Positions 1 through 64,000 of a DNA stretch of 64,000 bases are shown here, one piece after another. A model generated the notes under the pieces. The model was not told where the DNA came from, made no database searches, and saw only the letters and a program-made list of their open reading frames with translations. A program made the position numbers and the translations under genes. Position 1 is the first letter of the stretch. Every line of letters begins with the position of its first letter. The DNA comes from an uncultured Tateyamaria sp. (GTDB lineage: Bacteria; Pseudomonadota; Alphaproteobacteria; Rhodobacterales; Rhodobacteraceae), in NCBI RefSeq assembly GCF_947503705.1, contig NZ_CANNES010000001.1, forward strand, positions 496,001 to 560,000, given 5' to 3'.

Positions 1-166
1 AAGCCATCTCGGCCACCAGCGCCTCGACTTGGGGCGGGTAGTCATGTTGCTTCAGAATGCCGTTCAGAACACCGTCAAGACGCGCCACGCGTCCGCGAAT
101 GTCGGAAGCATCAAGTTGAAAAGGCAGGACGGTATCGTCCCACGCGAGTTGCGAACCAAGGGTCAT
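1..166 (-). CDS. hslO: Hsp33 redox-regulated chaperone, N-terminal part
   Basis: Only the first 55 codons are in the window; the gene runs off the left edge. The reverse strand starts with ATG at 166, preceded by a purine-rich GAAGGAAA stretch, and encodes a protein starting MTLGSQLAWDDTVLPFQLD followed by DIRGRVARLD. This matches the N-terminus of alphaproteobacterial Hsp33, a cytoplasmic holdase chaperone activated by oxidation of a C-terminal zinc-binding cysteine cluster. That cluster lies outside the window, so activity cannot be judged. It diverges from the Nudix gene, so bases 167-243 should hold both promoters. The family call rests on the N-terminal motif alone. Confidence 0.8.
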   Translation of the reverse strand, partial: MTLGSQLAWDDTVLPFQLDASDIRGRVARLDGVLNGILKQHDYPPQVEALVAEMA

Positions 167-243
167 TGGGGTTTCCTTCAGCGCCAGTGCTTGGCATATC
201 GCGTCTATATAGGACAGTGGCCAGAAACTGAAAGAGGGTGCCT

Positions 244-681
244 ATGATCCGCCGTTTTGGTGAACCTCCTATCGCTGGGCAAACCTATGTGCGTCGGCCC
301 GGTGTCTATGCAGTACTCCCGCGGGATGGTCAGCTACTCTTGACCTGTCAGATGACTCCTGCGCCAGAAATCCAGCTGCCCGGTGGCGGGATTGATCCGG
401 GCGAAAGCCCGCTGTGCGCCCTGCACCGCGAGGTGTTTGAAGAAACCGGTTGGCGGATCGCCCAGCCACGCAAGCTGGGTGCTTTTCGCCGGTTCACGTT
501 TATGCCCGAATATGACCTTTGGGCGGAAAAGCTGTGCCATGTCTATGTAGCCTTTCCGACACGTGCGATCAGCGACCCGACCGAACCAGATCATTCGGTT
601 ATCTGGATGACCCCAGACGCCGCGGCCCTGACTGTTTACAACGAAGGTGACCGGTCGTTTGTTGCCCGTTACTGCGCCTGA
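244..681 (+). CDS. Nudix hydrolase
   Basis: A 145-residue Nudix protein. The Nudix box is complete at about residues 48-70: G, five residues, E54, seven residues, R62-E63, then EETGW, so the metal-binding glutamates are present. Members hydrolyse nucleoside diphosphates linked to another group; the substrate cannot be read from the sequence. I chose ATG 244 because GAGGG at 234-238 is well spaced from it; an in-frame GTG at 238 lies on that ribosome-binding site. The 3' end overlaps the convergent response regulator gene by 13 bases. It could be a housecleaning or a more specific enzyme; the family is certain. Confidence 0.9.
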   Translation: MIRRFGEPPIAGQTYVRRPGVYAVLPRDGQLLLTCQMTPAPEIQLPGGGIDPGESPLCALHREVFEETGWRIAQPRKLGAFRRFTFMPEYDLWAEKLCHVYVAFPTRAISDPTEPDHSVIWMTPDAAALTVYNEGDRSFVARYCA

Positions 682-1952
682 TCCGCTCCGTGGTATTCGA
701 ACACCAGCCCTGACACATCGTCAGGAAAAGTATCCCCGCCTGCAAATTCCGCCAGCCGCCAAATCATCGCCTCGAACAAGGCGGGTCCCTTTACGTCTGC
801 CAGGTCCGTCAGCATATCGGCGAGGCCCGCCTCCTCTAGCATCATACCATCGGCAGCAGGGCACTCGGTCACGCCATCCGACAACAAGATGATACGATCG
901 CCCGGATGCAGCTGCGCCTCAAATTGGGTAAAGGAAATGCCCGACATCAGGCCGACAGGGAATCCGCCCGGGCCATCCTGTTCGATGCTGCCGTCCGCCC
1001 GTTGGATCGCGGGATGCGGGTGGCCCGCCTGTGCCATCCTGATGTGGCCAGTAGTAAGGTCCAGATCCGCCAAAAGAAGGGTGAAATAATGCTCCGTCTC
1101 CATCTCGTCGAGGACGAGATCGTTGAGCAGTTCAATCACCTGTTCGGGAGGCAGGAAACCGTAGGTGTCATCCTCCCTCTTGGCCAAAGCCACGTTCTGA
1201 TCGGGAGCGGAGGCCGACAGATACCCCGCCAACCGCGCTGTCATTAAGGCAGAGCTGATGCCGTGCCCCGACACATCCAATGAATAAAGGCCCAGCCGCC
1301 CCTCGCCCGCAGGAAAAAACCCGACAAGGTCGCCGCCCACATGCCCGCTGGACCGCAGCATGAGGGATACGTCACCAGTGCCAAAGGATTTGTGCCGTTC
1401 CGGGATCAGCGATTGCTGTAGTTTTTTCGCCTCTAGCAGGTCGTTATCCAGCGAATCGTAAAGCCGTTGGAGTTCGTCCAGTGTGTCGGTGATCAGGCGG
1501 TTTTTCTCGGTCAGCTCCCGCTGCATCCGCAAAATCCGTTCGCCCGCCGCGATGCGTGCACGCAATTCGTTGGAGTCCACCGGCTTGGTCAGAAAATCAT
1601 CGGCCCCCGCCTCAAGGCCCATCGCGACCTCATTCTTTTCACTCTTGGACGTCAGCAGAATGAAATAACCATAGCGGTCCAATGTGATCTTGCGAAAGGC
1701 GTCACAGAATTCGAGGCCATTCATCCCCGGCATCATCCAATCGCTCAGCACCAGGTCAGGCGATACCGTTTTGCAGATGTCCAACGCCTCCTCGCCCGAC
1801 GCCGCCTCGTAGACCTCAAACCCCCAGCGCTTGACCGAACTGGACAGAATGCGCCGTTGCAACCTGCTGTCATCCACGATCAAAACCCGATGGGGGACAT
1901 CGGGTTCAAACGATACCGGGGTATCTGCAATCGTCTGGGCGGGTACGTTCAT
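669..1952 (-). CDS. Response regulator with PP2C/SpoIIE-type phosphatase output
   Basis: A 427-residue two-domain protein. Residues about 21-140 form a receiver domain with acidic pair D27-D28, phosphoacceptor D71 in the motif LSDWMMPGMNG, and a lysine in FLTKP. A predicted helical linker (about 150-190) follows, then a PP2C-like serine phosphatase domain to the C-terminus, with GGDLVGFF, DVSGHG and LSDGVTE metal-binding motifs. Such proteins typically dephosphorylate an anti-sigma-factor antagonist or similar partner when the receiver is phosphorylated. No HPK, anti-sigma factor or antagonist gene adjoins it; the only signalling neighbour is the divergent Hpt gene. The start at 1952 leaves out an unconserved upstream extension to 2021 and has no strong ribosome-binding site. 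Confidence 0.87.
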   Translation of the reverse strand: MNVPAQTIADTPVSFEPDVPHRVLIVDDSRLQRRILSSSVKRWGFEVYEAASGEEALDICKTVSPDLVLSDWMMPGMNGLEFCDAFRKITLDRYGYFILLTSKSEKNEVAMGLEAGADDFLTKPVDSNELRARIAAGERILRMQRELTEKNRLITDTLDELQRLYDSLDNDLLEAKKLQQSLIPERHKSFGTGDVSLMLRSSGHVGGDLVGFFPAGEGRLGLYSLDVSGHGISSALMTARLAGYLSASAPDQNVALAKREDDTYGFLPPEQVIELLNDLVLDEMETEHYFTLLLADLDLTTGHIRMAQAGHPHPAIQRADGSIEQDGPGGFPVGLMSGISFTQFEAQLHPGDRIILLSDGVTECPAADGMMLEEAGLADMLTDLADVKGPALFEAMIWRLAEFAGGDTFPDDVSGLVFEYHGADQAQ

Positions 1953-2101
1953 ATCTAGGTTTGTCCGAACTGCTCTGGCCCGGCCTACCCCGCCCAACTT
2001 AACGACCCATGAAGCGGACAATTGAAGTCTTTAAACCTTTACCCATTACCTTTTCTAAACTTCTCGCTGTTCCACTTGGTCGCAAGGAAAGGAGTCTGGC
2101 G

Positions 2102-2434
2102 ATGATCGACTGGCAACGTGTGACGACCCTACGCGATGAAATCGGCGCGGAGGACTTTGAAGAAGTGGTGCCCATGTTTCTCGAAGAGGTCGAGGCGGTG
2201 ACAGACGAATTACGCACCAATCCAGATGTGACCAAACTTGAGGACCACATGCATTTCCTCAAGGGTTGCGCTGTCAGCCTTGGCTTTGCCGCGTTTTCAG
2301 ACATGTGCAACGATGGGGAGGTTTTGGCAGCAGCAGGCAAGGGGACGGAGATAGACGTGCCAGCGATTCTGGACTGTTACGAGGCTTCGAAAACCGCGTT
2401 CATGACAGGCTTGGCCCAAGGCGCCGCCGCCTAG
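2102..2434 (+). CDS. Hpt domain phosphotransfer protein
   Basis: A 110-residue single-domain protein, mostly helical, with the phosphotransfer motif HFLKG in which H51 is the likely phosphoacceptor. Hpt proteins pass phosphate between receiver domains. The start at 2102 is supported by AAGGAG at 2089-2094, seven bases upstream; a longer reading from 2009 lacks this. It is transcribed divergently from the receiver-phosphatase gene, which is its obvious candidate partner (inference). It ends in a CTAG shared with the convergent ilvA stop. No hybrid kinase is present nearby, so the phosphate donor would have to be encoded elsewhere. Confidence 0.88.
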   Translation: MIDWQRVTTLRDEIGAEDFEEVVPMFLEEVEAVTDELRTNPDVTKLEDHMHFLKGCAVSLGFAAFSDMCNDGEVLAAAGKGTEIDVPAILDCYEASKTAFMTGLAQGAAA

Positions 2435-3657
2435 ATGACGAACTGCACCAGCATCTCATCATCGGTAATATCGGTATAGGTGAAGCCAGCCTCGTCCAAC
2501 TCGCTCAGAAAGCGGGCAAAATTGTCTGGATGGGTCGTCTCGATCCCGATCAAAACCGACCCAAAGTTGCGCGCCGATTTCTTGAGGTATTCGAACCGGG
2601 CGATGTCATCATCCGGGCCAAGGATGTTCAGGAAATCCTTTAGCGCACCGGGCCGTTGGGGCATCCGAAGGATAAAGTATTTCTTAACGCCAGAGTAGCG
2701 CTGCGCCCGCTCCTTAACCTCCGGCAACCGCTCAAAATCAAAGTTGCCGCCCGAGGCGATGCACACAACCGTCTTGCCTTTGATTTGATCTGCGACATCC
2801 GCCAATGCCTCGATCGACAAGGCGCCGGCAGGCTCCAGTACAATCCCCTCGACATTCAGCATCTCGATGATCGTGGTGCAAATCCGATCTTCTGAAATCG
2901 ACAAGACATCGCTTGGGTCGACATCCGACAAGCGGGCGAAAGTGCGCTGGCCGATCTTGGCCACCGCCGCCCCGTCCACAAAGGTGTTGATGGGCGACAC
3001 ATCGACCGGTTTACCCGCCTTGATCGCTTCGGCCAAGGACATGGCCCCGCTTGGCTCGGCAAAGGTATAGTCGGCTCGCGTCCCAAAGTAGCTGCGCGTG
3101 CCAGACGATAGCCCGCCACCGCCCACGGCCAGAATGACGCGATCCGGCGCGCGACCCAACTGCTCCTCAATCTCAAAGGCGACCGATGCTTGGCCCTCAA
3201 TCACGTCATCATCGTCAAAGGGCGACAGAAAATGCGCGCCCACCTCGCCGCAATAGGCCTGGGCCGAGGCCAGCGTGTCGTCAAAATAGTCGCCCGTCAG
3301 GCGCACCTCGACATCTGCACCGCCAAACATCTTGGTCTTCATGATCTTTTGTTCGGGTGTGGTCACCGGCATGAAAATCACGCCTTTCGCCCCAAAATGC
3401 CGACACATGAACGCAACGCCTTGGGCGTGATTGCCCGCACTCGCACAGACAAAGATGGCCCCGGGCGCCATCACCTTGCGCATCGCGTTAAACGCCCCGC
3501 GCAGCTTGTAGGACCGTACCGGGCTCAAATCTTCACGTTTCAGCCAGATGTCAGCGCCATGCCGCTCTGACAGCATGTCATTGCGCAGCAGCGGCGTCGC
3601 CGGAAACACGTCGCGCATCGCCTGGGTGGCCGCGCGCACATCGTCCTGAAAGCTCAT
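2431..3657 (-). CDS. ilvA: Threonine ammonia-lyase (threonine deaminase)
   Basis: A 408-residue PLP enzyme converting threonine to 2-oxobutanoate, the first step of isoleucine synthesis. The PLP lysine lies in SYKLRGA near residue 55, and the phosphate-binding glycine loop reads GGGGLSSG. The last ~80 residues (from [13 protein letters not shown]) form one ACT-like regulatory domain, so this is the short single-ACT form and not the ~510-residue E. coli form. The start at 3657 has AAGGG seven bases upstream; the reading from 3681 adds eight residues without support. Divergent from argG; bases 3658-3771 hold both promoters. Confidence 0.93.
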
Positions 3658-3771
3658 GAAGTGACCCTTTTCAACATTCACACCGGCCTAACCGGGCGCG
3701 CGGTTTCGGTCAATCTTGCCCCTGTGCCGCAAAACCGGTATCGGCAGCCAAACCGTCAAAGGAACATAAAG

Positions 3772-4989
3772 ATGAGCGCGCCCAAAAAAGTTGTGCTGGC
3801 CTATTCCGGTGGCCTCGACACCTCGATCATCCTCAAATGGCTGCAAACCGAATACGGCTGTGAAGTAGTGACCTTCACCGCCGATCTGGGTCAGGGCGAA
3901 GAGTTGGAACCCGCCCGCGCCAAGGCCGAAATGATGGGTGCCTCCAGCATCTATATCGAGGACGTGCGCGAAGAGTTCGTTCGCGATTTCGTGTTTCCGA
4001 TGTTCCGTGCCAACGCGCTCTACGAGGGGCTGTATCTGCTGGGCACCTCCATCGCGCGCCCCCTGATTTCCAAACGTCTGGTCGAGATTGCCGCCATCGA
4101 AGGCGCTGATGCCGTCGCCCATGGTGCCACCGGCAAGGGCAACGATCAGGTACGATTTGAACTGGCCGCCTACGCGCTGAACCCCGACATCAAGGTGATA
4201 GCCCCCTGGCGCGAGTGGGACCTGAGCAGCCGGACCAAGTTGATCGACTTTGCGGAAAAGAACCAGATCCCGATCGCCAAGGACAAACGGGGCGAGGCGC
4301 CATTCTCGGTCGATGCAAACCTCTTGCATACCTCCTCCGAAGGCAAAGTCCTTGAAGACCCCGCCGTCGATGCCCCCGATTACGTATATCAACGCACCGT
4401 CGCGCCCGAAGATGCGCCCAACACGCCTGAATACATCGAAATCGGTTTCGAGAAGGGTGATGCAGTCTCTATCAACGGGGAAATGATGTCGCCCGCCACG
4501 ATCCTGACCAAGCTGAATGAGCTGGGTGGCAAGCACGGCATTGGCCGTCTTGATCTGGTCGAAGGCCGTTTCGTCGGTATGAAGTCGCGCGGCATCTACG
4601 AGACACCTGGTGGCACGATCCTGCTTGAGGCCCATCGCGGGATTGAACAGATCACGCTGGATCGCGGTGCCGCCCACCTCAAGGACGAGCTGATGCCGCG
4701 CTATGCCGAGCTGATCTATAACGGGTTCTGGTTCTCGCCCGAGCGCGAAATGCTGCAAGCCATGATCGACAAGAGCCAGGAACACGTCACAGGCACGGTT
4801 CGTCTGAAGCTGTATAAAGGTCTTGCGCGGACGGTTGGGCGTTGGTCTGATCACTCACTCTATTCCGAAGCGCATGTGACGTTCGAGGACGACGCCGGTG
4901 CCTATGATCAAAAGGATGCGGCTGGTTTCATCCAGTTGAACGCCCTGCGGCTCAAACTGTTGGCGGCGCGGGATCGTCGTCTAAAGTAA
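3772..4989 (+). CDS. argG: Argininosuccinate synthase
   Basis: A 405-residue cytoplasmic enzyme that joins citrulline and aspartate using ATP, the penultimate step of arginine synthesis. The N-terminus carries the PP-loop ATP motif AYSGGLDTS, and the length is typical of the family. ATG 3772 is preceded by AAAGGAA; a longer in-frame reading from 3661 runs back across the ilvA promoter and is rejected. The 3' end overlaps the convergent sulfotransferase-like gene by 38 bases. No argH neighbour is present. The identification is firm. Confidence 0.96.
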
Positions 4990-5686
4990 TCTTGTGCGCG
5001 GCGAGTGCCTTGTAATGGGGCATCGCCGCGTCCACGATCCGGGCATACTCGCCAGTAACTTCGGGCAAAGGCCCCTCGGCCCCATCAAATCCGGTCGAAC
5101 GGTGCACCGCGCCATACCAATGCGCGGCCCACACACCGTCTGCCGCATGGCCGCCAATGGGCCAGCGCAGCATGTTTTCATCCCATCCGATCCCGATCCG
5201 AGCGCAGAGCTTTTGTAACATTTGCGCGGGATCGGTCCGAATATCGGCGGAATCTATTACAATCGGCGCATCCACGCGGTCAAAGATCGCGGCCTGCTGG
5301 ACAAACCCGATATCCTCCAATGTGGGCCCCTCGCGCTTGCGGGCATAGCTGGCGATCACCCGGGCGGGATGGCGGATCAGAAATATATTTTTAACATCTG
5401 CCAACCAGTCCATGCGCCAGTCAGGCAGCATGTGGTGCGTCATGTGCTTTTGATAGAAAATGGGCTCTGATACAGGCGAAAATAGCGATCTTACCACATC
5501 CGCAGGGTCGTTTGGCTGCGATGCCATGATTTGCATGCCCATTGGATGATCCAGCCCCGTCGCCGCCAGGTAGGCAGCATAAAACGGCTCGTCCACCACG
5601 CGGGCATCGCCCCGCGCGCCAAAGCTGTACATCATCGCCGTCGACAGATTGCGCGGCCCGGACCACATCGCGATACGTTTTGTCAT
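4952..5686 (-). CDS. Sulfotransferase-like P-loop protein
   Basis: A 244-residue protein with an N-terminal phosphosulfate/P-loop-like motif ([13 protein letters not shown], residues 8-20) and a later [13 protein letters not shown] segment resembling the 3'-phosphate binding helix of PAPS-dependent sulfotransferases. This places it in the sulfotransferase fold group, and the acceptor is unknown. No signal peptide or membrane segment. Its last 38 bases lie inside the 3' end of argG on the other strand. It could equally be an uncharacterised member that has lost sulfotransferase activity; only the fold is supported. Confidence 0.7.
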
Positions 5687-5809
5687 GGGTCAAACGCTAG
5701 GCCGGACGCGCCAAATGGTAAACGATAATCACGGATGCGCGACTTCCCCACCCTGTGACTTGAGCGTGGCAGCAACCTGAGCCACGATTTGTGACAAAGG
5801 AGCATTGCC

Positions 5810-6469
5810 ATGACACCCGTTCGGACCCTCAAGACCTGTGCCCTGACGCTGATGATCGTTTTGGGATTTTTGGTGCAAACGAAAACATCCCAGGCGCAGC
5901 AATTGGAAACCCTGACAGTCGCGGGCGGCTGTTTCTGGTGCGTCGAGGCCGATTTCGAAAAGGTCAAAGGAGTCAAGGAAGCCGTTTCCGGTTTTACTGG
6001 CGGTGCGGTGGCAAACCCAACATACAAGCAGGTGGTGGCAGGTGGCACCGGCCATATCGAGGCGGTCCAGATCACATACGATTCGTCTCAGGTCAGCGCG
6101 AGCACCCTGATGGCCCTCTTTTTCCGCTCAATTGATCCGACGGATGCGGGCGGGCAATTCTGTGATCGCGGGCAATCCTATACAACGGCCATTTTCGCGA
6201 CACCCGATCAGCAAAACGCCGCCCAGAAGGCCAAGGCACAGGCCCAAGTCGATCTGGGCCAGACTGTGGTGACCCCAATTCTGCAAGCGTCAGAGTTCTA
6301 TCCGGCGGACGGTTATCACCAGGATTATTACAAGCAGCGCAGCATCGTTCTGACCCGCTTTGGTCCCAAGTCCAAGGCAAACGCGTACAAGGCCTATCGC
6401 GAGGCATGCGGTCGTGATCAGCGCGTGCGCGAGCTTTGGGGGTCTGCGGCACCTTTCGCCGGCAGTTAA
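5810..6469 (+). CDS. msrA: Peptide-methionine (S)-S-oxide reductase, exported form
   Basis: A 219-residue MsrA. The catalytic motif GCFWC puts the nucleophile at C41, and the family signature continues with VEADFEKVKGV. It repairs methionine-S-sulfoxide in proteins. Residues 1-29 form a signal peptide (basic start, hydrophobic stretch, TSQAQ end), so the enzyme probably acts in the periplasm. A cysteine downstream (FCDRGQSY) and one near the C-terminus (REACGRD) could serve in recycling. The ATG at 5810 follows CAAAGGAGCATTGCC. It ends in a TTAA shared with the convergent rbsK-like gene. No msrB is nearby. Confidence 0.93.
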   Translation: MTPVRTLKTCALTLMIVLGFLVQTKTSQAQQLETLTVAGGCFWCVEADFEKVKGVKEAVSGFTGGAVANPTYKQVVAGGTGHIEAVQITYDSSQVSASTLMALFFRSIDPTDAGGQFCDRGQSYTTAIFATPDQQNAAQKAKAQAQVDLGQTVVTPILQASEFYPADGYHQDYYKQRSIVLTRFGPKSKANAYKAYREACGRDQRVRELWGSAAPFAGS

Positions 6470-7344
6470 GTCAAGCGCGCGTCCTCAATATCTTTCAGGT
6501 CGGGGATAACATCGGCTGTGCCCAAACGGGTCACCATCAACGCCCCGGCCTGGGTTGCCAGCGACAAGGCCTGAGCCATCGGCAGCCCCCGGTCCAGTCC
6601 CGCGATCAGGAACCCGGTAAAGGTATCGCCAGCGCCCGTGGTATCCACCGGCGTGACGGGAATCGCAGACACATGTGTCTCTGTTCCGGCAGAAACGTTG
6701 ATCCAGCGGCTGCCATCACCGCCCAAGGTTACAACGATATCGTCGATGCCAAGGTCGCTCAGATCCTTGCCCAGCGCCGCTTGCAGCTGCTCTGCCTCTA
6801 CCTCATTCAGAACAAGTAAATCGACGAAAGGCAAAACCGCCTCAACCGCGGCTGCATCAAAGGGTGCCGCGGCATATACCACGCGCAGCCCAAGCTGTTT
6901 TGCGATTTGTGCAGCATAAAGCTGACCATTGGTTTCGTTCTGGGTGACCAGAGTATCGCCCGGCGAAGCGGTGGACAAAGCCGCGCCAATCATCTCTTCC
7001 GTGATCATACCATTGGTGCCGGGATAGATGATAATCTGGTTTTCACCGTCCTCGGCGACCGCGATATTGGCGTGACCCGTCGCCTCGCCCCGCATTGTCG
7101 CGATTGACCGCGTGTCGACGCCGTATTCCATCAACCGCTCGACCGTCCACGCCCCGTCACCGCCAACGGCCCCGATATGGGTGACCCGCCCAGCGCCACG
7201 CGCAATGGCGACCGACATGTTGGCCCCTTTTCCGCCCAGGCCTTGTTGATGCGCCGTAGCGCTCAATGTCTCGCCAGGTCCCGGCAGATGCGGCACGCGA
7301 TACGCATTGTCGATATTGATGGAGCCGAGGTTCCAGACCGCCAT
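6466..7344 (-). CDS. rbsK: PfkB-family sugar kinase, ribokinase-like
   Basis: A 292-residue PfkB carbohydrate kinase. The substrate-side motif GLGGKGANMS (36-45) and the catalytic anion-hole motif DTTGAGDTF (catalytic D240) are intact and of ribokinase type. It likely phosphorylates ribose or a related sugar or nucleoside; no ribose transport genes are next to it, so substrate is inferred. The ATG at 7344 shares its A with the maeB stop (TGATG), so translation is probably coupled to maeB. The reading from 7359 is rejected because it lies inside maeB. Confidence 0.8.
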   Translation of the reverse strand: MAVWNLGSINIDNAYRVPHLPGPGETLSATAHQQGLGGKGANMSVAIARGAGRVTHIGAVGGDGAWTVERLMEYGVDTRSIATMRGEATGHANIAVAEDGENQIIIYPGTNGMITEEMIGAALSTASPGDTLVTQNETNGQLYAAQIAKQLGLRVVYAAAPFDAAAVEAVLPFVDLLVLNEVEAEQLQAALGKDLSDLGIDDIVVTLGGDGSRWINVSAGTETHVSAIPVTPVDTTGAGDTFTGFLIAGLDRGLPMAQALSLATQAGALMVTRLGTADVIPDLKDIEDARLT

Positions 7345-9599
7345 CAGCCCACCTTGCACGCCGCCAGAACAGCCATGTTCAGGATGTCATTGGCACCCGA
7401 GTTCGACGAGCAAATCTGGATCGACCCACCCACACCTGCCAGAATCGGTCCGATCACCGTAGCCGCCCCCATTTCCTGCATCAGCTTGACCGATATGCTG
7501 GCCGAATGGCGCGCTGGCACCACCAGAATATTGGCCGGACCCGTTAGCCGCGAAAACGGATAGGCCTGTTGCGCATTCACATTCAGCGCCACGTCGACGG
7601 TCATTTCGCCCTCATACTCGAAATCAACGCCGCGCGCGTCCAGTACCCGAGGCGCCTGATGCATCTTTTCCGCCCGCTCCGACACCGGATAGCCAAAGGT
7701 CGAAAAGCTGACAAAAGCAACGCGCGGCTCAAGACCCATGTTACGGGCGACAATGGCGGCCTGCTCTGCGATGTCAGCCAGGTCCTCTTCGTCAGGCCAT
7801 TCATGCACCAGAGTGTCGGCGATAAACACAATCCGCCCTTTGTGGATCAGGGCCGTGATGCCCGCGGCTTTGCTGGATGCGTCCGCATCAAACACGTGGC
7901 CAATCCGGTCCAGAACGTGGGCTGATTTGCGCGTGGCCCCCGTGACCAAACCGTCACCATGCCCATGGGCCAGCATCAACGCGGCAAACACATGTCGATC
8001 CCGCGCGGCAAGGCGGTGCACATCGGCACCGTCAAAACCACGACGCTGCAAACGTTCGTAAAGATGCGCTTTGTAGCTGTCCAAGTGGGTGGTGTTGGCC
8101 GCGTTCACGATCTCCAACTCGCGGGCCGCATCGCCCAGGCCAACAGTCTCTAACTTGGCCTTTACGTCATCAGCACGGCCTACAACCAACGCGGTGCCAA
8201 AACCGGAACGTTGATACATCACAGCCGCGCGCAATACGCGGGGGTCGTCCCCCTCGGCAAAGATCATGCGCGCCTGGGCCGCGCGGGCGCGGGCGTTGAT
8301 GCCAGTCAGAATGCTGGCCGTCGGGTCCATCCGTGACTTCAACGACAGCTCATACGCATCCATGTCGATGATGGGCCGCCGGGCTGCACCGGTGTCCATC
8401 CCCGCCTTGGCCACGGCGGGGGGAATCCGGTAAATCAGGCGCGGATCGAACGGCGTCGGAATAATGTAATCGCGCCCAAAGCTCAGGTTTTTGCCATAGG
8501 CAAGCGCCACCTCGTCCGGCACATCCTCGCGCGCCAAAGCAGCAAGGGCATGGGCGCAAGCAATCTTCATCTCGTCGTTGATGGCACGGGCATGAATATC
8601 CAGCGCACCGCGAAAGAGGTAAGGAAAGCCCAGAACGTTATTCACCTGGTTGGGATAATCGCTACGGCCGGTGGCGACGATGGCGTCCATACGAACTTCA
8701 TGCGCTTCTTCCGGCGTAATCTCGGGGTCAGGGTTGGCCATAGCGAAAATGACGGGATTGTCGGCCATGCTTTGCACCATATCGGGGGTCACCGCACCTT
8801 TGACCGAAACGCCAAGGAACACATCGGCACCGACCATCGCATCCTCAAGCGTGCGTAGATCGGTTTTCACGGCGTGGGCTGATTTCCATTGGTTCATGCC
8901 TTCGGTCCGGCCCTGATAAACCACGCCCTTGGTATCGCACATGATACAGTTTTCGTGCCGCGCGCCCATGGACTTCAACAGCTCGATACAGGCGATCCCC
9001 GCTGCACCGGCACCATTCAAAACGATCTTCACGTCTTCGATCTTTTTACCAGAGATGTGCAGCGCGTTGATCAGACCCGCAGCACAAATCACCGCCGTAC
9101 CATGCTGGTCATCATGGAAAACGGGAATATCCATTTCCTCTTTGAGCCGCTGTTCGATGATAAAGCATTCGGGCGCCTTGATGTCCTCAAGGTTGATACC
9201 GCCAAAGGTCGGGCCCATCAGCTTGACCGCCTGACAGAACGCATCGGGGTCTTCGGTATCCAGCTCAATGTCGATGGAGTTCACGTCAGCAAAGCGTTTG
9301 AACAAAACCGCCTTGCCCTCCATCACCGGTTTGGAGCCAAGGGCACCAAGATTGCCCAGCCCCAGAACGGCGGTGCCGTTTGAAATCACCGCAACAAGGT
9401 TGCCCTTGTTGGTATAGTCATAGGCCAGCTCGGGGTTCTCGGCGATTGCCTCGCAAGGGACGGCCACACCGGGGGAATAGGCGAGGCTCAGATCGCGCTG
9501 CGTGGTCATCGGGACCGTTGCAGTAATCTCGAACTTGCCCGGCGTCGGCTCAAGGTGGAACGCAAGCGCCTCTTCTGGCGTCACTTTGGTCTTGCTCAT
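7344..9599 (-). CDS. maeB: NADP-dependent malic enzyme with phosphotransacetylase-like C-domain
   Basis: A 751-residue MaeB-type enzyme. Roughly residues 1-425 form the malic enzyme part (SLAYSPGVAVPC, the FHDDQHGTAV metal/substrate segment, NGAGAAGIA nucleotide motif) converting malate to pyruvate, CO2 and NADPH. The remainder resembles phosphate acetyltransferase, which in this class is regulatory and not catalytic. ATG 9599 follows GGGAGGA about ten bases upstream; the reading from 9683 adds an unconserved basic leader. It diverges from mutS; bases 9600-9723 hold both promoters. It is followed by, and coupled to, a ribokinase-like gene. Confidence 0.94.
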   Translation of the reverse strand: MSKTKVTPEEALAFHLEPTPGKFEITATVPMTTQRDLSLAYSPGVAVPCEAIAENPELAYDYTNKGNLVAVISNGTAVLGLGNLGALGSKPVMEGKAVLFKRFADVNSIDIELDTEDPDAFCQAVKLMGPTFGGINLEDIKAPECFIIEQRLKEEMDIPVFHDDQHGTAVICAAGLINALHISGKKIEDVKIVLNGAGAAGIACIELLKSMGARHENCIMCDTKGVVYQGRTEGMNQWKSAHAVKTDLRTLEDAMVGADVFLGVSVKGAVTPDMVQSMADNPVIFAMANPDPEITPEEAHEVRMDAIVATGRSDYPNQVNNVLGFPYLFRGALDIHARAINDEMKIACAHALAALAREDVPDEVALAYGKNLSFGRDYIIPTPFDPRLIYRIPPAVAKAGMDTGAARRPIIDMDAYELSLKSRMDPTASILTGINARARAAQARMIFAEGDDPRVLRAAVMYQRSGFGTALVVGRADDVKAKLETVGLGDAARELEIVNAANTTHLDSYKAHLYERLQRRGFDGADVHRLAARDRHVFAALMLAHGHGDGLVTGATRKSAHVLDRIGHVFDADASSKAAGITALIHKGRIVFIADTLVHEWPDEEDLADIAEQAAIVARNMGLEPRVAFVSFSTFGYPVSERAEKMHQAPRVLDARGVDFEYEGEMTVDVALNVNAQQAYPFSRLTGPANILVVPARHSASISVKLMQEMGAATVIGPILAGVGGSIQICSSNSGANDILNMAVLAACKVG

Positions 9600-9723
9600 C
9601 TGCGTAAATCCTCCCTCGCGTCCAACCCGTTTAACGCACCGCGCATCCCGCCTCAATCGACTTTGGCTTTCCCTTGGTCGCACCCGTTTGTAAGGTCACG
9701 CGGCATCAGCCCGAGGACATGCC

Positions 9724-12354
9724 ATGACCGTCACGCCCATGATGGCGCAATATCTTGAGATCAAGGCCGCCCACGAGGGCGCGCTGCTGTTCTACCGGAT
9801 GGGCGATTTCTACGAGATGTTTTTTGACGACGCGGTCGCAGCGGCCGAGGCGTTGGATATTGCCCTGACCAAACGGGGCAAACATGACGGCGACGATATC
9901 CCGATGTGCGGCGTGCCCGTACATGCCGCCGAAGGTTATTTGCTGACCCTGATCCGCAAGGGTTTCCGCGTCGCTGTCTGCGAACAGATGGAAAGCCCGG
10001 CTGAGGCGAAAAAGCGTGGATACAAGTCTATCGTCAAACGCGATGTGGTTCGGCTGGTGACACCTGGCACGCTGACAGAGGATTCCCTGCTCGAGGCGCG
10101 CCGCCATAACTTCCTCGCCGCCTTTGCCGAGGTGCGCGGTGATTGTGCCTTGGCTTGGGTCGATATCTCGACCGGTGAGTTTCGGGTCATGGCGCTGGAT
10201 CTTGCCTTGTTAGGGCCTGAATTGGCGCGGCTTGCCCCCTCTGAACTGATCGTGGCGGACAATAAGGAAAGTGAGTTGCGCCCCGTTGTCGAGGATTTCG
10301 GCATTTCGCTCACACCACTGGGGCGCGCCGCTTTTGACAGCGCCGGGGGCAGTGACAAACTGTGCGCCTTGTTCAAAGTGGCCGCTCTCGACGGCTTTGG
10401 CACCTTTGACCGGGCCGAGATCGGGGCCATGGGCGCGTTGATCGACTATCTGGACATGACGCAAAAAGGCAAACTGCCCCTGCTGCGTCCCCCACAGCAA
10501 GACAGCCAGGCCAAAACGGTTCAAATCGATGCCGCAACGCGTCGCAATCTTGAACTGACATCGGCTCTGTCCGGTGGCCGGGCCGGATCGCTCTTGGCCG
10601 TGATGGATCATACTGTAACATCGGCAGGGGCAAGGTTGTTGGAGCGCCGTTTGTCGTCCCCTTCCCGCGCATTAGACACTGTTTCAGAGCGCCTTGAAGC
10701 AGTGGAATATGCTGTCGCCATTTCAAGTTTCACCCAATCCATTAGATCCGCCATGCGCAGCGTCCCAGACATGGACAGGGCGCTTTCGCGGCTATCGCTC
10801 GACCGTGGCGGGCCGCGCGACATGGCCGCGTTGCGCAATGGATTGACCCAAGCTCAAACCCTGCATGACACCGCGCCGAGCGACTTACCTGACCTCCTGT
10901 CAAAGGCATTCGGCGATCTGGACGGGCACGCCGTGCTGATTGACCGCCTTGAAACGATGCTGGTGGCTGAACCCCCCCTTTTGGCGCGCGATGGCGGTTT
11001 CATTGCGTCGGGCTGCGATGATGAGCTCGACGAGGCGCGCACCTTGCGGGACGAAGGGCGGTCGGTCATTGCGCAATATCAGCAGGAATATGCGGCTCTA
11101 ACAAGTATTTCTTCGCTCAAAATCAAGCACAACAATGTTCTGGGCTATTTCATTGAAGTCACCGCAACCCACGCGGACAAGATGATGTCGCAACCGCTCA
11201 GCGACACGTTCATTCACCGGCAAACCACAGCGAACCAGGTGCGCTTCACCACTGTTGAGTTATCCGAACTTGAGACCAAGATCCTGAATGCGGGCGGACG
11301 GGCCCTCGAAATTGAAAAGCGTCTCTATGAAGAGCTTCGGACCCTGATCACCGGCCACGCGGCACAAATTGCCCAAACCGCGCGCGCCCTCGCTGAGGTT
11401 GATTTGGCCACTGCCCTTGCCCACCTCGCCACGGCCGAGAACTGGTGTAAACCCGCGCTCGACACCTCTCGCGCATTCGAAATCGAGGGGGGCAGACACC
11501 CGGTGGTGGAAAAAGCACTGCGCAACCAGGATGGATCGCCCTTCATCGCCAATGATTGCAACCTTTCTGCGGATCAGACAGCCGCCGTCTGGCTGCTCAC
11601 CGGCCCGAACATGGCGGGTAAATCCACATTCCTGCGGCAAAATGCTCTGATCGCTATCCTGGCGCAAATGGGGAGCTACGTACCGGCAACCTCGGCGCAT
11701 ATCGGTCTGGTCAGTCAAATATTCAGCCGGGTGGGCGCATCCGATGATCTGGCCCGGGGGCGGTCGACCTTCATGGTCGAAATGGTCGAGACCGCCGCGA
11801 TCCTGAACCAAGCAGACGACTGCGCCCTTGTCATCCTGGACGAGATTGGACGCGGCACCGCCACCTATGACGGTTTATCCATCGCTTGGGCCACACTGGA
11901 ACATTTGCATGATGTGAACAAATCTCGCGCCCTGTTCGCCACGCACTACCACGAAATGACCGCGCTTGCCGCCAAACTGGACGGCGTCGAAAACGCAACG
12001 GTGACGGTCAAGGAATGGGATGGCGAAGTCATCTTCCTCCACGAGGTCAAACGGGGTGCCGCAGATCGGTCTTACGGTGTGCAGGTCGCTCAACTCGCGG
12101 GCCTGCCCCCAGCCGTTATCGCCCGGGCACGGATCGTTCTGGACGCATTGGAATCAGGTGAACGCGAAGGCGGTGTCGCACAAAAAACGCTTATCGACGA
12201 CCTGCCGCTTTTCTCGGCCAGCCCTGCGCCGCCACCCGTCAAAACAGCCCCATCCCCTGCATTAGAGATGCTGAACGACATCCACCCGGACGACCTCACG
12301 CCCAAGGACGCGCTCAATCTGATCTACAAACTAAAAGACGCGGCCAAATCCTGA
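9724..12354 (+). CDS. mutS: DNA mismatch repair protein MutS
   Basis: An 876-residue full-length MutS. The N-terminal mismatch-recognition motif FYEMFFDDA is present near residues 30-38, the Walker A motif reads GPNMAGKST near residue 625, and the ATPase signature continues with DEIGRGTATYDG and THYHEM. It binds mismatches and small loops and recruits MutL; mutL is not in the window. The start lies just after GAGGACATGCC-type sequence at 9715-9723. An inverted repeat spanning the stop codon (12335-12363) probably terminates transcription. Confidence 0.97.
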   Translation: MTVTPMMAQYLEIKAAHEGALLFYRMGDFYEMFFDDAVAAAEALDIALTKRGKHDGDDIPMCGVPVHAAEGYLLTLIRKGFRVAVCEQMESPAEAKKRGYKSIVKRDVVRLVTPGTLTEDSLLEARRHNFLAAFAEVRGDCALAWVDISTGEFRVMALDLALLGPELARLAPSELIVADNKESELRPVVEDFGISLTPLGRAAFDSAGGSDKLCALFKVAALDGFGTFDRAEIGAMGALIDYLDMTQKGKLPLLRPPQQDSQAKTVQIDAATRRNLELTSALSGGRAGSLLAVMDHTVTSAGARLLERRLSSPSRALDTVSERLEAVEYAVAISSFTQSIRSAMRSVPDMDRALSRLSLDRGGPRDMAALRNGLTQAQTLHDTAPSDLPDLLSKAFGDLDGHAVLIDRLETMLVAEPPLLARDGGFIASGCDDELDEARTLRDEGRSVIAQYQQEYAALTSISSLKIKHNNVLGYFIEVTATHADKMMSQPLSDTFIHRQTTANQVRFTTVELSELETKILNAGGRALEIEKRLYEELRTLITGHAAQIAQTARALAEVDLATALAHLATAENWCKPALDTSRAFEIEGGRHPVVEKALRNQDGSPFIANDCNLSADQTAAVWLLTGPNMAGKSTFLRQNALIAILAQMGSYVPATSAHIGLVSQIFSRVGASDDLARGRSTFMVEMVETAAILNQADDCALVILDEIGRGTATYDGLSIAWATLEHLHDVNKSRALFATHYHEMTALAAKLDGVENATVTVKEWDGEVIFLHEVKRGAADRSYGVQVAQLAGLPPAVIARARIVLDALESGEREGGVAQKTLIDDLPLFSASPAPPPVKTAPSPALEMLNDIHPDDLTPKDALNLIYKLKDAAKS

Positions 12355-12363
12355 CCGCGTCTT
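12335..12363. terminator. Hairpin over the mutS stop, between convergent mutS and grpE
   Basis: Nine-base arms AAGACGCGG (12335-12343) and CCGCGTCTT (12355-12363) are perfect complements around an 11-base loop. The left arm lies in the last mutS codons. Read on the minus strand the distal arm continues CTTTTAG, so it could stop transcripts from grpE as well. Confidence 0.65.
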
Positions 12364-12387
12364 CATTGTTCCAAAAATACTCAAAAA

Positions 12388-12951
12388 CTAGCTGGCAACC
12401 ATCGACGACACACCAACCTGCGCAGGACGCAGCAACCGGTCGTGCAGCATGAAACCCTCAGCCGCGACCTGGATAATGTCACCGGCCTTGGTCCCTGGTA
12501 CGGGTGCTTCAAACATTGCCTGATGATGCTGCGGATCAAAGGCATCACCAACCTCGGGCGCAATCACTTCGATCCCATGCTTTTTGAACACGTTCAAAAG
12601 CTCGCGCATGGTCAGCTCGACACCTTCCAATAGCGGCCCGGAGACTTCACGTTGCTCATCCGTCGCCGCCTCAAGCGCGCGCTTCATGTTGTCGTAGACG
12701 GGCAGCATATCACGGGCCAGCTTGGACCCGCCGTAATTCTCGGCCTCGCGCCGATCTTTGTCCGACCGTTTGCGCGCATTTTCGGCATCCGCCAACGCGC
12801 GCATGAAACGATCTTTCAGCTGATCACGCTCCGCGCGCAACTGTTCTAGCTCCAGCGCTTCATCATCAATCTCGGCCATGTCTTCGGCGAATTCCTCGTC
12901 CGCAGCCATATCAATATCATCAAGAAAATCGTCGTTCTTGGGCTCTGCCAT
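12388..12951 (-). CDS. grpE: Nucleotide exchange factor GrpE
   Basis: A 187-residue GrpE, the nucleotide exchange factor for DnaK. It has a very acidic N-terminus, a long helical coiled-coil segment (ELEQLRAERDQLKDRFMR, then ENARKRSDKDRRE), and a C-terminal beta-domain ending VAAEGFMLHDRLLRPAQV, all typical. It starts three bases after the hrcA stop, and the two form a heat-shock operon on the minus strand. dnaK and dnaJ are not in the window. The length matches the alphaproteobacterial family. Confidence 0.95.
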   Translation of the reverse strand: MAEPKNDDFLDDIDMAADEEFAEDMAEIDDEALELEQLRAERDQLKDRFMRALADAENARKRSDKDRREAENYGGSKLARDMLPVYDNMKRALEAATDEQREVSGPLLEGVELTMRELLNVFKKHGIEVIAPEVGDAFDPQHHQAMFEAPVPGTKAGDIIQVAAEGFMLHDRLLRPAQVGVSSMVAS

Positions 12952-12954
12952 GTT

Positions 12955-14025
12955 TCACCTTTCACTGCGGTCCGTCAGCATGCGCCCGACCAGCTGCGCT
13001 GTGTAATCCACAATCGGAACGATCCGTCCGTAGTTGAGCCGCGTAGGGCCAATCACACCAACCGCACCGATAATCTTTCGATCCGCGTTCATATAAGGGG
13101 AAACCACCAAAGAGGAACCCGAAAGTGAGAAAAGTTTGTTCTCTGAGCCGATAAAAATGCGCACGCCGTCGCCGTCCTGGGTAAGGTCCAGAAACTCGGC
13201 GATATCACGCTTGCGTTCCAGGTCGTCAAACAGGGTTCTGATGCGATCCAGGTCCTCAGTTTCCGTCGACGTGCTCAGCAAATTGGACCGACCCCGGACA
13301 ATCAGGCGTTCAGGCGTGTCGCCCTCGCCCTCCCATGAGGCCAGACCGCTTTTGACCAGCGCGTGCGATAGCGAATCAATCTCCTGCCGCCGTTCGGCAA
13401 TCTCCGTCTGTACGATGGTGCGCACCTCGGTCAGCGTCCGCCCCTCGATCACGGCATTCAGGAAGTTCGCCGCTTCGCGCATAGAGGACGGCGTTTGCCC
13501 GGGCGGCGGTTGAAACAGCCGGTTTTCCACATGCCCATCCGCGAAGACGAGAACAACCAAAGCCTGCTCCGGCCCCAGCGACACAAATTCCAGATGCTTG
13601 ATCGGCGCCTCGTATTTCGGCGTCAAAACAAGCGAGGCGCCCTGGGTCACACCAGACAGGGCCGACCCGACGCGGTCCAGCAATCCGCCAATGTCGCGCT
13701 CGTTCGAGCCCAGCGTTGCGTCGATCTTTTCCCGATCCGATTCGTCCGGCACGCCCACCTCAAGCAGGCCATCGACAAACATGCGCAACCCTTGTTGCGT
13801 TGGAATACGCCCGGCACTGACATGCGGGCTGTCCAACAGGCCCATGAACTCAAGGTCCTGCATCACATTGCGGATGGTCGCAGCGCTCACGCTTTCGCTA
13901 AAATCGCGAGTGAGGGTGCGCGAACCTACGGGATCGCCGGTTGACAGATACCCTTCAACCACGCGGCGAAACACTTCGCGTGACCGGTCGTTCATCTCAT
14001 CCAGCAATTTCTGCGTATCTGTCAT
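12955..14025 (-). CDS. hrcA: Heat-inducible transcription repressor HrcA
   Basis: A 356-residue HrcA repressor. The N-terminal winged helix includes GDPVGSRTLT and AATIRNVMQDLE, and the C-terminus carries GVIGPTRLNYGRIVPIVDY, the family signature. HrcA binds CIRCE inverted repeats before groESL and related genes. I see no CIRCE element in the 96-base gap before the gene, so any autoregulation by that route is not supported here. ATG 14025 is chosen; a TTG one codon earlier is in frame. It is divergent from rph and followed by grpE. Confidence 0.95.
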   Translation of the reverse strand: MTDTQKLLDEMNDRSREVFRRVVEGYLSTGDPVGSRTLTRDFSESVSAATIRNVMQDLEFMGLLDSPHVSAGRIPTQQGLRMFVDGLLEVGVPDESDREKIDATLGSNERDIGGLLDRVGSALSGVTQGASLVLTPKYEAPIKHLEFVSLGPEQALVVLVFADGHVENRLFQPPPGQTPSSMREAANFLNAVIEGRTLTEVRTIVQTEIAERRQEIDSLSHALVKSGLASWEGEGDTPERLIVRGRSNLLSTSTETEDLDRIRTLFDDLERKRDIAEFLDLTQDGDGVRIFIGSENKLFSLSGSSLVVSPYMNADRKIIGAVGVIGPTRLNYGRIVPIVDYTAQLVGRMLTDRSER

Positions 14026-14121
14026 CAACCCACTTAAAAGCCGTGAAAATCAAAGGTCAATCGGGGTTGCCACCAGCCCCACCCCAGCGGTATCCCGACA
14101 CAGCAGCAAAAGGATACCCCC

Positions 14122-14835
14122 ATGCGTCCCTCTGGAAGACAGTTAAGTGATATGCGTCCCGTTTCAATCGAAACCGGATTCACGAAACATGCCGAAGGGT
14201 CCGCCCTGATCAAGATGGGCGATACGCATGTGCTGTGCACCGCCACGATCGAGGATCGCGTGCCGCCCTTTATCAAAGGGTCTGGCCTTGGATGGGTAAC
14301 CGCCGAATACGGTATGCTGCCCCGCGCAACGAACACCCGGATGCGCCGCGAGGCTGCGACGGGCAAGCAAGGTGGGCGCACCGTTGAAATTCAGCGTCTC
14401 ATTGGCCGGTCCTTGCGCGCTGGTGTAGATCGGGTTGCCTTGGGCGAACGCCAGATCACCGTTGATTGCGATGTGCTGCAAGCCGATGGCGGCACCCGCT
14501 GTGCCTCAATCACCGGCGGTTGGGTGGCCCTGCGTCTGGCGGTGAACAAGCTGATGAAGGCAGGCGATGTAACAACTGATCCACTCATCTCTCCGGTTGC
14601 TGCCGTTTCCTGCGGCATCTATGCGGGTCAGCCCGTGCTTGATCTGGATTACCCCGAAGACAGTGAAGCCGGCGTTGACGGTAATTTCATCATGCTCGGC
14701 AACGGCCAGCTGATCGAAGTGCAGATGAGCGCTGAAGGCTCGACTTTTTCCCGCGATCAGATGAACCACCTGTTGGATCTGGCGGACAAAGGTGTTGGTG
14801 AACTGGTCGCGGCCCAGCAAGCGGCCAGCGCATGA
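14122..14835 (+). CDS. rph: Ribonuclease PH
   Basis: A 237-residue RNase PH, a phosphorolytic 3'-5' exonuclease that trims tRNA precursors. Family motifs include [37 protein letters not shown] and [18 protein letters not shown], covering the phosphate-binding arginine region and catalytic aspartates. The start fits: ATG 14122 follows AAAGGATACCCCC. The stop overlaps the rdgB start in ATGA (14832-14835), and rph-rdgB-hemW form an operon. Divergent from hrcA. Confidence 0.96.
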
Positions 14836-15443
14836 CACGCCGTTTCGAAGGCGACCGCATCCTGGTCGCCACCCACAACGCGGGCAAGCTCGAAGAGATG
14901 GAAGAACTCTTTGCCCCCTACGGCGTCAAGGTCGTGGGCGCGGCCGAGATGGACCTGCCCGAACCGGAAGAAACCGAAACCACATTCGTCGGAAACGCCC
15001 GGATCAAGGCATTGGCTGCGGTCCGGGCGACGGGCCTGCCTGCCCTGTCAGACGATTCCGGGATCGAAGTGGCCGCATTGGATGGCCGCCCCGGTGTCTA
15101 CACCGCGGATTGGGCCGAAACACCAAACGGCCGCGACTTCATGATGGCGATGGAGCGGACACATCGCGAGCTTGAAGCCGTCAATGCCGAACATCCCCGC
15201 CACGCGCGGTTCTGCTCCACCCTCGTTCTGGCTTGGCCGGACGGGCACGAGGAAGTCTTTGAAGGTACGGTTGAAGGCACTCTGGTCTGGCCGGTGCGCG
15301 GCACGCTGGGTCACGGCTATGACCCGATGTTCCAGCCCGTGGGCCATGACCGCACATTCGCCGAGATGAGCCATGACGAGAAAAACGCGATCAGCCACCG
15401 CGCCGACAGCTTTAACAAACTGATCGCGGGCTGCTTTGGCTGA
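14832..15443 (+). CDS. rdgB: XTP/dITP pyrophosphatase (RdgB/HAM1 family)
   Basis: A 203-residue housecleaning enzyme hydrolysing dITP, XTP and ITP to monophosphates so that they are not put into DNA or RNA. The N-terminal motif [11 protein letters not shown] and the metal-binding SDDSGIEV are intact, and the substrate specificity helix [10 protein letters not shown] is near the C-terminus. It is translationally coupled to rph by an ATGA overlap and overlaps hemW by eight bases. Confidence 0.95.
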
Positions 15444-16581
15444 GGATTGGGAAAACGGGGGCTTTGGCCTCTATATCCATTGGCCGTTCTGTGCCGCCAA
15501 ATGCCCTTATTGCGATTTCAACAGCCACGTGACGCGGTCAGTGGATCATCCCGCTTGGCGCGATGCCTATGTGTCAGAAATCAAACGGATGGGGTCAGAG
15601 ACATCGGGGCGCGTGCTTCGTTCTGTTTTCTTTGGGGGCGGGACACCCAGCCTGATGGACCCCGCGACCGTTGGTGCGATCATGGAAACGGTGCATGCAA
15701 CCTGGCCCATCGCAAACGATCTTGAGGTCACACTGGAGGCAAACCCAACGTCCGTCGAGGCGGCCAAGTTTGCCGACTTTCATCTGGCTGGCGTCAATCG
15801 TGTGTCCATGGGTATCCAGGCGCTGAACGATCTCGACCTTGCCGCTTTGGGTCGTCTGCATTCCGCCAACGAGGCATTGGCAGCATTTGATATTGCGCGG
15901 CGCGAATTTGATCGGGTCAGCTTTGATTTGATGTATGGGCGGCAAAACCAGTCTCTAACCGGGTGGGAAACCGAACTTTCGACCGCTTTGTCCCTCGGCC
16001 TCGATCACGTATCGCTTTATCAACTCACAGTCGAGAACGGGACCGCCTTTGGCGAGCGGTACAAGGCAGGCAAGCTGCGCGGTTTGCCGGACGAAGATTT
16101 ATCGGCGGATATGTACGCGCTGACGCAAGAGATTTGCGAAGCCCATGGAATGCCCCGCTATGAGGTGTCGAACCACGCCACAGATGGCAACGCGTCACGA
16201 CATAACCTGATCTATTGGCGCTATGGCGATTACGTGGGGATAGGCCCGGGTGCCCATGGACGGATCACGCGGCAGGGCAAACGATGGGCGACAGAACAGA
16301 AGCGGATGCCGACCGGGTGGTTGAGCGGCGAAGGCCGCGAAACGCGGGATGGACTGTCTGGCACGGATCAAGCCAGTGAATTTCTGCTCATGGGGCTGCG
16401 TCTGACCGAAGGTGTGGACATAAAACGCTATGAGACGTTGGCTGAACAGCCGTTAGATGAGGGCAAGCTGCAACATCTACAAGATATTGGTATGATCGTT
16501 CGCTCAGAAAGCAGAATTACTGTTACAGATCAAGGGTTTACCGTTTTGAATGGTGTTCTCAGAGAGTTGCTGTCAGCTTAA
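15436..16581 (+). CDS. hemW: HemW radical SAM heme chaperone
   Basis: A 381-residue radical SAM protein. The iron-sulfur motif CAAKCPYC (CxxxCxxC) follows YIHWPF, and GGGTPSLM is the SAM-binding motif, as in HemW. HemW is a heme-trafficking protein formerly called oxygen-independent coproporphyrinogen oxidase-like; it is not expected to be a true HemN. The likely start is TTG 15436 inside the last codons of rdgB; no ATG precedes the conserved region. Its stop shares TTAA with the convergent parB. It adds to the heme genes hemJ, hemD and hemY in this window. Confidence 0.92.
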   Translation: MAEDWENGGFGLYIHWPFCAAKCPYCDFNSHVTRSVDHPAWRDAYVSEIKRMGSETSGRVLRSVFFGGGTPSLMDPATVGAIMETVHATWPIANDLEVTLEANPTSVEAAKFADFHLAGVNRVSMGIQALNDLDLAALGRLHSANEALAAFDIARREFDRVSFDLMYGRQNQSLTGWETELSTALSLGLDHVSLYQLTVENGTAFGERYKAGKLRGLPDEDLSADMYALTQEICEAHGMPRYEVSNHATDGNASRHNLIYWRYGDYVGIGPGAHGRITRQGKRWATEQKRMPTGWLSGEGRETRDGLSGTDQASEFLLMGLRLTEGVDIKRYETLAEQPLDEGKLQHLQDIGMIVRSESRITVTDQGFTVLNGVLRELLSA

Positions 16582-17462
16582 CTGCTCAGCTTACGGCACA
16601 AATCATCCAACTGTTCCAAAGACGTGTAGTGCAGCGTGATCTGACCCGCCTCGCCATTTGGCTTATGAGTCAGTGAGACTTTCATCCCAGTCGCGGCCGA
16701 CAGATCGCTTTCGAGCGCCTTGGTATCTGCATCCTTCTCGGCCGCGGCAGGTTTTGCCCCACCGCCAAAGATGTTTTTAGCGCCCTCAGCAGATTTCTTG
16801 ACCAACGCCTCGGCGGCGCGTACCGACAGGCCGCCCGCGATGATCTTCTTTGCCAAAGCTTCTGGCTCATCCGCAGTGATCAATGCACGGGCGTGACCGG
16901 CGCTTAGATCGCCTTTGACCACATAGTCCTGAATGGATGCGGGCAAGTTCAAGAGACGCAAAAGGTTCGCAATGTGGCTGCGGCTTTTGCCAAGGGCTTC
17001 TGCCATCTTTTCCTGAGTATGGCCGAACTTTTCCATCAACTGGTGATAGCCTGCCGCCTCTTCGATGGGGTTCAGGTCAGCGCGCTGAATGTTTTCAATG
17101 ATCGCAACTTCGAGAACTTCAGTATCGGTGAAATCACGCACAATGACCGGCAAACTGTGCAATTGCGCTTGTTGCGCCGCGCGCCAGCGGCGTTCACCAG
17201 CCACAATCTCGTATTCGTCGCCGACACGGCGAACGATCAAAGGCTGCAGGACACCCTTTTCCTTGATCGACGCCACCAGATCATCAAGCGGGGCCGCCTC
17301 GAACTGTTTTCGAGGCTGATCAGGGTTCGGGCGAATTTTCTCAATCGGGATCTGCTGGTCAAGCGGGATCGCGGAAGTATCAGTCGCCTGCGGTTCGTTC
17401 ACATCCGCCATCAGTGCTGACAATCCGCGCCCAAGTCCTCGTTTCTTATCTCCGCTCGCCAT
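16578..17462 (-). CDS. parB: Chromosome-partitioning protein ParB
   Basis: A 294-residue ParB. The N-terminus has GLGRGLSALM, followed by the CTP-binding motif GERRWRA near residue 92 and a helix-turn-helix around EALGKSRSHIANLLRLL. The C-terminal dimerisation domain ends in TLHYTSLEQLDDLCRKL. ParB loads at parS, spreads as a CTP-gated clamp and organises the origin region for segregation by ParA. Two perfect parS sites lie 1.4 and 3.3 kb upstream at 18829 and 20725. It starts three bases after parA and shares its stop bases with hemW. Confidence 0.97.
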   Translation of the reverse strand: MASGDKKRGLGRGLSALMADVNEPQATDTSAIPLDQQIPIEKIRPNPDQPRKQFEAAPLDDLVASIKEKGVLQPLIVRRVGDEYEIVAGERRWRAAQQAQLHSLPVIVRDFTDTEVLEVAIIENIQRADLNPIEEAAGYHQLMEKFGHTQEKMAEALGKSRSHIANLLRLLNLPASIQDYVVKGDLSAGHARALITADEPEALAKKIIAGGLSVRAAEALVKKSAEGAKNIFGGGAKPAAAEKDADTKALESDLSAATGMKVSLTHKPNGEAGQITLHYTSLEQLDDLCRKLSS

Positions 17463-17465
17463 GGC

Positions 17466-18272
17466 TTAGGCCCTCGCTGTGTTGTTATCGACCAATTCCT
17501 GCGCCAACTCGCGATAGGCAATCGCGCCCTTGGATGTCGTATCATAGTTTAAAACCGGCATTGCAAAAGACGGTGATTCACTGACGCGGACGTTGCGCGG
17601 GATACGCGTTTTAAAGACCACATCGCCAAGATTGTCCCGTGCGTCCTGTTCCACCTGCTGCGACAGGTTATTGCGCGCATCATACATCGTCAGGACAACA
17701 CCTTCGATCCGCAGATCAGGATTGCCCGTTTGGCGTACTTCCCGAATGGTCAGCATCAATTGCGACAAGCCTTCGAGGGCAAAGAATTCGCTTTGCAATG
17801 GAACGAGGATCGAGTGTGACGCAATCATCGCGTTGACTGTCAAAAGGTTCAGGGACGGCGGGCAATCTATCAAGATGTAATCAAACGCGTATTCATCCAT
17901 TTGCGGCTGGCGCAGGGCATCGTGGAGTAGAAAACTACGCTTTTCATTGGAAATCAGGTCAATATCAGCAGAACTGAGGTCCACCGTTGCGGGCACAATC
18001 GCGATGTTGTCAAAAGACGTCTTCAGAATGACATCCTTCAGATCAATGTCTTCCAGCAAGAGCTCATAGGTCGTGAACTCCCGTTCATCCATCTCGACGC
18101 CAAGTCCAGTCGATGCGTTGCCTTGGGGATCAAGATCAACGACCAAAACAGAATGCCCGATCTCTGCCAGAGCCGCGGCCAGGTTGATTGTTGTCGTGGT
18201 CTTGCCAACACCGCCTTTTTGGTTGGCAACCGAGATGATTTTGGGCCCTGGAGGACGCGTAGGATCAGGCAC
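17466..18272 (-). CDS. parA: Chromosome-partitioning ATPase ParA
   Basis: A 268-residue Soj/ParA-type ATPase. The deviant Walker A motif KGGVGKTTT lies near residue 20, and DCPPSLNLLTVNA forms the Walker B region. It binds DNA in the ATP state and pulls ParB-bound origins apart. The start is GTG 18272, which overlaps the end of rsmG by eight bases; this fits the conserved start (PKIISVANQKGG). Gene order rsmG-parA-parB is the classical alphaproteobacterial arrangement. No spo0J-like duplications are present. Confidence 0.97.
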   Translation of the reverse strand: MPDPTRPPGPKIISVANQKGGVGKTTTTINLAAALAEIGHSVLVVDLDPQGNASTGLGVEMDEREFTTYELLLEDIDLKDVILKTSFDNIAIVPATVDLSSADIDLISNEKRSFLLHDALRQPQMDEYAFDYILIDCPPSLNLLTVNAMIASHSILVPLQSEFFALEGLSQLMLTIREVRQTGNPDLRIEGVVLTMYDARNNLSQQVEQDARDNLGDVVFKTRIPRNVRVSESPSFAMPVLNYDTTSKGAIAYRELAQELVDNNTARA

Positions 18273-18876
18273 GTTCTATATCCCTTATTCTCAGGATGGC
18301 AGCATCTGGATTTGTCTTACTTGCTGTGACGTCATATGAAAACCACCAGTTTTTCCTGGCTTCTTCTATTTCGCTCGCCCACTTGCCGCCCTTCATAAAG
18401 ACGGCTGTGCCACTGGGCGCAATATGGCGTTGGCTGTGCCCCAGAAGGTCAGACAAAGTGGCGAGAGCGCGGGCCGAGATAACATCGGCACCTTGCGGCT
18501 CCGCCTGCTCGATACGCTGCGCGATAATCGTCATCGGCATATCCAGCGTTCTCGCACATGTGCGCAAAAAGGTTGCTTTTCGCTGGTCGCTTTCAACCAG
18601 GGTCATATTGATGGCATCGCCCTGTCCCGCTGCCAGAATGGCAACGACGACACCGGGAAGGCCCCCTCCTGAACCCAGATCGGCCCATTTACCAGCAACT
18701 GGTTGATAAACTTGCGCAGAATCCCAGATATGTCGGTGCGCGGCGTCATCAATCGTGGACTTTGCAATCAGGTTGATCTTGCCAGTCCATTTGATCAGCA
18801 GGTCATGATAGGCGGAAAGCTTATCCAATGTTTCACGTGAAACATCGTGGGCGAACCAGTCTGGCGGATGCATCAT
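18265..18876 (-). CDS. rsmG: 16S rRNA (guanine527-N7)-methyltransferase
   Basis: A 203-residue RsmG (GidB), which methylates N7 of G527 in 16S rRNA using SAM. The SAM-binding motif [11 protein letters not shown] is present near residue 70. Codons 11-16 (DVSRET) are written by a perfect parS site at 18829-18844, so the coding sequence and the segregation site coincide. ATG 18876 or the next codon ATG 18873 could be the start; the first overlaps the mnmG stop by four bases. Loss of rsmG is known to give low-level streptomycin resistance in other bacteria. Confidence 0.95.
18829..18844. other. parS centromere site 1, inside rsmG
   Basis: The 16-base palindrome TGTTTCACGTGAAACA is a perfect match to the ParB-binding parS consensus known from Bacillus and Caulobacter. 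It lies within the early rsmG codons and about 5.2 kb from the presumed origin. Confidence 0.95.
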
Positions 18877-20741
18877 GCGGTTTTCTTTTCCAAAAACCTG
18901 ATCCGGCCCAGGATCAAGGCCAGCCCAGCAGGTGTCATTCCGTCAATCCGTCCAGCTTGAGCCAGGTCGGACGGCCGGACTTTTTCCAATTTGCCGGTCA
19001 ACTCCGCCGATAACCCCGTCACATCCGCATAAGAGAAATCACTCGGAATGGCATGCTTTTCATCTTTACGCAGTTTTTCCACGTCTTGTTGCTGTCGCTG
19101 GATGTAATTCGCATAAAGCGCGTCGCGCGACAGCTGCTCCTGAATCTCAGGCTCCATCTCTTCCAGCGCTGCATCCAACCGCTTAACGTCATTGAACACA
19201 ACATCGGGAAAGGCCAGCAGTTGGAACGCTGTCCGCCGTGTGCCGTCTTGGTTGATCCGGATCCCGGTCGCAGCAATTTCTTTGGGTGTGTAAGACGACC
19301 CGCTCAACAACGCGCGGCCATTTTCAAGCTTTTCTTTCTTTGTTTGGTACGACATCCGCCGCGCGTTCCCAACACAGCCAAGATCAACGCCGAATTCTGT
19401 CAAACGTTGATCTGCGTTGTCAGCCCGCAAAGACAGGCGAAATTCGGCGCGGGATGTAAACATGCGATAAGGTTCTGTCACACCACGGGTGGTAAGATCG
19501 TCGATCATCACCCCAATGTAACTTGTGTTCCGGCGGAAATGCACAACGTCCCCACCTTGGGCCATGCGCGCAGCGTTCAGTCCAGAAACAAGCCCTTGGG
19601 CCGCCGCTTCCTCATACCCGGTCGTCCCATTGATCTGTCCCGCAAGGTATAACCCGGGGATATCGCATAGGCTGAGGTCAGCGTTCAGCGCACGGGGGTC
19701 GACATAGTCATATTCAATCGCATAGCCCGGTTGAATGATCTTTGCTTGCTCAAGCCCGGCGATGGAATGAACGTAATCCTCTTGCACATCTTGAGGCAAA
19801 GAGGTGGAAATCCCGTTCGGATAAACCGTATGATCCTCCAGCCCTTCCGGCTCTAGAAATATTTGATGCGAATCCTTGTCGGCGAACCGCACAATTTTAT
19901 CCTCAATCGAAGGACAGTAACGCGGCCCCACACCATCAATATGCCCTCCATACATCGCGGATCGTTCAAGATTTTCACGAATAATGTCATGGGTTTTCGC
20001 ATTGGTATGCGTGATGCCACAGGCAACTTGCCGCAGTGCTGGCGCCTTGGACATAAAGGAAAACAAGACAGGTTCGTCATCGGCTTCCTGCACGCTCAAC
20101 TGATCCCAGGCGATTGTGCGCCCATCAAGGCGCGGCGGCGTCCCTGTCTTCAGCCGACCAAGGGGCAGGCCAAAACTGTCGATCCGCTCGGCAAGCTTGG
20201 AAGACGCTTTGTCCCCCATGCGACCGCCGGAATAAGATGTATCACCAATATGGATAACGCCACGCAAGAATGTTCCTGTGGTCAGGATGACAGATTTCGC
20301 CGCAATCTCGGTCCCGTCGCCCAAAACAACACCAGCCACACGGTCACCTTGCATCAGGAAGTCAGTCACTTCCCCTACAATGATGGAGAGGCGCGGCGTG
20401 TTCTCCATGATGCTTTGCATTTCACGTTGGTAAACCTGGCGGTCTGCCTGTGTACGTGGACCTTGCACCGCCGGCCCTTTACGCCGGTTCAACAGACGGA
20501 ACTGAATACCGGCAGCATCCGCGACGCGACCCATGACGCCATCCAGCGCGTCGATCTCGCGGACAAGGTGCCCCTTACCCAACCCGCCAATTGCCGGGTT
20601 ACAGGACATGACGCCAATACCTTCAAGCTTCATCGTCACAAGGGCGGTATTTACGCCCATGCGCGCCGCCGCGTGGGCTGCCTCGCTGCCTGCGTGACCG
20701 CCACCAATGACGATGACATCGAATTGTTTCACGTGAAACAC
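18873..20741 (-). CDS. mnmG: tRNA uridine-5-carboxymethylaminomethyl modification enzyme MnmG
   Basis: A 622-residue MnmG (GidA). The FAD-binding motif [10 protein letters not shown] follows at residues 13-22, and conserved segments include [18 protein letters not shown] and a GRYKTGTPPR-type stretch ([13 protein letters not shown]). With MnmE it installs the cmnm5 group on the wobble uridine of certain tRNAs, using FAD, glycine and a folate cofactor. The first six codons are formed by a perfect parS site, giving the N-terminus MFHVKQ. It is separated from mnmE by four bases, so the two partners are probably made together. Confidence 0.97.
20725..20740. other. parS centromere site 2, at the mnmG start
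   Basis: Second perfect copy of TGTTTCACGTGAAACA. It begins at the second base of the mnmG start codon and fixes residues 1-6 of MnmG. It lies 1.9 kb from site 1 and about 3.3 kb from the presumed origin. Confidence 0.95.
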
Positions 20742-20745
20742 TCCA

Positions 20746-22029
20746 TCATTTACCCAAGCAAAAGCTGGCGAAAATCTCGTCTAGCAGGTTTTCAACATCG
20801 ACGCGACCGACCACCACTTCAAGGGATCGAACCGCCGTTCGTATCTCTTCTGCAGCAATATCATAAAGGGCCGGGCCGCTTTCAACACGGTCCATTGCCG
20901 CATCCAGATTGCTTAACGATTGGGACATCGCTTGTCTGTGCCGTTCGTGTGTGATCAGTCCCGCGGCCGCCGTCCGTTGCAGCAATTGCATTTCGAGATC
21001 AGAAACCAACTTCGCAATCCCCTGCCCCGTTTTACCAGAGACGGCGGCAGCATCGTCGCTGCGCTCATCTGCTTTGGGCGCGAGTATTATGTCGCCATCC
21101 AGAGGGGAGATCGGCAGACTTGTTCCCGGCTCTTGCAGGAAAATACGCAGATCTGCATCTCTTGCCCGAGCAATTGCACGCTCGATCCCTTGGGCTTCAA
21201 TTTCATCCTGCCCGTCGCGCAGGCCGGCAGTATCCAAGAGCGTCACTGGTAGCCCTGCGATATCCATCCGCACTTCGATAACGTCGCGCGTTGTGCCCGC
21301 GATCTGCGAAGTGATTGCGGCCTCCCGTCGGGCAAGCGCATTCAGCAAAGTCGACTTGCCCGCATTGGGTGGACCAACGATCGCCACCTCGAACCCGGTG
21401 CGAATACGTTCCGCCGCGGAAAATCCCTTGAGCTGTTCCGCCACGTCCCGCCGAACTTGGCCCAGAAGGTCGCGTACCTCTGGCGTTACATCGACGGGTA
21501 CATCTTCGTCCGCAAAATCAATTGTGGCTTCGATCAAAGCTGCGGCACGGATCAGCTTGCTGCGCCATTCTTCGATCCGGTTGCTCAGATCACCCGACAT
21601 GCCGCGCAAGGCTTGTTGCCTCTGCGCCTCTGTCTCGGCTTCGATCAGATCGGCGAGCCCCTCAACTTGCGCCAGATCCATCTTGTTGTTCTCAAGGGCA
21701 CGACGGGTAAATTCCCCCGGCTCTGCCATCCTGGCCGTACCCGCACCCAAGGTTTGCAGAACGGCTGCAACAACCGCGACGCTGCCATGCAGATGAAATT
21801 CTACGGTATCCTCACCGGTAAAACTCGCAGGGCCGTCAAATTTCAAAATGAGCGCATGATCCAACACGACGCCACCTGCACTTCGCAGATGCCGCAAGGC
21901 AGGCGCACGACCCCCCGGCAAGGCGCCACAGAGCACCTGTGCCACCTCAAAGGCCTCGGAGCCAGAAATACGGATAACAGCCACGCCAGCGCGGCCTTGC
22001 GCCGTTGCCAGCGCAAAAATCGTGTCCAT
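20746..22029 (-). CDS. mnmE: tRNA modification GTPase MnmE
   Basis: A 427-residue MnmE (TrmE). The N-terminal folate-binding region begins MDTIFALAT, the GTPase domain has Walker [10 protein letters not shown] with DTAGLR, and the C-terminus ends in the family motif FCLGK, whose cysteine is required for function. It pairs with MnmG for cmnm5U34 tRNA modification. ATG 22029 is preferred because GAGGG stands seven bases upstream; ATG 22035 two codons earlier is too close to it. Lies between rho and mnmG with very short gaps. Confidence 0.95.
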
Positions 22030-22050
22030 CGGCATACCCTCAGGCAGGTA

Positions 22051-23340
22051 TCAGGTGTTCATCGAGTCAAAGAATTCAGCGTTCGTTTTGGTCTGCTTCA
22101 GCTTGGAAATCAGGAACTCGATTGCGTCGGTCGTGCCCATCGGGTTCAGGATACGGCGCAGGACAAAGGTTTTGGCCAAGTCCGTCTTGTCGACCAAAAG
22201 ATCCTCTTTCCGCGTACCAGACTTAAGAATGTCGATGGCAGGGAAGACGCGCTTGTCCGCAATCTTGCGATCCAGAACGATTTCCGAGTTACCAGTGCCC
22301 TTGAATTCTTCAAAGATCACCTCATCCATCCGGCTGCCGGTGTCGATCAGTGCGGTGGCGATGATGGTCAACGAGCCGCCTTCTTCGATATTCCGCGCGG
22401 CACCAAAGAAACGCTTGGGCCGTTGCAGGGCATTTGCATCCACACCACCGGTCAAAACCTTGCCCGAGGATGGAACAACAGTATTGAATGCTCTACCAAG
22501 TCTTGTGATCGAATCCAAAAGGATAACAACATCTCGTTTGTGTTCGACCAGACGCTTTGCCTTTTCAATGACCATTTCCGACACTGCCACGTGGCGCGTC
22601 GCGGGCTCATCAAAGGTCGAGCTGACAACCTCACCCTTAACCGAACGCTGCATGTCCGTGACTTCCTCGGGGCGTTCATCAATCAGCAGGACGATCAGGT
22701 AACATTCAGGATGGTTCTTTGCGATGCTTGTCGCAATGTTTTGCAGCAGAACCGTCTTACCCGTCCGCGGCGGGGCGACGATCAACGACCGCTGACCTTT
22801 ACCAATCGGGGACACCAGATCGATGATCCGGGCCGAGCGGTCGCGCGTCGCAGGGTCATCAGTTTCCATCGTCAGGCGTTCATCGGGATAGAGCGGTGTG
22901 AGGTTATCAAAGGCGATCTTGTGTTTGACCCGCTCGGGATCTTCAAAGTTGATCCGGGTGGCATTGGTCAGTGCGAAATACCGTTCGGCATCGTCGGGGG
23001 CCTTGATTACGCCCTCAATCGTATCCCCCGTGCGCAACGAATACTGACGGATCATCTCGGGCGAAACATAGATATCATCAGGGCCGGGCAGATAGTTCGC
23101 CTCGGGCGAGCGAAGGAAGCCAAAGCCGTCCTGGAGAACCTCCAGCACGCCATCACCAGAAACCTCCCATCCCTCGTCCGCGCGTTCGCGCAGAATCTGG
23201 AACATCATCTCGCCTTTGCGCATGGTCGAGGCATTCTCGATCTCAAGCTCTTCGGCCATGTCCAACAGGTCTTTGGGGCTTTGTGCCTTCAGTTCGGCCA
23301 GGGCAAGACGTTCGGTGGTCTCGGTCATTTCTTCGGTCAT
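22051..23340 (-). CDS. rho: Transcription termination factor Rho
   Basis: A 429-residue Rho, the hexameric RNA helicase that ends transcription. The RNA-binding cold-shock-like domain contains DGFGFLRS, Walker A reads [14 protein letters not shown], and downstream are [13 protein letters not shown] and SGGVDANAL-type loops ([17 protein letters not shown]). The length fits the family. The start may be ATG 23340 or ATG 23328 four codons later. mnmE follows 21 bases downstream. The 124-base leader back to hemJ contains a short GCGCC/GGCGC inverted repeat. Confidence 0.96.
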
Positions 23341-23464
23341 ATGGGAATACTCATAGCGCGCCAGAAAGCAGGCGCTGCGGTTCAGTCAGATGTGAATGCT
23401 GCTGCGGGTCCCGGACGGGGCGCATACAGCCAGATAGGCGTACCAACGCTGCGAGTCAACGATT

Positions 23465-23914
23465 TCAGAACTTGACCACCACTGACAGCACTATGAGTGC
23501 CATCAGGATCGTGGGCACCTCGTTCATCATCCGGTAGTTACGCCCCGACTTGATCGGACCGCCGGCGGCAAAGGCTTTGCGCTGCCCCACCAGCCAACCG
23601 TGAAAGCCGGACATGGCCAGAATACCCACCAGCTTGGTCCAGGGCCATACAGCGCCCCAATCGACCACACCGGGGATCAGGGCAAGGCATATGCCAAACA
23701 CCCAGGTTGCGATCATAGCCGGGTTCATGATCACCTTGAGCAGCTTATATTCCATGGTCAGGAACAGGTCGTGCGTCTCACCGCCTAGCCCCACCTGTTC
23801 TGAGTGATAAACGTAAAGACGAGGCAGATAGAACAGCGCTGCCATCCAGGCGATGACGGACATGATATGGAATGCCTTGATCCACGGATAGAGGCTGATG
23901 ATGAGATCAAACAT
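23465..23914 (-). CDS. hemJ: Protoporphyrinogen IX oxidase HemJ
   Basis: A 149-residue membrane protein of the HemJ family (UPF0093), the oxidase used for protoporphyrinogen oxidation in most alphaproteobacteria. I see four hydrophobic segments, including SLYPWIKAFHIMSVIAWMAA with the conserved histidine, and YRMMNEVPTILM near the C-terminus, which is characteristic. It is the last gene on the minus strand before the presumed origin. hemE, which sits here in some relatives, is absent from the window. Confidence 0.92.
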   Translation of the reverse strand: MFDLIISLYPWIKAFHIMSVIAWMAALFYLPRLYVYHSEQVGLGGETHDLFLTMEYKLLKVIMNPAMIATWVFGICLALIPGVVDWGAVWPWTKLVGILAMSGFHGWLVGQRKAFAAGGPIKSGRNYRMMNEVPTILMALIVLSVVVKF

Positions 23915-23998
23915 GTTCGAGCGCCCTTGGTTCTCGCCCCCTATAAATAAATAAAGAAAAGAGAAAAAGGATGATGATTATGTAGAGGCCCGGATTTC

Positions 23999-24042
23999 TG
24001 TGGATTACCCTGTTATCCACGGATTACCCACAGTGTGGATTT
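23999..24042. promoter_or_regulatory. Cluster of near-consensus DnaA boxes
   Basis: Four overlapping or adjacent nonamers close to TTATCCACA: TGTGGATTA at 23999-24007 (reverse strand, one mismatch), TTATCCACG at 24013-24021 (one mismatch), TTACCCACA at 24024-24032 (one mismatch) and TGTGGATTT at 24034-24042 (reverse strand, two mismatches). A single weak box TGTGGACAA lies apart at 24142-24150. Confidence 0.7.
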
Positions 24043-24311
24043 CAATGGCCCTTTGGTGGGAAAATTGACCTGTATCCTTAAAAAATATATCGAAAACAAC
24101 GTGTTGCAACAGTTTTTCAGCATCAATGATCTGAGTATTATTGTGGACAAGTTGGTATGGATTACTTTGTCCTCGAACGTGTTTTTATCCTTACTCAGAT
24201 GGGACAAAATCAGGCGCAACAGCGCGGAAGTTCAGACAAACCCACACTTGCGGCCCTGACCGGAATTTCGCACAACCTCATCCAATCGCCGTCCCGCGGC
24301 CCCGCACAGGG

Positions 24312-24320
24312 TTATCCACA
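24312..24320 (+). promoter_or_regulatory. Perfect DnaA box next to the maf start
   Basis: TTATCCACA matches the DnaA consensus exactly. Its last base is the A of the maf start codon ATG, so DnaA binding here could also affect maf expression (inference). Confidence 0.75.
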
Positions 24321-24919
24321 TGTCTATCCCATTGATCCTTGCGTCAGGTTCCGCAATCCGGGCCACTTTGCTGCAAAATGCAGGCCTGTCCTTTGAACAG
24401 ATCGTCGCGCGCATTGATGAACAATCCGTTAAAGAGGCCATGGTGGCAAGCGAAGCACCGCCGCGCGACATTGCCGATACCCTGGCCGAGATGAAAGCGC
24501 GCAAAGTGGCAGACAAGCATCCCGAAGCAATGGTCATCGGTTGCGATCAGGTGTTGGCATTCGAAGGCGCGATCCTGTCCAAGCCCATAGATCCCGAGGA
24601 TGCCCGCGCGCAATTGCGCCTGATGCGGACAAAGCGCCATATGCTGTTGTCTGCAGCCGTCATCTATCACGAAGGTAAACCCATCTGGCGCCATATCGGC
24701 CAGGTGCGCTTGCGGATGCGGAACATGTCTGACGCTTATATTGGCGGCTATGTCGACCGGAACTGGGCCGAGATTCAGCACGCCGTGGGCAGCTATATGC
24801 TGGAGGCCGAGGGCGTGCGCCTGTTTCACAGCATCGAGGGGGATTACTTTCACGTTCTTGGTATGCCACTTTTAGAGCTGCTCGCGTTTCTGACCTTGCG
24901 CGGCGTGATCGAAGGTTGA
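24320..24919 (+). CDS. maf: Maf-family nucleoside triphosphate pyrophosphatase
   Basis: A 199-residue Maf protein. The N-terminal motif ILASGSAIRATLL and the downstream GCDQVLAFEG correspond to the substrate-binding and catalytic regions. Maf enzymes hydrolyse non-canonical or modified nucleotides. In Rhodobacteraceae this is the copy placed before aroE; the exact substrate is not deducible. Normal family length. It is the first gene to the right of the presumed origin and starts directly on a perfect DnaA box. It leads the maf-aroE-coaE-dnaQ operon. Confidence 0.9.
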   Translation: MSIPLILASGSAIRATLLQNAGLSFEQIVARIDEQSVKEAMVASEAPPRDIADTLAEMKARKVADKHPEAMVIGCDQVLAFEGAILSKPIDPEDARAQLRLMRTKRHMLLSAAVIYHEGKPIWRHIGQVRLRMRNMSDAYIGGYVDRNWAEIQHAVGSYMLEAEGVRLFHSIEGDYFHVLGMPLLELLAFLTLRGVIEG

Positions 24920-24932
24920 TTGGGGGGCGATC

Positions 24933-25763
24933 ATGACGGACAAAATACCATTGGCGGGCGTCATCGGTTCGCCCATCGCACATTCCAAATCGCCTCAGAT
25001 ACACCGCCACTGGCTCAAGACCTATGGGTTGGCGGGCGACTATATCCCTATGGATGTCAGCTCTGCCGATCTGGCCGATGTTTTGCGGACTTTGCCCAAG
25101 GCAGGGTTTGTCGGTGTAAACATCACCATACCCCACAAGGAAAGTATTCTGGAGATTGCCGATCTGGTGACGGACCGTGCGACGCTTATCGGTGCGGCCA
25201 ATACCTTGATCTTTCGCAAGGATGGCAAGATCCACGCTGACAATACGGATGGGTACGGATTTGTTGAAAACCTCAAGGCCGGTGCGCCCAATTGGATTCC
25301 ACAATCCGGTCCTGCAACGGTCTTGGGTGCTGGCGGTGCGGCGCGCGCGGTCGTGGCGTCGTTGTTGGATGCAGGTGTACCCGAGATTTTCCTTACCAAC
25401 CGGACGCGTGTCCGAGCCGAAAAGCTGGCCGATGATTTTGGCAATCGCGTAACCGTCGTGGATTGGGTTCAGGCCGGGAATGTGATCGAGGATGCAGCAC
25501 TGGTTGTGAACACCACATCCCTCGGGATGATTGGCAAGCAAGAGATGCGCGTGCCCCTCGATGGGTTGCGCCGTCAGACGGTGGTGACCGATCTGGTTTA
25601 TGCACCCTTGCGGACCAACCTTTTGGCCACCGCGGAAGAGGTTGGGTGTGTCACCGTCGATGGCCTTGGCATGTTGCTGCATCAGGCGGTGCCCGCGTTC
25701 GAACGCTGGTTTGGCACCCGCCCCCAAGTCGACAGCGCCACACGTGCGGCTGCTTTGCGATGA
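24933..25763 (+). CDS. aroE: Shikimate dehydrogenase (NADP)
   Basis: A 276-residue AroE that reduces 3-dehydroshikimate in aromatic amino acid synthesis. Substrate-binding SPIAHSKSP and NITIPHKE (catalytic lysine) are present, and the nucleotide-binding loop reads GAGGAARAV. The C-terminal GLGMLLHQA motif is typical. It follows maf by 13 bases and overlaps coaE by the ATGA at 25760-25763. The start at 24933 follows GGGGGCGATC. Confidence 0.95.
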   Translation: MTDKIPLAGVIGSPIAHSKSPQIHRHWLKTYGLAGDYIPMDVSSADLADVLRTLPKAGFVGVNITIPHKESILEIADLVTDRATLIGAANTLIFRKDGKIHADNTDGYGFVENLKAGAPNWIPQSGPATVLGAGGAARAVVASLLDAGVPEIFLTNRTRVRAEKLADDFGNRVTVVDWVQAGNVIEDAALVVNTTSLGMIGKQEMRVPLDGLRRQTVVTDLVYAPLRTNLLATAEEVGCVTVDGLGMLLHQAVPAFERWFGTRPQVDSATRAAALR

Positions 25764-26353
25764 GTTTCAAGCTGGGGCTGACCGGTTCCATCGGCATGGG
25801 AAAATCGACAACGGCGCAGATGTTTGTTGATCTGGGCTGTGCCCTTTGGGACGCGGATGCAGCGGTACATCGACTTTATGCGGCGGGTGGCACCGCGGTT
25901 GCGCCGATGCGCGATGCCTTTCCGGGCGCAATTGTGGACGGGGCTGTGTCGCGAGCCGCGCTTCGTGATATTATTTCAAACGATCCCAATGCGTTACAGA
26001 GAATCGAGGCGATAGTGCACCCATTGGTTGCCCAAGACCGGGCGGAATTCATCGCCAATGCGCAGGCTGAAATCCTGGTGTTTGATATCCCCCTGCTCTT
26101 TGAGACCGGGGGGAATTCGGCCATGGATGCGACCGCCTGCGTTTTTGTCCCCGATGACGTGCAAGAGGCGCGTGTGATGGCGCGCGGTACGATGACCCGT
26201 GATCAGTTTCTGGCCATCCGGGCCAAACAACTCCCCGCAGCCGAAAAATGCGCCCGCGCCGATTATGTGATCGAAACAGACAGCCTTGAACACGCCCGCG
26301 CACAGGTCCAAAATATAGTCAGTCAGATCAGCCAAGGATCACCCCATGCGTGA
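25760..26353 (+). CDS. coaE: Dephospho-CoA kinase
   Basis: A 197-residue CoaE performing the last step of CoA synthesis, ATP-dependent phosphorylation of dephospho-CoA. Walker A GSIGMGKST is at residues 9-17, DADAAVHRLY follows, and DIPLLFETG is the CoA-binding segment. The true start is ATG 25760, overlapping the aroE stop; a longer in-frame reading from 25463 is inside aroE and is rejected. It overlaps dnaQ by eight bases. Confidence 0.95.
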   Translation: MSFKLGLTGSIGMGKSTTAQMFVDLGCALWDADAAVHRLYAAGGTAVAPMRDAFPGAIVDGAVSRAALRDIISNDPNALQRIEAIVHPLVAQDRAEFIANAQAEILVFDIPLLFETGGNSAMDATACVFVPDDVQEARVMARGTMTRDQFLAIRAKQLPAAEKCARADYVIETDSLEHARAQVQNIVSQISQGSPHA

Positions 26354-27032
26354 GATCGTCCTCGACACAGAAACGACAGGTTTTGACCCCGAATCCGGTG
26401 ATCGGATTGTCGAGATCGGGGCGATTGAGTTGATCCGGCATGTGCCAACCCAGAATGTCTTTCACGAGTATATCGACCCCGAGCGGTCGATGCCTCAGGA
26501 GGCGTTTGAAGTGCATGGGCTGGGCGATGATTTCCTGCGCGGCAAACCGAAATTTGCCCAGATTGGTCAAAAGTTCCTGGATTTCGTGGGCGATGCAAAA
26601 CTTGTGATCCACAACGCCGCCTTTGACATGAAATTCCTCAATGCCGAGTTGAGGTGGATGGGCCTGCCTACCCTGCCCTATGATCAGGCGCTTGATACGC
26701 TTGAAATTGCACGGCGCAAATTCCCCGGCTCGCCTGCGTCGCTCGATGCGCTGTGCCGACGCTTTGGCATCGATAACTCGTCGCGGACGCTGCACGGTGC
26801 CTTGCTCGACAGTGAAATCCTTGCGGAAGTCTATCTGGAGCTGATCGGGGGACGGCAGCCTGACTTTGGCTTGTCGACCGTCTCCAGCACGTCAAACAGT
26901 TCTGATCCAGCGGGGGCCTGGGCCCCATCGGCGCGACCAACGCCGTTGAAACCCCGGGTCACGGAAGATGAGAAGGAAGCGCATTCCGCCTTTGTTGCCA
27001 AGCTGGGTGACAATGCCATGTGGCAGGCATGA
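26346..27032 (+). CDS. dnaQ: DNA polymerase III epsilon subunit
   Basis: A 228-residue proofreading 3'-5' exonuclease. ExoI is DTETTGFDP (residues 7-15), ExoII is HNAAFDMKFL and ExoIII-epsilon is HGALLDSEI, so all catalytic acids and the histidine are present. The C-terminal tail after the nuclease domain, which contacts the alpha subunit, is longer and low in complexity. It is the last gene of the operon beginning with maf, and is followed by a terminator at 27034-27062. Placement beside the origin is typical of Caulobacter relatives. Confidence 0.95.
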   Translation: MREIVLDTETTGFDPESGDRIVEIGAIELIRHVPTQNVFHEYIDPERSMPQEAFEVHGLGDDFLRGKPKFAQIGQKFLDFVGDAKLVIHNAAFDMKFLNAELRWMGLPTLPYDQALDTLEIARRKFPGSPASLDALCRRFGIDNSSRTLHGALLDSEILAEVYLELIGGRQPDFGLSTVSSTSNSSDPAGAWAPSARPTPLKPRVTEDEKEAHSAFVAKLGDNAMWQA

Positions 27033-27033
27033 A

Positions 27034-27062
27034 AAAACCCGGCAGCAACGCCACCGGGTTTT
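27034..27062. terminator. Bidirectional terminator between dnaQ and secB
   Basis: Arms AAAACCCGG (27034-27042) and CCGGGTTTT (27054-27062) are perfectly complementary around an 11-base loop, with A runs before and T runs after. It lies between the convergent stops of dnaQ and secB and could stop both. Confidence 0.85.
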
Positions 27063-27082
27063 GCTTTTCTACAATCAATTGA

Positions 27083-27583
27083 TCAGTTGATCGCCGCGTC
27101 CTGGGGGGCCTCGGCGGCCTGGCGCTTCGCGATCTCATTCCGGTACAGCGACACAAAGTCGATGTTTTCCAGGTTCAGCGGCGGGAAACCGCCATCGCGT
27201 GTGATGTCACTGACGACGCGGCGCAGGAACGGGAAGATCATGCGCGGGCATTCGATCAGCAAGAACGGATGCATCTGCGCCTCTGGCACGTTGTCGATAA
27301 AGAACAGGCCGACATAGTCGATTTCCAGAACAAACAGAACGCTATCGCTGTCTTTGTCCTTGGACGTGATGTTCAACTTGATCGAGCTCTCGAACTGGTT
27401 GTCCTGGCCACGCTTTTTGGCATCCAGGTTCACCTGTACCTGAACATCAGGCTGCATATCGGGCGAACCGCCCTTTTGCGCGATGATGTTCTCGAACGAC
27501 ATGTCGCGCACAAACTGACCCAGCACACGCATTTGTGGCCCCGCGGCTTGGGCGGGTTGCTGCGCTTCTTGTTCTTCTGCCAT
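27083..27583 (-). CDS. secB: Protein-export chaperone SecB
   Basis: A 166-residue SecB that keeps preproteins unfolded for SecA. Family segments VRDMSFEN and LLIECPRMIFPFLRRVVSDITRDGGFPPL are clear. The start at 27583 follows GGGAGAA seven bases upstream; the track start at 27604 is not supported. fxsA lies upstream on the same strand with a 59-base gap. Length matches alphaproteobacterial SecB. Confidence 0.95.
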   Translation of the reverse strand: MAEEQEAQQPAQAAGPQMRVLGQFVRDMSFENIIAQKGGSPDMQPDVQVQVNLDAKKRGQDNQFESSIKLNITSKDKDSDSVLFVLEIDYVGLFFIDNVPEAQMHPFLLIECPRMIFPFLRRVVSDITRDGGFPPLNLENIDFVSLYRNEIAKRQAAEAPQDAAIN

Positions 27584-27642
27584 TTTCAAATTCTCCCGAG
27601 GCAATCAGATTTTGGCTCTGGTAACAGCTTGGCGGGCGGGCC

Positions 27643-28128
27643 TCAATCCTTGGTCCAACCCGAAGGGCCGCGCATTTCAGGGGTTTCGGCGGATACTTCT
27701 GAGTATTCGCCGTCTATGACATCTGCTGGCGGATGTCTTTGCCCATGCGGACCGTGCGAATGGCCGCCTGAAACGGTCGTCACTTTGACCCGCGCACGTA
27801 CCCAGCGAAAAACGGCCAACCTAAACCCGGGCACCAACAGGGCAAATCCGACAGCATCGGTAAAAAAGCCGGGAGTCAGCAGCAGCGCACCGGCAAACAC
27901 GATCATGGCGCCGTGTGCTAGCGCCTCGCTTGGGTCGCGCATCTGGTTAAACGAGGATTTCACTTGCTCAAGCGCCTGCAGCCCCTGGTTTCTAACCAGA
28001 AAGGTGCCCAAAATGGCCGTAATGATCACAATCAAGAGGGTTGGAAACAGCCCAATCGCGCCGCCAACTTGAATGAACAGGGCGATCTCGATAAGCGGAA
28101 CCGCCAGAAATGCTAAAAACAGCCACAT
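27643..28128 (-). CDS. fxsA: FxsA family membrane protein
   Basis: A 161-residue inner-membrane protein. The first helices (MWLFLAFLAVPLIEIALFI, then GLFPTLLIVIITAILGTFLV) and the motif RNQGLQAL match FxsA, named for phage exclusion suppression in E. coli; its molecular role is unresolved. A hydrophobic segment GALLLTPGFFTDAVGF is also typical. The start at 28128 is chosen since GGAAAGG is placed nine bases upstream; ATG 28137 and 28146 are alternatives. Histidine-rich tail (GGHSHGPHGQRHPP). Divergent from timA. Confidence 0.87.
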   Translation of the reverse strand: MWLFLAFLAVPLIEIALFIQVGGAIGLFPTLLIVIITAILGTFLVRNQGLQALEQVKSSFNQMRDPSEALAHGAMIVFAGALLLTPGFFTDAVGFALLVPGFRLAVFRWVRARVKVTTVSGGHSHGPHGQRHPPADVIDGEYSEVSAETPEMRGPSGWTKD

Positions 28129-28243
28129 ATGCGACATCCTTTCCATTGGCCTTTTCAGTGCCGTGGTGGACTTGGGACCACCTAGACCCTACATAAGACC
28201 CCTGACAGGGTGATGCCACCCAAGCCCGCTTAACGAGGTATAA

Positions 28244-28903
28244 ATGAACTCTCCGCTGATCCAGTTGCTGGTCCTGGCCGCGATCGCCGTCTTTCTGATT
28301 TTGCGTCTGAAAAATGTGCTCGGCACCCGCGAAGGTTTTGAACAGCCGCCGACACCCCGGCCGGCTGCACCCCGCAGCACGCGTCCGGATCTTGAAGTGA
28401 TCGAGGGCGGTCCTGACCTCGACATCACGGATCACGTGGACGAAGACAGCGACGCCGCCAAGGCGCTTGCCGCGATGAAACGAGCCGAGCCATCATTCCA
28501 CGTCGCTGACTTCCTTGCCGGAGCGCGCGGCGCTTACGAGATGATCGTGATGGGTTATGAACAGGGAAACCTGGCCGAAATTCAGCCCTTCCTGTCCGAA
28601 GACATCTACGAATCCTTTGTTGACGGCGTGGCCGCGCGCGAAGATCAGGGCCTTACCATCGAGGCTGAGTTCATGGGCGTGCGAGAACTCAAGCTTGTCG
28701 ATGCCACCTTTGACGAGGACACGCGCGAGGGCGAATTGACCATTCGCTTTGTCGCCGAACTGACCTCTGCTGTACGGGATCAAGGTGGCGACATTATCGA
28801 AGGCAGCTTGTCCGAAGTGAAACGGCAAAAGGACACCTGGTCTTTTGCGCGAACCATGGGGGCCGATGACCCGAATTGGTTGCTGGTTTCTACAGACGCT
28901 TAA
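28244..28903 (+). CDS. timA: Tim44/TimA family protein
   Basis: A 219-residue protein with one N-terminal membrane segment (LIQLLVLAAIAVFLILRL) and a C-terminal Tim44-like domain that includes FLAGARGAYEMIVMGYEQG and FLSEDIYESFVDGVAAR. Bacterial TimA is the homologue of mitochondrial Tim44; its function in bacteria is not settled but likely periplasmic/membrane quality control. It heads an operon with mltA and smr; the mltA start lies within its last 28 bases. Divergent from fxsA. Confidence 0.88.
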   Translation: MNSPLIQLLVLAAIAVFLILRLKNVLGTREGFEQPPTPRPAAPRSTRPDLEVIEGGPDLDITDHVDEDSDAAKALAAMKRAEPSFHVADFLAGARGAYEMIVMGYEQGNLAEIQPFLSEDIYESFVDGVAAREDQGLTIEAEFMGVRELKLVDATFDEDTREGELTIRFVAELTSAVRDQGGDIIEGSLSEVKRQKDTWSFARTMGADDPNWLLVSTDA

Positions 28904-29931
28904 AAAGTGCCCTTGTTGGTGCATTCTGTGCGGCGGGCCTGATGACTTCAGCGTCCGCCGATGTGCGTTACACGGTTATGGACTACGCCAGCCTTGATGG
29001 TTGGGACCGTGACGACCATGCGGCTGCCCTCACCGTGTTTCGCAACACTTGCCAGGATATGAACGATCCCGATTGGTCATCGCTATGTGCTTTGGCGAGT
29101 GACGACCCTGATCCCAAGGCGTTCTTTGAGCTGTTTTTTCGCCCCGTCCTGATCGAGGACGGCGCTGACGCCCTTTTCACCGGTTATTTCGAACCAGAGT
29201 TGGATGGGTCGCTGCGCCGGTCAAGCCGCTATCGCTATCCCGTTTATGCCATGCCCCGCGAGGCGCGGGTATTGCGCCCGTGGCTGACCCGCCGCGAAAT
29301 TCTGGAAAGTGGGGTCATGTCCGGTCGGGGCCTTGAAATTGCCTGGGTTGATGACCCGGTTGAACTGTTTTTTCTGCAAATCCAGGGCTCTGGTCGTATC
29401 CGGCTGCCCAGCGGCGAATTTATACGCGTGGGCTATGCCGGGGCCAATGGACATAATTACCGCTCCATCGGTGCTGAACTTGTCCGGCGTGGCGTCTATT
29501 CTCCGCATCAGGTCAGTGCACAGGTGATCAAGAATTGGGTGAAACGGAACCCGGTGGATGGCAAGGAACTGCTGTATCACAACAACTCCTACGTTTTTTT
29601 CCGCGAGGTGAGCGAAGTGCCCGCCGACCGCGGCCCTTTGGGTGCGATGAACAGGTCGATCACGACGATGCGGTCGGTCGCGGTTGATCCGTCCTTTGTT
29701 CCGTTGGGTGCACCGGTTTGGGTGGAAAAGGATGGGGCCGATCCGCTGCGCCGTCTGATGATTGCACAAGATACCGGTTCTGCCATCAAAGGGGCGCAGC
29801 GGGCCGATGTGTTTTTTGGCACCGGTGATACCGCTGGCCGCAAGGCGGGCCGGCTGCGCGATCCGGGTCGGATGATGGTCTTGATGCCGATTCAACGCGC
29901 TTATGCCCTACTGCCTGAGGGTGCGATATGA
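28876..29931 (+). CDS. mltA: Membrane-bound lytic murein transglycosylase A
   Basis: A 351-residue MltA-family enzyme that cleaves peptidoglycan glycan strands with 1,6-anhydro ring formation. Conserved DDPVELFFLQIQGSG, and the 3D-domain sequence DTGSAIKGAQRADVFFG with the catalytic aspartate, are intact. Start TTG 28876 gives a signal peptide (FYRRLKSALVGAFCAAGLMTSASA); no ATG upstream is possible without losing it. No lipobox cysteine is seen, so it may be periplasmic. It connects functionally with AmgK/MurU, which recycle MurNAc released from the wall. Confidence 0.88.
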   Translation: MVAGFYRRLKSALVGAFCAAGLMTSASADVRYTVMDYASLDGWDRDDHAAALTVFRNTCQDMNDPDWSSLCALASDDPDPKAFFELFFRPVLIEDGADALFTGYFEPELDGSLRRSSRYRYPVYAMPREARVLRPWLTRREILESGVMSGRGLEIAWVDDPVELFFLQIQGSGRIRLPSGEFIRVGYAGANGHNYRSIGAELVRRGVYSPHQVSAQVIKNWVKRNPVDGKELLYHNNSYVFFREVSEVPADRGPLGAMNRSITTMRSVAVDPSFVPLGAPVWVEKDGADPLRRLMIAQDTGSAIKGAQRADVFFGTGDTAGRKAGRLRDPGRMMVLMPIQRAYALLPEGAI

Positions 29932-30518
29932 GCAAGCGCCGCCTGCGCCCGGACGAAGAAGAGCTGTGGCGCAAGGTGACTGCCAAGGCGGAGCGTCTGC
30001 ATCCGGAAAAGCCCTTTGACCCCAGCGATTTCGTGACGCCGACCCCGGCGCCCAAGGTCCGTCGTCAGGTTTTTGATGCGGTGCCCCAAAAGATTATTGG
30101 CCCCGTTACCAAACCGCAGACCCAGATCAGCCGCGCCCCGTCGATCATGGATCAGGTCGGCGCGGCCAAGGTTCAGATGGATCGTAAATCCTTTGAACAG
30201 ATGAAGCGGGGCAAGCTGCGCCCCGAGGGCAAGATCGACCTGCACGGCATGACATTGGACCGGGCGCATCCCGCCCTCACCCGTTTTATCCTGAGCGCGC
30301 AAGCGGATGGAAAACGCTTGGTTCTTGTTGTCACGGGCAAGGGCAAGCAGCGTGACGATGGCGGTCCGATCCCGGTGCGCTTTGGCGTGTTGCGGCATCA
30401 GGTGCCGCAGTGGTTGGCGATGCCGCCCTTGTCTTCGGCGGTTTTGCAGGTGACGCAGGCCCATCTGCGCCATGGCGGTGGCGGGGCTTACTACGTTTAT
30501 CTACGCAAACGCCGCTAG
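29928..30518 (+). CDS. Smr domain protein
   Basis: A 196-residue protein whose C-terminal half is a Smr (small MutS-related) domain: KIDLHGMTLDRAHPALTRFI, then VVTGKGKQRDDGG and QVTQAHLRHGGGGAYYVYLR. Smr domains are nicking endonucleases or RNA-binding modules; the N-terminal ~100 residues are charged and without a recognised domain. It overlaps mltA by the ATGA at 29928-29931. The last 18 bases overlap the convergent MFS gene. It is not MutS2. Confidence 0.88.
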   Translation: MSKRRLRPDEEELWRKVTAKAERLHPEKPFDPSDFVTPTPAPKVRRQVFDAVPQKIIGPVTKPQTQISRAPSIMDQVGAAKVQMDRKSFEQMKRGKLRPEGKIDLHGMTLDRAHPALTRFILSAQADGKRLVLVVTGKGKQRDDGGPIPVRFGVLRHQVPQWLAMPPLSSAVLQVTQAHLRHGGGGAYYVYLRKRR

Positions 30519-31742
30519 GCTGCTGCGCGCGCGTCTGATCCCGATCCACATCATGAAACTGGCAAACAGGAAATAGGCGGCGACGCCAACATATTGCGTG
30601 TTCAGATCAACGCCCAGATCAATCAGGACACCGGTCAATCCGGGCCCGATGGCCGACCCGAACACCATGACCGCGGCGGCCATCGCCTTGATCGATCCGA
30701 TGTGGCGCGTCCCATAGAATTCTGCCCAAAACGCGTTGGGTAGGGTCGAATTCGCGCCTGTCGTCAGGGCCAGGAAAACGAACCCAATCGCCAGATGCCA
30801 GACGGAACCGGACGCCGCAAACATCAGGAACGCGAAGATCAAAGGGAGCTGGTAAAGTGGCATCAACCGTGCTGTGCCAAAGCGATCCAGCGCGACGCCA
30901 GATGCGACCATCGCGGCGATGCCCATCACCGTGTAAATTGGGAACAATGAGACCAGCGCCAGATGCGACATGCCCTTGATTTCGGCGAAATACACCTGGT
31001 GAAAAAAGAAGGCGGTGTTGAAGGCCGATGGCCCCAGCAATGCGGGCACCATAAACCAAAAGAGCGGGTGGCTCAGCGTCTTGCGCCGCGTCCAATGCGC
31101 GCCGGCCATGCCGGTACTCTGGTTTTCCTTGGCCATGGATTGCGGCGTGCGTTCCGTGCGCAGCAAGGCCATCAGAATGGGAATGCCGATCAGGGCAACG
31201 ATTGCCGCTGCAACCCAAAGGCTCCGCCAGTGGAATATCGTGAGCAGGGAGACAAAGGCCAACGGTAACACTGCTTCGCCAAGCGAAAAACCCAAAGTGG
31301 CGACCGCCAGCGCTTTGCCCCGCGTTGCAACAAACCACCGCGACATGGCGACGATGGCGATGTGGCTGGTCATCCCCTGCCCCGTCAATCGCAGCGCAAA
31401 GATCACTGCCGGCAGAAAGGCGGCATAGGGGTTCACGGCCATCGCGAGGCAAGACGCTGCCAACATCGCCAGAACGACGACCCCAAGACTGCGCGCGCGC
31501 CACTGGTCTGTCAGGCCGCCGGCCCAGATCATCACAACCGCCGAGGCCGTAGTGCCCACCGAATAGATCGCGCCCCAACTGCCATGGGACAGGCCGAAAT
31601 CCGCCTGAATTTGGGCCGCAAAGATCGAGATAAAAAAGGTTTGCCCAAAAGACGACAAAAGCGTCAGCAACCCGCCCGCCGCCAACCAACGACTGTTTTG
31701 CGACAGAAAGGCGAACAGCCCAGGGCGGGCGGTGGCTGTCAC
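30501..31742 (-). CDS. MFS transporter
   Basis: A 413-residue major facilitator with about 12 hydrophobic segments and the loop-2/3 motif GGLTDQWRAR, close to the MFS signature. The substrate is not identifiable; the group resembles nitrate/monocarboxylate-type or drug-type antiporters only in general form. Start GTG 31742 shares its G with the stop (TAG) of the upstream lipoprotein hydrolase, so the pair is probably cotranscribed and coupled. The 3' end overlaps smr by 18 bases. Confidence 0.85.
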   Translation of the reverse strand: MTATARPGLFAFLSQNSRWLAAGGLLTLLSSFGQTFFISIFAAQIQADFGLSHGSWGAIYSVGTTASAVVMIWAGGLTDQWRARSLGVVVLAMLAASCLAMAVNPYAAFLPAVIFALRLTGQGMTSHIAIVAMSRWFVATRGKALAVATLGFSLGEAVLPLAFVSLLTIFHWRSLWVAAAIVALIGIPILMALLRTERTPQSMAKENQSTGMAGAHWTRRKTLSHPLFWFMVPALLGPSAFNTAFFFHQVYFAEIKGMSHLALVSLFPIYTVMGIAAMVASGVALDRFGTARLMPLYQLPLIFAFLMFAASGSVWHLAIGFVFLALTTGANSTLPNAFWAEFYGTRHIGSIKAMAAAVMVFGSAIGPGLTGVLIDLGVDLNTQYVGVAAYFLFASFMMWIGIRRARSSLAAFA

Positions 31743-32839
31743 TATCTGGCTTCCCCTGGCACCAGGGCGGAGGGGGTCAATTTGCGGGCAACCACACGCC
31801 GTTGCCCGGGAAGGGTGATGGTCGTTCCAGCCCGCCCGCGCAAAAACTCGCGATCAAGGTCGGATGAGCGTCGCAGCAATTGGATCAAGGCGGGTGAGCT
31901 GCCCGCGACAAAATGATTGCCTGATCGCCGATCAGAAAATTCAGATACGTCCAGCAAGGTGATCGGCAGATCCGATACATCCTCAATATTCTGGATATTG
32001 CCAAGCTGGGTTTTTTGGCCGCGCAGCCGCGACGACAGCCTGAGCACGGCATCCTTGCGCGACACGATCACCACAAAGGGGTCCGGTACAACCTTGATCC
32101 GCTTGATCTGACTTCGGAAGACATCGACATTGATATCAGGCGACATCAGGATCACGCCGCGAATATGCCGACCGGCCCATCCCGGTTGTGCAATTTCAAG
32201 TTGTCGCAGTGTTTCCATGACAAGGGCGCTGCCCATCGAGTGGGCCACCAGGATAATTTCGGGATCACCGGCATTGCCAACCGCTTCCAACAGATCGGCC
32301 AGACCATCGCGCGCGAATAGCGCGCTGTCGCGGTCGTATTCATAGCCTAGCGGGTTGGCGCGGCTGGGCCAGGCATAGCTGACGAACGCACCGGGCAGTT
32401 CCAGATCATGGCCCAATTGCGCAAGGCGAAAGGCCGAGTCCGTAAAGCTGTTGTTAAAGCCGTGAACAAAGATCGTCACTTCGCGTCGTCCGCTGCTGTT
32501 GCTTGCAATGTCACGCTGTAGGCTTTGCGAAAACTTGGACGCCGTGTTGAATTCTGACAGTGCCGCAAGAGTAAAGTCGCGTTCCGGCTTGGGCTTGTCG
32601 AGGCCATCAGACACGCTGCCCAATGTGCGGTTGGGCGGTATCGACACCGTCGCTTGAAGCAGGCTTAGCTCGGTTGAACGATCAATGCCGTACTCGCCCG
32701 CCTCATTGATGGCGCGGGTTGTGCCGATGAAGACGTTTTTGTTCAGACCAACCGCGAGGGCATCAGGTCGGATCGGGGCCGCCGTCCGGTCATTGCAGCC
32801 CGCCAGCGCAATCGTCAGAAAAACAAGAAACCAGCGCAT
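31742..32839 (-). CDS. DUF900-type alpha/beta hydrolase lipoprotein
   Basis: A 365-residue protein with signal peptide MRWFLVFLTIALAGC; the cysteine in a lipobox (LAGC) suggests a lipoprotein. The serine hydrolase motif AHSMGSAL (S in GHSMG-like) and VFVHGFNNSF match DUF900, an esterase-like group of unknown substrate. Start ATG 32839 gives the lipobox directly; the longer reading to 32872 contains a hairpin (32850-32869) that looks like a leader and not coding sequence. It precedes the MFS gene. Confidence 0.82.
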   Translation of the reverse strand: MRWFLVFLTIALAGCNDRTAAPIRPDALAVGLNKNVFIGTTRAINEAGEYGIDRSTELSLLQATVSIPPNRTLGSVSDGLDKPKPERDFTLAALSEFNTASKFSQSLQRDIASNSSGRREVTIFVHGFNNSFTDSAFRLAQLGHDLELPGAFVSYAWPSRANPLGYEYDRDSALFARDGLADLLEAVGNAGDPEIILVAHSMGSALVMETLRQLEIAQPGWAGRHIRGVILMSPDINVDVFRSQIKRIKVVPDPFVVIVSRKDAVLRLSSRLRGQKTQLGNIQNIEDVSDLPITLLDVSEFSDRRSGNHFVAGSSPALIQLLRRSSDLDREFLRGRAGTTITLPGQRRVVARKLTPSALVPGEAR

Positions 32840-32849
32840 GAGAGACCCC

Positions 32850-32869
32850 AGGATCAAAGCGTTGATCCT
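32850..32869. other. Hairpin between hslU stop and hydrolase start
   Basis: Arms AGGATCAA (32850-32857) and TTGATCCT (32862-32869) pair perfectly around AGCG. It sits between the hslU stop (32896) and the next start (32839) and could attenuate readthrough from hslU; no T run follows. Confidence 0.5.
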
Positions 32870-32895
32870 CATGTAGCCCAGATGTGTCGACTCAG

Positions 32896-34203
32896 CTAGA
32901 GGACGTAGCGACTGAGATCGGCGGATTTCGCCAATTCGCCCAAGTGCTGTTCAACAAAGGCGGCATCGACAGTGATGGTTTCGCCCGCACGATCGGGGGC
33001 CGTGAATGACAATTCTTCGAACACCCGTTCGAGCACTGTATAAAGACGACGCGCGCCGATATTCTCGACCGTTTGGTTTACCTCGGCTGCAATCCGGGCC
33101 AGGGCGCGGATGCCATCGGGTTCAAAAATGACGGTGACGTCTTCGGTCCCCATCAGAGCGGAATATTGCAGGGTCAACGCATTGTCGGTCTCGGTCAGGA
33201 TACGGACAAAATCATCCTCGGTCAGCGCGCGCAACTCGACCCGGATGGGCAGGCGCCCTTGCAGTTCGGGCAGCAGGTCAGATGGCTTGGCGATGTGGAA
33301 TGCGCCCGAAGCGATGAACAGGATGTGGTCGGTTTTGACCGGCCCGTGTTTGGTACTGACGCTGGTCCCTTCGATCAAGGGCAACAGGTCGCGCTGCACC
33401 CCTTCGCGGCTGACATCGGCGCCGCGCGCATCCGACCGGGCACAGACCTTGTCGATTTCGTCCAGAAAAACGATCCCGTTTTCCTGCACCGCTTCAAGCG
33501 CGGTTTTGGTCACGATCTCGTCGTCCAACAGTTTGTCCGCCTCTTCCCCGATCAGCACATCATAGCTTTGGGCGACGGTCAGTTTTTTGCGGGTGGTCCG
33601 ACCGCCCATGGCTTTGCCAAACAGGTCACCGAGGTTCATCATCCCCATGTTGCTGCCGGGCTGGCCGGGAATATCCATGGCCGGAAACGGATTGGACGTG
33701 TCGGCGATGTCGAGCTCGATCATGGTGTCATCAAGATCACCGGCGCGCAGTTTCTTGCGAAACATCTCGCGCGTGGCGTCGCGGGCATCGGTGCCAGCGA
33801 TGGCCTCGATCACGCGTTCTTCGGCAGCAGCGCGGGCATTAGCCTTGACGTCTTCACGCATGTGGTCGCGGGTCATGGCGATGGCGCTGTCTACCAGATC
33901 GCGAATGATCTGTTCCACGTCCCGCCCGACATAGCCGACTTCGGTGAACTTGGTCGCCTCGACCTTGAGAAACGGGGCACGGGCCAGTTTGGCCAGACGT
34001 CGGCTGATCTCTGTCTTGCCCACACCGGTGGGGCCAATCATCAGAATGTTCTTTGGATAGACCTCGTCGCGCAGATCATCGCCCAATTGCCGCCGCCGCC
34101 ATCGGCTGCGCAGGGCGACAGCCACGGCCCGTTTGGCATCGGCTTGGCCAATGATGAACCGATCAAGTTCGGAGACGATTTCGCGGGGGGTCAAATCGGA
34201 CAT
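32896..34203 (-). CDS. hslU: ATP-dependent protease ATPase subunit HslU
   Basis: A 435-residue AAA+ unfoldase. [19 protein letters not shown] is the standard start, Walker A reads [12 protein letters not shown], and Walker B is FLDEIDKV; the insertion domain and the C-terminal sensor-2 region are present. It unfolds substrates for HslV. The longer reading to 34341 runs into noncoding leader and is rejected. hslV lies 334 bases upstream on the same strand instead of directly adjacent. Confidence 0.96.
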
Positions 34204-34537
34204 GTAACTTCCATCAAAACTGTTGGAACCGACATAGGGGATATGCGGGCGCATTCCAACCAGCGCCGCGCAATCGCAGTGTTTGACACACGCCAACCTG
34301 GATGCCGAAAAAACAACCCCAAGTCTTTTTTTAAAGACCAAGAGTTATGGCCAAAGGATATGCGGCGTTCAAAATGAAAGATCGCACAGAGTATTGTAGT
34401 GAAAACAAGCTGGCCAATCACGCCGCCGTTGCGATCTAGGTGTCGGGCGTCATCACCTTGCAAGGGCTTCAGGCCAATGACATTTTGGGAAAACCGCGCT
34501 GGCCTCTGAATGATCAGCCAAGCAGCGCAATCATTGT
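34204..34537. other. Gap between hslU and hslV, no gene seen
   Basis: 334 bases with only short, unconvincing ORFs, including a 30-codon plus-strand reading at 34347. The reverse strand carries the hslU leader. No hairpin or riboswitch stood out on reading. An hslU promoter may lie here (inference). Confidence 0.4.
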
Positions 34538-35104
34538 CTAACCCGCGTCGCGCTTGAATCCCTCAACCGTAAGATTGCCGTTCGTATAAACACATATATC
34601 AGCGGCAATCGCCATCGCGGCGCGCGCCACAGTCTCGGCATCCTTGTCGCTGTCCATCATGCCGCGCGCCGCGGCCAGGGCATAATTGCCGCCCGATCCG
34701 ATGGCCGTCACGTCGTGCTCAGGCTCCAGCACATCACCGGCGCCGGTGATCACCAAAAGCGTATCGCCGTCTGTCACGATCAACATTGCTTCGAGCTTTT
34801 GCAGGTATTTGTCGGTGCGCCAATCCTTGGCCAGCTCCACGCTGGCGCGGGCCAGTTGGCCGGGGGTTGCCTCCAGCTTTGTTTCCAGCCTCTCAAGCAA
34901 TGTGAACGCATCTGCCGTCGATCCGGCAAAACCTGCGACCACGTCAAAGCCGCCGGGCGACAACCTGCGCACCTTTCGTGCGGTGCCCTTGATCACTGTT
35001 TGGCCCAGCGACACTTGTCCGTCGCCCGCAATCACGACCTCACCATCCTTTTTGACACCGATGATCGTGGTCCCGTGCCAGCCGGGGAAATCGGATTGTG
35101 ACAT
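34538..35104 (-). CDS. hslV: ATP-dependent protease subunit HslV
   Basis: A 188-residue proteasome-like peptidase. After a 12-residue prepeptide (ending GWHG) comes [21 protein letters not shown]; the first Thr is the expected N-terminal nucleophile. With HslU it forms the ClpYQ protease. The gap of 334 bases to hslU holds no convincing gene. The start is ATG 35104 with a divergent phosphotransferase gene on the other side (84-base gap). Confidence 0.96.
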
Positions 35105-35188
35105 GTGGCGCCTCCATTTGGTTGGAACCTATATGCGGGTTTCGCGTCCCGGCTTCAATCCGGGGCGGTGATATGTTCAAGTCAACGC

Positions 35189-36166
35189 ATGGTGTTGGGC
35201 TTTACAGATCCACGGGTGAAACAGGTGCTGGGCGAATGGGCTCAAATCGCGCCCGAGCTTGGCTATGATCCCGGTGCGTTCCGGTCCAAGCTGATTTGGC
35301 AAAAGGACGAGGCCGTGCGCAGCCACGTCGTTATACGATTGAAAGGCCCGCGCAGGCTGATCCTGAAACGAGTGTTTAAGGCGCCCGCAGGCGAGGAGTT
35401 GGTCGACGCCATTGCTGCGCAAAAGGCCGCCCATCAGCGGCTGAAGGATTTTCCCAAAGCGCACGCCCCGGAGGTTCTGTTTGCCAGCGAAAGAGGTGAC
35501 ATCGTTGTGATGGCAGAGGCCTCTGGCAAGACCCTTAACGATCATTTGACGGGCGGGCGTGACCCTTCTCAGATGCTCAGACGGACGGGTGCTTGGCTGG
35601 CCGCCTTTCATTCTGCCGGCCCTGTCGAGGAACGAACCTATCAACCCCGTTTCATGGTTGGGCATATCACGCGGATGGCCGAGGCAGTGCGCGCCAATGA
35701 TCTGGCTGTGGCTGACCCTGACAGGTTTGTTGCCTGTTGTGACAAGGTTGCCGAACTGGCCCAGACCGCATCGGGCCAAGAAACGGTATCAGCGACCAAG
35801 CACGGGGATTTCAACCTGCGCAACATATTGCTCGGGCCGGATGGAGAAACCGGGTTGGATTTCAAACCGCCCAGCAGCGCGCCGGTCGGCTTCGATATTG
35901 CGCGGGTGCTGATGGACTATGCCGAACTCTTTCAACCAACGCCGCAGGTCAGTGGCACCGTTTTATCCGATCGGGCGTTGGATGCGTTCTTTGGTGGCTA
36001 TGACCTCGTCAGTCGCGATGATCCGGCGGTGAGGTTTCTGCCTTTTGTCCAGCTTTTGAACGATTGGCGTTTGATCCCGCCTGACCCATCACAGCGCAGT
36101 TGGCGGCAAAAGACACGCTATGAGGCCATCATTCGCCTGGCGCAGAATGGTTTTGGCGTGGAATAG
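35189..36166 (+). CDS. Aminoglycoside phosphotransferase-family kinase
   Basis: A 325-residue APH/choline-kinase-type protein. The catalytic loop KHGDFNLRNILLG (HGD...N) is present, followed by GLDF and a downstream PVGFDIARVLMDY motif. The substrate is unknown; such enzymes can phosphorylate small molecules or sugar derivatives. Start ATG 35189 is chosen over the reading from 35105, which lies in the hslV promoter gap and has no support. No aminoglycoside resistance is implied. Convergent with trxA across a terminator. Confidence 0.75.
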   Translation: MVLGFTDPRVKQVLGEWAQIAPELGYDPGAFRSKLIWQKDEAVRSHVVIRLKGPRRLILKRVFKAPAGEELVDAIAAQKAAHQRLKDFPKAHAPEVLFASERGDIVVMAEASGKTLNDHLTGGRDPSQMLRRTGAWLAAFHSAGPVEERTYQPRFMVGHITRMAEAVRANDLAVADPDRFVACCDKVAELAQTASGQETVSATKHGDFNLRNILLGPDGETGLDFKPPSSAPVGFDIARVLMDYAELFQPTPQVSGTVLSDRALDAFFGGYDLVSRDDPAVRFLPFVQLLNDWRLIPPDPSQRSWRQKTRYEAIIRLAQNGFGVE

Positions 36167-36168
36167 AA

Positions 36169-36197
36169 AAAGGCGGCTCCGGATCGGAACCGCCTTT
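36169..36197. terminator. Terminator between phosphotransferase gene and trxA
   Basis: Arms AAAGGCGGCTCC (36169-36180) and GGAACCGCCTTT (36186-36197) pair with one mismatch around a 5-base loop, flanked by an A run before and a T run at the end. The genes are convergent, so either or both could use it. Confidence 0.85.
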
Positions 36198-36220
36198 GAA
36201 ATTCTATTGTGTGACCCGGT

Positions 36221-36541
36221 TTAGATCGAGTCGTTGATCCAGCTTTGCAACGCCGCTTTGGGTTTGGCGCCGGCCATGTTCGAAACGACCTGACCGTCTT
36301 TGAAGATGAACAGCGCAGGAATACCGCGAACGCCCATCTGTGCAGGTGAGTTCGGGTTGGAATCAACGTCGACTTTGACGATTTTTACTTTGCCTGCGAG
36401 TTCGTCAGACAGCTCTTCGAGCGACGGGCCAATCTGTTTGCAGGGACCGCACCACTCGGCCCAGAAATCCACAACAACGGGGATATCGGACTGAAGGACT
36501 TCGGTGTCAAAGTTTTGGTCGGTCACAGGCACGGTCGCCAT
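36221..36541 (-). CDS. trxA: Thioredoxin
   Basis: A 106-residue thioredoxin with active site WCGPC (C31 and C34) and the cis-proline motif GIPALFIF. It is cytoplasmic (no signal peptide) and reduces protein disulfides for ribonucleotide reductase, PAPS reductase and others. ATG 36541 follows AGGAGA; the 114-residue reading from 36565 adds an unconserved leader. It is placed 39 bases after addA and is probably the last gene of the tsaE-to-trxA run. Confidence 0.95.
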
Positions 36542-36580
36542 TTTGTCTCTCCTGACAGGGATCAAACGTAGAGGGAGAAC

Positions 36581-39500
36581 CTAGGAACCCGTACCCGGAT
36601 CGTCAAGATATGGCGAACGCCACAGCGCATCCGTCACGATATCGTGTGGCAAGTGCATCAGGTGGGCGGTGCGGGTCCACAAGATGTGTGTTTCGATCTG
36701 GTGATCAGGGTAGATGTCACTGATCGCCCGGGCATAGGCCCCCAACTGCCGTTTCACGCCTTCGGGGCATTCGGTTGGGGTGTCGGGCACCTGTCTGTTG
36801 GTCTTGAAGTCGATGATCTGGATGCGGTCCGGCCCGATGATCAGCCGGTCGATATTGCCATGAATGCGGGTCGGCCCAATTGCGGCCGTTACTGCCACCT
36901 CGGCCAGCGTGTCGGGGTCAAAGATTGGGGCCAGCGCCGATGTGTTCAAAACATGTGCGGCCTCATGGGCAGCCTCCTGTACAAGCGTGGCGCTTAGCGG
37001 TGATTTTTCCGCCAAGCGTTCCGTCGCTTCGGGCCAATTGCCGGGCTCTACAGTTGGCAAAATTTCCAGCAAGGCATGCACATAGGTGCCATAAGCCTTG
37101 GCGGTCTCCTCATCCAAGCCGTCGCCGGGCAAGGCCTTGGCCCCGCCCAAGTCAGATGGCGAGAGGGTTTTGGCCGCAGGTGTCGGAGAGGGCGCAGATG
37201 CGGCGTACATCCCCGGCAAGTCCGGCACAGGGCGAGTTGTCTCTGCCGCCCCGGTGCTTGGCGCAAATACCCAATCGCCATGTTCCATCCTCAGCCCTTG
37301 GCCGACGGGCGTATCCAGGCCGGTGGCGCCGCCGGCCTGCATCCCCGCTGCGACGCGCTGATGCCAGTCATCGCCCTTGCTGTCCAATTCGCCCGAGGCG
37401 CCGACGATCAACCACTTTTCTGCCCGTGTCAGAGCCACATAAAGCAGGCGGAGCGACTCTTCGCGCTGGGCCGCCTTCATCTCTTCCAACCGTTCGACCA
37501 TGGTGTCGGGTTGTTGCCCTGCGGACATGCGCCAAACCGGTGTACCGTTCATCGTAATGATATCATCGCGAATGGTCAGCGTGCGTTTTCCGCATTCCGG
37601 CAGGATCACGATGGGCGCTTCCAACCCTTTGGATCCGTGTACCGTCATCACCCTGATCTGGTTCGAGGCGCTGTCAATCTGCCGCTTGATCTCAAGGTCG
37701 TCAGTCTCCATCCAGGTCAGAAACCCCGTCAGGCTGGGCACGGCCGCACGTTCGTAGGCAAGTGCCTGGGACAGAAGCGCGTTGACGCCATCCTCAGCCT
37801 CTGACCCCAGCCGTGCCAGAAGACGCATCCGCCCGCCATGCCGGGTAAGCATCCGTTCAATCAGATCATAGGGACGCAGGAAATCAATATTGGCGCGCAA
37901 GTCCTTGAGGATGGCGACGGTTTCAGGGAACTCTGCGTCGCGGTCCCGCAAGGTGGGCCACAAATGCACCGTATCCCGGTGGTGGGCGAGGGTGAACAGC
38001 GCTTGCTCGGACCAGCCAAAGAGCGGGGAGCGCAATACCGTAGCCAGGGCAAGGCTATCATCCGGCGTTGCCAGAAAGGACAGCAGCGCCCCCAGATCAC
38101 GCACCGCAGTTTCAGCCCCGACCTTGAGCCTGTCCGCCCCTGCAATGGGCAGGTCGATTTCCTTGCAGGCCCGGATGATGTCGGGGAAAATACCCGACCG
38201 CCGCTGTACCAGAATAAGGAAATCGCGCGGCTGAACGGGACGGGCCGACGCGCTATCGGGTATCATTACATGATCATCCAACATCGTCTTGATCTGGCCC
38301 GCGACGGCTTGTGCCAGAATGCGGTGCTGGTGCATGGCGCTGCGCCGATCCACCGGATCGTGCCACTCCCGCTCCGCCTCCTTTTCCGGTTTGGGCACCA
38401 GCGGCCATAGGTCAACGCGCCCCGGCATGTCGGTGTGAAAGGCCAGATGCGTGCCGCCATCGGCAAATCCGGCCGAGGCCGCGCCGTCAAATACCATGTC
38501 CACCAAACGCAGGATCGCAGGCGAGGACCGAAACGAAAAATCAAGCGTTGAAGTGTGCAGCCTTTGGCCCACTTCCGCCAGTTTAGAGCCGAATTCAGCC
38601 TCCATCCGATCAAACTCGCGTGGGTCTGCACCCTGGAATGAATAGATCGATTGCTTTTTATCGCCGACCACAAAAATAGTCCGCGTCACGTCGGTGCGCG
38701 CACCTTGGCCGCTGGAAAACTCTTCGGCCAGTTTTCGGATCACATCCCATTGCGCGGGGCTGGTATCTTGGGCCTCGTCCACCAAAATGTGGTCGATGCC
38801 ACCGTCCAAACGGTAGAGAACCCAAGCCGCGACGCGATCATCGCTCAGCAATTGGCGCGCCTTTTGGATCAGGTCGTCAAAGTCCAACCACCCTCGCAAT
38901 TGTTTCGCCTGCGCATAGCGCTGGGCAAAGGCGGCCCCGAATTGGTGTAGTGTCACGGTTGTCTCGGCGGCCAACAAGGCCAGCCGTGCGGCGCGTGCAT
39001 CTGCCACGCGCTGCATCAGCGCCTCGAGTGCGGGCATCAGATGCGCGATCTGTTTTTGCGTGCCTTTGGTGGGAAAGCTTCCGATCTTGGGTTCGTTCGC
39101 ATTCTTGCCGGACGCGTTTACAAATATGGACGTCAGTAGGGGCAGAGCGGCAAAGTCGAGGCTATCGACTAAGCGCAATTTGGCCGCCGCTTTGACGTCA
39201 TTGGCGCTGCCCGCAGTCAGCGCGGCAATCACATCGTGGATCAAGGCGGCATCGCCGGGCGCAAAGGTGTCAGCCACGATCCGGTCGCGCGTTAAACCGG
39301 GCTTTGCGCCAAAGAGGGCCAAAGCATCGTCCACAGACAGGGGACCAAGCGCATCACCTTCGGACACGATTTGCTTGGTCAGTTTCAGGATATCTTCGCC
39401 GGTATATTGCTGGGCAAGGGCCGTCATCAGCGGCGCATCAGGCCCATCGGCCATCGTATCCACCAGCTCGGCCCGCAGCAGGTCTGCGGCGCGGTCCTCA

Positions 39501-39943
39501 ATCTCGGAAAACTGGGGACTGACGCCCGCTTCAAGCGGAAAACGCCTGAGTAGAGCCGCACAGAACGAGTGGATCGTCTGTATTTTCAACCCGCCGGGTG
39601 TTTCGATTGCGCGGGCAAAGAGGGTGCGCGCGTGCCGCAAATCGTCGGCTGTCGGCTGTCGTTCCAACCCCAGTTCCGCCAGCGCCGCGCGCAGCGGGTC
39701 ATCCTCCAACATCGCCCAGGCGCCCAGACGTTTGAACAATCGGTTCTGCATCTCGGACGCGGCGGCCTTGGTATAGGTCAGGCACAGGATGTGCTGTGGT
39801 TCTACGTCCTCCAGCAGCAGACGGGCGACCCGGTCGGTCAGTACGCGCGTTTTGCCCGATCCCGCATTGGCGGAAAGCCAGGTCGAGGCCATGGGCCGCG
39901 CCGCGTCCTGTTGCCTGCGGGTGGCTTCGTTTGCGATGCTCAT
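36581..39943 (-). CDS. addA: Double-strand break repair helicase-nuclease AddA
   Basis: A 1120-residue UvrD-like helicase fused to a RecB-type nuclease. Walker A reads ANAGSGKTRVLTDR near residue 25, helicase motifs include DEAQDTSPAQWDVI and GDKKQSIYSFQGAD, and the nuclease core IDFKTNRQV lies near the C-terminus. With AddB it resects DNA ends and loads RecA, replacing RecBCD in alphaproteobacteria. It overlaps addB by four bases. Confidence 0.95.
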   Translation of the reverse strand: MSIANEATRRQQDAARPMASTWLSANAGSGKTRVLTDRVARLLLEDVEPQHILCLTYTKAAASEMQNRLFKRLGAWAMLEDDPLRAALAELGLERQPTADDLRHARTLFARAIETPGGLKIQTIHSFCAALLRRFPLEAGVSPQFSEIEDRAADLLRAELVDTMADGPDAPLMTALAQQYTGEDILKLTKQIVSEGDALGPLSVDDALALFGAKPGLTRDRIVADTFAPGDAALIHDVIAALTAGSANDVKAAAKLRLVDSLDFAALPLLTSIFVNASGKNANEPKIGSFPTKGTQKQIAHLMPALEALMQRVADARAARLALLAAETTVTLHQFGAAFAQRYAQAKQLRGWLDFDDLIQKARQLLSDDRVAAWVLYRLDGGIDHILVDEAQDTSPAQWDVIRKLAEEFSSGQGARTDVTRTIFVVGDKKQSIYSFQGADPREFDRMEAEFGSKLAEVGQRLHTSTLDFSFRSSPAILRLVDMVFDGAASAGFADGGTHLAFHTDMPGRVDLWPLVPKPEKEAEREWHDPVDRRSAMHQHRILAQAVAGQIKTMLDDHVMIPDSASARPVQPRDFLILVQRRSGIFPDIIRACKEIDLPIAGADRLKVGAETAVRDLGALLSFLATPDDSLALATVLRSPLFGWSEQALFTLAHHRDTVHLWPTLRDRDAEFPETVAILKDLRANIDFLRPYDLIERMLTRHGGRMRLLARLGSEAEDGVNALLSQALAYERAAVPSLTGFLTWMETDDLEIKRQIDSASNQIRVMTVHGSKGLEAPIVILPECGKRTLTIRDDIITMNGTPVWRMSAGQQPDTMVERLEEMKAAQREESLRLLYVALTRAEKWLIVGASGELDSKGDDWHQRVAAGMQAGGATGLDTPVGQGLRMEHGDWVFAPSTGAAETTRPVPDLPGMYAASAPSPTPAAKTLSPSDLGGAKALPGDGLDEETAKAYGTYVHALLEILPTVEPGNWPEATERLAEKSPLSATLVQEAAHEAAHVLNTSALAPIFDPDTLAEVAVTAAIGPTRIHGNIDRLIIGPDRIQIIDFKTNRQVPDTPTECPEGVKRQLGAYARAISDIYPDHQIETHILWTRTAHLMHLPHDIVTDALWRSPYLDDPGTGS

Positions 39944-42891
39944 GTCAGCACCTCAGGGTGCGGTTCATCCGTGACGTCCCATTCGCCAAAGCGGGCCAAT
40001 TGATCAAAGTCGCGCGCCTGCCGGTCTTCATAGAGCGCGCGGCGCGAGGTATATCCTTTTTCGACCTCAAGATACGCGCCCAACAAGCTGAGCAGTTCGG
40101 CAATGATCTGGCGCGGCGGTTCGTCGTCCAGGGGCGCATCCTCGGCCTTGGGGTTCGAACCGATCCCGATGAATTGGGCGGCCCGAACAGGGCGGGGCCC
40201 GAGGCTGTCAAAAGCCCCTTCCTCGACCATTGCCGCCTCGATCAGCAGCTGTTTGTCGAAATGCTTTTGCTGGTCTTTTGTCGGCGGTGCCCCCGTCTTG
40301 TAATCATACAGGATCGCAGCGCCCGCCCCATCCAGGTCAATCCTGTCGGCTCGCCCCTCAAGCGTCGTGCCAATGCTTGGCAGGGTTAGTCGGCCAATGG
40401 CCGTATCCTCGAACAAAGTGGGCGTTGCGATGCTTTGCCGGTCGCCTTCGGTGTCGACGATCCACTGTGCCGCGCGGCCAAAACGGGCAAGCCATAGCGC
40501 GCGGGCGGCGGGCCAAGGCACCTCGCGGGTCAGAACCTCTTGAGCCAGATCCATCAACGCATCGGCGCGCAGCATCTCGGGACGGTCGATAGAGGTTTTT
40601 ACGAAATGCTCCATCACCTCATGCGAGATGATCCCGCGCAACAACGCGTCCGGGGTTTGGACCAAGGGGCGCAGGGCGCGCAGCCGCAGACAGTGTTTGG
40701 CGTAGATCGCATAAGGGTCGCGGATCAGCGTCTGGATTTCAGTGACGGTAAAGCGGCGGGGCCGGGCCGCGACAGGCGGGCAGGGGGCCGGGCGCAGGGC
40801 CTTGTCCACGGGCGGGGCGGCATCAACTTGCCGGGCCAAGGCCAACCAGTGATTACCGCGGTTTTTCATCGCCGCCCATGCGGCAGGCCCGCCCAAAGTA
40901 TCGAGGCCCGACAACAGGTTGCCCAGCCGGTTCATCCACCGCGACGGCACGGTCTCCGCATCGTCGGACCGGATCGAGCGGGTCAGCCACACCTCGGGTG
41001 CCGCAATCGCTTGCTGGAAATCATGGGCCGACAAACCGATCCGCCGTTCTGGCAGCAACAGGCCCGCGTCAAAGCGCATCTTGCGGTTCAACCATGGATC
41101 AGGCTTGGGTGGCTCTGGCCATGTGCCATCATTCAGCCCCGCCAAAATGACCAGATCGGCGCCTTGGACCCGCGCCTCTAGCGTGCCCCAAATCATGATT
41201 CCGGGATGCGGCGCATCGCGGTCGCGCACCTCTTCCTTTGACAGGATCGCACCGACCAAAGCGCTGTAGTCGGCGGCGGTCATGTCGCCCCCATGACCTG
41301 CATTGTCTTGCAAGTCGTCCATGACGGCACGTGCCTTTTCGCCAGCTTTTTTTAGCCACAGCTCGCTGTCCTGGGTCGGGCATTGCCCGGCGGCGAGCGC
41401 TTCGGCCAGAGCGAGGTGCCGGGCCACCCAATCGGCAAGCGGTAGGGAAGCCGTCACAGTTTTGTCGCAGATCGTACGCGCAACCCACTCCGCCCAGACG
41501 ACCATGCTGCCATCATCTTCCTTGACCGCGCGAGTGGCACAGGCGGCCAGACCAACGGGATCAGGATAAGGCAGGCCATCCTTGCGGATCTGAAGTTCGA
41601 GCCACTGGGTGTTCAACTGGTGCAGGTTTCGACCCCCGCCCGAATGGGTCAGCGGATGTTTGAGCAGGGTTAACAGAGCTTCAGCGTCCAGAACCCGCTC
41701 CATCACCGCAGCCGTATGGCGCAAGAATCGACCTGGAGGCGACAGTTGCAAGGGCATGCCAGCGCTGTCATCGGGCAGGATATCCCAACGATCAAGCGCG
41801 GCCGTCACCTGACGGGTCAACATGCGGTCCGGGGTGATCAGCGCGGCGCGCTGCCCGGTTTCAGCTGCTTGGCGCAGGCGCATGGCGATGGCGATGGCCT
41901 CGGCCCGTGGCGTGTCTGCCTCGACCAGCGTGACATTCGCGGTCGCCTGATTCAGATCGGTCAGGTTTGGGCCATCACGCCGCCAGGCGTCGGTGACAGG
42001 GGCGGGGCGCAAAGCCAGGGAAACCAGCCGGTTGCGCGCGCCCGAGGGCGGCACATTCCCGGACCAAGGCACGACCAAGCCCGGCGACATATCAAGGCCT
42101 CGCGCCAATTTGAGGAAACGAAACTGGGGGTGATCCTCGCCTGTGGTCTCATTGCCCATTTTGTCCCAGACATCGTGCGGCATGTCGAAGTCAAACCCGG
42201 GCAGGATCACGGCCCCCTGGGGCAGCCGCGCAATGGCGTGCATCAATAGCTGCGTAGTGCCCCGCGATCCGGTGGAACCGGCAATGATCACGGGATCGCG
42301 GGGTGGATTGGCCTGCCAATGGGCCGCCAACCGTAGAACTGTGGCACGCTGCCGCGCTTCTGGATCGGGTGCATCGGCGGCCTGGTCGATATAGGCCTCT
42401 GCGATGCCAATGAACCGCTGGGCACGGGCCCAATGGCCCGATTGGTCCGTCACATCCAAACGGGCGATATCTTCGGGCGTGACGCCCTCGCCCTGCATCT
42501 CGTCAAAAAGGGTCGCAAGGCTGTCGGCCAGATCAAAGCTGGAGGATTTGGCATCGAGGTCCGGCTGCGCCTCAATCAGCTTGGCCACGAGGGTCACCAG
42601 CTCCAGCCGACGTCGCAGAGCCGACGGCGATGCGGGCAAAGGCGTGCCTGGCAACAGCCCGTCCAGATCCGTCAACATGCGGATACGCGGCAAAAGCCGA
42701 TTGGGCCCTGCGTCAAACAGGGTACGCAAGCGCCGCGCCATCCGCTGCGTATTGATCAACAAGGTGATGCGCGCCCAGGCCTGGGGTGGGGCGGTGTTCA
42801 GCCGATCCTCCAGCCCTTGCAAAACGGCGGCCGGAAAGTCGACGCCCATGGCACATCCAAAAAGGCGTGGGCTGTCAGATGGCTCAAACAT
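39940..42891 (-). CDS. addB: Double-strand break repair protein AddB
   Basis: A 983-residue AddB. The N-terminal helicase-like region is degenerate as usual for this subunit, and the C-terminal PD-(D/E)XK nuclease has ILYDYKTGAPP. It partners AddA in recombinational repair. Start ATG 42891 overlaps the murU stop by eight bases; ATG 42897 is possible but the longer reading from 42975 is inside murU. The iron-sulfur cysteines known from Bacillus AddB are not obvious here. Confidence 0.93.
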   Translation of the reverse strand: MFEPSDSPRLFGCAMGVDFPAAVLQGLEDRLNTAPPQAWARITLLINTQRMARRLRTLFDAGPNRLLPRIRMLTDLDGLLPGTPLPASPSALRRRLELVTLVAKLIEAQPDLDAKSSSFDLADSLATLFDEMQGEGVTPEDIARLDVTDQSGHWARAQRFIGIAEAYIDQAADAPDPEARQRATVLRLAAHWQANPPRDPVIIAGSTGSRGTTQLLMHAIARLPQGAVILPGFDFDMPHDVWDKMGNETTGEDHPQFRFLKLARGLDMSPGLVVPWSGNVPPSGARNRLVSLALRPAPVTDAWRRDGPNLTDLNQATANVTLVEADTPRAEAIAIAMRLRQAAETGQRAALITPDRMLTRQVTAALDRWDILPDDSAGMPLQLSPPGRFLRHTAAVMERVLDAEALLTLLKHPLTHSGGGRNLHQLNTQWLELQIRKDGLPYPDPVGLAACATRAVKEDDGSMVVWAEWVARTICDKTVTASLPLADWVARHLALAEALAAGQCPTQDSELWLKKAGEKARAVMDDLQDNAGHGGDMTAADYSALVGAILSKEEVRDRDAPHPGIMIWGTLEARVQGADLVILAGLNDGTWPEPPKPDPWLNRKMRFDAGLLLPERRIGLSAHDFQQAIAAPEVWLTRSIRSDDAETVPSRWMNRLGNLLSGLDTLGGPAAWAAMKNRGNHWLALARQVDAAPPVDKALRPAPCPPVAARPRRFTVTEIQTLIRDPYAIYAKHCLRLRALRPLVQTPDALLRGIISHEVMEHFVKTSIDRPEMLRADALMDLAQEVLTREVPWPAARALWLARFGRAAQWIVDTEGDRQSIATPTLFEDTAIGRLTLPSIGTTLEGRADRIDLDGAGAAILYDYKTGAPPTKDQQKHFDKQLLIEAAMVEEGAFDSLGPRPVRAAQFIGIGSNPKAEDAPLDDEPPRQIIAELLSLLGAYLEVEKGYTSRRALYEDRQARDFDQLARFGEWDVTDEPHPEVLT

Positions 42892-43576
42892 TGGCATCCG
42901 CCAACAGCGCCTCGGCCTGTGCGATCCCGTCTGGATGGCCCACATCGCACCAGCGCCCGGGATACCGCAGGCCATAAAGGCGGTGGGCGGCGGCCATTTT
43001 GTTCCAGATCAGGTTGAGGGAAAAACTGGCCTCGGGCACGTCATGCAACAAATCCGTTTTCAGGATTTGGATGCCCCCATAGACAGTGTCGCCGCCTCGC
43101 TCCAATTGCCCATCCGGGGCGACCTGAAAATCGCCACCACCGACGCGGCCAATCGTCTGGGCCACCGGCACACAGATCAACAGGGCATCCATTAGGTCAG
43201 GGTTCCACGCCTCTTGCAGCATCGTGATCGGGTTCGGCCCGGCCCATATCGCATCGGAGTTGCTGGTGATGACGGGGCCGTCGCCAAGCAGCGGCAAAGC
43301 GTTGCGGAGCCCGCCACCAGTGTCGAGGATATCGGGATGTTCGGTGACCGTCCGCACGCCTCGGCCTTGCAAATGATCGGCCAACATCTCGGCCTTGTAA
43401 TGCAGGTTCACCACGATCTGACCCGTGTCGGCACCACGCACAATGTCCAGTGCATGGTCAATCAGGGGCTTGCCCGCCACGTGGATCATGGGCTTGGGCT
43501 GATGCTGTGTCAGCGTGCCCATGCGTGTCCCGAACCCGGCGGCAAAGAGCATTACGGCAAGGGGATCGTGGCGCAT
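42884..43576 (-). CDS. murU: MurNAc-1-phosphate uridylyltransferase MurU
   Basis: A 230-residue nucleotidyltransferase with the signature LFAAGFGTRMGTLTQHQPKPM. It sits next to an AmgK-type kinase, the diagnostic pairing for MurU, which makes UDP-MurNAc from MurNAc-1-P in a peptidoglycan recycling bypass of MurA/MurB. Related enzymes use glucose-1-P or mannose-1-P, so the call rests on context as much as sequence. It overlaps amgK by 25 bases and addB by eight. Confidence 0.85.
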   Translation of the reverse strand: MRHDPLAVMLFAAGFGTRMGTLTQHQPKPMIHVAGKPLIDHALDIVRGADTGQIVVNLHYKAEMLADHLQGRGVRTVTEHPDILDTGGGLRNALPLLGDGPVITSNSDAIWAGPNPITMLQEAWNPDLMDALLICVPVAQTIGRVGGGDFQVAPDGQLERGGDTVYGGIQILKTDLLHDVPEASFSLNLIWNKMAAAHRLYGLRYPGRWCDVGHPDGIAQAEALLADANV

Positions 43577-44574
43577 TTGTCTTTGAGGCGTTGAAGGATT
43601 TCCGGTGTGGGTGCAGGCAGCGGGCCGTTGATCAGCGGTGCAATAGGGTGCAACGCCGGGTGGGTGAGGTTGGTTTGAATATGGTCCCAGACGCGCGGGA
43701 TCAGATCGACATAATGCGGCTTGCCCGCACCCAGCGACAGGCGCGCAAAGACGCCCAGAATGCGCATGTTTCGTTGGAAGCCCAGAAGGGCGAAGTCGGC
43801 GGCAAATTGGTCTGCATCCACGCCGGTGGCGGTGATGTATCGGGCGGTCATCGCGTGCACGATATCCGGCGACACGTCGCGGCGGGCGTCCTGCAAAACC
43901 GACACCAGATCATAGGCCCGGTGCCCCAGCATCGAGTCCTGATAGTCCAGTAGACCGACACGGGCGACGCCCTGACGGTCTGGCAGCCAGATCAGGTTCT
44001 CGGCGTGATAATCGCGCTGGATCAGCACATCCATTCGGGTGTCCAATGGGGTGAGTGCCGCAAGAAACGCGGATTCAAAGGCGATCTTGGCCGCTTCATC
44101 TGTCTCGCCGCAAGCGCCCCGCTGGTACCAGACAAAGGCAAGGGCGGCGAGGTCGGTCATCATTTTTGCATCATAGGGCGCGAGGGTCGGTGGGGTAGCG
44201 CGGTGCAGATTGACCAACACGTCGGACGCCGCCTCATAAAGGGGGCGTTCAAGCGTTGGATCGGCCTTGATAACCCGGGCAAACAAGTCATCACCCAGAT
44301 CTTCTATCAAGAGAAAACCATGTTCGGCATCTTGGGCATAAATTTCGGGTGCAGACAGGGAAGCATCGCGCAACCAACTGGTAATTCTCACAAAAGGCCG
44401 CGTGTCCTCGCCTTTATCAGGAGGAGCGTCCATCAGAATAGAGGTTGTGCCGTCGCCAAGGGTCAGCCGCTGATAACGCCGGTTCGAGGCATCGCCTGCA
44501 ACAGTTCGCCGATCCGCATTGGCCCATTTCGTGCCGCGCAGGAAGATGGTGATTTGGTGAGCACGGTCAGGCAT
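43552..44574 (-). CDS. amgK: Anomeric MurNAc/GlcNAc kinase AmgK
   Basis: A 340-residue phosphotransferase of the APH fold, with catalytic IQRDYHAENLIWL (D and N) and metal-binding LLDYQDS. AmgK phosphorylates the anomeric position of MurNAc and GlcNAc, feeding MurU. In Pseudomonas this pathway gives intrinsic fosfomycin tolerance; the same consequence here would be inference. The gene lies between tsaE (8-base overlap) and murU (25-base overlap). Confidence 0.85.
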   Translation of the reverse strand: MPDRAHQITIFLRGTKWANADRRTVAGDASNRRYQRLTLGDGTTSILMDAPPDKGEDTRPFVRITSWLRDASLSAPEIYAQDAEHGFLLIEDLGDDLFARVIKADPTLERPLYEAASDVLVNLHRATPPTLAPYDAKMMTDLAALAFVWYQRGACGETDEAAKIAFESAFLAALTPLDTRMDVLIQRDYHAENLIWLPDRQGVARVGLLDYQDSMLGHRAYDLVSVLQDARRDVSPDIVHAMTARYITATGVDADQFAADFALLGFQRNMRILGVFARLSLGAGKPHYVDLIPRVWDHIQTNLTHPALHPIAPLINGPLPAPTPEILQRLKDKCATIPLP

Positions 44575-45034
44575 CCTGCAGCACCCCGGCCAAACGATCG
44601 ACCCAGCGTGGATCGGTCCAGGTCAGCACGGCATCGCGGGCGTCGCCGTCGGCCTGCAACGCGATGCCCAGCGCAGCCGCGGGCGTTACAGAGCCCAGAC
44701 GATCAGGCCATTCCACCAAACAAATCGCGTCATCAAAGGCCTCGATCAGGCCCAGCTCGTCAATTTCTGTATCCGCACTGACCCGATAGAGGTCGGTATG
44801 CCAAAGCGGCCCTCGGATCGTGTCATAGGTCTGGACCAACGTGAAAGTAGGCGACGGGACATCTTCGGGCGCATGCAGGATCGACTGGATCAACGCGCGG
44901 GCAAAGTGGGTCTTGCCTGCGCCGACTGGTCCGCTCAGCAACACGGTGTCGCCGGGGGTCAGGCGCGCACCTAATACGACGGCGAAAGCGGCGGTCGCGT
45001 CGGCATCAGCCAGATGGAGCATACGGGATGTCAT
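44567..45034 (-). CDS. tsaE: tRNA threonylcarbamoyladenosine biosynthesis ATPase TsaE
   Basis: A 155-residue P-loop protein with Walker A SGPVGAGKTHFARAL and SPTFTLVQTY, both standard for TsaE (YjeE). It is needed with TsaB, TsaC and TsaD for the t6A37 modification; tsaD lies at 58463 in the same window. The start ATG 45034 precedes the kinase gene by an eight-base overlap at its end. It follows the PAS gene after a 48-base gap. Confidence 0.93.
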   Translation of the reverse strand: MTSRMLHLADADATAAFAVVLGARLTPGDTVLLSGPVGAGKTHFARALIQSILHAPEDVPSPTFTLVQTYDTIRGPLWHTDLYRVSADTEIDELGLIEAFDDAICLVEWPDRLGSVTPAAALGIALQADGDARDAVLTWTDPRWVDRLAGVLQDA

Positions 45035-45082
45035 GGCGCCAAGGTATCGTTACCGCCCGCCACTGCAAGCACAATGGAACGG

Positions 45083-46597
45083 TCAGGTGACCTTGGCGGG
45101 CATTGGTGCTTCGACCACTTCGGTGAACCGGATCACGGTGGCGCCGGAGACGATGGGCGACACCTGCGCCACAAACTCGCCTTTAGCCAGATGATGCACG
45201 CGGGCATCCCACGGGGCGCGGTCCCCCAGCTTCATCACGTAGTCGCGCATGTCGCCCCAGGCAGGGTCCGGCCGGCATTGCGCTTGCCAGTCCTTGATGG
45301 AGTCGACGATTGTCACGTCAGCAAAGCTGTTGTCCGGGTCCAGTTTCCACATTTCGGTATAGGCGGCGTTGCAAAAGGTCAGCACGCCCGCCGAGGAGAA
45401 TACAACCAGTGCATCCTCGAAAGTGTCCATCAGGGATTGGCCCAGTTCCAATTCGGCCCGGAAGTTACGGGTCAGGGACACTTCTGCGGTGATATCCTCG
45501 ATCAGAAAGGCAACGGCCCCGTCCGGGTGCGGGCGGCCAATGACACGAAAAGTGTGGCCAGTGTCCAGCGACCAGGTTTCTTGATAGCTGCCATTGCTGG
45601 CCGCTGCGATCACGTTTGAAATCTCTTGGCGCCACGACACGTAATTCTTTGGCTCTGGCATGACACGGTTGTCGCGCAGACGGTCAAAGAACGACAAAAG
45701 GTCTGGCCGCGCGCTCAGGAACTCGGCAGGCAGCGAGGTTAGATCGACAAGGGCTGGGTTGAACAGGGCAAGCTGCCCGTTCCGGTCAAAGATGGCGAGG
45801 CCGATGGACAGCTGGGCAAAGGTCTTGGCCAGAGTCTGGACAAAGTTGCGCTGGGCCACCTCGGCGTGGATCACCGCATTGATGTTGACCGCATGAAAAA
45901 TGGTACTGTCGGGCGCGTCGGTGGCGGTCACGCTGAACCATTCGAGGGTATCGTCCGTCTGGTTCGGGATAGAGACGCGCACAGTGTGGCCAGGCTGAAT
46001 TTGCGCGGCCTCGCTGCCGAACAGCGACTTTGCAGGGTGAGACTCGTGGCTCGCGGTGTTGGCCTGTAACGCGTCATAGGCCGTGTTGCGCCAGATCACA
46101 GCCCCATCATCATCCATCAGCCAGATCGGGTAGGGCGCACCGACGGCTGCCAACCGCAAGGTGCCTAGCTCAGCTTCCATTGATTTGACCGTATGCGTCG
46201 ACCGCAGGTCTTTGGCGGCCGCGTCCTCGATCGTGAGACGGGTGATGTCATCCTCGCGATCCAGGTGAATGACGGCCTGATCGCCCTGCCCCACGGCGTT
46301 CAGGGTCAGGCGATTGACGCCGCGCAACTGCGCCTCGTCAGGCAGGCCGGGAAAACGGGTGCCCAGATTGCGACGCAACGCGCCCCAATCGGTCGAGGTT
46401 TCATCATTTTTGACAAAGGGTTCCGCCCCGTTCGAGGCATGTTCCAGATCGAGATCGCGAAACAGAAAATGCATGCTGAGCGTGTCGGTATCCGGCAAGG
46501 CGACCCGAACGGGGCGGCCCCGCGCGACAAAGATCAGCCCCGCAGCAACAGCGGCCAGTGCGCACAGCACAACAAACGACATCTCGACCAGCGACAT
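45083..46597 (-). CDS. Membrane-anchored PAS domain protein without kinase domain
   Basis: A 504-residue protein. It has one N-terminal membrane segment (VVLCALAAVAAGLIFVA) and then two or three PAS-like modules (around 150-230, IWLMDDDGAVIWRNTAY; 260-350, GLAIFDRNGQLALFNPALVDL; 390-470, DALVVFSSAGVLTFCNAAYTEMW). I see no H-box, no ATPase G boxes, no GGDEF and no methyl-accepting region, so it senses without an obvious output. It resembles the sensory part of hybrid kinases. It stands between regB and tsaE on the same strand. A partner protein or a regulatory role on RegB is possible but not supported beyond proximity. Confidence 0.75.
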   Translation of the reverse strand: MSLVEMSFVVLCALAAVAAGLIFVARGRPVRVALPDTDTLSMHFLFRDLDLEHASNGAEPFVKNDETSTDWGALRRNLGTRFPGLPDEAQLRGVNRLTLNAVGQGDQAVIHLDREDDITRLTIEDAAAKDLRSTHTVKSMEAELGTLRLAAVGAPYPIWLMDDDGAVIWRNTAYDALQANTASHESHPAKSLFGSEAAQIQPGHTVRVSIPNQTDDTLEWFSVTATDAPDSTIFHAVNINAVIHAEVAQRNFVQTLAKTFAQLSIGLAIFDRNGQLALFNPALVDLTSLPAEFLSARPDLLSFFDRLRDNRVMPEPKNYVSWRQEISNVIAAASNGSYQETWSLDTGHTFRVIGRPHPDGAVAFLIEDITAEVSLTRNFRAELELGQSLMDTFEDALVVFSSAGVLTFCNAAYTEMWKLDPDNSFADVTIVDSIKDWQAQCRPDPAWGDMRDYVMKLGDRAPWDARVHHLAKGEFVAQVSPIVSGATVIRFTEVVEAPMPAKVT

Positions 46598-46684
46598 GCA
46601 CTTCCAACCCTTTGATTACGGACGTGTCGACGATCCGACATCGAAGTTAACAGCACGTTAAGAAATGTAACCGTTCGGTTATTT

Positions 46685-48085
46685 TCAGACCCGGATCAGC
46701 TCATTTCTACGGTCTTGTGGGATGGCATTGTCGCCGCTGCGAGCATCAATCTTGGCGCGGGGCCAGATGACTTCGACGATAGCACCCACATGCGGAGTTG
46801 AAGCATCAATATTGGCATAAGGGTCGCGGCCATTGGCAAAGGTCAATTCGGCACCCGACCGCTCAAGCAGCGTTTTGGCAATAAAGAGGCCAAGCCCCAT
46901 CCCCTCATATTCGGGACGCTGCTGTCGTTCTGCTGTCGTCTTGCGACGTCGGACAAAGGGGTCGCCAATCCGCCCCAGGAGCTGGGGTGGGAAACCACGC
47001 CCATCATCCATGATCCGCAAAGAAATGGTTTCGTCGTTCCAATGTGCCTCGACCGATACGCTGGACCGGGCAAAATCGACGGCGTTTTGTACCAGATTGC
47101 GCAGACCGTGAATAATCTCGGGTTGCCGCAGGATTGCGGGCTGTTCCGTTGCGGCGCCAGCATCAGGGTCCAACATGAATTCGACGGTTTTGCCCCGGTT
47201 GACATGTGGTTCCGCCGCTTCTTGCACGACGGTCATCAACGGGGCCTGGCGCAGATGCAGGTCATCCTTGCCGGCGCGGCCCATGTCTTGGAGGATATCT
47301 CGACAGCGGTCGGCCTGTTCGCGGATCAGGGCCGCATCCTCGCGCAGGTCAGGATGGTCCTCCAACTCTTCGAACAACTCGGAACTGGCCAATTTTATGG
47401 TGGCCAGAGGCGTGCCCAACTCGTGCGCGGCGGCGGCCACAACACCACCCAGATCAGTCAGTTTCTGTTCGCGCGACAGGGCCAGTTGCGTGGCGGACAA
47501 GGCGTCGGACATGGAATGGATTTCCGAAGTTACGCGGCGCGAGTAGGCACTGATGAAACAGATGGCGATGACAAGCGCGATCCAGTTCCCAAAGACAAAG
47601 ATGTCGGGAATGCGCAGGATGAACCCCTGATACGTCCGCAAAGGCAGATGAAATTCAGAGAGCAATGTCACAATGACGATGGCGGTGGCCCCAAGCAAAA
47701 GGGTTGACCGGGTGGTCAGAACCGTGGCCGAAATGGTCACAGGGCCCAAAAGCAGCAAGGCAAAGGGATTGTGCAAGCCTCCCGTCAGAAACAGCAGAAA
47801 GCCGAGCTGTAACAGGTCAAAGAGAACCATCATCAGGTTCTCGCTTTCCGTCAAACGCTTGTTTTCCGGGAAGATAAAGATGGCGATCAGGTTGCCGATG
47901 ACCGAAACACCGACAGCAAGGTAACACAGGCCCAATTCCAACTGGAGGTCATAGACGCGTTGGGCCACCGTGATCGCGATCAACTGACCCACAATGGCCA
48001 CCCAGCGCAGCAAGATCATCGTGCGCAGCCTGATCCAGTTGGATCGTTGCTGTCCGGTCAAAAGGCCGATGTCGGGTTGCGCCAT
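46685..48085 (-). CDS. regB: Redox sensor histidine kinase RegB/PrrB
   Basis: A 466-residue kinase with six membrane segments. The quinone-binding motif GGLHNPF (102-108) sits in the periplasmic loop region, the H-box AAAHELGTPLATI puts the phosphorylated histidine at H221, and C261 matches the redox-active cysteine of RegB. The ATPase domain has NLVQNAVD and GMGLGLFI. It phosphorylates RegA under low oxygen or reduced quinone. The divergent senC-regA genes complete the system. The 78-base gap to senC holds both promoters. Confidence 0.96.
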   Translation of the reverse strand: MAQPDIGLLTGQQRSNWIRLRTMILLRWVAIVGQLIAITVAQRVYDLQLELGLCYLAVGVSVIGNLIAIFIFPENKRLTESENLMMVLFDLLQLGFLLFLTGGLHNPFALLLLGPVTISATVLTTRSTLLLGATAIVIVTLLSEFHLPLRTYQGFILRIPDIFVFGNWIALVIAICFISAYSRRVTSEIHSMSDALSATQLALSREQKLTDLGGVVAAAAHELGTPLATIKLASSELFEELEDHPDLREDAALIREQADRCRDILQDMGRAGKDDLHLRQAPLMTVVQEAAEPHVNRGKTVEFMLDPDAGAATEQPAILRQPEIIHGLRNLVQNAVDFARSSVSVEAHWNDETISLRIMDDGRGFPPQLLGRIGDPFVRRRKTTAERQQRPEYEGMGLGLFIAKTLLERSGAELTFANGRDPYANIDASTPHVGAIVEVIWPRAKIDARSGDNAIPQDRRNELIRV

Positions 48086-48163
48086 TGTGTCACTACTTCG
48101 TTTATTGCACTCAAACCTGCGTCTGATTAGCTGTCAACAAGACCGCTTGAACCGAGGTTTTCC

Positions 48164-48784
48164 ATGACACGTATCATCGCACCCATCGCCGCCATTGTCG
48201 CCGCCCTTTTTCTGGGTGGGGTCTGGTGGATGACACAAAGCGATCAGGCCACGGGCCCCTTTGGTCAATGTCAGGCCACACAGGTGGCGGGCGACGGAAA
48301 CAGCATCGGTGGGCCGTTTGAATTGGTGAACGCCGCAGGCGAAACCGTGACAGATGCCGATGTGATCACCGAGCCGAGCTTGGTCTATTTCGGCTATACG
48401 TTCTGCCCCGATGTGTGCCCCCTCGACACGGCGCGCAACGCTGAGGCCATTGACCTGCTGGCGGAACGGGGTGTTTCGGCCACGCCCGTCTTTATCTCGA
48501 TTGATCCAGAGCGGGACACACCCGAGGTGGTTGGCGATTTTGCTTATAACCTGCATGAAAAGATGATCGGCCTGACCGGATCCGAAGCACAGGTGGCGGC
48601 AGCCAGCAAAGCCTACCGGACGTATTACCGGGCGCAGGACAAAAGTGATGAGTTCTATTTGGTGGACCACTCCACCTTCAGCTATCTGGTTTTACCCGAA
48701 CATGGCTTTGTCGAATTCTTTCGCCGCGACGTGACAGCCGACGCCATGGCAGACCGCATCGCCTGCTTTGTTGAAAATAGCTGA
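48164..48784 (+). CDS. senC: SCO1/SenC/PrrC copper chaperone-like protein
   Basis: A 206-residue membrane-anchored protein. One N-terminal segment (IIAPIAAIVAALFLGGVWW) is followed by a thioredoxin-like SCO domain with FCPDVC (C81, C85) and a later conserved histidine (LVDHSTFSYL). SCO proteins deliver copper to cytochrome oxidase and can be redox-active; in Rhodobacter PrrC links to the RegBA signal. It precedes regA by 88 bases and is divergent from regB. Identity is firm, role in signalling is inferred from relatives. Confidence 0.92.
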   Translation: MTRIIAPIAAIVAALFLGGVWWMTQSDQATGPFGQCQATQVAGDGNSIGGPFELVNAAGETVTDADVITEPSLVYFGYTFCPDVCPLDTARNAEAIDLLAERGVSATPVFISIDPERDTPEVVGDFAYNLHEKMIGLTGSEAQVAAASKAYRTYYRAQDKSDEFYLVDHSTFSYLVLPEHGFVEFFRRDVTADAMADRIACFVENS

Positions 48785-48872
48785 AAACACGGAAAAAATT
48801 GACGACCGCCATGTGCCGGGCCATATTCACCCAAACCCGCCCTAAAGAAGCGGTGGAGAACCGGAGGAAACC

Positions 48873-49427
48873 ATGGCTGACACTGCGCTGAATGAATTGG
48901 GCGACGACCGTTCGCTGCTGTTGCTGGACGATGACGAGCCGTTTCTGCGCAGGCTTGCCAAGGCCATGGAAAAACGCGGGTTCGATGTTGAAACCGCCGA
49001 AACGGTGGCTGCGGGCAAGGCTGTGGCGACAGCCCGGCCTCCGGCTTATGCGGTGATTGATCTGCGTCTTGAGGATGGCAACGGCCTGGATGTGGTCGAA
49101 GTGTTGCGGGCCAAGCGCCCCGAGGCCCGAGTTGTTGTTCTGACTGGCTATGGCGCGATTGCTACTGCTGTGGCCGCGGTCAAGATCGGGGCGACGGATT
49201 ATCTGTCCAAGCCCGCGGATGCGACTGACATCACCAACGCACTTTTGGCCACGGGCGACGATTTGCCTCCGCCCCCCGAAAATCCGATGAGCGCAGACCG
49301 TGTTCGGTGGGAACATATCCAGCGCGTTTACGAGCTGTGCGACCGCAATGTGTCCGAAACGGCCCGCCGGTTGAACATGCACCGCCGGACCTTGCAGCGT
49401 ATATTGGCAAAACGTTCACCGCGTTGA
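48873..49427 (+). CDS. regA: Global redox response regulator RegA/PrrA
   Basis: A 184-residue regulator. The receiver domain has D63 as phosphoacceptor (AVIDLRLEDGNG) and a lysine in YLSKPADA. A proline linker (PPPPENP) leads to a short Fis-type helix-turn-helix ending SETARRLNMHRRTLQRIL, the RegA signature. It controls carbon fixation, respiration, photosystem and nitrogen genes in relatives. ATG 48873 follows GGAGGAAACC. Targets in this organism are unknown. Confidence 0.96.
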   Translation: MADTALNELGDDRSLLLLDDDEPFLRRLAKAMEKRGFDVETAETVAAGKAVATARPPAYAVIDLRLEDGNGLDVVEVLRAKRPEARVVVLTGYGAIATAVAAVKIGATDYLSKPADATDITNALLATGDDLPPPPENPMSADRVRWEHIQRVYELCDRNVSETARRLNMHRRTLQRILAKRSPR

Positions 49428-49436
49428 GCCGTCAGA

Positions 49437-49455
49437 CTGGGGTTTTCCACCCCAG
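49437..49455. terminator. Hairpin between regA and GNAT gene
   Basis: Arms CTGGGG (49437-49442) and CCCCAG (49450-49455) surround TTTTCCA. The genes are convergent. The stem is short and a T run is missing after it on the plus strand. Confidence 0.4.
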
Positions 49456-49498
49456 ACGTTGGAAGACTTTCTGAACAGAGAAGGTAACGACGCTGTGT

Positions 49499-49984
49499 CT
49501 ATAGGTCGTAGCGTTTGAGCACTTTGTCGACCAACGTACCGTCGGCCAGTTCGTAATCCTCGATCCGTCCGTAATCCACAAAACCGCGCGACTGGTAATA
49601 GATCAGTCCGCCCTCGTTATCGGCACGGATGTTCGCATTGATCCACTTGTAACCAATGTCCTTGGCCGCGGCGGTTGTCGCCTTGAACAGCTTCGACCCG
49701 ATGCCGAGGCCCGTTTGGCCCACTTGCACAAAGGTGGCAATTTCCGCCGCCTCGGCGGGCAGATAGGTGGCCGAGGCGATCCATTGAAAACCGACGACCT
49801 CTTCGGCTTCGTTGACCGCCACATGCCAGGCGGATCTGCCGTCACTCGCGTTCATCCGATCCTGAATATCGCTGCCGGTGACGGGCTTGGTCAGGGCTGT
49901 TGTGCCGCCTTCGGCAATAATGACGTTCAAAAGCCGCGCCATGGAGGACGCATCAAGGGCGATAGCAGCGCGGACGTTGATCAT
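49499..49984 (-). CDS. GNAT family N-acetyltransferase
   Basis: A 161-residue acetyltransferase with the acetyl-CoA loop VGQTGLGIGSKLF (a Q/R-x-x-G-x-G/A-like motif) and the C-terminal YYQSRGFVDYG stretch. The substrate is unknown; some relatives act on small amines or on protein N-termini. It overlaps the end of the HD gene at its start by four bases (ATGATCA at 49981-49984) and probably forms an operon with it. Confidence 0.82.
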   Translation of the reverse strand: MINVRAAIALDASSMARLLNVIIAEGGTTALTKPVTGSDIQDRMNASDGRSAWHVAVNEAEEVVGFQWIASATYLPAEAAEIATFVQVGQTGLGIGSKLFKATTAAAKDIGYKWINANIRADNEGGLIYYQSRGFVDYGRIEDYELADGTLVDKVLKRYDL

Positions 49985-50577
49985 GTGATGAGCCTCAGCA
50001 ATGTAGCGTGGCGGTCTGTAAAGGCGGCGCGCGTCTCGACCGGCGGGCGCAGAACGATGGCGAGGTCGGTTATCAGGTTTGGGTCCGGCTTGCCGAAAAA
50101 CTTGCTTGCCTCAGCCTCGGTAAAGCCTGCGATCTGCGTGGCTTCCATCCAGGCGCTGATCTTGTCTGCCTTCTTGATCTGGCGCTTGATATTCTGGGGC
50201 ACCTTGGCAGGCAGGCCAAAGCGGATATGTACCGCCGCCTCGATCCGTTCATCCAACGCGCCATAGCCTGGGCCGACAGCCGCCTTGACCGGCGAAATCA
50301 TGTCACCGATCACATATTCAGGTGCGTCATGCAGCAACGCAGCCAATTGCCATTTGGCCGGGGCCTTGGGCGCAATGCGGGAAAACAGAGTTTCCACCAA
50401 CAGCGAGTGTTCCGCCACCGAATAGGCATAGTCGCCAATCGTCTGCCCATTCCACCGCGCAACAAAAGCAAGACCGTGAGCGATGTCCTCGATCTCGATA
50501 TCCATCGGGGTCGGGTCCAGCAGGTCGAGCCTGCGACCGGACAACATGCGTTGCCATGCGCGCGGTTGCTTGGCCAT
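49981..50577 (-). CDS. HD-domain protein, YfbR-like 5'-nucleotidase
   Basis: A 198-residue HD-domain hydrolase. Metal ligands are in VAEHSLLVE (H) and ALLHDAPEYVIGD (HD), with a later D in KKADKIS. The family includes YfbR, which removes the phosphate from deoxyribonucleoside monophosphates; substrate here is inferred. It begins 70 bases from the divergent small secreted gene. It precedes the GNAT gene. Confidence 0.83.
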   Translation of the reverse strand: MAKQPRAWQRMLSGRRLDLLDPTPMDIEIEDIAHGLAFVARWNGQTIGDYAYSVAEHSLLVETLFSRIAPKAPAKWQLAALLHDAPEYVIGDMISPVKAAVGPGYGALDERIEAAVHIRFGLPAKVPQNIKRQIKKADKISAWMEATQIAGFTEAEASKFFGKPDPNLITDLAIVLRPPVETRAAFTDRHATLLRLIT

Positions 50578-50647
50578 GAGGGCCCTCTCTCATCTTGTAG
50601 GGAACTTCTCGCGTCCTCCTTGCGTTCTTTCCATGAAGGAGAGTGTT

Positions 50648-50950
50648 ATGAAACCCATTTTTTGGACTGGTCTGACCCTGAGCGCCGCAATGATCCTGAC
50701 ACCTGTCATGGCCGTGGCAGAGCGTGTTTGCAGCCCCGCCTCGGAAATGGAAGCAAGCCTGAAGGACTGGTACGGCGAGACGCCGGTTCCCGGAGCCGAC
50801 GCGCCACAGACGCAATTGTGGGCATCTGAGGCAACGGGCACGTGGACTCTTGTCAAGTATCGGGCGGATGGCACCTCTTGTGTCGTGGCGCAGGGCACAG
50901 ATTGGGCGGGTGAGCACGCCGACCTGATGCTTGCCGCATTGGGCGACTGA
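50648..50950 (+). CDS. Small secreted protein of unknown function
   Basis: A 100-residue protein with a signal peptide (MKPIFWTGLTLSAAMILTPVMAVAE). The mature part has two cysteines (RVCSPASEM and SCVVAQGTDW), which may form a disulfide, and no recognised domain. Start ATG 50648 follows AAGGAG six bases upstream; the longer reading is rejected. It lies before ahcY on the same strand with an 83-base gap, but a functional link is not shown. I do not recognise it. Confidence 0.7.
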   Translation: MKPIFWTGLTLSAAMILTPVMAVAERVCSPASEMEASLKDWYGETPVPGADAPQTQLWASEATGTWTLVKYRADGTSCVVAQGTDWAGEHADLMLAALGD

Positions 50951-51033
50951 GGAAACCCTTGCCAAACTGGCGCATTGAGCCGCGCGGCAGAACCTGATAG
51001 CGGATCGTCCGACCCAAATTGAGGACGTTCAGG

Positions 51034-52422
<1,389 letters not shown>

Positions 52423-52444
52423 TCTGTCCTGCCAGACTGAACTG

Positions 52445-52478
52445 AACCGCCGCGTTCCCACCAGGGAGCGCGGCGGTT
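52445..52478 (+). terminator. Terminator after ahcY
   Basis: Fifteen-base arms AACCGCCGCGTTCCC (52445-52459) and GGGAGCGCGGCGGTT (52464-52478) pair with one G-U pair around ACCA, followed by TTTGCG. It is a strong rho-independent terminator, though the T run is short. Confidence 0.88.
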
Positions 52479-52561
52479 TGCGTTTGAATCCGTATCTTTT
52501 GGCGGCATATCCCCTTACGCTTTGCGCATTGCGTTGAAGTGTTTGAACAAAGGGCCATGAG

Positions 52562-53425
52562 ATGAGCGGACAAAAACCAAAACGGGTCGGCTTTGTGCTT
52601 TATCCCGGGAATACGCTGCTGGATTTCGCCGGGGCCACACAGGTCTTTGCCAGTTGGGCAACTCAAGGCGGGTGGGAGCCTGTCTGGCTTGGCCCGGCGG
52701 CAGCATCCAAATTTGACGCGGTTGATCCGGCTGGGGCGATGCCCGATCCAGACTGGGCGGTCGAGTTTGTGCCGCAAGACGGGGGTAAACCCGCCTCGAT
52801 CTGGACCTCTGAGAACAGTTCGGTCATCCCACAACAGGCGTTTTGCGATCCAAACGGTGCGCCGCGCGACGACCTTGATCTCGACATCATCTACGTGCCG
52901 GGTGCGGGCGGGGCTGCGGTCGCGGCGGCGATGAATGACCGGCGATATATGGATTTTCTGGGCCAGTTCGCTGGGGTATCCGGCCCATGGGTCGGCGCGG
53001 TTTGCACCGGTACATTCATCATTGCAGCGGCTGGACTGCTCAAGGGCGCCAAGGCGACAACCCATTGGCGGTTGGTCCCGGCGCTGCCTGATCTGGTAGA
53101 ACAAGGGTGGATTGGCGCGGTGCCGGATGGTTTCCCGCGGTCGTGCATCGACACGGAGCACAAGCGGTTCAGCGGCGGGGGTGTATCATCCTCGATCGAT
53201 CTGGCGCTGGCGCTGATGGCACAATTCGAAAGCGGCCTTGAGACGGCAAACTGGTCCGGCCTGATGATCCAATACGAGCCGCAATTGCCCGAAGGGGTGG
53301 GGCGAGGCAATCCATTGGATCACAAACTCGATGGGATCACCAATCAGGCGATGACCTCGCCGGGTGTCACGGCGGCGTTTTACCAACCCATCGCGGATGC
53401 AGTTTCACGCATGGCGCGGACCTGA
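52562..53425 (+). CDS. DJ-1/PfpI family protein
   Basis: A 287-residue protein of the class-I glutamine amidotransferase-like/DJ-1 group. The nucleophile elbow is GAVCTGTFIIAAAG (cysteine in the middle), and GFVLYPGNTLLDFAGA is the N-terminal acidic segment, as in isonitrile hydratase-like and GlxA-like proteins. No AraC-type DNA-binding domain follows, so it is not a regulator. Catalytic function is unknown. It has its own ORF after the ahcY terminator, 83 bases away. Confidence 0.8.
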   Translation: MSGQKPKRVGFVLYPGNTLLDFAGATQVFASWATQGGWEPVWLGPAAASKFDAVDPAGAMPDPDWAVEFVPQDGGKPASIWTSENSSVIPQQAFCDPNGAPRDDLDLDIIYVPGAGGAAVAAAMNDRRYMDFLGQFAGVSGPWVGAVCTGTFIIAAAGLLKGAKATTHWRLVPALPDLVEQGWIGAVPDGFPRSCIDTEHKRFSGGGVSSSIDLALALMAQFESGLETANWSGLMIQYEPQLPEGVGRGNPLDHKLDGITNQAMTSPGVTAAFYQPIADAVSRMART

Positions 53426-53451
53426 CACCAGACCAAAGGGTTGGCCCGGAA

Positions 53452-53469
53452 GGCGGATGTAACTCCGCC
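53452..53469. repeat. Short extragenic palindrome
   Basis: GGCGGA (53452-53457) and TCCGCC (53464-53469) form a hairpin around TGTAAC between the convergent DJ-1 and Wza-like genes. I recall similar GC-rich palindromes in other alphaproteobacteria but cannot check copy number. It may also serve as terminator. Confidence 0.4.
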
Positions 53470-53476
53470 CTACCGG

Positions 53477-54586
53477 TTAGTTGCTCAACGCGTTGCCAAC
53501 ACCCACGACCGACCCGATCAGGCCAAAGATGGTGCGGACCGAGTTGACGGGGCTTTCAGTCGCGACAACCAGATCGCCGGGATTGACGTGGAACTTGCCC
53601 GCTGAAAACAGGCCATCGGCCGTTGTCAGATCAATGGCAAAGACGACCTGGCGTTTGTCAGGGCCGCTGTAGTCAATACGCACCGCGTCTTGCGAATACT
53701 CGCGCAAGATCAGGATACCCTCGGGATTTGCCCGGTTTTCGGCCAAACCGCCAAGCATTGCCAAGGCTTCGATGGCGGTGATGTGCTCGCGGTCAAAGGG
53801 AACGATCTGTTGCGATCCGGTGGCCCCCAAGGCCACGAAATACCGGCTGTCTTCTTCTACCAGAACCTTGTCACCGCCGCGCAAGACGACATTGGCCGCC
53901 GCGCGTTCGTACAGGGTGTCGGCGCGGATCTCATAGGTGTTGCCACCCCGGATCACGCGTACCAGCGGATTGCTGAGCTGAGACGAAATACCGCCCGCCT
54001 GGGAAATAAAGCTCAGAATAGAATAGTTGCGGTTGGGCAAAGGATAAGTGCCGGGCGAGGCAAAGCCGCCCACAGCATCGACAGAGTTATCCAGACCGGG
54101 CGTCACTGACAATTGAACCTGCACGGAGGGCACAACGACCTCAAGCTGTTCGGCAATCGTGCTCCGCGCCCGTTCCGGGGTGCTGCCACGCACAAACACT
54201 TCGTTGATGTAGGGGACAAAGATTGTGCCGTCGGTGCCCACCAGAAGGTTGTCCATCGACACGTTCTTTTGCTGGCTGGACGTCAAAAGCGAGTTTTCCT
54301 GGTTGTCCCAGATCACCAGACTGATGCGATCACCGGTGCGGATCACGTTGGATTTGGGGCCGTGCTGCCCGCCAAACCAGTGATAGTGCCCGGCCCAGCC
54401 TGTCACAGGCCAGGCTTTCAGGTCATTGATGTTCGAGCGGCTCACCTGAACCACAGAGAAAGGCGCGCTTTCTTCGTCTTGCCCGGCGACGATTTCGCTC
54501 TGGATCGCCGCGCCACGCGGCAGGTTACAGGCGGCAACAAACAAAACTGTCAAAAGAACGGTCAGAACACGAATTGGGTTTTGCAC
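53477..54586 (-). CDS. Polysaccharide export lipoprotein, Wza/KpsD-like
   Basis: A 369-residue outer-membrane export protein. A lipobox (VLFVAAC, cysteine about residue 19) is followed by a poly_export domain (IRTGDRISLVIWDNQ) and one or more SLBB-type domains (VGGFASPGTYPLP; ILSFISQAGG). Start GTG 54586 is chosen: AAGGA is seven bases before it, while the track start TTG 54616 lacks this. No glycosyltransferases, Wzc or Wzb adjoin it, so the polymer it exports must be encoded elsewhere. 152 bases separate it from hemY. Confidence 0.87.
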   Translation of the reverse strand: MQNPIRVLTVLLTVLFVAACNLPRGAAIQSEIVAGQDEESAPFSVVQVSRSNINDLKAWPVTGWAGHYHWFGGQHGPKSNVIRTGDRISLVIWDNQENSLLTSSQQKNVSMDNLLVGTDGTIFVPYINEVFVRGSTPERARSTIAEQLEVVVPSVQVQLSVTPGLDNSVDAVGGFASPGTYPLPNRNYSILSFISQAGGISSQLSNPLVRVIRGGNTYEIRADTLYERAAANVVLRGGDKVLVEEDSRYFVALGATGSQQIVPFDREHITAIEALAMLGGLAENRANPEGILILREYSQDAVRIDYSGPDKRQVVFAIDLTTADGLFSAGKFHVNPGDLVVATESPVNSVRTIFGLIGSVVGVGNALSN

Positions 54587-54738
54587 AGCAGCTTCCTTAG
54601 CCTTCGTTCGGCTCAAATTTGTTGTGGTGTAGCCGGAAACGAGGACAAGACCTAGTCACTCCTTCCCACAATCGGCATCTTGCCGCTTGGGGCGTTGCCA
54701 AAACACCATAATTCCGAATCGCCGGTTGTATATCGTTC

Positions 54739-56214
54739 CTAACTTGCCTTTGAGGGCGGATTGCCCAGATCTTCGGCTTCGATAATGTCATCCGGCTCGG
54801 AAGGATCAACCACCGCAACTGCCGTTTCACCCGATGGCGCGCTGCCGACCAGCAGGGGCAGCATCTCTGATCCGCCGGGCAGGGCCACTTCGCTGTTCGG
54901 GGGGCGTTTCCAGGCCAGGGTGTCAAATGCGCCGCAATTATCACAGGTGGGGCCCCATTCGCCATGAATGTTCTGACAGTTATCGCAGACCCATTGCGGG
55001 CCGCGCGGTGCGCTCAGGGCGCGGGCCAACCAGCCCTGCACAACCGTGTCGCTGGCCCCTTGCCCACGCTCGATGGCAGCCATCAAGGTGACAGAGCGCG
55101 TCGTTGGATCGGTTTCCACCAGATCACCAAGGGCGCGACGGGCCTCCGGGAAATCTTCGGCAGCGATGTGCAATTCGGCCATCAGCATCCGGGTTTCCGG
55201 GTCATTCGGCTGCGCCTTGGCCAATTGGGCAAAGCGCTTGAGCCGTGCGGCGGCGTCCTCATCCGGTTCAATCGCGGCAAAGGCTGCGGCAAGGTCAGGG
55301 TGCGGATGCACCGACCAGGCTTTTTTTAGCACGCGGGTTGCGTATTTCTTTTGTCCGGTTTCGACATATCCCTGGGCGGCCATCACGGCGGCGGGGATCA
55401 GGTCGGGTGACTGTCGGTTGGCCTGAATGGCGGCCTCGCGCGCCTCGATGGTTTCGTCCTTATCGAGGATTTGCCGTGCCTCGCTGAGGGCCAGGACCGC
55501 ATCCCGTCGCTTGTGAATATCGCGGGGCAGATGGCCGTGTTTCAGCTTGGCGCTCAGGGTCTGGCGCGCGCCCTTCCAGTCTTCCTTGTCCGCCTGCAGC
55601 TTGAGAAGAACATCCTGTGTTTCTTCGTGCTTGGGCTTGAGGGCAAAGGCGCGTTCGGCCAGTTGCAGGGCGGTATCGGTGTCGCCGTCGGCCAGCTTTT
55701 GCTTCATGATGCCGCGCACGCCGACAAAGCGGGTCGCCTCGTTCTCCACCAGCTTGCGATAGGTTTCTTCGGCTTTCTTTCGGTCGCCGGCCATTTCGGC
55801 AGCTTGGGCCGTCAGCAGGTTCGTCAACTCGGGGCGATCCAGATACTTGTTGGCCTTTTCCGCCTTGGCAAGGGCCGCGCGCCCATCACCAGAGGCAAGC
55901 GCCATCATCCCTTCGGCCAAAGCGTCAAAGCCACGGGCCGCCTTGTTACGCTCAAAGTACCGGGACAGCGCGGTCTCGTCCCCGCTCAGGAACTTCCAGC
56001 CCGCGACCAAAAGACCCATCAGCTTGAGGCCCAACCAGATCGCCAGCACCAACAGGACAAAGCCCACAACCGATTGCAGAGGGTCGAGCGTATATTCACT
56101 GCCCGCCACCACGATGCGCACGCCGCCCTCGGATTCAAGAAGCCATCCGGCGCCAAGTGCCAGCGCAGCCACAGCCGCGATGAAAACGATAATTTTTACC
56201 AAAGACCAGATCAT
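54739..56214 (-). CDS. hemY: HemY-like membrane TPR protein with C-terminal zinc ribbon
   Basis: A 491-residue protein. Two N-terminal membrane segments (IIVFIAAVAALALGAGWLL and SVVGFVLLVLAIWLGLKL) precede a long TPR-type helical region, and residues about 405-432 hold two CDNC motifs (WVCDNCQNIHGEW and TCDNCGAF) forming a zinc-ribbon-like module, then a low-complexity tail. This HemY is the TPR protein of the hemX-hemY operon and is not the protoporphyrinogen oxidase HemY of Bacillus; its precise job in heme metabolism is unsettled. It follows the mic60-like gene by 11 bases. Confidence 0.85.
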   Translation of the reverse strand: MIWSLVKIIVFIAAVAALALGAGWLLESEGGVRIVVAGSEYTLDPLQSVVGFVLLVLAIWLGLKLMGLLVAGWKFLSGDETALSRYFERNKAARGFDALAEGMMALASGDGRAALAKAEKANKYLDRPELTNLLTAQAAEMAGDRKKAEETYRKLVENEATRFVGVRGIMKQKLADGDTDTALQLAERAFALKPKHEETQDVLLKLQADKEDWKGARQTLSAKLKHGHLPRDIHKRRDAVLALSEARQILDKDETIEAREAAIQANRQSPDLIPAAVMAAQGYVETGQKKYATRVLKKAWSVHPHPDLAAAFAAIEPDEDAAARLKRFAQLAKAQPNDPETRMLMAELHIAAEDFPEARRALGDLVETDPTTRSVTLMAAIERGQGASDTVVQGWLARALSAPRGPQWVCDNCQNIHGEWGPTCDNCGAFDTLAWKRPPNSEVALPGGSEMLPLLVGSAPSGETAVAVVDPSEPDDIIEAEDLGNPPSKAS

Positions 56215-56225
56215 GAAGGGGCCCC

Positions 56226-57617
<1,392 letters not shown>

Positions 57618-57690
57618 GATCCTACCTTTCCGATTCTCACCTTGTGGGCCGTAACCCACCGGGGAAGTCTACTCTGACCCTTGCCCCCCC

Positions 57691-58371
57691 TCAACCCGAA
57701 GGCAGGTCAGAAAGCACGCGGGCGATTGCGTCGCACATTGCAGTGGCATCCGGGGTGGCAGCAACGGACACAGCGCCATAAGACCCTTGCACCAGAGCAT
57801 CTGCAACCGCTTCACTTAGGGCGATTGCGCGCACTGTCCCGGCCTGAGGCACCTGGCTGGCAAATTGATGCGCGGTGCGGGGCGAAAAAAGGGGAAGGAT
57901 CAGGGGCTTTCCCCCCTGGATCAGTGCGCGGGCCTCATGTGTCAGGTCTTGGGCGACCTGATCGTAAACGGCCACGGATCGGGTTGGGATACCATGGGCG
58001 GTCAGCCGTTCGGCGATATCGCCGCGTTTGTGCACGCCCGACACATGGATCAGGGGCGATAACGGGGGATCTGCGATCAGGCTGGCAACCAGATCATCGG
58101 CATTCCTGCCCCGCCGCTCGGCGATCCACCCTCTGGAGCAGGCGGCGTCGGTCGTGGCCGCGCCGACGCAATAGGCCACGCGCTCCGCGCCATCCGGCCC
58201 ATAATGCACCCCATTGGCAGAGGTGAAAATCGCTGCCTCATCCTCAAAGGCGATCGCAACGTTCAGCGGTTTGATCGCGATCAGGGGGGCATAAACCGGC
58301 ACGACCTTTGGGCGGAGGACGGCGGGCAACGACGCCACAAACCGTTCTGCCGCGCCGCGCGGGCGCGTCAT
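57691..58371 (-). CDS. hemD: Uroporphyrinogen-III synthase
   Basis: A 226-residue HemD, which closes hydroxymethylbilane to uroporphyrinogen III. The family is poorly conserved; the start [14 protein letters not shown], the AIFTSANGV segment, [10 protein letters not shown] and [11 protein letters not shown] fit. The start is uncertain: ATG 58371 is picked, with TTG 58374 and 58377 as alternatives; the reading to 58788 runs into tsaD and is rejected. It is followed by the mic60-like gene (73-base gap) and hemY. No hemC is in the window. Confidence 0.82.
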
Positions 58372-58462
58372 CAACAAAGGGACTGGATCAGGGGATGCAT
58401 TGTTTGCCACGGCTTTGGGTGTTACCTCGCCCGCGTGCGCCGCGCAACAAAAGCAGACAGAA

Positions 58463-59557
58463 ATGACGACCCCTTTGACCCTTCTCGGCATCGAAAGCAG
58501 CTGCGATGATACAGCAGCGGCTGTTGTGCGTGGTGTGCCGGGGGATATGGAAATCCTGTCTTCAGTCGTCTTTGGGCAGACGGAATTGCACGCGTCCTTC
58601 GGCGGTGTTGTTCCCGAGATTGCCGCGCGCGCCCATGCCGAACGGCTGGATGTCAGCGTCGTCGGCGCCTTGGAGCAAGCAGGTGTCGCTTTGGCCGACG
58701 TCGATGCGATTGCCGTGACATGTGGCCCGGGTCTGATCGGCGGGGTCGTGTCGGGCGTGATGATGGCCAAGGGGCTGTCGGCAGCCACTGGTAAACCGCT
58801 TTATGGGGTGAACCATCTGGCGGGTCATGCGCTGACGCCGCGCTTGTCCGATGGCGTGCCCTTTCCCTATCTGATGCTGCTGGTTTCTGGCGGGCACTGC
58901 CAGTTCCTGATTGCGCATGGGCCGGACAGGTTCGAGCGTTTGGGTGGCACTATCGACGACGCCCCCGGCGAGGCTTTTGACAAGGTCGCCCGGCTGATTG
59001 GTCTGGGACAGCCCGGTGGCCCGGCGGTCGAGGCGGCTGCGAAAACCGGCGACCCCAAGCGTTTCGCTTTCCCCCGGCCGCTACGGGACAAGCCCGGCTG
59101 CGACCTCAGCTTTTCCGGCCTCAAGACCGCTGTTCTGCGCGCCCGGGATGGTCTGGTGGCGGGTCAGGGCGGACTGCACGCACAGGATCAGGCCGACCTT
59201 GCCGCGTCGTTTCAGATGGCCGTGGCCGACAGCCTGGCGGGCAAAAGCACCCGTGCCCTGCAACGGTATTCAGAGCTGTCGCCGGCGGTACCCACCTTCT
59301 GTGTGGCCGGGGGCGTGGCCGCAAATATGACAATTCGTGACTTGTTAGAGACTGTTTCGGCGTCCGCAAACACCACCTTCCTCGCACCGCCCTTGTCGCT
59401 TTGTACTGATAACGCAGCCATGATCGCCGCCGCCGGGATCGAACAAATGCCGCTGCGGCCGCCCGACGACATGGGGCTGTCCGCGCGACCCCGAATGCCG
59501 CTGGACACGCAAAGCGCTGCCATGCTCGGATCGGGTAAAAAGGGGGCCAAGGCATGA
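58463..59557 (+). CDS. tsaD: tRNA threonylcarbamoyltransferase TsaD
   Basis: A 364-residue TsaD (Gcp, YgjD). [15 protein letters not shown] is the N-terminus, metal-binding histidines fall in RAHAERLD, and the substrate loop GVNHLAGHA and VSGGHCQF are conserved. It transfers the threonylcarbamoyl group to A37 of ANN-decoding tRNAs, with TsaE (44567) and others. ATG 58463 is preferred over the reading from 58400, which runs into the divergent hemD promoter. It overlaps gpsA by four bases. Confidence 0.95.
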
Positions 59558-60501
59558 GCGTGGCCGTTATTGGCGCGGGGGCCTTTGGCACCGCTCTGGC
59601 CATCGCTTTGGCACAAACGCAGCCCATAACGCTTTGGGCGCGGGACGCGGATCATGTGACCGAAATGGCGAAGCATCGAGAAAACAAAAGGCGGCTCTCG
59701 GGTGCCCTTTTTCCTGACCAACTTACCGTTTCGACCAATTTAGAGACCGTTTTAGACGTCGATATCATCCTTCTCGCCATGCCGATGCAGGCGCTGGCGG
59801 GTTTTGCAAAAGCCAACGATCTAAGCACCAAAACGGTCGTTGCTTGCTGCAAAGGCATCGACCTGACCACGGGCCAAGGCCCAAGCGCGATCCTTGCGGA
59901 TGCCGCGCACGTGGCCATCCTGACGGGCCCAAGCTTTGCCAAGGATATCGCCACTGGACTGCCGACCGCCCTGACCCTCGCCTGTGCCTCCGCCGACATA
60001 GCGACACAGCTACAGCAGATGCTTTCGACGCCAACGCTCAGGCTGTATTCCAGCACCGATGTCATCGGGGCCGAACTCGGCGGCGCATTAAAAAACGTGA
60101 TTGCCATTGGTTGCGGCGCGGTCATGGGCGCAGGGCTTGGCGACAGCGCGCGCGCGGCCCTCATGACACGTGGCTTTGCCGAGATGCAGCGGGTTGCGGC
60201 CACGATGGGCGCGGAACCTGAAACGTTGATGGGTCTCAGTGGTCTTGGTGATCTCACGCTCACATGCACGTCAGACCAGTCGCGAAACTACCGGCTTGGC
60301 CTTGCCCTTGGTGCGGGAACGGATTTTGATGGTGCCATTACGGTCGAGGGTGCGGCGACGGCGCGGGCCTTGCGCAAAATGGCCCGAAATCACGGGCTGG
60401 ATTTGCCCATCTGCCTGACCATTGCCGATCTGGTGGACGGCACGTTGACGATAACCGGGGCGATTGACCGTTTGCTGGCGCGCCCCCTGCGGGAGGAATG
60501 A
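59554..60501 (+). CDS. gpsA: Glycerol-3-phosphate dehydrogenase (NAD(P)+)
   Basis: A 315-residue GpsA reducing dihydroxyacetone phosphate to sn-glycerol-3-phosphate for phospholipid synthesis. NAD-binding [10 protein letters not shown] is at residues 7-16, and [17 protein letters not shown] and [13 protein letters not shown] (catalytic lysine) are intact. It is coupled to tsaD by ATGA and is followed three bases after its stop by the YciI-like gene. Confidence 0.95.
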
Positions 60502-60503
60502 TA

Positions 60504-60779
60504 ATGCTTTATGCCCTGATGGCCTGGGACAAGGATGGCGCGCTGGATGTGCGGATGGAAAACAGGCCTGATCACCTCGCCTATCTCGACAGCACCGGCG
60601 TCGTGCGGCAGGCGGGCCCGTTCCTGAACGACGATGGTCAGCCTTGCGGTTCGCTGATCGTGCTTGAAGTGGATGACATGGCGGCGGCACAAGCCTGGGC
60701 CGACAACGATCCCTATGCCAAAGCGGGCCTGTTTCGCGATGTGCAGATCAGCGCCTGGAAACAGGTGATCGGCGGATGA
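60504..60779 (+). CDS. YciI-like protein
   Basis: A 91-residue ferredoxin-like fold protein of the YciI family, with ENRPDHLAYLD (histidine that could be catalytic) and WADNDPYAKAGLF. The YciI group has hydrolase or dehalogenase-like activity in a few cases; function here is unknown. ATG 60504 is taken because GGGAGG (60491-60496) is seven bases upstream; ATG 60498 is too close to it. It overlaps the EVE gene by four bases. Confidence 0.85.
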   Translation: MLYALMAWDKDGALDVRMENRPDHLAYLDSTGVVRQAGPFLNDDGQPCGSLIVLEVDDMAAAQAWADNDPYAKAGLFRDVQISAWKQVIGG

Positions 60780-61195
60780 AATACTGGCTGTTCAAATCCG
60801 AGCCCAGCACCTGGAGCTGGGATGATCAGGTTGCCAAAGGGGATGCGGGCGAGGAATGGGATGGCGTCCGCAACTATCAGGCCCGCAATTTCATGCGCGA
60901 GATGAAGGTGGGCGACCGGGGCTTCTTTTACCACTCGCAAAAGGAAAAATCGGTGGTTGGTATCGTCGAGGTGATCGCCGAGGCACATCCCGACAGCACG
61001 ACCGATGATGACCGTTGGGACTGTGTCGACATCAAGGCCATTGGTCCGGTGAAAACGCCCGTCACGCTTGAGATGGTCAAGGACGACCCGCGCCTATCGG
61101 ACATGGCGCTGATCCGCAATTCGCGCCTGTCGGTGCAGCCGGTCACAGAGGCCGAATGGCAAATCGTCTGCGAGATGGCGGGTGTTGCACTATAA
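60776..61195 (+). CDS. EVE domain protein
   Basis: A 139-residue EVE-domain protein (thymocyte nuclear protein 1 type). MKYWLFKSEPSTWSW, WDGVRNYQARN and the MKVGDRGFFYHS stretch are diagnostic. EVE domains are PUA-like and bind modified bases in DNA or RNA; some occur in defence systems, but here the setting is a housekeeping operon with tsaD and gpsA. It overlaps the YciI gene by ATGA. The ligand is unknown. Confidence 0.9.
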   Translation: MKYWLFKSEPSTWSWDDQVAKGDAGEEWDGVRNYQARNFMREMKVGDRGFFYHSQKEKSVVGIVEVIAEAHPDSTTDDDRWDCVDIKAIGPVKTPVTLEMVKDDPRLSDMALIRNSRLSVQPVTEAEWQIVCEMAGVAL

Positions 61196-61256
61196 TTCCT
61201 AGGGATTTGTGCGAAAGTCTGGCACCTTTGGGCTCACAAAGCCAAAGGAGGGAATG

Positions 61257-61655
61257 ATGGATTTTCTTGCAGTTGTTGTCGCGGGTGTGGCGGGCTTCAT
61301 GTTTGGGGCTGTCTGGTACACGGCCCTGGCCAAACCGTGGATGGCCGCATCGGGAGTGGCCCTGAATGATGCGGGGGATGCCCCGGCGAACCAATCAGAC
61401 CCAATTCCCTACATCACCAGCATCATCGGCGCGATCCTCGTCGCAGGGATGATGCGGCATGTCTTTGCGCTGAGCGGAATTGACACCTTTGGCGAAGGGT
61501 TGGTGTCGGGCCTTGGCGTGGGGCTGTTTCTGGTATCGCCCTGGATTGCCACATTCTACGGGTTTAGCGGCCGACCCTTCCCGTTGACGCTGATCGACGG
61601 GGGTTACGCCACATTCGGCTGCACCGTGATCGGCGCGGTTCTGATGCTGTTTTGA
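61257..61655 (+). CDS. DUF1761 membrane protein
   Basis: A 132-residue protein with about four membrane segments (FLAVVVAGVAGFMFGAVWY; YITSIIGAILVAGMMRHV; LVSGLGVGLFLVSPWIATF; GCTVIGAVLMLF), matching DUF1761. The function is unknown. The start is ATG 61257, with AAGGAGG at 61246-61252; ATG 61254 is nearly on the ribosome-binding site. It ends the tsaD-to-DUF1761 run; a hairpin follows. Confidence 0.82.
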   Translation: MDFLAVVVAGVAGFMFGAVWYTALAKPWMAASGVALNDAGDAPANQSDPIPYITSIIGAILVAGMMRHVFALSGIDTFGEGLVSGLGVGLFLVSPWIATFYGFSGRPFPLTLIDGGYATFGCTVIGAVLMLF

Positions 61656-61663
61656 CGAAAAAA

Positions 61664-61693
61664 AGGGTTCTGACCAATTGCGATCAGAACCCT
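61664..61693. terminator. Hairpin after the DUF1761 gene
   Basis: Ten-base arms AGGGTTCTGA (61664-61673) and TCAGAACCCT (61684-61693) pair perfectly. The side toward DUF1761 has a run of A, which gives a T run on the minus strand, so it acts best on minus-strand transcripts coming from the DUF2853 gene, but it may also end the plus-strand operon. Confidence 0.65.
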
Positions 61694-61835
61694 CTCTCAC
61701 CCGTTCGCAGCTCCCATGAGCCACCGCACTGTCGTAAGAATTTCGGGTCTGACCGTTCTGGTCGAACACTGAGATACCTAGTTGGGGGCCACGGATTTTA
61801 CAACATTTTGATTGTTCGAATTGGACCCAAAACAG

Positions 61836-61862
61836 CAACACCCGCTTTACCAGCGGGTGTTG
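61836..61862 (-). terminator. Terminator after the DUF2853 gene
   Basis: Eleven-base arms CAACACCCGCT (61836-61846) and AGCGGGTGTTG (61852-61862) pair perfectly around a 5-base loop. On the minus strand the stem is followed by CTGTTTTGGG, and the gene stop is 24 bases away. Confidence 0.82.
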
Positions 61863-61886
61863 TGTCGTCGTAAATCTGAGTTTGGC

Positions 61887-62228
61887 TCAGCCGTAGACGG
61901 CCTCTTTGCCAAAGTGCTTGGTCAACATGTAATAGACCACGGCACGGTACTTGTTGCGCTCGGATTTGCCATAGATTTCAATGACCTTGTTGATCGCATC
62001 CATCAATTCGGGGCCATCTGCAAGGCCCAGCTTTTTCTTCAGGAAGTTCTCTTTGACGGTTTCCAACTCAGAGGGTTGGCTGCCCGCAACAGTGGACGCA
62101 TCGGCATTGTAGATCGCCGGGCCGCAGCCGATTGTGACTTTGGTCAGCAGGTCCATATCCGGTGTCATGCCGCACTTGTTCTTCAGATCGTCTGCATATT
62201 GCGCGATCAGATCGTCCCGTTTGCCCAT
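61887..62228 (-). CDS. DUF2853 protein
   Basis: A 113-residue protein of the DUF2853 family, starting MGKRDDLIAQYADDLKNKCG and containing CGPAIYN and LKKKLGLAD; predicted helical and cytoplasmic. The function is unknown. Start ATG 62228 follows AGGAGACAAAAT. The longer reading from 62507 is shadow. Terminated by the hairpin at 61836. The two cysteines may be of interest but have no known role. Confidence 0.85.
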   Translation of the reverse strand: MGKRDDLIAQYADDLKNKCGMTPDMDLLTKVTIGCGPAIYNADASTVAGSQPSELETVKENFLKKKLGLADGPELMDAINKVIEIYGKSERNKYRAVVYYMLTKHFGKEAVYG

Positions 62229-62362
62229 ATTTTGTCTCCTACCAGTTGGACGCGCCAAGATTTCGGCCAAGGCGCAAGGCTTTGCGTTAATGTGGCGGTA
62301 CGATAACGGCAAATTGTCAGAGGACAAACAAATTCGAGGGGGAAAATAGGGCCTAACGCTGC

Positions 62363-62390
62363 AAAAAGGGGCGCCCGACAGGCACCCCTT
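62363..62390 (-). terminator. Terminator after PRC-barrel gene
   Basis: Arms AAGGGGCGCC (62366-62375) and GGCACCCCTT (62381-62390) pair with one G-T pair around GACAG-like loop bases. On the minus strand the stem is followed by TTTTTGC, and the gene's stop lies at 62414. Confidence 0.8.
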
Positions 62391-62413
62391 GATGTCGAAA
62401 GATCGCTCAGCGT

Positions 62414-62923
62414 TTAGGACTGGACGCGAATTTTGTAGTCCGATGGCAGGCTTTCCAACTCGCTTTCGTCGATTTCGGGCAGGGCTTCCAGCTCTGCTTC
62501 GGTCCATGTGGCCAGGCGCAGTTCGTCTTCGCTGGTCATGTCAAACTGATCCAGCGGCAGGGCAACCGTGTATTCGCCCAGACCCAGGAAACCGCCGATA
62601 CCGATCACGGCTGCGTAGCCCTCGGGGGACTTGATGACATAGTCGATTTCGCCCACGGTTTCGTTTGTGGCGGTCAGCACGTTGGTGCCAATGATCTCAG
62701 AGACCATCATCGGCGCGCCAGCCTCAACGCCATCCACACTGTCCAGCGCTGTTTCAAAGCCGTCCTGGGTTTCGTTTGCCAGTTGCTCGGCTGTGGCCAG
62801 AGTGGCGGTGCCAACCTGGCTGTCGATGGCGGTTTCGTCCTTGTCGCCCATTGAACCGGCAAAGGCGGGGGCAGCAATCAGAGCGGCAATGGCAGCATTT
62901 GTTTTCAATACGTTGCGTGTCAT
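62414..62923 (-). CDS. Exported PRC-barrel domain protein
   Basis: A 169-residue protein with a signal peptide (NAAIAALIAAPAFAG) and a PRC-barrel domain in its second half (IIGTNVLTATNETVGEIDYV, YAAVIGIGGFLGLGEYTVALP). PRC-barrels are protein or ligand-binding folds found in photosynthetic reaction centres and in many unrelated proteins; function here is unknown. Start ATG 62923 follows GGAGG five bases upstream. It follows the extensin-like gene on the same strand and is terminated at 62363. Confidence 0.85.
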   Translation of the reverse strand: MTRNVLKTNAAIAALIAAPAFAGSMGDKDETAIDSQVGTATLATAEQLANETQDGFETALDSVDGVEAGAPMMVSEIIGTNVLTATNETVGEIDYVIKSPEGYAAVIGIGGFLGLGEYTVALPLDQFDMTSEDELRLATWTEAELEALPEIDESELESLPSDYKIRVQS

Positions 62924-62996
62924 AGTGACCTCCGTTGTTTCATCTGAGAGGACAACTTTGGACCGCCAAAACGGTTCCCTGGGGCCTAAGAATTTT

Positions 62997-63710
62997 TTAG
63001 CGGCACAGTCCCCAACCGGTATGCTGAAGGTGGAAATGATCGGCGTGCAGACGGTTGTAATCAGGGCCGAGTGTAAGGCGGAACCACATGCACGCGCTGT
63101 CGCGCAGGTCGCGGAAAAACGGGGCACGAGCGTCGGCGGCTGGCCACCCATCCAACAGGTTCAACCGCCGCCCGTCGTCCAATGTCACGCCGCTGATGTC
63201 GATGGCATTGGCGGTTGCATGGGTGCTCATCCGCCCTGAATTGCCCGAGGTGGTCCTGATCTGGCGACAATTGTAGCTGGACGCATGGTGGATCCGCGCG
63301 ATGCCCTGACCAAAGTGGCGTTGGGCGGCGGGCTCAATCCCGTGGGCCTGCCACATCGCGAGGCGCAGCGCGGTCTGGCATCGGGTTTCCACCGGGCTCA
63401 ACCCTGCCCCTCCGATAGCCGTCAGGCGCACCCGATCCGCGATCCCGCATTGCGGCGAGGTCACAAGGTCGTCCATCGCGTCAAAGGTGGCTCCGGTCGC
63501 CAACGCGGCCCGGCAACTTGGCCCATCGCGCAGCGCGCGCTGCATCTTGGCCGCGGTCAGGGGGGTCACGGGGTCTGAAATAACCAGCGGTTTGATCGGG
63601 TTCCATTCATCCGGCAAGGGCGTGTCGGTTGCATAGATCAACAGCGCACCACCGGCCAAAGCCATGAGCGCAATCGTCAACAGCGCATAGACAAGCGATA
63701 CGATCCGCAT
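62997..63710 (-). CDS. Extensin-like / peptidase M15-type envelope protein
   Basis: A 237-residue protein with one N-terminal membrane segment (LVYALLTIALMALAGGALLIYA). The C-terminal half is an extensin-like domain with GRMSTHATANAIDIS and HADHFHLQHTGW; these histidines and the aspartate fit LAS-superfamily peptidases, which cleave peptidoglycan stem peptides. Six cysteines are spread along the chain. Substrate is inferred only. The nitroreductase gene stops directly upstream at 63711, so the two are probably cotranscribed. Confidence 0.82.
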   Translation of the reverse strand: MRIVSLVYALLTIALMALAGGALLIYATDTPLPDEWNPIKPLVISDPVTPLTAAKMQRALRDGPSCRAALATGATFDAMDDLVTSPQCGIADRVRLTAIGGAGLSPVETRCQTALRLAMWQAHGIEPAAQRHFGQGIARIHHASSYNCRQIRTTSGNSGRMSTHATANAIDISGVTLDDGRRLNLLDGWPAADARAPFFRDLRDSACMWFRLTLGPDYNRLHADHFHLQHTGWGLCR

Positions 63711-64000
63711 TCAGCGGACCGTCAGGATCTCGTCCAACGGCTTCTTGATCTTGGCCACCGCGGGAATGGTCGCATCCTTTGCCGGATGGCCCACGGTGAT
63801 GATCATCGTGGCCTTTTCGCTGTCGGGGCGGTCCAGCAGATCACCCAGAAACTTCATCGGATTGGGCGTATGCGTCAGTGTTGCCAGCCCCGCCATATGC
63901 AGTGCCGTGAGCAACATGCCAGTGGCGATGCCGACGCTTTCGGGGACATAATAATTCTTGTACCGTGTGCCATCATCAAAGGTGCCATAACGCTGGGCAA
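63711..64000 (-). CDS. Nitroreductase family protein, C-terminal part
   Basis: Ninety-five codons of the 3' end lie in the window; the start is beyond the right edge. The sequence (YYVPESVGIATGMLLTAL, then HTPNPMKFLGDLLDRP and ATMIITVGHP) matches the C-terminal half of nitroreductase-family flavoproteins, which reduce nitro compounds or related electrophiles with NAD(P)H. The FMN-binding N-terminus is not visible, so the subfamily cannot be set. It ends one base before the extensin-like gene starts. Confidence 0.78.
   Translation of the reverse strand, partial: AQRYGTFDDGTRYKNYYVPESVGIATGMLLTALHMAGLATLTHTPNPMKFLGDLLDRPDSEKATMIITVGHPAKDATIPAVAKIKKPLDEILTVR

Follow-up and report, generated by a model that had tools for sequence, protein, structure and literature searches.

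A predicted chromosomal replication origin between hemJ and maf in an uncultured Tateyamaria sp.

The mapped chromosomal origin of Caulobacter crescentus (Cori) sits between hemE and a gene of the COG1806/DUF299 family, and the available part of PMC1914354 holds this hemE-Cori-COG1806 order to be likely ancestral. Within the Rhodobacteraceae, an oriC adjoining maf is described as conserved in the accessible text of a Ketogulonicigenium vulgare paper (PMC4793288), and Ori-Finder was used to assign 101 origins of the family, closeness to parAB being among the criteria (PMC6699656, available in part). Members of the order studied so far can dispense with ctrA, according to the part of PMC8116508 at hand. 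The basal unwinding system consists of a DnaA-box, a spacer and DnaA-trios (PMC8287927, PMC6669920; excerpts), with 3'-GAT-5' as the trio consensus (PMC8287927) and a spacer of up to 16 nt permitted in the published trio search. Adjacency of maf and oriC is already known in print, and the predicted origin described here is a standard one for its family.

The window (the whole 64-kb stretch analysed) covers C1:496001-560000 of an assembly of 31 contigs and 4,430,213 bases. It contains a 405-bp hemJ/maf intergenic gap at 23915-24319 (C1:519,915-520,319), which we predict with very high confidence to be the chromosomal oriC (Table 1). The initial annotation had proposed this gap as the origin, and the proposal is supported by a skew change point, a box cluster, a melting region, parS sites, conservation among relatives and a position shared with Caulobacter. 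The likely origin of this genome is thereby narrowed to about 400 bp. As the annotation had described, genes diverge on either side of the 405 bases, hemJ (minus strand) starting at 23914 and maf (plus strand) at 24320, and the AT-rich tracts reported there correspond to 54% AT overall and up to 82.5% across 40 bp. Among ORFs 100 aa or longer, a single one enters the gap (24232-24537, minus strand, antisense to maf), and Rfam gave zero matches at gathering score across the 64-kb window. Gene names are based on Pfam matches; we take hemJ to be the name for the UPF0093 family, and COG1806, DUF299 and PF03618 to be one family.

Table 1 Features in and around the proposed origin (positions in the window)
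Feature	Position	Strand	Remark
parB	16578..17462	-	Pfam
parA	17466..18272	-	Pfam
parS, perfect	18829..18844	no strand	inside gidB near start
parS, perfect	20725..20740	no strand	start of gidA
rho	22051..23340	-	Pfam
hemJ, left flank	23465..23914	-	Pfam UPF0093
Proposed oriC	23915..24319	no strand	gap separating divergent hemJ and maf
Probable DNA unwinding element	23938..23987	no strand	nearest-neighbour energies
Conserved GATGATGAT..GTAG block, DnaA-trio-like	23970..23985	+	41-sequence alignment
DnaA box TAATCCACA, 1 mismatch	23999..24007	-	13 bp from trio-like block
DnaA box TTATCCACG, 1 mismatch	24013..24021	+	
DnaA box TTACCCACA, 1 mismatch	24024..24032	+	
DnaA box TTGTCCACA, 1 mismatch	24142..24150	-	
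Exact DnaA box TTATCCACA	24312..24320	+	final A = A of maf ATG
maf, right flank	24320..24919	+	Pfam Maf

Five predicted DnaA boxes, each with at most one mismatch to TTATCCACA, lie in the gap. This is beyond chance, since 1000 dinucleotide shuffles of the gap yielded 0.125 boxes on average and never above 2. The perfect box announced at 24312 is present at 24312-24320 on the plus strand; the near-perfect boxes were also found, but number four (23999, 24013, 24024 and 24142) and not 'about five'. The exact box is the sole TTATNCACA within the window, although a lone exact site is not unusual by itself (0.58 expected in the window). The left box at 23999 reads TGTGGATTA as a reverse box in the left-to-right layout. 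Together, the two outer boxes make up an inverted repeat of 15 nt (23999-24013 and 24306-24320, 93% complementary), longer than the 9-mer itself. A better box cluster elsewhere in the genome, which according to the initial annotation would speak against the gap, was looked for by counting boxes directly on the DNA. In the 1,221,909 of 4,430,213 bases read (28%), chosen to include 28 of the genome's 29 exact boxes, the gap is the densest cluster; no other 405-bp stretch exceeds three boxes, so that the next best in these 1.22 of 4.43 Mb holds three.

Genome-wide, exact copies of TTATCCACA are strongly strand-biased (26 minus, 3 plus, n=29; examples are C1:798633, C1:798645 and C3:241575). TTATGCACA is strand-mixed (8 minus, 5 plus), as is TTATTCACA (3 minus, 4 plus), and boxes with up to one mismatch are strand-even, with at least 252 plus and at least 270 minus among the matches listed. 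An explanation of the biased exact boxes by replication strand was rejected, as minus-strand boxes occur under both skew signs. A cluster at C1:798.5 kb (L014:18514-18653) has three boxes in 140 bp, including an exact pair spaced by 12 bp, and may be a secondary site of DnaA binding or titration.

The arrangement recurs in relatives. A Maf protein scan returned 41 loci, 40 of which we take to be Rhodobacteraceae in the broad sense; the 41st (L061) is a distant Porticoccaceae match with 36% identity and was left out of the counts. Divergent hemJ and maf with a gap of 382-429 bp were seen in 40/41 loci. The 400 bp before maf in the 40 named loci, many of them closely related (Tateyamaria, Sulfitobacter), hold a mean of 3.30 boxes vs 0.12 after shuffling, with two or more in 39/40. 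A genus-level set was drawn from a one-per-genus sample (149 genomes searched, 145 matching), the 40 loci used being plus-strand maf rows only. Here the mean is 2.42 boxes vs 0.08, with at least two in 28/40 and none in four; in three of these four, an extra gene lies between the gap and maf, and the true gaps hold two to three boxes. The fourth, the hemJ/maf gap of L196, is a genuine exception with zero boxes within one mismatch. The genus-level flanks are hemJ/maf in 29/40 (323-480 bp), rho/maf in 5/40, hemJ/COG1806-maf in 3/40, hemJ-hemE/maf and hemJ-hemE/COG1806-maf in 1/40 each, and unassigned in 1/40. In the five rho/maf genomes, where no hemJ intervenes, the 500 bp preceding maf hold 5 (L167), 3 (L171), 1 (L175), 2 (L181) and 2 (L193) boxes. 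A minus-strand box around -175 to -200, comparable to the one at 24142, recurs across many relatives.

The left part of the gap holds a probable melting region. An A-rich strand runs over 23938-23969, and by nearest-neighbour energies 23938-23987 ranks as the least stable among all 63,950 50-mers of the window. This AT-rich element adjoins the outer left box. The trio-like block within it reads GATGATGATTATGTAG and is separated from the left box by a spacer of 13 bp that is part GC-rich; in the alignment of 41 sequences, the columns of both belong to the best conserved. The exact left-box 9-mer is found at the same place in 27/40 named and 9/40 genus-level loci. A strict trio pattern is present in 38/40 named loci (0.20 expected) and in 10/40 genus-level loci (0.08 expected), and the block is therefore less general than the boxes. 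The first trio lies 13 nt from the box, while a run of four NAN starts 17 nt from it. Past the first trio the register shifts by 1 nt, so that a run of at least three in-register trios begins only at 17 nt.

At the right end of the gap, the initiator box overlaps the maf start, its final base opening the gene. A forward box between -40 and +10 of the maf start, as estimated by tblastn in the relatives, occurs in 35/40 named and 27/40 genus-level loci, compared with 0.17 of 40 expected from mononucleotide shuffling. The last A of the box coincides with the first base of an in-frame ATG in 31/40 named and 13/40 genus-level loci. Maf is a nucleotide pyrophosphatase that in Bacillus has been linked to control of the septum. 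We put forward only tentatively, and consider rather improbable, the proposal that in the maf-adjacent origins of the family the right-hand box is often part of the maf start codon (TTATCCACATG) and that DnaA assembling on the origin would thereby also block transcription or ribosome access at maf; if true, this would couple Maf straight to the initiation of replication, in this case at an origin lacking CtrA-type sites. In the literature searched, insofar as its text was available, no publication was found that describes a DnaA box merged with the start codon of maf, and the accessible part of PMC4793288 makes no mention of a start-codon-fused box or of the trio-like block.

Perfect parS sites number just two in the entire genome, at distances of 3.2 and 5.1 kb from the gap. 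The parA and parB genes are near as well, a usual though not strictly defining trait of DnaA-dependent chromosomal origins. Both are within coding sequence, near the gidB and gidA starts. In the part of PMC6699656 available, TGTTTCACG is one of three 'DnaA box' motifs, and it corresponds to the first nine bases of parS here. This parS-like motif may have helped the origin calls of that study for another reason.

Over the continuous 680 kb of C1:240,001-920,000, the best two-segment change point is 519,796 for GC skew and 520,703 for keto skew (G+T minus A+C), both at the gap (519,915-520,319). Left of the gap, GC skew is negative in 10/10 samples of 20-40 kb along C1; to the right it is positive in 9/12. 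The initial annotation had expected cumulative GC skew to switch here. The best change point does so, whereas the cumulative minimum falls at 608,302, 88 kb from the gap, on a plateau where the curve is flat from 520 to 620 kb. The other cumulative minima across C1:240-920 kb are likewise off the gap (keto 602,557; T-A 550,144). With this minimum and with dnaA at C1:569,253-569,738, 49 kb right of the gap, skew alone cannot separate 520 from 570-610 kb in this genome.

An origin at or near dnaA, with the hemJ/maf gap as a DnaA-binding regulatory region only, would accommodate the 520-620 kb plateau and a change-point statistic of 12.10 at dnaA, only a little below the 12.92 of the best change point; one genome paper from a related genus (PMC11943960, in its available part) marks the origin by dnaA. 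It does not fit the box distribution, as the 20 kb containing dnaA (L010) has a maximum of two boxes with up to one mismatch per 405-bp stretch, nor the conservation of melting region and boxes at hemJ/maf. Among relatives in which dnaA lies far from maf, the sign change is also away from dnaA in G013, in G101 and, if its contig is circular, in G094. In G013 (217 kb between the genes), skew turns at maf: 7/7 samples before maf are negative, 3/5 between maf and dnaA are positive and 2/5 negative, and 6/6 past dnaA are positive. In G094 (192 kb if the dnaA-starting contig is taken as circular) it likewise turns at maf, with 5/6 samples on the far side of maf negative and 2/2 just past maf and 5/5 from dnaA positive. 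In G101 (505 kb), dnaA falls within a negative arm, with 7/8 samples negative at 2.04-2.48 Mb and 3/4 at 2.52-2.72 Mb, followed by 5/7 positive past maf. The change in G101 is spread across 2.5-2.9 Mb, where its hemJ-hemE/COG1806-maf gap sits, and is hence coarser and compatible with a turn at maf. These counts leave out the samples holding maf and dnaA in G013, the maf sample in G101 and G094, and a pair of distant G094 samples (negative at 1.00 Mb, positive at 0.60 Mb). G055 (122 kb) does not discriminate between the two genes; both samples wholly between maf and dnaA are weakly positive, which does not favour maf and is in line with an origin at dnaA. Taken together, we regard an origin at dnaA as very unlikely.

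A slighter chance still is given to the gap being a divergent DnaA-regulated promoter, or a DnaA-titration site of the datA type, with no origin activity. Its location between divergent genes and the overlap of the right box with the maf start codon would suit a promoter. Such a role gives no reason to expect a strong melting region just where skew changes and parS sites lie close, or a gap whose size is kept across genomes that differ in their hemJ, hemE or COG1806 flanks.

The absence of CtrA-type TTAA-N7-TTAA sites from the gap, remarked on in the initial annotation, holds even with one mismatch allowed. GANTC is also absent from the gap, although 405 bp is too short for this to be significant (about 1.6 expected by simple arithmetic). 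No exact match to WATCAANNNNTTR, the IHF consensus, was found in the gap, where exact matches only were scored. In the relatives, exact CtrA-type sites occur in 6/40 named (0.83 expected) and 2/40 genus-level loci (0.44 expected), and sites with one mismatch in 23/40 (12.4 expected) and 13/40 (6.8 expected), respectively. One-mismatch sites in the 400 bp before maf of the relatives are thus roughly twofold above shuffles. Given this excess, CtrA may still control the origin in some relatives, and a blanket claim that the family has abandoned such control was rejected. For the Tateyamaria origin, control without direct CtrA binding appears the likelier reading. The gap offers a precise set of candidate initiation sites, open to testing, in an order whose studied members can do without ctrA (PMC8116508, part available).

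The initial annotation had placed the Caulobacter origin between heme genes with rho and a maf block, which disagrees with the mapped flanks, hemE and COG1806/DUF299, given in the available part of PMC1914354. The Tateyamaria gap lacks the hemE and COG1806 flanks: hemE is at C1:1,098,516, 578 kb from the gap, and COG1806 (PF03618) was looked for in this genome and not found. Among the 149 genomes, in a survey that judged only those with maf well matched, COG1806 is present in seven and lies directly before maf in 7/7 (adjacency taken from coordinates). In six genomes hemE was found within 0.5 kb of the gap (G004, G017, G054, G093, G101 and G122), and G004, G054 and G101 have both genes, which is the Caulobacter order. 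Ten gaps flanked by hemE and/or COG1806 hold 23 boxes vs 0.93 expected; the G017 gap has a single box, and several of these gaps have only modest AT-rich stretches. As a few genera retain hemE and/or COG1806 here, this appears to be the same locus as the Caulobacter origin with changed flanks, and a plain reading is that the origin stayed put while hemE left and COG1806 was lost. These intermediates in other genera suggest that one alphaproteobacterial origin kept its place while hemE, COG1806 and sometimes hemJ changed. No published census of flank changes at the maf-adjacent origin was found in the literature searched, as far as its text was available.

From the layout of these sites, a course of initiation can be proposed. 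DnaA would bind the left box at 23999 together with those at 24013 and 24024, the middle box at 24142 and the right box at 24312. A DnaA filament would grow from the left box onto the trio-like block and open the AT-rich 23938-23987 on the hemJ side. Helicases would presumably load there, and one fork would depart to either side. Bound at the pair of parS sites 3-5 kb leftward, ParB would then segregate the new origins.

Compared with Caulobacter Cori, the gap differs in that hemE is 578 kb off and COG1806 was not found, and in having no TTAA-N7-TTAA, GANTC or exact IHF consensus. The two share a neighbourhood (via the relatives), a size of about 400 bp, DnaA boxes and an AT-rich stretch. With the basal unwinding system the gap shares the box, the 13-bp part-GC-rich spacer, a first 3'-GAT-5' trio on the expected strand and the AT-rich region, although here the register slips one base past the first trio. 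The predicted maf-side oriC regions of Rhodobacteraceae (DoriC/Ori-Finder; K. vulgare, PMC4793288, in the text available) have the same maf flank, and nothing marks the Tateyamaria gap as a separate kind.
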